Positions 1 through 23,989 of a stretch of DNA of 23,989 nucleotides are shown here, piece after piece (position 1 is the stretch's first letter; each line of letters opens with the position of its first letter). The notes under the pieces are model-generated. The model was not told the origin of the DNA. It searched no databases and worked only from the letters and a program-made list of their open reading frames with translations. Source of the DNA: a virus. The stretch spans positions 1 to 23,989 of IMG/VR virus record IMGVR_UViG_3300029319_000510, one strand, 5' to 3'. The position numbers and the translations under genes were made by a program.

Positions 1-43
1 CCAATAGAGGAGGTAAAAAATAATAATATATAAATATAAAAAA
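1..43 (+). other. Probable 3' tail of the capsid gene plus leader of the next gene
   Basis: Bases 1-7 supply the third base of a split codon, then CAA and TAG. The capsid frame that is cut at 23989 after two bases of a codon therefore reads on as Ser-Gln-stop if the two window ends are joined. The rest is an A/T-rich leader before the ATG at 44. An AGGAGG sits at 8-13, but it is about 30 bases from the ATG, too far for a ribosome site. The join is inference; the reading frame is seen directly. Confidence 0.55.
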
Positions 44-424
44 ATGAATAAAAAGTATTGGAGAAATTTAGAAAAAACTAAACCAGCTTACGAAGCTAAA
101 ATGGAAAAAAACAAAGATTTAGTAAAAGTAAAATTATCACAATTAGATGATATTGAGGAATATATTAATAGTGGATTAGGACTACTGGAATTTGTTGAGG
201 AAGCAATTGATGAAGCACAAACACATTACGTAAAAGCAAAAGATATCGTTAGATTTGATATGACATCAGCGTACAACGACGCAGAATTTGAGTTAGAAAA
301 ACTTTTAGACGGAATAAAAGCTTTAGGTATTGACGTACCATCAGAAGTACAAACATTACAAAATAGATTACAAGATTTAGAAGACGAGTTAGATAAAGCA
401 CAGAGGCTAATAGATAATTTTTAA
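44..424 (+). CDS. Coiled-coil hypothetical protein downstream of capsid gene
   Basis: A 126-residue, charged, mostly helical protein with no domain I recognise. Residues about 20-65 and 85-126 are rich in Leu, Glu, Asp and Lys with heptad-like spacing (for example LQNRLQDLEDELDKAQRL near the C-terminus), which points to coiled coil. There is no signal peptide or membrane segment. It starts at an ATG after an A/T-only leader and is followed 10 bases later by the connector-like gene. If the window is circular it lies directly after the major capsid gene, so a small virion or head-assembly role is plausible from position alone. It could equally be a non-structural accessory protein. Confidence 0.75.
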   Translation: MNKKYWRNLEKTKPAYEAKMEKNKDLVKVKLSQLDDIEEYINSGLGLLEFVEEAIDEAQTHYVKAKDIVRFDMTSAYNDAEFELEKLLDGIKALGIDVPSEVQTLQNRLQDLEDELDKAQRLIDNF

Positions 425-434
425 AAACTAATTA

Positions 435-1010
435 ATGGCAAATTACATATTATTCATATCAGAAAACAAACTAAAAGATAGTACTGCATTAGGAGGAAAT
501 GTGGATAATGAATTTGTATTACCGTATTTAAAGGTTGCACAAAAAAAATATATAGAAACCAAACTAGGTACGGATTTGTTTGTTAAGTTACAAAGTGATA
601 TTAGTGGAGGAACACTTGCAGGAGTTTACAAAACACTTGTGGATGATTATATTCAGGATGCGTTGGTACATTGGGCTTTTTACGAATGTTTACCTTTTTT
701 ACGTATTAGAGTATCAAACAATGGTATAGGTGTGAAAACATCAGAAAACATTGAAAGTTTAACACAAGAGGATATGAGTAGTTTAAGGGAAGAAATTAGA
801 AATACTGCGGAGTTTTATACGGAAAGGTTAGTTGATTATATAAGACATAATACATCTAGTTATCCTGAATACAATACAAATACAGGAGCGGATATATCAC
901 CAAGTAAAGTATCGTATTATAGTGGTATGAACATTGAAAGAGCTACAAGGAAAGATAGAGGAGGAATGATAACGTTAGATGATTTTTTAACACCTGATCT
1001 TAATCCATAA
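435..1010 (+). CDS. Head-tail connector-like protein (DUF6712-like)
   Basis: A 191-residue protein that resembles the helical connector proteins coded just after the capsid gene in Bacteroidota phages (the DUF6712 type, related in plan to gp6/gp15 head-completion proteins). What is visible: an N-terminal part with PYLKVAQKKYIETKLGTDLF, then helices around DDYIQDALVHWAFYECLPF, which fits the all-helical connector fold. The C-terminal third is polar and probably extended. Such proteins form a ring under the portal that joins head and tail. The family call rests on remembered sequence pattern plus position after the capsid gene; no catalytic motif supports it. Its stop overlaps the next ATG (TAATG), suggesting translational coupling. 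Confidence 0.6.
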   Translation: MANYILFISENKLKDSTALGGNVDNEFVLPYLKVAQKKYIETKLGTDLFVKLQSDISGGTLAGVYKTLVDDYIQDALVHWAFYECLPFLRIRVSNNGIGVKTSENIESLTQEDMSSLREEIRNTAEFYTERLVDYIRHNTSSYPEYNTNTGADISPSKVSYYSGMNIERATRKDRGGMITLDDFLTPDLNP

Positions 1011-1123
1011 TGAGAAAAAATTATAAACCTAAAGTCAAGAACGAAACGGCTTTAAAAAAATACATAAAAAGTGCCACTAAAAACAGCAACAAAGGACACA
1101 GCAGAAACAATACTAGTAAATAG
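1010..1123 (+). CDS. Small basic protein, 37 residues
   Basis: This short frame begins at the ATG formed inside the stop of the connector-like gene (TAATG) and ends at TAG 1121-1123. The product, beginning MRKNYKPKVKNETALKK, is very rich in Lys, Asn and Ser with no hydrophobic segment. Its end (KGHSRNNTSK) recalls the KGIHSKNASKG stretch in the other small basic gene at 8423-8542, so the two may belong to one loose class of tiny basic phage proteins. The function is unknown; nucleic-acid binding is a guess from charge. It overlaps the holin-like gene by 53 bases in another frame, which lowers certainty that both are translated. Confidence 0.5.
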   Translation: MRKNYKPKVKNETALKKYIKSATKNSNKGHSRNNTSK

Positions 1124-1244
1124 TTCTGTAATAGGTTTTACAACATTTGCAGAAATAGAAATGGTATTAAAGATATTGTTATTAGTATTAACAATTGGTT
1201 ATACTGTAAATAGATGGTACACACACTATAAAAAAAATAAATAA
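1071..1244 (+). CDS. Putative holin-like small membrane protein (GTG start)
   Basis: A 57-residue frame from GTG 1071 to TAA 1242-1244, reading MPLKTATKDTAETILVNSS at the start. Residues about 14-28 are mildly hydrophobic (ILVNSSVIGFTTF). Residues about 32-47 form a strong membrane helix (VLKILLLVLTIGYTV), followed by a basic tail NRWYTHYKKNK. Small proteins with this FADIE-VLK-LLL-TIGY layout occur beside endolysins in Bacteroidota phages as I remember them. It lies 81 bases before an M15 endolysin, so it is a good holin candidate: it would sit in the inner membrane and release the endolysin. No ATG exists in frame before 1161; starting there would leave only the bare membrane helix (27 residues). 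The stop abuts the next ATG directly. Confidence 0.55.
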   Translation: MPLKTATKDTAETILVNSSVIGFTTFAEIEMVLKILLLVLTIGYTVNRWYTHYKKNK

Positions 1245-1325
1245 ATGAAAACAATTTGTAAATTATTATACTATATAACAGGTATTTGTTTAGGTAAATG
1301 CAATTTAAATTGTAAAAAAAAATAA
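1245..1325 (+). CDS. Cys-rich 26-residue micro-protein in lysis region
   Basis: The ATG directly follows the stop of the holin-like gene, and the stop (TAA 1323-1325) overlaps the ATG of the endolysin gene as TAATG. That tight fit on both sides is the main reason to believe it is translated. The product reads MKTICKLLYYITGICLGKC and ends NLNCKKK. It has four cysteines, a mildly hydrophobic N-terminal half and a basic end. It resembles a tiny membrane-associated or signal-like peptide, but no proper lipobox is present because the residue before the cysteine is Ile or Lys. A role in lysis or spanin function is speculation from position. Confidence 0.45.
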   Translation: MKTICKLLYYITGICLGKCNLNCKKK

Positions 1326-1699
1326 TGGTATTAGAACATTTTGAAATTTCAGAGTTTGATTGTCCTACACTTATGGGATCAGGTAAAATGATGGATGATA
1401 AATTTTTATTTAAATTAGATAAAGCAAGACATACAGCAAATATACCATTTGTTATAACAAGCGGATACAGAACCAAAGAATATAATGAGGATTTGATTCG
1501 TAGAAACTATAAGGCAAGCCGAAATAGCAGTCATTTAAAAGGTATAGCAGCTGATATAAAATGTAATACAAGTAAAAATAGATGGATAATAATTAACAAT
1601 CTATTGTTAGCAGGTTTTACAAGGATTGGTGTAGGAGATACGTTTATACATGTAGATTTGGACAAAGATAAAACACAAAATGTAATTTGGACATATTAA
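1325..1699 (+). CDS. Endolysin, M15-family peptidase
   Basis: A 124-residue peptidase of the M15_3 (D-Ala-D-Ala carboxypeptidase/VanY-like) type, which cuts peptide bonds in the cell-wall peptidoglycan. Seen: ITSGYRT at about 44-50, the zinc motif SSHLKGIAAD with His70 and Asp77, and the second zinc site FIHVD with His109 and Asp111. These are the ligands expected for the family. The length is that of a bare catalytic domain, without a wall-binding domain or signal peptide, so release to the periplasm needs a holin; two candidate membrane proteins flank it. The start ATG overlaps the preceding stop (TAATG). Confident as an M15 peptidase; lytic role inferred from context. Confidence 0.9.
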   Translation: MVLEHFEISEFDCPTLMGSGKMMDDKFLFKLDKARHTANIPFVITSGYRTKEYNEDLIRRNYKASRNSSHLKGIAADIKCNTSKNRWIIINNLLLAGFTRIGVGDTFIHVDLDKDKTQNVIWTY

Positions 1700-1706
1700 C
1701 TAAATT

Positions 1707-1719
1707 TTTATATATTATG
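1707..1719 (+). promoter_or_regulatory. Repeated start-context element, copy 1 (TTTATATATTATG)
   Basis: The 13-base string TTTATATATTATG, ending in the start codon, precedes the small membrane protein gene. It recurs exactly before two other genes (9262-9274 and 12380-12392). It may be a translation-initiation context or part of a promoter. It also decides the start here, favouring ATG 1717 over the upstream ATG at 1687, which lies inside the endolysin gene. Confidence 0.45.
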
Positions 1720-1872
1720 GAATTATCAAACATTGATTGGACTACATTAATTTGGAGTTTAATTGCAATTATTGAAGTAGTAGTTAGATTAACACCTTCA
1801 GAAAAAGACAATTCATTACTTAACAAAGTTATTTGGTTTGTAGATAAGGTTATACCAAACAGAAAAAAGTAA
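1717..1872 (+). CDS. Small single-pass membrane protein, lysis-associated
   Basis: A 51-residue protein starting MELSNIDWTTLIWSLIAII. Residues about 8-25 form one membrane helix (WTTLIWSLIAIIEVVVRL), and the polar C-terminal half ends in the basic run PNRKK. Small proteins with the pattern WSLIA-IEV-VRLTP--KDNS are common near endolysins in Bacteroidota phages as I recall, but have no proven function. Its place right after the endolysin makes a second holin, antiholin or spanin-like role possible. The upstream ATG at 1687 would add ten residues overlapping the endolysin; the repeated start context supports 1717. Its stop overlaps the next ATG (TAATG). Confidence 0.65.
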   Translation: MELSNIDWTTLIWSLIAIIEVVVRLTPSEKDNSLLNKVIWFVDKVIPNRKK

Positions 1873-2594
1873 TGCGTAATAACCGTTACAGGTTAAAACC
1901 ACATGAGATACATAATTTAAAAGAGATGCGCAGGCAAAAGGGGGATAATGTCTTAGTCATAGGAGATTTACACGAACCCTTTTGTTTGAACGCATATCTT
2001 GATTTTTGTAAAGAACAATACGATAAATATAATTGTAATGAAGTTGTATTTATTGGAGATATTGTGGATAACCATTTTTCATCATATCATGAAGTTTCTA
2101 TTGATGCTGATTATACAGGTAAAATAGAATTAGAATTAGCAATTGAAAGAATACAAAGGTGGTATAGTGTATTTAAAAAAGCAACAGTTATAATAGGTAA
2201 CCATGATCGTATAATCATGCGTAAAGCTCAAACAAGTGCAATACCTAGTAAATGGATAAAATCATATAAAGAAGTATTAGAAGTACCTAATTGGACATTT
2301 ACAGAAAGATATGTTAAAGACAATGTACAATACGTACACGGAGAAGGAGGAACGGCACGTACAAAATGTAGAGCTGATATGATGAATACAGTACAAGGAC
2401 ATTTACATACTCAGTGTTATACGGAACATTATGTTGGACAAAATTACAGGGTTTACGGCACCCAGACAGGTTGCGGAATAGATCATGAAAGTTATGCAAT
2501 GGCGTACGCTAAATACGGCAAAAAGCCAGCAATTGGATGTGCGGTTATACTGAATAACGGCAAAACACCAATTAATATTTTAATGGAATTGTAA
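1872..2594 (+). CDS. Calcineurin-like metallophosphoesterase
   Basis: A 240-residue metal-dependent phosphoesterase. The motifs appear in the correct order: GDLH at 31-34 (Asp32, His34), GDIVDN at 62-67 (Asp63), GNHD at 109-112, YVHG with His156, and GHLHT at 176-180. These are the two-metal site ligands of the calcineurin-like fold, which hydrolyses phosphomonoesters, phosphodiesters or nucleotides. The substrate cannot be read from sequence. Phage members are sometimes linked to nucleic-acid processing or host nucleotide signals. It closes the lysis region, and the main intergenic gap follows. No signal peptide is seen, so it should act in the cytoplasm. Confidence 0.88.
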   Translation: MRNNRYRLKPHEIHNLKEMRRQKGDNVLVIGDLHEPFCLNAYLDFCKEQYDKYNCNEVVFIGDIVDNHFSSYHEVSIDADYTGKIELELAIERIQRWYSVFKKATVIIGNHDRIIMRKAQTSAIPSKWIKSYKEVLEVPNWTFTERYVKDNVQYVHGEGGTARTKCRADMMNTVQGHLHTQCYTEHYVGQNYRVYGTQTGCGIDHESYAMAYAKYGKKPAIGCAVILNNGKTPINILMEL

Positions 2595-2617
2595 CAAAAA
2601 CACGTTATTTTACAATT
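2587..2617 (+). terminator. Weak hairpin overlapping the stop of the phosphoesterase gene
   Basis: AATTGTAA (2587-2594, including the TAA stop) is the exact reverse complement of TTACAATT (2610-2617), with a 15-base loop. The stem has only one G-C pair and no clean T-run follows, so it would be a weak terminator. It lies exactly where the long late transcript would be expected to end, before a new promoter. Confidence 0.3.
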
Positions 2618-2659
2618 ATCCCTATTTATTTCCTTAATTATCCACTAGATATAATACAA

Positions 2660-2682
2660 TATTAACATACAAATTGTTAATA
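2660..2682. repeat. Inverted repeat upstream of promoter (operator candidate)
   Basis: TATTAACA (2660-2667), a 7-base spacer and TGTTAATA (2675-2682) form a perfect 8-bp inverted repeat. It lies about 24 bases upstream of the -33 TTG of the early promoter. A dimeric HTH protein could bind it; the small HTH protein coded at 5625-5867 is a candidate. It is very AT-rich, so chance is possible. Confidence 0.4.
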
Positions 2683-2706
2683 AATACACTATAATTCTGT
2701 TAAAAA

Positions 2707-2738
2707 TTGTTAGGTATTAGGGAATTGTTGTATATTTG
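2707..2738 (+). promoter_or_regulatory. Bacteroidota-type promoter for early genes
   Basis: TTG at 2707-2709 and TATATTTG at 2731-2738 match the Bacteroidota promoter pattern (-33 TTG, -7 TAnnTTTG) with a 21-base spacer. Transcription would begin near 2744-2746, leaving a leader of about 15 bases before ATG 2761. It stands in the only large gap and faces the early genes. This is the best host-type promoter that I found in the window. Confidence 0.7.
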
Positions 2739-2760
2739 TCATAAATAAAATTATAAAATT

Positions 2761-2967
2761 ATGTACAAAATAACAAACAAACAAACAGGCTTTATACAAT
2801 ACAGAAACGCAAAAGATACAGCAAACTTTGTATTTAAAAACAATTATACAAATTATACAATAGAACAAATAAAAGAGTATGATTTTAGTAAATACACGGA
2901 TATAGCATTGAGAACACTTACAATTACAATGTTTATAATACTATCATTTGCATTATTACAATTTTAA
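2761..2967 (+). CDS. Small protein with C-terminal membrane helix
   Basis: A 68-residue protein with a polar, Asn- and Tyr-rich N-terminal two-thirds (MYKITNKQTGFIQYRNAKD) and one strong hydrophobic helix at the very end (residues about 51-68, LRTLTITMFIILSFALLQF). It would be a tail-anchored membrane protein. I do not recognise a family. It is the first gene after the early promoter, where phages often place small host-takeover proteins. It could therefore act on a host membrane process or on superinfection, but nothing in the sequence proves that. Confidence 0.7.
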   Translation: MYKITNKQTGFIQYRNAKDTANFVFKNNYTNYTIEQIKEYDFSKYTDIALRTLTITMFIILSFALLQF

Positions 2968-2980
2968 AACTAAAAAAACT

Positions 2981-3367
2981 ATGACAGATAAATTAGAAAA
3001 AGAATTATACGATTTTACTATTCTAAAATTAACAGAATTTATAGATTACGAACAAGAACATTACGCATGTGATTTACACCATTACATTTTTAATGAGAAC
3101 TATTATATTATAGGACACTACAATGCTAAAGAATGGTTAAAAAAACATGATCTTGATGTTTTTGAAGTTATTGAAAGAATAAAAGAATATGAAGAAAATA
3201 CATTAGGACAATCATTAACAGATTTATCAAGTCCTGAAAGGGTAGTAAATATGTATGTATATATATTAGGTGAAGAAATATTAAATGAAAGTGATCATTT
3301 ACAAGAAATTTGGGATAATGAATGTACTATAAAAGATTACGAAAAAATTATTGATGAATTATCATGA
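2981..3367 (+). CDS. Conserved early phage hypothetical protein
   Basis: A 128-residue acidic protein with no assigned domain. I chose ATG 2981 (MTDKLEKELYDF) because it follows the preceding stop and has the A-rich AAAAAACT-ATG context also seen at the capsid gene; an earlier in-frame ATG at 2948 would overlap the preceding gene. The stretches FIDYEQEHYACDLHHYIFN and PERVVNMYVYILGEEILNE look like those of a family I have seen in Bacteroidota phages, usually among early genes, without known function. It is probably cytoplasmic, and its last codons overlap the next gene (ATGA), indicating coupled translation. Confidence 0.7.
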   Translation: MTDKLEKELYDFTILKLTEFIDYEQEHYACDLHHYIFNENYYIIGHYNAKEWLKKHDLDVFEVIERIKEYEENTLGQSLTDLSSPERVVNMYVYILGEEILNESDHLQEIWDNECTIKDYEKIIDELS

Positions 3368-3702
3368 ATATACAAGATTTAAATACACCTACAACCTGTA
3401 CTTTTACAGGTAAACAATTAGACAATACAAAGATTATAGCAAACTATTGGATACTTAAACCTACATTACAAAAATCATCAAGTTCAAGAAATGATGGGTA
3501 TGGTAGAATTGAAAATTGTATTGATTATAAAAAAAAGGGATCAGAATGTATTGTTGTAGGAACAGAATTACAGATTTATAGATTATTTGTGCACATGTTG
3601 AATAACTATGCATGGCAATTAAGAGATAGTTTTGATGAACCTATAAAAGATTACATGATACAAGAATATAATAATAATAATAAAATACCAGTAATACTAT
3701 GA
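3364..3702 (+). CDS. Hypothetical early protein, 112 residues
   Basis: Not recognised. The protein starts MNIQDLNTPTTCTFTGKQLD, with Cys13 the first of three scattered cysteines. A Ser/Asn-rich central loop is followed by a helical stretch (TELQIYRLFVHMLNNYAWQLRDSF) and an Asn-rich end. There is no membrane segment and no clear metal motif. It overlaps the genes on both sides by four bases, so it is embedded in the early operon. It is the middle of three short unknown genes before the SSB-like gene, and may be an accessory or host-directed protein. Confidence 0.65.
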   Translation: MNIQDLNTPTTCTFTGKQLDNTKIIANYWILKPTLQKSSSSRNDGYGRIENCIDYKKKGSECIVVGTELQIYRLFVHMLNNYAWQLRDSFDEPIKDYMIQEYNNNNKIPVIL

Positions 3703-3932
3703 AAGAAGAAAAATATTTAGCAATACATGATATTAATACATTCCAAGCGTATGAAAACGAAGTATATTTGGGAGGTAAAGATAATAACGGAGAAGATATT
3801 ACACTAGTTTTTAATGCATTTGAATTATTAGAGTGGTTACATATAGATGAAATTAGGGCAAGTGTTTTAAAATATGTAAATGAGATCAATAAAGAGGAGG
3901 CGGAAAATCTAAAGAGTACGCAAAACAAATAA
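3699..3932 (+). CDS. Hypothetical early protein, 77 residues
   Basis: Not recognised. It is a small acidic protein (MKEEKYLAIHDINTFQAYEN) with a predicted beta-rich first half around NEVYLGGKDNNGEDITLVFN. A helical second half follows: AFELLEWLHIDEIRASVLKYVNEI. It overlaps the preceding gene by four bases and is followed after ten bases by the SSB-like gene. The fold could be a small interaction domain, but no function can be assigned. The + strand frame with tight coupling supports it as a real gene. Confidence 0.6.
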   Translation: MKEEKYLAIHDINTFQAYENEVYLGGKDNNGEDITLVFNAFELLEWLHIDEIRASVLKYVNEINKEEAENLKSTQNK

Positions 3933-3942
3933 ATATATAAAA

Positions 3943-4425
3943 ATGGAAGTAAAAAAATCAACAGTAAAACAAGTACAAGCAAACGGAACATGGGAAAGTA
4001 AATATGGACTTATGTACAAGTTTGATGTACACATGACAAACGGAGATGTAGGACAATACATGAGTAAGTTTGAAAATCAAGACAAATTTAGAAAAGGAGA
4101 TGTGGTAAGCTATGAATTTTATGGAGGAGATTTTCCTAAAATTAAACCACACTTTGCACAAAGTTATGAAAAAAAATTTGGTGATGGTGGAACAAGTTAT
4201 GATAGAGAAACAGGACAAACATACAAAACAAAAACAGGACAAGTAATAGATAATGATAAAGAGGATAGAATAATGCGACAAAGTTCGGTACGTTCTGCGG
4301 TAGAGTTTTGTAAAGGTGATTGTACAATTGAACAAATGATACAAGATGCAGATGTTATATTTCAATACGCAAAGTATGGAACAATACCACAATCATTTGA
4401 AGTAGATATGGAAAGACCATTTTAA
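3943..4425 (+). CDS. OB-fold-like protein, possible phage ssDNA-binding protein
   Basis: A 160-residue protein. The N-terminal half reads as a beta-barrel: VKKSTVKQVQANGTWESKYG, then LMYKFDVHMTNGDVGQYMSK and the basic GDVVSYEFYGG-FPKIKP. This is the layout of OB-fold single-strand DNA-binding proteins often coded before replication genes in Bacteroidota phages. The second half has a flexible Gly/Thr/Lys stretch, then a helix RQSSVRSAVEFCKGDCTIEQMIQDADVIF. The acidic end (EVDMERPF) is reminiscent of the SSB partner-binding tip, although the typical DDDIPF is not exact. It would coat single-stranded DNA in replication or recombination. Family call from pattern memory and context, not from a diagnostic motif. 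Confidence 0.5.
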   Translation: MEVKKSTVKQVQANGTWESKYGLMYKFDVHMTNGDVGQYMSKFENQDKFRKGDVVSYEFYGGDFPKIKPHFAQSYEKKFGDGGTSYDRETGQTYKTKTGQVIDNDKEDRIMRQSSVRSAVEFCKGDCTIEQMIQDADVIFQYAKYGTIPQSFEVDMERPF

Positions 4426-4427
4426 TT

Positions 4428-4970
4428 ATGAGGAAAGTTAATTTAACAGATGAACAGGAATTAATAACATTACTCGCAATTGTTAGAAACAATTTTGGTA
4501 TTGATCAAAGTGTTGTTATAGGTAAAAGTAGGAAACAAATGCATGTTATTTGTAGGCAAGTCATATCAAATATAGCTAGGATAGAAAAAAATATCCACCC
4601 TGAAATTATAGGGGCAAAACTAGGTAAGGATAGATGTAGTATTTTGGTATATTTTAATAATCATGAACCATATTATAAAACGTGGAGTGTATATAGAGAT
4701 ACATTTGATAAAGTATATAAGGATTATTGTAGAATTAAAAACAAAAGACAAGTTTTTGCAAACGAACAAGAATTAAGATCATATCTTTTTAATTGTGGTG
4801 TACGATATTCAGATAAACCTGAAATATTTATAAAAGTAAAAATGAAAGATTTTGTTGTTAGTGTTAATACCGATTACAGAAATTACTCCTTTAATTCGGA
4901 ATTAATTAGATTAGCACTTTTGGATTATGATTGTACTATTGACATTCAATTAACAAAACCTAACAAATAA
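4428..4970 (+). CDS. DnaA domain IV-like DNA-binding protein
   Basis: A 180-residue protein whose residues about 30-100 resemble the C-terminal DNA-binding domain of DnaA. The pattern is SRKQMHVICRQVISNIARI, then HPEIIGAKLGKDRCSILVYF and NNHEPYYKTWSVYRDTFDK. It matches the DnaA order 'R..-ARQ-A--L-RE, PEIG--FG-RDHSTVLHA--K'. There is no ATPase (no Walker A), so this is only the recognition domain, with an extra C-terminal part of about 75 residues of unknown role. It could bind an origin or DnaA-box-like sites and help start phage replication. It sits directly before the winged-helix replication gene, which supports that. The core His of the DnaA RDHST motif is replaced (KDRCS). Confidence 0.6.
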   Translation: MRKVNLTDEQELITLLAIVRNNFGIDQSVVIGKSRKQMHVICRQVISNIARIEKNIHPEIIGAKLGKDRCSILVYFNNHEPYYKTWSVYRDTFDKVYKDYCRIKNKRQVFANEQELRSYLFNCGVRYSDKPEIFIKVKMKDFVVSVNTDYRNYSFNSELIRLALLDYDCTIDIQLTKPNK

Positions 4971-4974
4971 TATT

Positions 4975-5628
4975 ATGAAAAATATACTAAGTAATACAGC
5001 GTTTTTTGTAGTTAATAAAGAGGTTGCAAAGCAGGTAGGATTAAAAGAGGCAGTCCTACTTGCTGATCTTATTAGTAAAGAAACGTACTTTAAAAATAAT
5101 AATGAATTACAAGATGGTTATTTTTATAACACCTCCGACAATATTTTTAAAGATACAACATTAACGCCGTATCAACAAAGAAAATGTCTTAAAACACTTA
5201 AAAAACACAACCTTGTACAAACTAAGAAACAGGGAATACCAGCAAAACTGTATTATAAAGTAAATGAAGAACAAGTTATGAAGTTAATTAATAACTTGAT
5301 GCGAAATAACTTAACTCCTATTAATAATAATAAAGAAATAAAAATAAATAATACTATAAAAGGTATTTCTGAACGTTTGCAAGAATTTACAGAAAAAGTT
5401 TTTTCATCTAAATATTCTACTGAATTATGTAATGATTTTTGTGCATATTGGACAGAAACAAATCCTAAAGGAACAAGGATGAAGTTTGAAATGCAAAAAA
5501 CATTTGATATAGGGCGTAGATTAGCACGTTGGGCAAAAAATGATGTCAATTGGAATAAAACAAAAACAAGTAAAATAGACGCGCAATTAAATAATTATGA
5601 ACAAGCAAAAAAACATTTAGGATTATGA
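4975..5628 (+). CDS. Winged-helix phage replication protein
   Basis: A 217-residue protein of the type that starts phage DNA replication in many Bacteroidota and Gram-positive phages. Residues about 5-100 form a winged helix: FFVVNKEVAKQVGLKEAVLL, ADLIS near 29-34, GYFYNTSDNIFKDTTLTPYQ, RKCLKTLKKHNLVQ, then a wing QGIPAKLYYKV. A linker of Asn/Lys repeats (NNNKEIKINNTIK) follows. The C-terminal part, DFCAYWTETNPKGTRMKFEM and GRRLARWAKN, is the usual ending of these proteins and may contact a helicase. Neighbours (SSB-like, DnaA-IV-like, possible helicase-loader gene) support a replication role. No nuclease or ATPase motif is seen. Confidence 0.72.
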   Translation: MKNILSNTAFFVVNKEVAKQVGLKEAVLLADLISKETYFKNNNELQDGYFYNTSDNIFKDTTLTPYQQRKCLKTLKKHNLVQTKKQGIPAKLYYKVNEEQVMKLINNLMRNNLTPINNNKEIKINNTIKGISERLQEFTEKVFSSKYSTELCNDFCAYWTETNPKGTRMKFEMQKTFDIGRRLARWAKNDVNWNKTKTSKIDAQLNNYEQAKKHLGL

Positions 5629-5867
5629 AAGTAAAAAGATTTACAAAATCATCATATACAACAATAGATAAAAGCAAATTACATAAATTTTTAAAAGAGG
5701 AAGGATTTGTTAGATCAGGACTTGCATTGGATTTAGATGTTACAGTATGTACAATTGATAGATATATGGATAATCCACACAAAATAAAAGTTGAACACAT
5801 TAAAAGAATATGTGAGGAAACGGGAGTAGATGCTAATTTTATATTTAATTTGATATATGAAAATTAA
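5625..5867 (+). CDS. Small helix-turn-helix protein
   Basis: An 80-residue basic protein with a helix-turn-helix of the XRE/Cro-like plan. Residues about 20-50 read KFLKEEGFVRSGLALDLDVT followed by VCTIDRYMDNP. The next stretch (KIKVEHIKRICEETGVDANFI) has the layout of an XRE domain's last helices. It overlaps both neighbouring genes. It could be a transcription regulator, for instance of the inverted repeat at 2660-2682, or a DNA-binding replication accessory. No lysogeny genes accompany it, so calling it a prophage repressor would be unsafe. Confidence 0.6.
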   Translation: MKVKRFTKSSYTTIDKSKLHKFLKEEGFVRSGLALDLDVTVCTIDRYMDNPHKIKVEHIKRICEETGVDANFIFNLIYEN

Positions 5868-6243
5868 AGAACATACTGAAAAAGATTTAAAACTAAAATG
5901 TTTGGATCTTATAACAAAAACTTTTGTTGAGTTAGGACAAACTAAAGATGATAAAACATTGGTATTACTTGCACAAAGTTTGTATTATGATTTATTACAT
6001 GATTTTGGTAATTTAACTTTTGATGATATACAACAAGCGTTCCGTAATGGTGTACGTCATACTGATAAATTTGTACTAAATGTACAAACATATTATTTAT
6101 GGATTAAAGCACAAAGGAAACTTATTTGGGATAATGCAGATAAAGAACCAGCAAGACAAGATAAACGTTTACAATATAGAAGTAAAATAAATACTGGATT
6201 AAAAAACATTTCAAATGAAATTAAAAGAATTAAATCCAGTTAG
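5857..6243 (+). CDS. Replication-region protein, possible helicase-loader type
   Basis: A 128-residue helical protein without a known catalytic motif. The central stretch LTFDDIQQAFRNGVRHTDKF and NVQTYYLWIKAQRKLIW looks like that of short proteins coded beside the winged-helix replication gene in many Bacteroidota phages. Their role is not established; replication initiation or helicase loading is a guess from this fixed location. Its start lies inside the previous gene, giving an 11-base overlap, and its end overlaps the next gene by 29 bases. Confidence 0.6.
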   Translation: MKIKEHTEKDLKLKCLDLITKTFVELGQTKDDKTLVLLAQSLYYDLLHDFGNLTFDDIQQAFRNGVRHTDKFVLNVQTYYLWIKAQRKLIWDNADKEPARQDKRLQYRSKINTGLKNISNEIKRIKSS

Positions 6244-6400
6244 TAAAGCAAGATTTATAGTTGATGCAATGACTAAAAATGTTTTTATTGCAAATAAACT
6301 ATTAACAGGAATTACACACAATCTAACAGGAAAACAGATAAACCAATTATATAATGAATTACAAATAAAAGAAAACAAACAATTAAAACTAAAATTATGA
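6215..6400 (+). CDS. Small hypothetical protein in replication block
   Basis: A 61-residue basic protein (MKLKELNPVSKARFIVDAMT) with two amphipathic helices and a Lys-rich end. I do not recognise it. It starts 29 bases inside the previous gene in another frame and ends overlapping the ATG of the next gene (ATGA). Without it there would be a gap of about 150 bases in an otherwise seamless operon, so it is probably real. Function unknown. Confidence 0.6.
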   Translation: MKLKELNPVSKARFIVDAMTKNVFIANKLLTGITHNLTGKQINQLYNELQIKENKQLKLKL

Positions 6401-6699
6401 AAACAAAACACTATCACAACACAAACAATTTGAAAATTGAAGAATTTTTAAAAGCACAAAAGGCAAATATGAAACAAGAAGAAATAGTACGTTTTATATT
6501 TAAAAATACAATGTTCAGAAAATTAACAGCATCAGAAGTTTGGGAACATTTTAAAGCATACAAAAATGTACCTTTAACAAGTATAAGAAGAGCAATTAGC
6601 AATTTACAAAAAGAAGGATTTTTATTTAAATTATCTAAAACTAAAACAGGAATATACGGAAAACCTGAACACTTTTATACGATTATAAAAGAAATATAA
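6397..6699 (+). CDS. Winged-helix DNA-binding protein
   Basis: A 100-residue basic protein with a winged-helix layout: helix FLKAQKANMKQEEIVRFIF, then KLTASEVWEHF, a recognition helix VPLTSIRRAISNLQKEG and a wing FLFKLSKTKTGIYGKPEHFY. The 'TSIRR-I--L---G-L' core is typical of MarR- or FUR-like and phage replication wHTH domains. It could regulate transcription or help replication or recombination. It overlaps the previous gene by four bases and shares one base with the NinG-like gene (TAATG). The target site is not known. Confidence 0.6.
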   Translation: MKTKHYHNTNNLKIEEFLKAQKANMKQEEIVRFIFKNTMFRKLTASEVWEHFKAYKNVPLTSIRRAISNLQKEGFLFKLSKTKTGIYGKPEHFYTIIKEI

Positions 6700-7100
6700 T
6701 GAAAACAAAAACAATCAGTAAATTAAAAAAGGAACTTGATAAAATATTTAGTATTTATATTAGAACAAGATATGCTGATGATAATGGAATGGTAGAATGT
6801 TGGACATGTAGTGTGAAAAAACATTATAAAGAAATGCATGCTGGACATTTTATGAGTAGAAAACATTTACCTACACGTTTCCATGAAGATAATGTACAAG
6901 TACAATGTCCTAAATGCAATCTTTTTGGACAGGGGGAACAATACGCATTTGGTAAATTACTTGATATAAGAATTAAAGAAGGTTTAGCAGAGCATTTACA
7001 AACATTAAGTAAAGCAAGAATTAAATTTACAAGATCAGATTATTTAGAAATGATTGAAGAATACAAAGAAAAACTAGAATTATTAAAAAATAATTGTTAA
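6699..7100 (+). CDS. ninG: NinG/Rap-like recombination protein
   Basis: A 133-residue protein that matches the phage lambda NinG (Rap) recombination protein plan, an HNH-like, zinc-bearing nuclease that cuts branched recombination intermediates. Seen: CWTC (Cys34, Cys37), HAGHFMSR with His47 and His50, a third His56, and CPKCN (Cys70, Cys73, Asn74), followed by helices. The spacing of Cys pairs around the His motif fits a zinc-stabilised beta-beta-alpha metal fold. A basic N-terminal helix (MKTKTISKLKKELDKIFS) is also typical. It ends the replication/recombination block; a possible promoter follows. Confidence 0.8.
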   Translation: MKTKTISKLKKELDKIFSIYIRTRYADDNGMVECWTCSVKKHYKEMHAGHFMSRKHLPTRFHEDNVQVQCPKCNLFGQGEQYAFGKLLDIRIKEGLAEHLQTLSKARIKFTRSDYLEMIEEYKEKLELLKNNC

Positions 7101-7114
7101 TAACTTTTTATTTA

Positions 7115-7150
7115 GTTGTGCTTTTTGTGGATTTATTTTAATCTATTTTG
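7115..7150 (+). promoter_or_regulatory. Possible second Bacteroidota-like promoter
   Basis: The 56-base gap before ATG 7157 has TTG at 7115-7117 and TTTTTG at 7122-7127, and a TATTTTG at 7144-7150 that is one base shorter than the TAnnTTTG box. Spacing is 16 or 26 bases depending on the TTG used, so it is a weak match. The 12-mer AATTGTTAATAA (7092-7103), also found beside the 2.7-kb promoter, lies just upstream. Transcripts from it would start almost at the start codon. Confidence 0.3.
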
Positions 7151-7156
7151 TATCAC

Positions 7157-7513
7157 ATGAAAATACATTATGTAAATTACCAACACGAAATGATATTACG
7201 CCCTTATTTAGATTTCGTAAAAAACAGTATAAAAGCAGTAGTACATGAAGAAAGTAAATTAATTGATTACATGTCTATATACAATGCAATTATAGAATAT
7301 TCCAATAATTATGATTGTATAACAAATGATGGTAATTTTTATGATTATCTAAATATAATACCCTTACAAATATCCACTATGACAAGTGGATTTTTTTGTG
7401 GTTATGAAAACAAATCAAATCAACATGAAGTAACAGTATATAGAGAATTGTTAGGACAATATGCAGCAAGAGTAATAGGAGAATTAAAAGAAATAAAAAT
7501 ATCACATGAGTGA
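7157..7513 (+). CDS. Hypothetical protein, 118 residues
   Basis: Not recognised. I chose ATG 7157 (MKIHYVNYQHEMILRPYLDF) over the TTG at 7148, because TTG would overlap the candidate -7 box and is a rare start. The protein is rich in Tyr, Asn and Ile, with helical stretches and no membrane segment or metal motif. It follows the possible second promoter and overlaps the sigma-like gene by eight bases. Given that place it may be a middle gene, but nothing specific can be said about its function. Confidence 0.65.
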   Translation: MKIHYVNYQHEMILRPYLDFVKNSIKAVVHEESKLIDYMSIYNAIIEYSNNYDCITNDGNFYDYLNIIPLQISTMTSGFFCGYENKSNQHEVTVYRELLGQYAARVIGELKEIKISHE

Positions 7514-8048
7514 TTTAAAAAAAACATTAGTAGAATTACGCAAAGTGTTTAATGGAATTGCTGGACAGTATTGCGGTAAACAAGATCAAATAGATGATGC
7601 GGTACAAATGTTATATGAAATGTTTTTTACCATGAATCAACAAACATTAAACAAAATATACGATAAAGATGGTAAAGATGGATTAATTAAATATGCAGCT
7701 GTTACAATTAGAAGATATTTTACATCAAGTAAAAATAAATACTATTATACATACAGGAGATATTACGAAAATTTAAAAGTAAATAACGTATATGATTATA
7801 ATTTTATTATAGATAATTATACAGATAATACAGATACAAAAGAAAAATGGGAATATTTTGAACAATTAGATACTGAATTGGATAAAATGTACTGGTATGA
7901 TCAGGAAATATACAAATTGTATTATAGTGTTGATAGTAAAGAAACATTAGATACACTCGCAAAGAAAACAGGAATAAGTAGGAACAGTTTATTTACAACA
8001 ATAGACAATGTACGTAAAACATTGATTGAAAATTTAAAAGATGAGTAA
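7506..8048 (+). CDS. Sigma-70-like factor of phage type
   Basis: A 180-residue protein with the two-domain plan of small sigma factors. Residues about 14-75 resemble region 2: QYCGKQDQIDDAVQMLYEMF, then a helix up to IKYAAVTIRRYF. A charged linker follows. Residues about 145-175 form a region-4 helix-turn-helix: ETLDTLAKKTGISRNSLFTT then IDNVRKTLIENL. It would bind host RNA polymerase and direct it to phage promoters, fitting a switch from early to late genes. The aromatic-rich middle (KYYYTYRRYYENL) is unusual. Other possibility: an HTH regulator that only looks like sigma. Its start codon is eight bases inside the preceding gene. Confidence 0.6.
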   Translation: MSDLKKTLVELRKVFNGIAGQYCGKQDQIDDAVQMLYEMFFTMNQQTLNKIYDKDGKDGLIKYAAVTIRRYFTSSKNKYYYTYRRYYENLKVNNVYDYNFIIDNYTDNTDTKEKWEYFEQLDTELDKMYWYDQEIYKLYYSVDSKETLDTLAKKTGISRNSLFTTIDNVRKTLIENLKDE

Positions 8049-8442
8049 TTTTTTTGTAGATAAAAAAACATATAATGAAAGGTTAGATGTATGCAGAACA
8101 TGTGAACATTTATTTAAATCTACAATGACATGTAAAAAATGCGGTTGTTTTATGAGAATAAAAGCAAGTATTGGAATCATGTCATGTCCTATGAAATATT
8201 GGGGATCAATAACAACAAAAAAACAAACTAAAGAAATACCAGAACATTTAAAAAAACAAATAATTGATGTTTGGGAAGATATAAAAACAGGAGAAGCAAA
8301 AACAAAAGAAGCGAAACAAAAAATGATTGAATTACATAATACAATATACAATACAGGATTTAGGATAAACACATCATGTGGAAGTTGTTTATCACAATGT
8401 TATAACGGAATAAAGAAATTATATGAGGAAATTAATAGCTAA
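8041..8442 (+). CDS. Zinc-ribbon-like conserved phage protein
   Basis: A 133-residue protein with two Cys clusters. The first has Cys18-x2-Cys21, Cys31-x2-Cys34-x-Cys36 and Cys49 (RTCEH, CKKCGCFM, MSCPMKYW), the layout of a small zinc ribbon common in Bacteroidota phage genomes and often labelled DUF6171-like. The second, at the C-terminus, has Cys113, Cys116 and Cys120 (TSCGSCLSQC) followed by a helix. The middle is Lys-rich and helical. Function unknown; binding of nucleic acid or a protein partner is inferred. It overlaps the sigma-like gene by eight bases, so the two are probably coexpressed. Confidence 0.7.
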   Translation: MSNFFVDKKTYNERLDVCRTCEHLFKSTMTCKKCGCFMRIKASIGIMSCPMKYWGSITTKKQTKEIPEHLKKQIIDVWEDIKTGEAKTKEAKQKMIELHNTIYNTGFRINTSCGSCLSQCYNGIKKLYEEINS

Positions 8443-8542
8443 AAGGAAAACAATTAAGAAAAAAAGGAAAGGAATACATAGTAAAAATGCAAGTAAAGGA
8501 CAAAATGGATATAAAAAAAAGTACAGAGGGCAAGGCAAATAA
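8423..8542 (+). CDS. Very basic 39-residue protein
   Basis: A short frame from ATG 8423 to TAA 8540-8542. It begins MRKLIAKRKTIKKKRKGIHS and ends YKKKYRGQGK. About half the residues are Lys or Arg. Tiny proteins ending in a 'HSK-ASK...YKKKYRGQGK' pattern recur in Bacteroidota phages in my experience, which supports it as real although the function is unknown. Charge suggests nucleic-acid or ribosome binding. It overlaps the zinc-ribbon gene by 20 bases and, depending on the start used, the DUF3310-like gene downstream. Confidence 0.6.
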   Translation: MRKLIAKRKTIKKKRKGIHSKNASKGQNGYKKKYRGQGK

Positions 8543-8573
8543 AAGTAAATACTATTACGAATTTGATAGAAAT

Positions 8574-8858
8574 ATGGACAACGCAAAACAAATGAACCAA
8601 TTAAATTCAAAAATGTTATTGACAAAAGAAGAATTAGGATTGGTTAGCAGAATACCAGAATATTATAAAGGTAAAAATGGATATGAAGCACGTAAAGTAT
8701 GCGATAATTTTAATTTGAGTTATCATTTAGGAACCGCAGTTACCTACATTTTAAGATCATACCACAAACACGATACACCAATTGAATGTTTACAAAAAGC
8801 AATTAATCATTTACATTTTGAAATTGAAAAATATGAAGAATTGGAGAAAGGCAGGTAG
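8574..8858 (+). CDS. DUF3310-like protein
   Basis: The frame extends upstream to ATG 8487 or 8505. I prefer ATG 8574 (MDNAKQMNQLNSKMLLTKEE), because the extra N-terminal residues are a Lys-rich stretch read out of frame over the basic gene 8423-8542; this is not certain. The core NLSYHLGTAVTYILRSYHKH followed by ECLQKAINHLHFEIEKYEEL matches the DUF3310 pattern 'L-F--GN-VKYI-R---K---EDL-KA--YL--', found in many phages as a protein of unknown function. It ends overlapping the next gene by 26 bases. A helical cytoplasmic protein; role unknown. Confidence 0.6.
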   Translation: MDNAKQMNQLNSKMLLTKEELGLVSRIPEYYKGKNGYEARKVCDNFNLSYHLGTAVTYILRSYHKHDTPIECLQKAINHLHFEIEKYEELEKGR

Positions 8859-9015
8859 GAAAACAAAAAAATACTACTACAAACCAAGTATTGTAAAAAA
8901 CGGAAAATTAGTTATACCTGAAATAATTAACGAGGATTATGGATTTGAAATGCAGTTTGGTATTGAGGAGAAACATGTGAAAGATGAAATACAATTTTTA
9001 AAAAATAAAAAATAG
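8833..9015 (+). CDS. Hypothetical basic protein, 60 residues
   Basis: Not recognised. Starting at ATG 8833 it reads MKNWRKAGRKTKKYYYKPSI. The N-terminal third is very basic, and the rest is more acidic (IINEDYGFEMQFGIEEKHVK). An earlier in-frame ATG at 8782 would put more of it on top of the DUF3310-like gene. The 26-base overlap with that gene and the 3-base gap to the next are in keeping with the operon. No domain or membrane segment is visible. Confidence 0.6.
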   Translation: MKNWRKAGRKTKKYYYKPSIVKNGKLVIPEIINEDYGFEMQFGIEEKHVKDEIQFLKNKK

Positions 9016-9018
9016 AAT

Positions 9019-9246
9019 ATGAAGTTTATTTGTAACATCTGTAATAGTACACTAGATATATACAAAGTTAAATTTACAGCAACAAATAAAGGATTAGTAT
9101 GCAAAGATGCAATGTGTTGTAATGAATACATGGTACAAATTAAAACAGAGGAATACAAAGGATTTCCAGATATAAGAAGAAATGAGGAACACATGAACGG
9201 GGATAAATTGTGGAATGATTTTAAATATAACAATACTGAAAAATAA
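9019..9246 (+). CDS. Small zinc-finger-like protein
   Basis: A 75-residue protein with CNIC at 5-8 and a second cysteine group, Cys28 and Cys33-Cys34, separated by a short beta-like segment (YKVKFTATNKGLVCK). That spacing fits a zinc ribbon. The following part (YMVQIKTEEYKGFPDIRRNE) recalls small proteins I have seen in Bacteroidota phages with the layout 'C-xx-C ... GFP--R-EE', of unknown function. It is the last gene before the ParB-like gene and the repeated start-context element. Metal binding is inferred from cysteine spacing. Confidence 0.65.
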   Translation: MKFICNICNSTLDIYKVKFTATNKGLVCKDAMCCNEYMVQIKTEEYKGFPDIRRNEEHMNGDKLWNDFKYNNTEK

Positions 9247-9261
9247 AAATTAAATAAATAC

Positions 9262-9274
9262 TTTATATATTATG
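9262..9274 (+). promoter_or_regulatory. Repeated start-context element, copy 2 (TTTATATATTATG)
   Basis: Exact second copy of the 13-base string, ending in the ATG of the ParB-like gene. It lies in a 25-base gap, so it may mark the start of a new transcription or translation unit. Confidence 0.45.
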
Positions 9275-9799
9275 AATAAAAAAGTAAAAATCAACAAGTT
9301 AAAACCAAATATTGCAAATCCAAGAAATATAAAAAACGCAAAATTTAAACAATTAGTACAAAGTATTAAAGATTTTCCTGAGATGTTAGAGATAAGACCA
9401 ATTGTTGTAAATAGTGATATGTTGATATTAGGAGGTAACATGCGACATAAAGCAGCAATTGAAGCTGGACTAACTGAAATACCTATAAAAATAGCAAACA
9501 ATATTACAAAAGAACAAGAACAGGAATTTATTATAAAAGATAATGTAGGGTTTGGAGAGTGGGAATGGGATTTACTAGCAAACGAATGGAGTAGTTATGA
9601 GTTAAAGGATTGGGGTTTAGATGTATGGCAAAATGAAGATGATATTGCAGATATTGAAGAAATTACAACATTTAGTGAAAGTGTTAATTTTATTATCAAA
9701 TGTGAAGATCAAAAACAATTAGAAGAATTACAAAGTAAATTAAATACAGATACAGCAAAATTAGATTATGATACTTTTATATTAAAAGCCGCATTATGA
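9272..9799 (+). CDS. ParB/Srx-domain protein
   Basis: A 175-residue protein whose first 85 residues form a ParB N-terminal/sulfiredoxin-like domain: NPRNI at about 16-20, the helix FKQLVQSIKDF, IRPIVVNSDMLILGGNMRHK with the signature GGNMR at 54-58, then AAIEAGLTEIPIKI and an ITKEQEQEFIIKDN helix. This fold includes DNA-binding ParB proteins, nucleases, NTP-using enzymes and sulfiredoxin. In phages it is often beside, or fused to, DNA-modifying enzymes. Here the C-terminal part has no methyltransferase motif. It is followed, with a four-base overlap, by a glycosyltransferase-like gene, suggesting a shared job in DNA modification or host DNA attack. Its activity cannot be read from sequence. 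Confidence 0.72.
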   Translation: MNKKVKINKLKPNIANPRNIKNAKFKQLVQSIKDFPEMLEIRPIVVNSDMLILGGNMRHKAAIEAGLTEIPIKIANNITKEQEQEFIIKDNVGFGEWEWDLLANEWSSYELKDWGLDVWQNEDDIADIEEITTFSESVNFIIKCEDQKQLEELQSKLNTDTAKLDYDTFILKAAL

Positions 9800-10725
9800 G
9801 AATTGCATTAATAGAAGTATATCCTAATAAAAAACTAAATAAAGCAAATGCAATAGATGCACATTTACGAAACGCAATTATTATATCAGATTATTTAGAA
9901 GCAGATTTATTATGTGTTGAAAGTGATTTTATTAAAGCACATAAAAAACAATATGATGTACTTGTATTATGTTTTGCAACACATTACGCACCATTTAAAA
10001 TGATAAAAAAATTAGTATCAAACAATCCTAATGCAAGAAAAATAGTTATTTCAAATGATGTTAATTTTGTTAGTAGTATTGGAGGATTTAGACCATATAC
10101 ACTAATTGCAGGATACGAATGTAAAAAACAAAAAAACGAAATAGCAGCACATACACTGAATATAAATTTATTATTAGCTGATCATGCTAATGAATTAACA
10201 AAGAAAAAATACGATTGTATATATTACGGTACATTTAGAAAGGATAGACAAAACTACTTTACCAAGTATTTACAAAATGATATATATCTATCTACATCAC
10301 CTAAAAATTTTAAGAAGTTTAAAGCAATTGGATGCAATCCTAAATACATAACAAAGTTAAGTTGGAGAAAACAAAAAGAAACATTGAATTTATTTAGATA
10401 CCAATTATACATTGAAGATAATTTAACAAATGAAGTATTTTGTAATTTAGCTAATAGGTGGTATGAAGCTGGTATATGTAACAATGTTGTATTTTTTGAT
10501 GCTAACTGTAGAAACACAATAAATAAAAGTGAGTTACAAAATCATGCAGATACAGTAGAAAATTATATTGTAAATAGTTATGAAGAATTACAAGACAAAA
10601 TAAAAGAATGTAATAAAGATTTTGATAAACATTTAGCAATACAAAAAGCGTGGAGAATAGGTGAACAATTTAGAAGAAAGGAAATGATGAAAGAATTAAA
10701 AGACATTATAAATGGAACAAAATAG
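9796..10725 (+). CDS. Beta-glucosyltransferase-like protein (putative DNA modification)
   Basis: A 309-residue protein with the layout of the T4 beta-glucosyltransferase-type GT-B fold. The N-terminal Rossmann-like half has IALIEVYPN and YDVLVLCFATHY. Then comes YDCIYYGTFRKDRQ at about 139-152, aligning by eye with the T4 segment that begins the nucleotide-sugar domain (VIYGGSFRSGQR). After that, RYQLYIEDNLTNEVFCNLAN at 201-220 and WYEAGICNNVVFFD resemble the T4 IIGDKNYNDNFITLR-WE region, and YIVNSYEELQDKI mirrors YVNNRAELIDRV. It may transfer a sugar to a modified base in DNA. No gene for making a hydroxymethylated base is visible, so its acceptor is unclear. It could instead be another glycosyltransferase. 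Confidence 0.55.
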   Translation: MRIALIEVYPNKKLNKANAIDAHLRNAIIISDYLEADLLCVESDFIKAHKKQYDVLVLCFATHYAPFKMIKKLVSNNPNARKIVISNDVNFVSSIGGFRPYTLIAGYECKKQKNEIAAHTLNINLLLADHANELTKKKYDCIYYGTFRKDRQNYFTKYLQNDIYLSTSPKNFKKFKAIGCNPKYITKLSWRKQKETLNLFRYQLYIEDNLTNEVFCNLANRWYEAGICNNVVFFDANCRNTINKSELQNHADTVENYIVNSYEELQDKIKECNKDFDKHLAIQKAWRIGEQFRRKEMMKELKDIINGTK

Positions 10726-11059
10726 AACAAAGATCAATAAAAAAAGAATGTTAAAGGCACTAGAAGCATCACTAGGAGTAACTACAACAGCGTTAAAAAA
10801 AGCTGAATTATCAAGAACAAACTATTATAAATGGTTAAAAGAAGATGAAGAATTTGCAGCTAAGGTTGCAGAAATAGAAAATATACAAAAAGATTTTGTT
10901 AAATCTAAATTTTTAGAAGCAGTATCAGACAAAGTACCAAGTGTATTGATTCATGCAACAAAACATGTATTAGGTTGGAGTGAAACAAAAAAGCTTGATA
11001 TAACAAGTGGTGAAGAACCAGTTAAAATAAATATCAATATTGAAGGAATTGAATATTAA
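10712..11059 (+). CDS. terS: Terminase small subunit
   Basis: A 115-residue protein with a helix-turn-helix at about residues 12-42: LEASLGVTTTALKKAELSRT, then NYYKWLKEDEEF. The pattern 'S---Y--WLKED--F' is usual for terminase small subunits, which recognise viral DNA and regulate packaging. A coiled helix (KVAEIENIQKDFVKSKFLEA) and a short tail follow. It lies directly upstream of the large subunit gene and overlaps it by 20 bases, the standard order. Its start overlaps the glycosyltransferase-like gene by 14 bases. Confidence 0.72.
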   Translation: MEQNRTKINKKRMLKALEASLGVTTTALKKAELSRTNYYKWLKEDEEFAAKVAEIENIQKDFVKSKFLEAVSDKVPSVLIHATKHVLGWSETKKLDITSGEEPVKININIEGIEY

Positions 11060-12359
11060 CCCTACCTTTTTTAATAATCAAAAACTAGCATTAAAATACC
11101 TATTTGATAAAACAACAAGTGAAATACTTTTTGGAGGAGCGGCAGGTGGAGGAAAATCATTTATAGGTTGTGCATGGTTAATATTGATGTGCTTAAAATA
11201 TCCTAACACACGTTATTTGATGGGTAGGAGTAAACTTGACAATTTAAAGAAAACTACTTTTAACACGTTTTTGGAGATATGTACAAAATGGAATATTGAA
11301 GCAAACAAACATTATCAATTTAATGGTAGTAGTAACATAGTTACGTTTTTTAATGGTTCAGAAATACTACTAAAGGATTTGTTCCACTATCCTTCGGATC
11401 CAAATTATGATAGTTTGGGATCATTAGAAATTACAGGAGCATTTTTAGATGAAGTAAATCAAATTACAGAAAAAGCAAAGAATATTGTAAATAGTAGGAT
11501 AAGGTACAAACTAGATATTAATAATTTAATACCTAAAACTATAATGACTTGTAACCCAGCAAAGAATTGGGTATATCAAAGTTTTTACAGACCTAGTGTG
11601 GAGAATAAATTACCTGAACACATGAAGTTTATACAAAGTTTAGTTGGTGATAATCCCTATATTTCAAAACATTATGAAACACAATTATTAAAACTTGATG
11701 AAATTAGTAAACAAAGATTACTATACGGAAATTGGGAGTATAACGCAAATGAAGATAATCTAATTAATTACGATAGTATATTAAACACATTTGAACAAAC
11801 AGGAAAAGTAGGTGATAAATACATAACAGCTGATATTGCACGTTTTGGTAATGATAAAACAGTTATAATGTATTGGGAAGGATTACACGTAAAACACATT
11901 AAAACATTTGATAAAAGTTCTATTACACAAGTAGCACAAGAAATAAGGAACATACAACAAAATGAAGGTGTAAATTTACGTAACATTATAGTTGATGAAG
12001 ATGGTGTAGGAGGTGGTTGTGTAGATATACTTAGATGTAAAGGATTTATTAATAATGGTAAGCCACTAAAAGGAGAAAATTATCAGAATTTAAAAACACA
12101 ATGTTATTACAAACTAGCTGATTTAATAAATAAAGGACAAATTGGTATAACTACAAAAGATATAATGGTTAAAAAATACATTATTGAAGAATTGGAACAA
12201 GTTAGGAGTAAAGATATTGACAAGGACAAGAAATTACAAATACTACAAAAGGACAAAGTTAAAACAATATTAGAACGATCACCTGATTATAGTGATGCGT
12301 TAATGATGCGTATGTATTACGAAATAGATAATAACTTTGGTAAATACTTTGTACAGTAA
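11040..12359 (+). CDS. terL: Terminase large subunit (non-ATG start)
   Basis: The packaging motor of the phage: a two-domain ATPase and nuclease, about 439 residues. Seen: Walker A GGAAGGGKS at 32-40; Walker B AFLDE at 134-138 (Asp137, Glu138); coupling motif TCNP at 170-173; nuclease acids Asp265 (ITADIARFG) and Asp319 (IIVDEDGVGGG), with a likely third acid near the C-terminus in SPDYSDAL. It drives DNA into the prohead and cuts it. Start: in this frame no ATG or GTG lies between the upstream stop at 11028-11030 and Walker A. TTG 11040 or TTG 11049 are the only ordinary candidates, both inside the small-subunit gene. The length fits the family. Confidence 0.92.
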   Translation: MKELNINPTFFNNQKLALKYLFDKTTSEILFGGAAGGGKSFIGCAWLILMCLKYPNTRYLMGRSKLDNLKKTTFNTFLEICTKWNIEANKHYQFNGSSNIVTFFNGSEILLKDLFHYPSDPNYDSLGSLEITGAFLDEVNQITEKAKNIVNSRIRYKLDINNLIPKTIMTCNPAKNWVYQSFYRPSVENKLPEHMKFIQSLVGDNPYISKHYETQLLKLDEISKQRLLYGNWEYNANEDNLINYDSILNTFEQTGKVGDKYITADIARFGNDKTVIMYWEGLHVKHIKTFDKSSITQVAQEIRNIQQNEGVNLRNIIVDEDGVGGGCVDILRCKGFINNGKPLKGENYQNLKTQCYYKLADLINKGQIGITTKDIMVKKYIIEELEQVRSKDIDKDKKLQILQKDKVKTILERSPDYSDALMMRMYYEIDNNFGKYFVQ

Positions 12360-12379
12360 ACGAAAATCCATTAATCCCC

Positions 12380-12392
12380 TTTATATATTATG
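12380..12392 (+). promoter_or_regulatory. Repeated start-context element, copy 3 (TTTATATATTATG)
   Basis: Exact third copy of the 13-base string, ending in the ATG at 12390, in the 30-base gap after the terminase gene. It is preceded by a C run (AATCCCC). It may start the tail-gene transcription or translation unit. Confidence 0.45.
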
Positions 12393-13166
12393 AATTTAGC
12401 TTTTAATTTAGGTAATGATAAATTTGTATTTAAGATACCAGAAAACATAAATGATTTAACTATTGAACAATTTATTGATTTACAAAATACAATAGAAAAA
12501 ACTAAAGATGAAAAAGAAGTATTTAAAATATTACAAATTGTATCAAGTTTATCAAAAATACCTTACAAAGCATTAAAAACAATTGATGAAGAAAGTATTG
12601 GAAAATTAATAATATATGTAAATGATTTATTAAATACTGAAACTACAATTGAATTACACAATACAATTAGAGTTGAAGGAAAGAAATATGGTGTAAATAC
12701 TGATTTTAACAATATGACATTAGGAGAGTTTGTAGATTTGGAAACGTATAGTAAAAACCACACAGAAAATTTACACAAAATAATGTCTATACTATACAGA
12801 CCATACAAAAATAAAATTGTAGCAGAATATAAACCTGATAAAAGTAGATCAGATTTGTTTTTAAAGAAATTAAAAGTAAAAGATATATACGGAGTTTTTA
12901 TGAAGTATGTTGAATTTAGAAATAACATATATAAAGAGTTTGAAGAATTATTTACAATAAAAACAGAAGAATTAGGAGTAAATAGTTATAATAATTTAGG
13001 AGAAAAATGGGGCTGGTATAATCATATATACATATTAGCAAATGAAAACATATTAAATATAAATAAGGTTACAAAATTACCTGTATATGAGTGTTTAACA
13101 TTTATGAGTTATAAACAAGATTTAAACGAAAAAATAGAAAATGAGCGTAGATTCAATAAGGTATAA
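12390..13166 (+). CDS. Probable tail-assembly protein
   Basis: A 258-residue protein. It begins MNLAFNLGNDKFVFKIPENI and then reads NDLTIEQFIDLQNTIEKTKD, a layout I associate with proteins in Bacteroidota phages coded among tail genes. The second segment MTLGEFVDLETYSKNHTENLH and MSILYRPYKN repeats the helix plan. The plan resembles lambda gpG/GT-type tail-assembly chaperones, but no ribosomal frameshift product is visible, and here it is far from the tape measure gene. It lies right after the terminase, where many phages code the portal; it does not resemble a portal and is too short for one. Role uncertain. Confidence 0.5.
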   Translation: MNLAFNLGNDKFVFKIPENINDLTIEQFIDLQNTIEKTKDEKEVFKILQIVSSLSKIPYKALKTIDEESIGKLIIYVNDLLNTETTIELHNTIRVEGKKYGVNTDFNNMTLGEFVDLETYSKNHTENLHKIMSILYRPYKNKIVAEYKPDKSRSDLFLKKLKVKDIYGVFMKYVEFRNNIYKEFEELFTIKTEELGVNSYNNLGEKWGWYNHIYILANENILNINKVTKLPVYECLTFMSYKQDLNEKIENERRFNKV

Positions 13167-13650
13167 AACATACAACAATGTTGTAGATACATTAAAATGT
13201 TTAGGACAACAACATTTACAAATAAACACTACTACAACAGGAGATATTTGGGATATTGATCTTGATAAAAACACATTATTTCCTTTATTACACATTGAAC
13301 CAGTCAATGTAGATATATCATTAGGACAAAGAGTTTTTAATTACCAGATATTCATTATGGATTTGGTAAATGAAGATAACAGTAACGAACAGGAGGTATA
13401 TAGTGATACACTAGAAATATTAAATGATATTATAGCATTACTAAAACATGGAGAAATTTTGTACCACTATAATACTGAAGATGCAGAACAAGCAAGATAT
13501 TTTATAGATAATAATTTTACATGTGAACCTTTTACAGAAAGATTTGATAACGCAGTTGCAGGTTGGGTAATGAGTTTAGGAGTGATTGTAGAAAACGAAT
13601 TAAACACTTGTAATATACCAATAGACAATACAACAATATGTGTAAAATAA
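13141..13650 (+). CDS. Probable tail-completion or neck protein
   Basis: A 169-residue acidic protein starting MSVDSIRYKTYNNVVDTLKC. It has a helix and then beta-rich stretches (LFPLLHIEPVNVDISLGQRV, FNYQIFIMDLVNE). A similar layout, with a DxL-LL-I-P--V--- core and a C-terminal GWVMSLGVIVEN strand, is common in phage tail-terminator/neck proteins of Bacteroidota phages. It overlaps the previous gene by 26 bases in another frame. The call rests on remembered pattern and placement with other virion genes. A minor tail protein is the main alternative. Confidence 0.5.
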   Translation: MSVDSIRYKTYNNVVDTLKCLGQQHLQINTTTTGDIWDIDLDKNTLFPLLHIEPVNVDISLGQRVFNYQIFIMDLVNEDNSNEQEVYSDTLEILNDIIALLKHGEILYHYNTEDAEQARYFIDNNFTCEPFTERFDNAVAGWVMSLGVIVENELNTCNIPIDNTTICVK

Positions 13651-13706
13651 CAATAGGAAAATTAACAATACAATTAATACCACCAAAAATAACTTATGGA
13701 CTATAA
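13638..13706 (+). CDS. Possible 22-residue micro-protein
   Basis: A tiny frame that begins at ATG 13638 inside the end of the previous gene and ends at TAA 13704-13706 inside the next one. The sequence reads MCKITIGKLTIQLIPPKITY and ends GL. It alternates hydrophobic and polar residues like a beta hairpin. It fills the 45-base gap between two genes, the reason for listing it. Could be chance. Confidence 0.25.
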   Translation: MCKITIGKLTIQLIPPKITYGL

Positions 13707-14046
13707 CGAATTATTAGACAAACTGGAAGAAATAAGTATTAACCTTGAAAGTTATACAGATTATCCACAAGCAGCAACAAACAACGCAAAGAGAGCTAGA
13801 AAGTGGAAAGAAGAAAACGGAAGTGATTGTGGAACTAAGGTAGGGTGGACAAGATCAGCCCAATTAGCAGGTAGAAAACCGATTAGTAGAGATACGATCG
13901 CTCGCATGGCTTCATTTAAAAGACACCAACAACATAAAGATGTACCATATTCGGAAGGTTGTGGAGGATTAATGTGGGATGCTTGGGGAGGTTCCAGCGG
14001 TATAAATTGGGCAATAAATAAATTAAAACAAATAGATAAAAAATAA
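13696..14046 (+). CDS. Small phage protein with conserved Trp/Gly-rich motif
   Basis: A 116-residue protein. Residues 20-115 carry a pattern that I have seen widely in phages near head or portal genes: YPQAATNNAKRARKWKEENG, CGTKVGWTRSAQLAGRKPIS, DTIARMASFKRHQQHK, then YSEGCGGLMWDAWGGSSGIN and a helix INKLKQIDKK. In other phages this motif is often fused to portal or protease proteins; here it stands alone after a short N-terminal helix. Function unknown. Its place next to a genome lacking a visible portal is worth noting. Confidence 0.65.
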   Translation: MDYNELLDKLEEISINLESYTDYPQAATNNAKRARKWKEENGSDCGTKVGWTRSAQLAGRKPISRDTIARMASFKRHQQHKDVPYSEGCGGLMWDAWGGSSGINWAINKLKQIDKK

Positions 14047-14048
14047 TT

Positions 14049-14504
14049 ATGGCGGATTTAACAACAACTATTACAGAGAGTGTAATTATCAATGGTTCCG
14101 ACAGGGGATCAACAAACACACTAACAACAACAGGTATAAATAATACTTTAGAACGTACATTAACAGCAGCACATTCCAATATAACTACAATAGCTGAATT
14201 TGCTACATCAAATCATGGTAGTGAAAGTGCTATTGATTTAAATGATGTTAGATATATAAGAGTAACTAACCTTAGTACAGATCAAGAATTAATTGTTGGT
14301 ATTATAACTACTGGTTCTACAAACTATCAAGTACGTTTAACACCTGGAGCATCGCATTTACTATATCATGGAGAAAATGTTGCAGTTGCTGAAGCTGATG
14401 GTGATCCTGCAATGTCAAGTATGACAAATGACATGTCAGCAATAGAAGTACAACCAGTTAGTACAACAAATATACAGGTTGAATTGTTTATTGCAAGTGT
14501 GTAA
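14049..14504 (+). CDS. Putative minor structural protein, beta-rich
   Basis: A 151-residue protein, Thr/Asn/Ser-rich and predicted all beta: MADLTTTITESVIINGSDRG, TNLSTDQELIVGIITTGSTN, YQVRLTPGASHLLYHGEN. Proteins of this sort, with a 'RVTNL----ELIV' strand and a Gly-rich loop, are found among virion genes of Bacteroidota phages, and could be a minor capsid or tail-tube element. The proposed major tail tube protein of this phage is otherwise not obvious, so this protein is a candidate. It starts after a typical ATTATG context and shares its stop with the next ATG (TAATG). Confidence 0.55.
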   Translation: MADLTTTITESVIINGSDRGSTNTLTTTGINNTLERTLTAAHSNITTIAEFATSNHGSESAIDLNDVRYIRVTNLSTDQELIVGIITTGSTNYQVRLTPGASHLLYHGENVAVAEADGDPAMSSMTNDMSAIEVQPVSTTNIQVELFIASV

Positions 14505-15055
14505 TGTCAGTATTTGGACTTGATACAAGTAATTTAGAAAAGTATTTGAATAGCTATGGAAACTATTTAGTAAGACAAGCTAAAAAGATACTAAAAAAAC
14601 GTGGAGATACTGGAAGATTAGAAAAAAGTTTAACATATATAGTTGATACAACATCAAAAGGATTTAGTATTCAATTAATCAGTGCAAAACATGGAGAGTA
14701 TATAGCAAAAGGAGTATCAGGAACAAAAACAAAAAGAACATACATTACAGCAGAAGGAAAAAGAAAAAGAAGTCCATACAAATACAAACCTAGTAGTAAT
14801 TTAAGAGGATTAGAAGCAGCAACAGGAACATTTAGAAAATACGCAAAGAGAAAAGGTATAAAAGGTAGGGGGAAAGATGGAAGATTTATAACAGACAAAC
14901 AATTAGGATTTATGATTGCTGAAAGTGTTAAAAAGAAAGGAATTAAAGCAGCAAGTTTTTACGCTAAACCATTATCCATGAGTTTTGATCTTTTCAAAAA
15001 GAAACTAGGAGAAAACTTTGTAAAGGACATAGTTAAAGAAATTAAAGAAATATGA
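14504..15055 (+). CDS. HK97 gp10-like neck/tail-completion protein
   Basis: A 183-residue basic protein that matches HK97 gp10-type tail-completion proteins in layout. A helix runs SNLEKYLNSYGNYLVRQAKK. The basic RGDTGRLEKSLTYIVDT follows, with a beta hairpin GFSIQLISAKHGEYIAKGVSG that carries the typical 'Y-A-YV--GT' region. An inserted Lys-rich loop (TKTKRTYITAEGKRKRSPYK) comes next, then helices to the end. Such proteins sit at the head-tail joint and cap the tail. Overlap by four bases with the next gene (ATGA) ties it to the tail-tip operon. The Lys/Arg-rich insertion makes the protein longer than usual. Confidence 0.6.
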   Translation: MSVFGLDTSNLEKYLNSYGNYLVRQAKKILKKRGDTGRLEKSLTYIVDTTSKGFSIQLISAKHGEYIAKGVSGTKTKRTYITAEGKRKRSPYKYKPSSNLRGLEAATGTFRKYAKRKGIKGRGKDGRFITDKQLGFMIAESVKKKGIKAASFYAKPLSMSFDLFKKKLGENFVKDIVKEIKEI

Positions 15056-16488
15056 GTTTAACAATAGAACAGAAACCAAAATACAGGTTAATACCAGCGT
15101 GCAGTGATATCATTTACACTTTATATGAACCAAATACTATACAAAATAAATTCAAAATAAAATACACAGCAGAAGTATATGTTAGCAACAGGAACGCTAC
15201 TATACTTAATACTGATAATAGAGTAGGAGTATTTAAAGTAACACCTAATGGTGAAGGGTATGGTATATTTGATTTTAGTCCTATTTTGCAAAATTATGTA
15301 AGTCCTGATTATACTGGTGGTATAGTACATAATAACAATAGTACAAATTTTAGTACTTATAACGGAGTTGAATATTCAGAAACAACACCACACACAATAC
15401 ACCAAATAGATAAATTTTCTACAAATAGAAATTCTGTTAGGTTTGTTGCTATAAGATTTAATATAGAAGCCGCAGACACTACAACGGGAGTTGTTACAAA
15501 TCAAGTTTCAGACATAGCAACCGATAATATATTAATATACAACGGAGTGTTATACGATACAGATGTTTTAAATTTGGATAATAGTGGGAATTTTGGATTT
15601 AATTTAGACGTAGCAGGATTAATAGCAAATGATACAGAAGCTAAATTTTTAACCAACGCTCCAACAACACAATACATAAGGGATAACGATTACCAAACTT
15701 TAGGTTTTTTTAGTCAATATGATTTTGATTTTGAGGTAGGTACACCTGGACAAACATTTCCTTCTGTAAAATTTGTAAAGTTTCAATTTTATTATAACGG
15801 AGCTACTACAGGTTCATTAATTACTAAAGAAATACAATCTACAAATGGAGGACATGCGGGTTACATGGGTGATAGTAATACAAAACTACAATTTGCAGGG
15901 GTTGGATTAGGTAATTTAAGGGGAGATGGAACAACAATACCAGCTAATTGGGATTACTATACAATACAAGCATTTGATGCTACAAATCCTATTAGTCAAG
16001 AATACAAATTTTATAATCAAACAGATGATTGTAAAAATTACGAAACTATACGATTAACATGGTTAAATAAATTTGGAGTATGGGATTATTATAACTTTAC
16101 TAAAAAATCTGTTAGAACATTTAACACAGAAAGAAAATCATACACACAAATTTCAGGAACGTGGAACACAAGTAGGTTTAGACCTGATGGACATATAGGT
16201 GGAAAAAAATATTTTACCAATAATACAACAGAAAGTATAACATTAAATACAGATTTTATAACTGAGGAGGAAGCAATATGGTTAGAGGAGTTATTTAATA
16301 GTAACGATGTATATGTATTAGAACAAAAAAGTACAGACGACGTGAACGAAGGTTATTTACGTAAATATGTAAAACCTACAACAGTTACAAATAGTACACA
16401 CACAAGAAAAACAAAAGCTAACGATAAATTAATACAATATACTTTTAATATAGAGTTAGATAAAACAAAGAAAAGTCAATTAATGTAA
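15052..16488 (+). CDS. Tail tip/baseplate structural protein
   Basis: A 478-residue, beta-rich protein that starts MSLTIEQKPKYRLIPACSDI. It matches a type of tail-tip protein common in Bacteroidota siphophages: an N-terminal 'QP-----PA-S-I-Y' start and strands of a sandwich domain. A middle ETIRLTWLNKFGVWDYYNFT at about 335-355 and a C-terminal ITEEEAIWLEELFNSNDVYV are also typical, with a last strand KLIQYTFNIELDK. It would be a distal tail protein of the tip. No portal features are seen although the size is similar. Its last base is shared with the next start (TAATG). Confidence 0.6.
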   Translation: MSLTIEQKPKYRLIPACSDIIYTLYEPNTIQNKFKIKYTAEVYVSNRNATILNTDNRVGVFKVTPNGEGYGIFDFSPILQNYVSPDYTGGIVHNNNSTNFSTYNGVEYSETTPHTIHQIDKFSTNRNSVRFVAIRFNIEAADTTTGVVTNQVSDIATDNILIYNGVLYDTDVLNLDNSGNFGFNLDVAGLIANDTEAKFLTNAPTTQYIRDNDYQTLGFFSQYDFDFEVGTPGQTFPSVKFVKFQFYYNGATTGSLITKEIQSTNGGHAGYMGDSNTKLQFAGVGLGNLRGDGTTIPANWDYYTIQAFDATNPISQEYKFYNQTDDCKNYETIRLTWLNKFGVWDYYNFTKKSVRTFNTERKSYTQISGTWNTSRFRPDGHIGGKKYFTNNTTESITLNTDFITEEEAIWLEELFNSNDVYVLEQKSTDDVNEGYLRKYVKPTTVTNSTHTRKTKANDKLIQYTFNIELDKTKKSQLM

Positions 16489-19247
16489 TGAGCGTACAAT
16501 TAATTTTATATCCACAGAATTATCAAGGTCAATTCAATACTATTACAATACCATACTTTGTTGAGTTTGTAAGTGATTATAGTTTTAACATAGGAACACT
16601 AGGAACAGGTTTTAGTGGAAGTATGATATCTTTACAAGATTTTTTTGCTTCAGGATTATTAACAGCACCAACAAATGTTTGGCAACAATATAATAGTACG
16701 GGGGTAGTTGGAGTAGCAGATCCAGCAACAATCACAAATGGTAAGGTGATTATTGATTGTGCTAATAGTGGTACAGCAAGTTTATCTGGTATATACCAAT
16801 TGATTAGCAATCTTTCAATAGGTGCTACATATGAATTAAAAGTACAAAGATTAGCAGGTACAACAGGTTTATCTACTATAGGACATAACGCACCAATCAC
16901 AATTGGAGGAACTACATATCACCCTATACTTAATCAAGGTTTGCCAGCAAGTGTAGGAACACATACGTTTCAATTTACAGCAACACATTTTGATCAATTA
17001 CTACTGATTAATTACATAAATAATGACAATAGTAATTTAGAAATAGGAGAAGTATCAATAAAAAAAATTACAGGGGCTATACCTACTACCGCTGTTTTTA
17101 AAGACGGGCAAGTTATTTGTGATTTGTATGATGAAAGTAACCTACCTTTAAGTTTAGCGATAGACGATTTTAAAAATGTACATGAGAAAAAACAAAGTTT
17201 TTCTGCTCCGTTCAAACTACCAGCAACAAAACGAAACAATAAAATATTTACAAGTTTATTTGACGTTACAAAATCTGTTCAAAGTGATGCGTATAGTTTT
17301 AATCCATATAGGAAAACAAAATGTATTTTAAAAGAAGATGGTTATATTATATTTGATGGACATTTGAGGTTGATTGATATTATAAACAAAGAAGGAGAAA
17401 TAAGTTATAATGTAAACCTGTATTCTGAAACAATAACATTATCAGAAACTTTAAAAGAAAAAAAATTCAAACACATTGATTTTTCAGAGTTAGACCATGA
17501 TTACAACAAAACTAATATAAAAGCAAGTCATTTTGATACTGATGGCGTTACTTTAACTAACTTTTTATCTACCGATAGTTTTGCATACAAAGCAAGTTTA
17601 GGAACAGGTAAAACAGATGTGATAAAATATCCATTTTGTAAATGGAATGGAGAAAGTTATAATACTATAAACTTATCTACATTAGATCCATACATACACT
17701 TACCAAGATTAGAGGACGCTTTTAGACCTTTTATAAATTGTAAGTATTTATTAGATAAAATCATGCACGACGCAGGTTTTACATTTAATTCTGATTTTTT
17801 AGAAAGTAATGATTTTACTAGGTTGTTTATGGACTTTAATTGGGGTGCTGGTGTTAGTCCGTTATTATTTAATGATACAATGAAGATTAGTACCTCATCA
17901 TCTACTGTTGCGGCTGGTTTTAATAATATTGCATACGACACAGGGCAAATACCTCCACATTATGATACAAGTACTAAAGTATTTACAGCTGATCAAGATA
18001 ATCTAACATTTTCAGGACAATTTAGTGTAGTTTTAAATCATACAGGAGGTGCTGATGAAGTGGTAAAATTAAGGTGGATACATAAAGATTCTTCGGGTAC
18101 TGAAATAGATTCCGAAATAGCTACTTTTACTATTACTGATAGTACTTATCCAGTGTTAAAACAAAAAAGTTTAGATGTTACTTTAAATAATACAGACACG
18201 TTAGAATTACAAATTTTTTCTGCTTCAAGTGCTTCAAATATAGAAATTTTAAACACTTACGTTTTTCCAGTTCAGTTTAATATAACTTATAGGAGTAAAG
18301 CAGTTATAGAAACCTCCAGTGATGTATCATTCCTGGACGCTTTAATGATAAATAGAGGGGAATTAGGACAATGGGATTTTGTTAGTGGATTATTTAAAAT
18401 GTTTAATTTGATGGCTCTACAAGACAAAGATAATCCTAGTAATTTAATTATAGAACCATATACAGATGTATTTATTACTGGTAATAGTCAATATATAACA
18501 CACAAGACACATGACTGGACAGATAAAACAGATGCTTCTGAAATGAAATTGACACCTTTAAAGCTACAGAAAAAAATTGAATTTAATTTTGTTAAGGAGG
18601 AAAAGGATTACGCAACACAATTATATGAAACAACGACAGGGTATAAGTATGGTTCAAGGATAAACGATGCAAGTATATATAATTTATTAGAAGGAGAAAC
18701 TAAAATAGAGTTACCATTTGCATCAACATTTATAAAACCTATATTTGAAAACTGGGATGAAATGATAATACCTGTAATATATACAGAAAAAGAAAGTGGT
18801 GAGTTTGAAGGGTTTGAAAACAAACCACGAATACTATACAATGTAGGAAGATATACAATGGCTAGCCCTTACAAATATCGTTTTCCTTCTCAAGCTGGGG
18901 AATCTCTGGAATATCATGACAGTTTTGGACAATTTTCCCATTTTTCAGAAATACCAACGACATCAAATACAAAAGATTATAATTTTGAAACACAGCAAAT
19001 ATTAACATCAGTAGGTTCTGTTGTTCCGGTTGATAATTTATACAATACATATTGGGCTCCGTATTATGATGAATTATATAATCCTGATACAAGACAAGTA
19101 AATTTAAAGGTATATTTAACACCTTCTGAAATAGCTAATTTTAATTTTTACGATAAAGTTAGGATTAAAAATAGATTATTTAGAGTAAATAAAATAGAGT
19201 ACAAACCATACGAATTGAGTAGTGTTGAGTTAATATTAATAGGATAA
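16488..19247 (+). CDS. Large tail hub/tip protein with N-terminal carbohydrate-binding-like domain
   Basis: A 919-residue protein, the largest in the window. Residues about 60-195 look like a galactose-binding/CBM-like beta sandwich (NGKVIIDCANSGTASLSGIY, SIGATYELKVQRL, GTHTFQFTATHFDQ, LEIGEVSIKKI). Residues about 215-330 carry the tail-hub pattern SFSAPFKLPATKRNNKIFTS and YRKTKCILKEDGYIIFDGHL. The rest (residues about 400-919) is beta-rich and ends in YELSSVELILIG, with a likely second sandwich near 500-600. It probably forms the tip or hub of the tail with host-wall contact by the sugar-binding-like module. It could be an adhesin plus hub fusion. Domain calls are by eye. Confidence 0.6.
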   Translation: MSVQLILYPQNYQGQFNTITIPYFVEFVSDYSFNIGTLGTGFSGSMISLQDFFASGLLTAPTNVWQQYNSTGVVGVADPATITNGKVIIDCANSGTASLSGIYQLISNLSIGATYELKVQRLAGTTGLSTIGHNAPITIGGTTYHPILNQGLPASVGTHTFQFTATHFDQLLLINYINNDNSNLEIGEVSIKKITGAIPTTAVFKDGQVICDLYDESNLPLSLAIDDFKNVHEKKQSFSAPFKLPATKRNNKIFTSLFDVTKSVQSDAYSFNPYRKTKCILKEDGYIIFDGHLRLIDIINKEGEISYNVNLYSETITLSETLKEKKFKHIDFSELDHDYNKTNIKASHFDTDGVTLTNFLSTDSFAYKASLGTGKTDVIKYPFCKWNGESYNTINLSTLDPYIHLPRLEDAFRPFINCKYLLDKIMHDAGFTFNSDFLESNDFTRLFMDFNWGAGVSPLLFNDTMKISTSSSTVAAGFNNIAYDTGQIPPHYDTSTKVFTADQDNLTFSGQFSVVLNHTGGADEVVKLRWIHKDSSGTEIDSEIATFTITDSTYPVLKQKSLDVTLNNTDTLELQIFSASSASNIEILNTYVFPVQFNITYRSKAVIETSSDVSFLDALMINRGELGQWDFVSGLFKMFNLMALQDKDNPSNLIIEPYTDVFITGNSQYITHKTHDWTDKTDASEMKLTPLKLQKKIEFNFVKEEKDYATQLYETTTGYKYGSRINDASIYNLLEGETKIELPFASTFIKPIFENWDEMIIPVIYTEKESGEFEGFENKPRILYNVGRYTMASPYKYRFPSQAGESLEYHDSFGQFSHFSEIPTTSNTKDYNFETQQILTSVGSVVPVDNLYNTYWAPYYDELYNPDTRQVNLKVYLTPSEIANFNFYDKVRIKNRLFRVNKIEYKPYELSSVELILIG

Positions 19248-20092
19248 TGGAATTTAAAAAAGATTTTAAAATAAAACCTAAAGAAGTAGAATTAGATGGT
19301 TCTGTAATATTTACAGATGGTACAAATGATGTAGTACCAAATCAGTTAGCATGTGAAGCATACGGATATAAATATGATGATAAAACAGGAACATGTAGAT
19401 CTTTCATAAGAAATAAAAGGTTAGATCAAGTATTTGATAATGAAACAAATAAAAAACAGGGGGAAAATAACAAAATACAATACAACACACGAAACATAAG
19501 TATAACAGGCAGAAGTAATAAGGTCAAAGGAGAAAATAATAGTTGTTTAATAAGTGGTACTAGTAATGAAATTATTATAGGTGTAGATAACGCAGTTGTA
19601 TTTGGAAAACATGGTAAAGCTACACACAACAGCGAATTTTGTATTGGTGGTGGTGGTTATAATAGTGAGGCAGGATTAACACAATATTCAGTATTACAAG
19701 TCTCAGGAAAGACTACAAGTGCATCTGATGTTGATTTGTATATTGAAGGAGATGATGTAGCAGATACAGAAATAACACTACCAGCAAATAGTATAACTAC
19801 ATACGAAATTTGGTTAAGTGGATTAGTTACGGGTGGAAGTAGTGGAACTCCAGGAGATTATGAAACATACGAATACCATGGTGCTATTAGATGTGGAAAT
19901 ACAGGAACACTAACACACAATGCGAAGATTAGTAGATTATTAGGTAGGACAGGAAGTTTAGGAACGCAAACAATAGATACAAGTACTGCATACACTCTAA
20001 AAATACAGATAGCAGGACAAAACAATGTGAATTGTAGTTGGCATGCAGTAGTAAAATTACATACAAATAAAACAAACGCAGCAACATTTTAG
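19247..20092 (+). CDS. Tail fibre/receptor-binding protein candidate
   Basis: A 281-residue protein with an N-terminal part that may attach to the tail (FKIKPKEVELDGSVIFTDGT). It is followed, at about 70-130, by short repeat-like turns (NTRNISITGRSNKVKGENNS, CLISGTSNEIIIGVDNAVVF) resembling the left-handed beta-roll of YadA-type trimers. A Gly-rich hinge CIGGGGYNSEAG comes next, then a beta-sandwich head of about 140 residues (VLQVSGKTTSASDVDLYIEG, ADTEITLPANSITTYEIWL, HAVVKLH). Trimeric beta-roll plus knob is the usual shape of phage fibres that bind the host surface. Its place directly after the tail-tip gene agrees. The exact receptor is unknown. Confidence 0.6.
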   Translation: MEFKKDFKIKPKEVELDGSVIFTDGTNDVVPNQLACEAYGYKYDDKTGTCRSFIRNKRLDQVFDNETNKKQGENNKIQYNTRNISITGRSNKVKGENNSCLISGTSNEIIIGVDNAVVFGKHGKATHNSEFCIGGGGYNSEAGLTQYSVLQVSGKTTSASDVDLYIEGDDVADTEITLPANSITTYEIWLSGLVTGGSSGTPGDYETYEYHGAIRCGNTGTLTHNAKISRLLGRTGSLGTQTIDTSTAYTLKIQIAGQNNVNCSWHAVVKLHTNKTNAATF

Positions 20093-20095
20093 AAT

Positions 20096-21682
20096 ATGAG
20101 TGAAAAAGTAGATATAGAAATAAATAGTAATTTAGATGAAGCAGCCGAAGGGGCTAAAGATTTAAAAGAAGGATTAGAAGGGGCGGGAGAAGCTACAGAA
20201 AATCTAGATAAAGCAACGAAAAAAGGAGCGCAAGGAGTAAAAAAATTATCTGTTGGATTTGGATCATTAGCAAAAGCAACGGGTATAGTCGCTTTATTAA
20301 ATAAAGCATTTGAAATATTCCAAGAAGTATTAGGAAGAAATCAGACTGTAGTAAATATTATGAATACTGCAATGGAAATGTTGAATATAATGTTTTCTGA
20401 TTTATTTAGTTTTTTAAGTAATAATATAGGTACTGTTATAGGATATTTTAAAGATTTATTTGAAAATCCTAGTGAAAAAATAAAAGAATTTGGAAATTCT
20501 ATAAAACGAAATTTAATAGAACGTTTTAACAGTTTTTTAGAAGTTGTAGGTTTTTTATCAAGTGCAGTAAAAAAAGTATTTGAAGGAGATTTTTTAGGAG
20601 CGTTAGATGATGTAAAAGAAGCAGGAAAAGAAACAGTTGATGTATTTACAGGTGTAGATGACACAATAGGTAAAGTGTCTAATGTTGTAGAAAATGTAAC
20701 AACAGCGGTAATAGATTATACTACAAATACATACAAAGCAGCAAAAGCAAATGTAGAATTAAGAAATACAGCAGAATTAGCAGCAACACAAATACAAGGT
20801 TTAATAGAAAAATACGATAGAGAAGCGGAGTTATTAAGACAAACAAGAGATGATGAGCGTAAAACATTTGCAGAAAGAATTGAAGCTAACAAAAAATTAG
20901 GTGAAGTATTAAAAAAGCAGGAAGAAGAAATGTTAAAATTAGCAGATTTAAGAATTAAAGCAGCTAAAATAGATAGAGATCAGAATAAAGGTAATATTGA
21001 GTTTGAAAAAGCATACCAAGAAGCATTAAATGAAAGAGCAGCGGTTCAAGCACAGATAACAGGTTTTAGATCTGAACAATTAGTAAATGAAGCAGGGTTA
21101 CAAAAAGAATTGTTAGAAATACAAAACGAAATAACATTACAAGGGTTGTCAGGTATAGAAAGAGAATTATTAGAGTTAGAAAATTCATATAATGAAAAAT
21201 TAAGAATGGCTGAAAAAGCAGGAATGGATACATTAGCTATTACAGAACAATACGAAAGACAAAAATCACAAATAGTTGCAGAAAATACAGCGACACAATT
21301 AGCAGCGTATTCAGGTTTAGCAGGTAATTTAAGTAAACTAGCAGGAGAAAATAAAGCATTAGCAGTTGCCCAAGCCGTAATTGATACATATGCTGGAGCA
21401 AACAAAGCGTTTAGACAAGGTGGAACAATAGGATTTATAACGGCAGCTGGAGTAATAGCAGCAGGATTAAATAATGTTAGGCAAATCATGAAACAGGATG
21501 TTGGTAGTGGTACAGGAGGAGCTGTAAATATGGATAGTCCAACAGAAATGATTCCACGAAACACTGGAGCGTTTGAATTAACAGGTATAAAACCAGAACC
21601 TGTAAAAGCGTTTGTAGTAGAAAGTGAAATTACAAATAGTCAAGCACAAATGGCAGATATAAATAGAAGATCAACAATTTAA
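20096..21682 (+). CDS. Tape measure protein
   Basis: A 528-residue protein of the tail tape measure type, which sets tail length and is ejected ahead of the DNA. The N-terminal part is acidic and Ala-rich (NLDEAAEGAKDLKEGLEGAG), followed by a hydrophobic segment LAKATGIVALLNKAFEIFQ. The middle, residues about 215-390, is long coiled coil with heptads (RNTAELAATQIQGLIEKYDR, EEEMLKLADLRIKAAK). The C-terminal part has ALAVAQAVIDTYAGANKAF, then hydrophobic GFITAAGVIAAGLNNV and a Gly/Met tail. That 'AVA-A-IDT---A-KA----G---G--AAG--AA' motif is usual in Bacteroidota phage tape measures. It is short for the family, so the tail should be short. It lies after the tip genes, an unusual order. Confidence 0.75.
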   Translation: MSEKVDIEINSNLDEAAEGAKDLKEGLEGAGEATENLDKATKKGAQGVKKLSVGFGSLAKATGIVALLNKAFEIFQEVLGRNQTVVNIMNTAMEMLNIMFSDLFSFLSNNIGTVIGYFKDLFENPSEKIKEFGNSIKRNLIERFNSFLEVVGFLSSAVKKVFEGDFLGALDDVKEAGKETVDVFTGVDDTIGKVSNVVENVTTAVIDYTTNTYKAAKANVELRNTAELAATQIQGLIEKYDREAELLRQTRDDERKTFAERIEANKKLGEVLKKQEEEMLKLADLRIKAAKIDRDQNKGNIEFEKAYQEALNERAAVQAQITGFRSEQLVNEAGLQKELLEIQNEITLQGLSGIERELLELENSYNEKLRMAEKAGMDTLAITEQYERQKSQIVAENTATQLAAYSGLAGNLSKLAGENKALAVAQAVIDTYAGANKAFRQGGTIGFITAAGVIAAGLNNVRQIMKQDVGSGTGGAVNMDSPTEMIPRNTGAFELTGIKPEPVKAFVVESEITNSQAQMADINRRSTI

Positions 21683-21691
21683 TATAAAATT

Positions 21692-22312
21692 ATGGCAAAA
21701 AAGAAAAAGAAAAAAAAGTATTACAAGATCACAGAGTTGGTTATTAGTGAAGATAATCAGGATTTAGCTATTGATGCAATTTCATTGGTTAGTGAACCAG
21801 CAATTGAAGTGGATTTTGTATATATGAATAAAGCAAAAAACAATTTAACGTTTGCAAAAGTAGATGAAGAAAAAAGGTTATTAGTATCACCAGCACTTAT
21901 ACCTAACAAACAAATATTTAGGTATGATGCGGCAACAGATCAAGAATTTTACGTATGGTTTAGCAAGGATACAGTACAAAAAGCAAGTGAAATGTATTTA
22001 AAATACAACAATCACCATAAAGCTACAGTACAACATGAAGAAAACGTAAAAGGTGTTACAACAATAGAAAGTTGGATAAAGGAAGGTGATATGGATAAAA
22101 GTAAATTATACGGTTTTGATCTACCAAATGGCACATGGTTTGTGAAAATGCGTATTGATAATGATGAAATGTGGCAACGTATTAAGTCAGGAGAGTTAAA
22201 AGGATTGAGTATAGAAGGTTATTTTGTTGATAAGATGCAAACACTTAGCAAAGAGGTAATAACCTCGGAAAACATCTTGGAAGCGTTAGCAGATATATTG
22301 AAAATCAAATAA
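21692..22312 (+). CDS. Prohead protease, XkdF-like
   Basis: A 206-residue protein whose residues about 15-185 match the XkdF-like phage serine protease type that matures the capsid. Strands: AIDAISLVSEPAIEVDFVYM near the start, then LLVSPALIPNKQIFRYDAAT and EFYVWFSKDTVQKASEMYLK. These are followed by the His-containing ATVQHEENVKG, a Trp-rich hairpin (ESWI, GTWFVKMRI) and GELKGLSIEGYFVDKM with a Ser in the 'GLSIEG' motif. Candidate catalytic residues: His in VQHE and Ser in LSIEG. It begins with a Lys run (MAKKKKKKKYYK) coded by A-rich DNA, an indel-prone tract. It is followed by scaffold-like and capsid genes, as expected. Confidence 0.75.
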   Translation: MAKKKKKKKYYKITELVISEDNQDLAIDAISLVSEPAIEVDFVYMNKAKNNLTFAKVDEEKRLLVSPALIPNKQIFRYDAATDQEFYVWFSKDTVQKASEMYLKYNNHHKATVQHEENVKGVTTIESWIKEGDMDKSKLYGFDLPNGTWFVKMRIDNDEMWQRIKSGELKGLSIEGYFVDKMQTLSKEVITSENILEALADILKIK

Positions 22313-22362
22313 CACAATAATATTCCCTTTAAATAGTATAATATTATAAAAAAATAAATTTC

Positions 22363-23067
22363 ATGGAATTAAAAGACAAAATTTTAAAAGCATTAGGATT
22401 GTCTGAAGAGGTAAAACTAGAATTTCAGACAAGATTGGAAGATGGTACTATAATTGTAAGTACTGCAAACGCATTGGAAGCATCAGTTGATGTTAGTGTA
22501 TTAACCGAAGATGGTACTACAATACCATTACCAGTAGGAACCTACAAAACAGAAGATGGAGTAGGATTTACAGTAGAGGAAGAAGGTGTAATATCTGAAA
22601 TATTAGATGAAGAAGTTGAGGAAGAAGAAGCAGAAGAGGAAGAAAAATATGAAGATGAAGAGGAAGAAGAAGTAGAAATGGAGGAAGAAATAATTGAAGA
22701 AGTAAAAGAACCTACTGAAATTATAGAAAGACTACCTAAAAAAATTAAAACTACTGAAGAATTAGAATTTAGTAAAGAAGAATTAATAAATGCAGTTACT
22801 GAAGTTGTAACAGAAATGTTAGGTAATATGAAAACTGAAGTAACAGAATTATCAAGTGTGGTTGATGAAATGAGAGGATATAAAGAAACACTGGAGGAAG
22901 AAACAATAGAATTACAAAAAGAAGTAGAAAAATTATCAAAAGAACCAGCAGCGGTAGAATTGAATACAAATAAATTTTCTACAAACAACAAAACAGAATT
23001 ATCAAAAGCACAATACAACAATTTAAGTGCTAAAGAAAGATTTTTATATAACTTAAATAATAACTAA
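22363..23067 (+). CDS. Acidic scaffold-like protein
   Basis: A 234-residue protein with a beta-rich N-terminal part (LEFQTRLEDGTIIVSTANAL, VDVSVLTEDGTTIPLPVGTY). A very acidic run at about residues 83-115 follows (EEVEEEEAEEEEKYEDEEEE and more), and then a coiled-coil segment (EELINAVTEVVTEMLGNMKT, ETLEEETIELQKEVEKLSK). The tail is Asn-rich. Position between the protease and the major capsid gene, together with acidic plus coiled-coil composition, is the usual profile of a scaffolding protein. The acidic run is coded by GAA/GAG repeats. No enzyme motif is seen. It could be a minor capsid decoration protein instead. Confidence 0.6.
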   Translation: MELKDKILKALGLSEEVKLEFQTRLEDGTIIVSTANALEASVDVSVLTEDGTTIPLPVGTYKTEDGVGFTVEEEGVISEILDEEVEEEEAEEEEKYEDEEEEEVEMEEEIIEEVKEPTEIIERLPKKIKTTEELEFSKEELINAVTEVVTEMLGNMKTEVTELSSVVDEMRGYKETLEEETIELQKEVEKLSKEPAAVELNTNKFSTNNKTELSKAQYNNLSAKERFLYNLNNN

Positions 23068-23081
23068 AAAAAGAAAAAACT

Positions 23082-23989
23082 ATGGGATTCAGTATCACGA
23101 GTAACTATGCGGGGGAACATGCAGGACAATATATTTCCGCCGCTCTAAAATCATCAAAATCAATTGAGTTTTTAACGGTTTTAGAAAACGTAAAATTTAA
23201 ACGTAATATTACAAAAGTTGCAACATCAGGATTGGTTGTAGATGCAACATGTGATTTTACAGATGCAGGAACAGTAACCTTAACGGAAAGAACCTTAAAT
23301 CCAAAAGAGTTACAAATTAATGTAGATTTATGTAAAAAAGATTTATTAGCGGATTGGCAAGCGGAACAAATGAGATCAGGAGCATCAAACAATGGAATGA
23401 GTGCTGATTTTTCTGCATTTGTTATTTCTCATTTAGCGGACACAATTGCTGATCATGTAGAAACTAACATTTGGGGTGGATTAGATGCAAATGCTGGAGA
23501 ATTTACAGGATTTATGCATGCAGGTAACGGACACTTTGAAAATGATGCAGCTATTGTAGAAGCTGATAATGAAGGTGGAGCGGGAACAGCGTTTACAGCA
23601 TCAAATATTGATGAGAACCTAAACAATATTGTAGCATCTATTCCTTCTGCAGTTTACACAAAGGAGGATTTATACATTTACATGTCAGTTGCTTCATACA
23701 GATTATACTTACAAAATCAAGCAGCAGCAGGTTATGAAAGATTATATAACATGGGTGATGGATTTAAACCAATGTTTAACGGAATAAAAATTGCAGTATG
23801 TCCAGGTATGATTGACAACAAAATGTGTGCAGCACAACAATCAAACTTATTCTTTGGAACGGATTTATTAGGTGATCATACAGAAATAAGATTACTGGAT
23901 ATGAGTTCTTTAGATGGTTCTGATAACGTAAGAGTTGTAGCAAGATTTACTGGAGGAACACAGCATGCACAAGGAGGTGACATCGTAAG
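23082..23989 (+). CDS. Major capsid protein (3' end outside the window)
   Basis: The open frame begins at ATG 23082 and runs to the window end, giving 302 codons plus two bases. The product starts MGFSITSNYAGEHAGQYISA and resembles the HK97-fold major capsid proteins of Bacteroidota phages: an N-terminal arm, then SIEFLTVLENVKFKRNITKV, a helix ADFSAFVISHLADTIADHVE and IWGGLDANAGEFTG. The last part reads AARFT-like strands (VRVVARFTGGTQHAQGGDIV), the usual ending of the family, so only a few residues are missing. Joining to the window start gives Ser-Gln-stop and a protein of 304 residues. The AAAAAACT-ATG start context equals that at 2981. It forms the icosahedral head. Confidence 0.88.
   Translation, partial: MGFSITSNYAGEHAGQYISAALKSSKSIEFLTVLENVKFKRNITKVATSGLVVDATCDFTDAGTVTLTERTLNPKELQINVDLCKKDLLADWQAEQMRSGASNNGMSADFSAFVISHLADTIADHVETNIWGGLDANAGEFTGFMHAGNGHFENDAAIVEADNEGGAGTAFTASNIDENLNNIVASIPSAVYTKEDLYIYMSVASYRLYLQNQAAAGYERLYNMGDGFKPMFNGIKIAVCPGMIDNKMCAAQQSNLFFGTDLLGDHTEIRLLDMSSLDGSDNVRVVARFTGGTQHAQGGDIV

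Follow-up and report, generated by a model that had tools for sequence, protein, structure and literature searches.

The window analysed here is the whole of a 23,989-base virus record (IMG/VR IMGVR_UViG_3300029319_000510, positions 1-23,989), whose + strand encodes, in order, a DUF6712 protein, basic37, hol57, cys28, an M15 endolysin, tm51 and a metallophosphoesterase (Table 1). The names hol57, tm51, cys28 and basic37, and the names h59 and h92 for proteins of related loci (below), were coined in this analysis.

Table 1. Genes of the putative lysis cassette and their immediate neighbours in the window
Gene product	Coordinates	Strand	Features
DUF6712 protein, 191 aa	435..1010	+	PF20459 E 6.5e-26, 91.1 bits vs cut-off 25
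basic37, small basic 37-aa protein	1010..1123	+	ATG 1010; 3' part contains the hol57 start
hol57, 57-aa holin-like membrane protein	1071..1244	+	GTG start; hydrophobic residues 25-43; basic C-tail
cys28, 26-aa Cys-rich micro-protein	1245..1325	+	Cys 5, 15, 19, 23; relatives 23-30 aa
M15 peptidase endolysin, 124 aa	1325..1699	+	PF08291 E 1.7e-10; phrog_894 endolysin E 8.9e-23
tm51, 51-aa membrane protein	1717..1872	+	ATG 1717; one hydrophobic and one amphipathic helix
Metallophosphoesterase, 3' neighbour of the cassette	1872..2594	+	PF00149 E 2.7e-9; phrog_221 E 3.2e-44

The DUF6712 stop codon overlaps the basic37 start as TAATG, hol57 lies in the +1 frame relative to basic37 and shares 53 nt with it (1071-1123), the cys28 ATG directly abuts the end of hol57, and TAATG contacts also join cys28 to the M15 gene and tm51 to the metallophosphoesterase gene. 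A sequence-only reading of this DNA had described five small genes chained by such contacts, with a 53-base overlap between the GTG 1071 frame and the 37-residue frame. All of its small frames and contacts, the overlap included, are present, but 17 nt separate the M15 stop from the tm51 ATG, so the chain is not unbroken, and the endolysin that it counted among the micro-genes is a 124-aa protein. The upstream "connector" gene does make the stop/ATG contact at 1010, but its product matches only DUF6712, a family of unknown function on which we found no paper. Stop-start contacts are ordinary in this genome, since 16 of the 33 gaps between the 34 listed window ORFs are zero or negative (the list lacks a few TTG-start ORFs, among them 11040-12359).

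The four small proteins had no Pfam match at E up to 1, and no Rfam family reached its gathering score in positions 1-3500. Among window ORFs of 40 aa or more on the + strand, just one further ORF is strongly hydrophobic; it lies at 2761-2967 and encodes 68 aa with a C-terminal, tail-anchor-like hydrophobic segment.

The endolysin and its neighbourhood in related phages

The M15 protein is a single 124-aa domain (41.4 bits against a PF08291 cut-off of 23.2) in which no wall-binding part was seen. It contains SSHLKGIAAD at residues 68-77 and HVD at 109-111, which we take to be the M15 zinc-site motifs SxHxxGxAxD and HxD; it thus resembles the M15 endolysins of PF08291 and phrog_894 in domain and motifs and is distinguished by its single-domain size. 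Its N-terminus is not hydrophobic (hydropathy does not exceed 0.35 in the first windows), which agrees with the earlier suggestion that it lacks a signal peptide, and for this reason a pinholin plus SAR endolysin arrangement was rejected.

The M15 protein matched 73 loci in a scan of viral contigs, and the closest 18 (L002-L019) share 62-75% identity with it. Of those, 16 encode hol57, 15 basic37 and 12 cys28, and the gene 3' of M15 is tm51 in 13 loci and h59, which encodes a holin-like protein of 59-63 aa, in five. Contig ends truncate L004 and L006; L016 is organised differently upstream and has none of basic37, hol57 and cys28.

The wider association of hol57 with such enzymes was counted as follows: tblastn of viral contigs with hol57 alignment A6 gave at least 443 confirmed relatives, of which 80 loci were kept; over all loci collected, from any query, there were 137 distinct hol57 regions, and leaving out 21 that were too short to judge gave 116 assessable. 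In 104 of the 116, hol57 precedes a peptidoglycan-enzyme-type gene by no more than 900 nt (M15 in 58, DUF5675 in 43 and amidase in three), and the remaining 12 have none of these three within that distance. Because some loci had come from M15 or tm51 queries, the count was repeated on those retrieved with hol57 alone (73 distinct, nine too short), where an enzyme follows in 56 of 64 (27 M15, 27 DUF5675 and two amidase) and eight are without one. Pfam searches of ten representatives returned DUF5675 in six of six and an amidase above cut-off in two of three, with L208 just below. DUF5675 is formally of unknown function, but it may act on peptidoglycan, since its H-x-G-N...G-C pattern resembles what we take to be that of L,D-transpeptidases. 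Two hol57 cassettes (L250 and L251) lie on one 36-kb contig, PAPR01000004.1, of a metagenome-assembled genome (MAG) labelled Pseudooceanicola, and are likely phage sequence binned with that MAG.

The gene on the other side of the enzyme is exchanged as well. In the 104 enzyme regions the 3' slot is occupied by h59 in 40, tm51 in 35, a three-transmembrane (3TM) type in nine, tm51 plus h92 in six and other genes in 14, and tm51 and h59 never occur together in one locus among all those collected. The 3TM type scores above the Pfam cut-off for GTA_holin_3TM (PF11351) in L247 and L290; in L247 it follows an M15 gene, the same slot that tm51 occupies in the window, although the two are not homologous in sequence. 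That members of a named holin family can take this position points to a role of the slot in membrane breach.

We therefore think that this stretch probably serves a tailed marine phage as its lysis cassette, in which the leaderless M15 endolysin acts with hol57 and tm51 as a membrane-breaching pair; a lysis module with two membrane proteins is well supported by the comparisons above. The M15 peptidase would be made in the cytosol, hol57 and tm51, whose hole formation and timing we infer, would admit it to the periplasm, and once past the inner membrane it would cut the peptide part of peptidoglycan. In this scheme hol57 would be the constant member of the pair, 5' of the enzyme, tm51 one occupant of the exchangeable 3' slot, and cys28 an optional micro-protein whose translation would immediately precede that of the endolysin. 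The arrangement resembles the holin/endolysin cassette of the lambda S/R type in having small membrane proteins beside a leaderless endolysin in one operon, but differs from it in having a membrane-protein slot on each side of the enzyme, a basic gene that runs into one of the membrane-protein genes and an additional Cys peptide, and in that no spanin was recognised among the window's + strand ATG and GTG ORFs of 40 aa or more. According to the portion of PMC12596118 that we consulted, the spanins used by Bacteroidetes phages are exclusively unimolecular.

The host is probably a flavobacterium. A hol57 relative lies directly before an M15 gene (M15 model E 1.8e-48) in a contig (L252) of a Lutibacter MAG, and the elemo phages that carry a hol57 relative infect Flavobacterium. 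Such MAG labels are weak host evidence, since other contigs with relatives are labelled as Pseudooceanicola and Chloroflexi MAGs. A cultured parallel is Flavobacterium elemo phage NC_055853, in which gp36, a hol57 relative annotated as hypothetical, overlaps by 26 nt gp35, an M15-type protein (PF13539 E 1.2e-15) annotated as D-alanyl-D-alanine carboxypeptidase; gp36 was found from the relative in L129 (E 2e-3, 41% identity) and not from the window hol57 itself. Flavophage endolysins are accompanied by small TM proteins in the account of Bartlau et al. (PMC8776804), and the consulted portion of that article does not name the micro-proteins of the window. No paper on these micro-proteins was found by title or abstract in the literature on Bacteroidetes-phage and flavophage lysis, Cys-rich cassettes and phage small proteins, a result to be read with the qualification that the phage small-gene survey PMC9254267 may contain these families. 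The lysis genes of marine Bacteroidota phages are poorly named, and recognition of the cassette supplies names for several small genes otherwise annotated as hypothetical.

The Cys peptide family

Query A10, built from five members of the Cys peptide family, found 53 loci, which represent fewer lineages than that because several of the contigs are near-identical. In 35 of the 53 the distance from the start of the Cys match to a downstream M15 start is 56-89 nt, in one (L292) the M15 gene lies 813 nt before the match, and in three (L290, L295 and L296) the neighbour is a 3TM-holin or Rz-like gene. The models used recognised no lysis gene in the other 14, and this number is an upper limit since at least one of nine "other" loci has endolysin PHROG matches. 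The family pattern is M-K-x-x-[IL]-C-x-x-[IL]-Y-Y-[IL]-[TS]-..-[VI]-C-[LF]-G-x-C, often followed by a fourth Cys; C5, C15 and C19 are present in all 27 aligned peptides, and members from outside the cassette frequently lack the fourth Cys.

The cys28 product is a real, conserved, optional micro-protein, usually encoded beside lysis genes, and it belongs to a phage micro-protein family with no name in the libraries searched. The 27 family members have no credible PHROGs copy (best E 0.11), and tblastn of three relatives against phage records gave only two chance matches (E 10) inside a virion RNA polymerase. A search of 397 Flavobacteriaceae-type genomes returned a single Cys match (E 1.7e-4), to an incomplete frame that contains a stop codon, which is not credible; hol57 had a match in two of the same 397, the Lutibacter MAG itself included. 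Within what was searched, the family looks phage-specific.

Does the Cys peptide take part in lysis? The idea that it is a new lysis component stands as far as its being real, conserved and lysis-adjacent, but the role is only possible, since the peptide is absent from intact cassettes and present away from recognised lysis genes; the family is thus lysis-linked and not lysis-exclusive, given that the peptide precedes M15 in 35 of 53 loci yet up to 14 show no lysis gene to the models used. We give not much less than an even chance to its being a general phage micro-protein, of host takeover or of redox or metal function, that is carried in the lysis operon just to be expressed late. The 14 loci without a recognised lysis gene, some with replication-type neighbours, would fit this, as would L003, L005, L014 and L015, where cys28 is missing from otherwise intact cassettes and the hol57 frame leads directly to the start of M15. 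Against it are the position directly before M15 in the majority of loci, the M15 gene upstream of the match in L292, the three Rz-like or 3TM-holin neighbours, the placement between Rz-like and small membrane-protein genes in L033 and L296, and the endolysin matches among the nine "other" loci. A PHROG scan of the nine non-M15 or odd loci (51 of 58 ORFs) had holin, endolysin and Rz-like families among the matches listed (25 of 90 families), and a follow-up of 10 ORFs from these loci gave only a weak Rz-like match (E 0.0015, L274).

That the family is instead a new phage-specific lysis accessory of Bacteroidota phages, a tiny thiol- or metal-dependent protein at the membrane edge that might tune holin triggering or replace part of the spanin step, seems to us quite unlikely. 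If true, it would account for the settings in which unrelated phages carry the peptide: directly ahead of M15, flanked by Rz-like and small membrane-protein genes, or next to 3TM holins. The peptide itself was rejected as a spanin, as it has neither a lipobox (no [LVI][ASTVI][GAS]C by eye in its 26 aa) nor a membrane helix (hydropathy maximum 1.06 over 19 residues).

In L033 (5372-5590) and L296 (2272-2496) the gene of an Rz-like coiled-coil protein (phrog_739 E 0.0054 in L033) immediately precedes those of a Cys peptide and of a small membrane protein of 68 aa, which is a different lysis gene order. Loci L267-L272 carry 24-aa relatives of the Cys peptide away from recognised lysis genes, with L270 and L271 among replication-type genes by eye.

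The two membrane proteins

The hydrophobic segment of hol57 (hydropathy 1.83 at residues 25-43) is preceded by a weakly hydrophobic stretch, and the C-tail has a mean net charge of +3.9 over 103 distinct members. Its start codon over 150 loci is ATG in 118, GTG in 31, as in the window, and TTG in one. The AlphaFold2 model is one helix spanning residues 2-56 (mean pLDDT 91) with no classic hairpin, and this predicted single helix is compatible with the presence or the absence of a membrane hairpin; it neither proves nor excludes one. In tm51 one hydrophobic helix is followed by an invariant LTP..DN turn and an amphipathic helix; its model has helices at 8-25 and 29-45 (mean pLDDT 73), the second amphipathic by sequence, and again no classic hairpin. 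Extension of tm51 to a TTG at 1687 was rejected, since in relatives beside other enzymes the start lies no further upstream than the position equivalent to ATG 1717 (alignment A9).

The window hol57 has no match in Pfam, PHROGs or NCBIfam, and thus none to a curated holin family, and tblastn of it against phage records found nothing at E up to 1. For tm51, tblastn of viral contigs gave 334 confirmed relatives, and tblastn against phage records a single match (E 0.2) that adjoins an endolysin. It matches no Pfam or NCBIfam family and no curated holin family; its PHROG matches are phrog_9685 (E 3.3e-4; matched by 23 of 31 members) and phrog_402, both of unknown function, with holin phrog_19617 only at E 0.12.

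The proposal of a holin pair or a holin and antiholin holds insofar as two small membrane proteins surround a leaderless M15 enzyme in slots that are conserved or exchanged for holin-type proteins, but neither protein reaches a named holin family that would assign the two roles. Most likely one of hol57 and tm51 is the putative holin and the other its partner or an antiholin. Like a holin, hol57 is a small protein with a membrane helix and an endolysin neighbour. A narrower alternative, which we think somewhat unlikely, makes the 3'-slot protein (51-aa, 59-63-aa or 3TM) the only holin and hol57 an antiholin or a travelling late inner-membrane protein. It would account for the exchange of this slot for the PF11351 holin and for h59, which has weak holin matches (phrog_565, phrog_297 and PF23809, E 0.01-0.06), and for the 12 of 116 regions in which hol57 has no peptidoglycan enzyme within 900 nt; it sits poorly with the fact that hol57 keeps its place before three unrelated enzyme types, and with the four of 61 hol57 members that touch holin phrog_920 (E 0.0029 at best). 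The hol57 and tm51 families remain without curated holin names. In L133 and L150 the slot 3' of the hol57 relative holds an unrelated-looking 46-aa ORF with a hydrophobic N-terminus and a C-terminal Cys cluster (CPVAKCVCKK).

The basic37-hol57 overlap and selection on the small genes

The basic37 family was found in 144 loci (not reduced to distinct contigs), each of which also has hol57, and in 140 of them basic37 directly follows DUF6712. The +1 overlap is present in all 110 loci in which both genes could be placed and ranges from 20 to 89 nt, mostly 83, 53 or 41. In the 28 close sequences, basic37 outside the overlap varies mostly at third codon positions (0.043, 0.107 and 0.366 at the first, second and third) and has a pN/pS of 0.13 over 18 codons. 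Within the overlap of the same sequences the variability is flat (0.25, 0.27 and 0.30), both frames have a pN/pS of about 0.69, and pS is reduced, at 0.36 against 0.56-0.60. Judged by these values, both frames of the overlap are coding and neither clearly dominates. Weight is given to these 28 close sequences alone, because in the wider set of 85 synonymous sites are near saturation and pN/pS rises (basic37 outside the overlap 0.66, the overlap 0.95 and 0.90 in the two frames, hol57 codons 18-50 0.65). We suggest that basic37 is conserved as a gene in its own right and that its A-rich 3' part would also carry the hol57 initiation region.

The MS2 lysis gene lies in the +1 frame relative to the coat gene, just as hol57 does relative to basic37. 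The MS2 and fr coat-lysis pairs are alike in having a lysis-type gene that starts inside the upstream gene with a similar overlap length (50 nt in MS2 and 38 nt in fr in the consulted portion of PMC12548453). The likeness and the overlap in all 110 loci raise the alternative that hol57 is translationally coupled to basic37 as MS2/fr lysis is to coat, throttling holin synthesis. The window, unlike MS2 and fr, is from a DNA phage. Such coupling seems unlikely to us: no occluding RNA structure was found at the hol57 start in the window and three relatives (z -1.10 to 0.81; z -1.21 for a 126-nt fold of the window), so coupling is one possibility among others, and independent initiation is just as likely because the region is open and A-rich. 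Folding also gave no RNA switch at the overlap.

Pooled pN/pS values, which are descriptive because the sequence pairs are not independent, are 0.43 for hol57 (28 sequences), 0.51 for cys28 (16), 0.24 for tm51 (17), 0.32 for basic37 (28) and 0.47 for h59 (10), compared with 0.42 for M15 (29), 0.33 for DUF6712 (28) and 0.30 for the metallophosphoesterase (19). By this measure the small frames recur in relatives under purifying selection. The sequence-only reading had named lack of conservation or broken frames in relatives as what would count against it; the frames are conserved and open there, and the reading was not refuted. Chance alone yields many short frames in AT-rich DNA (positions 1-3000 hold 40 listed ORFs of at least 20 aa), but conserved starts and order, low pN/pS and the invariant C5, C15 and C19 in the 27 aligned Cys peptides led us to reject, as extremely improbable, the idea that any of them is spurious. 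In the DUF5675-type cassettes of L178 (2476-2601), L034 and L085, a tiny basic protein (KKRKG.HSKNASK...RGQG) overlaps the start of the endolysin gene.
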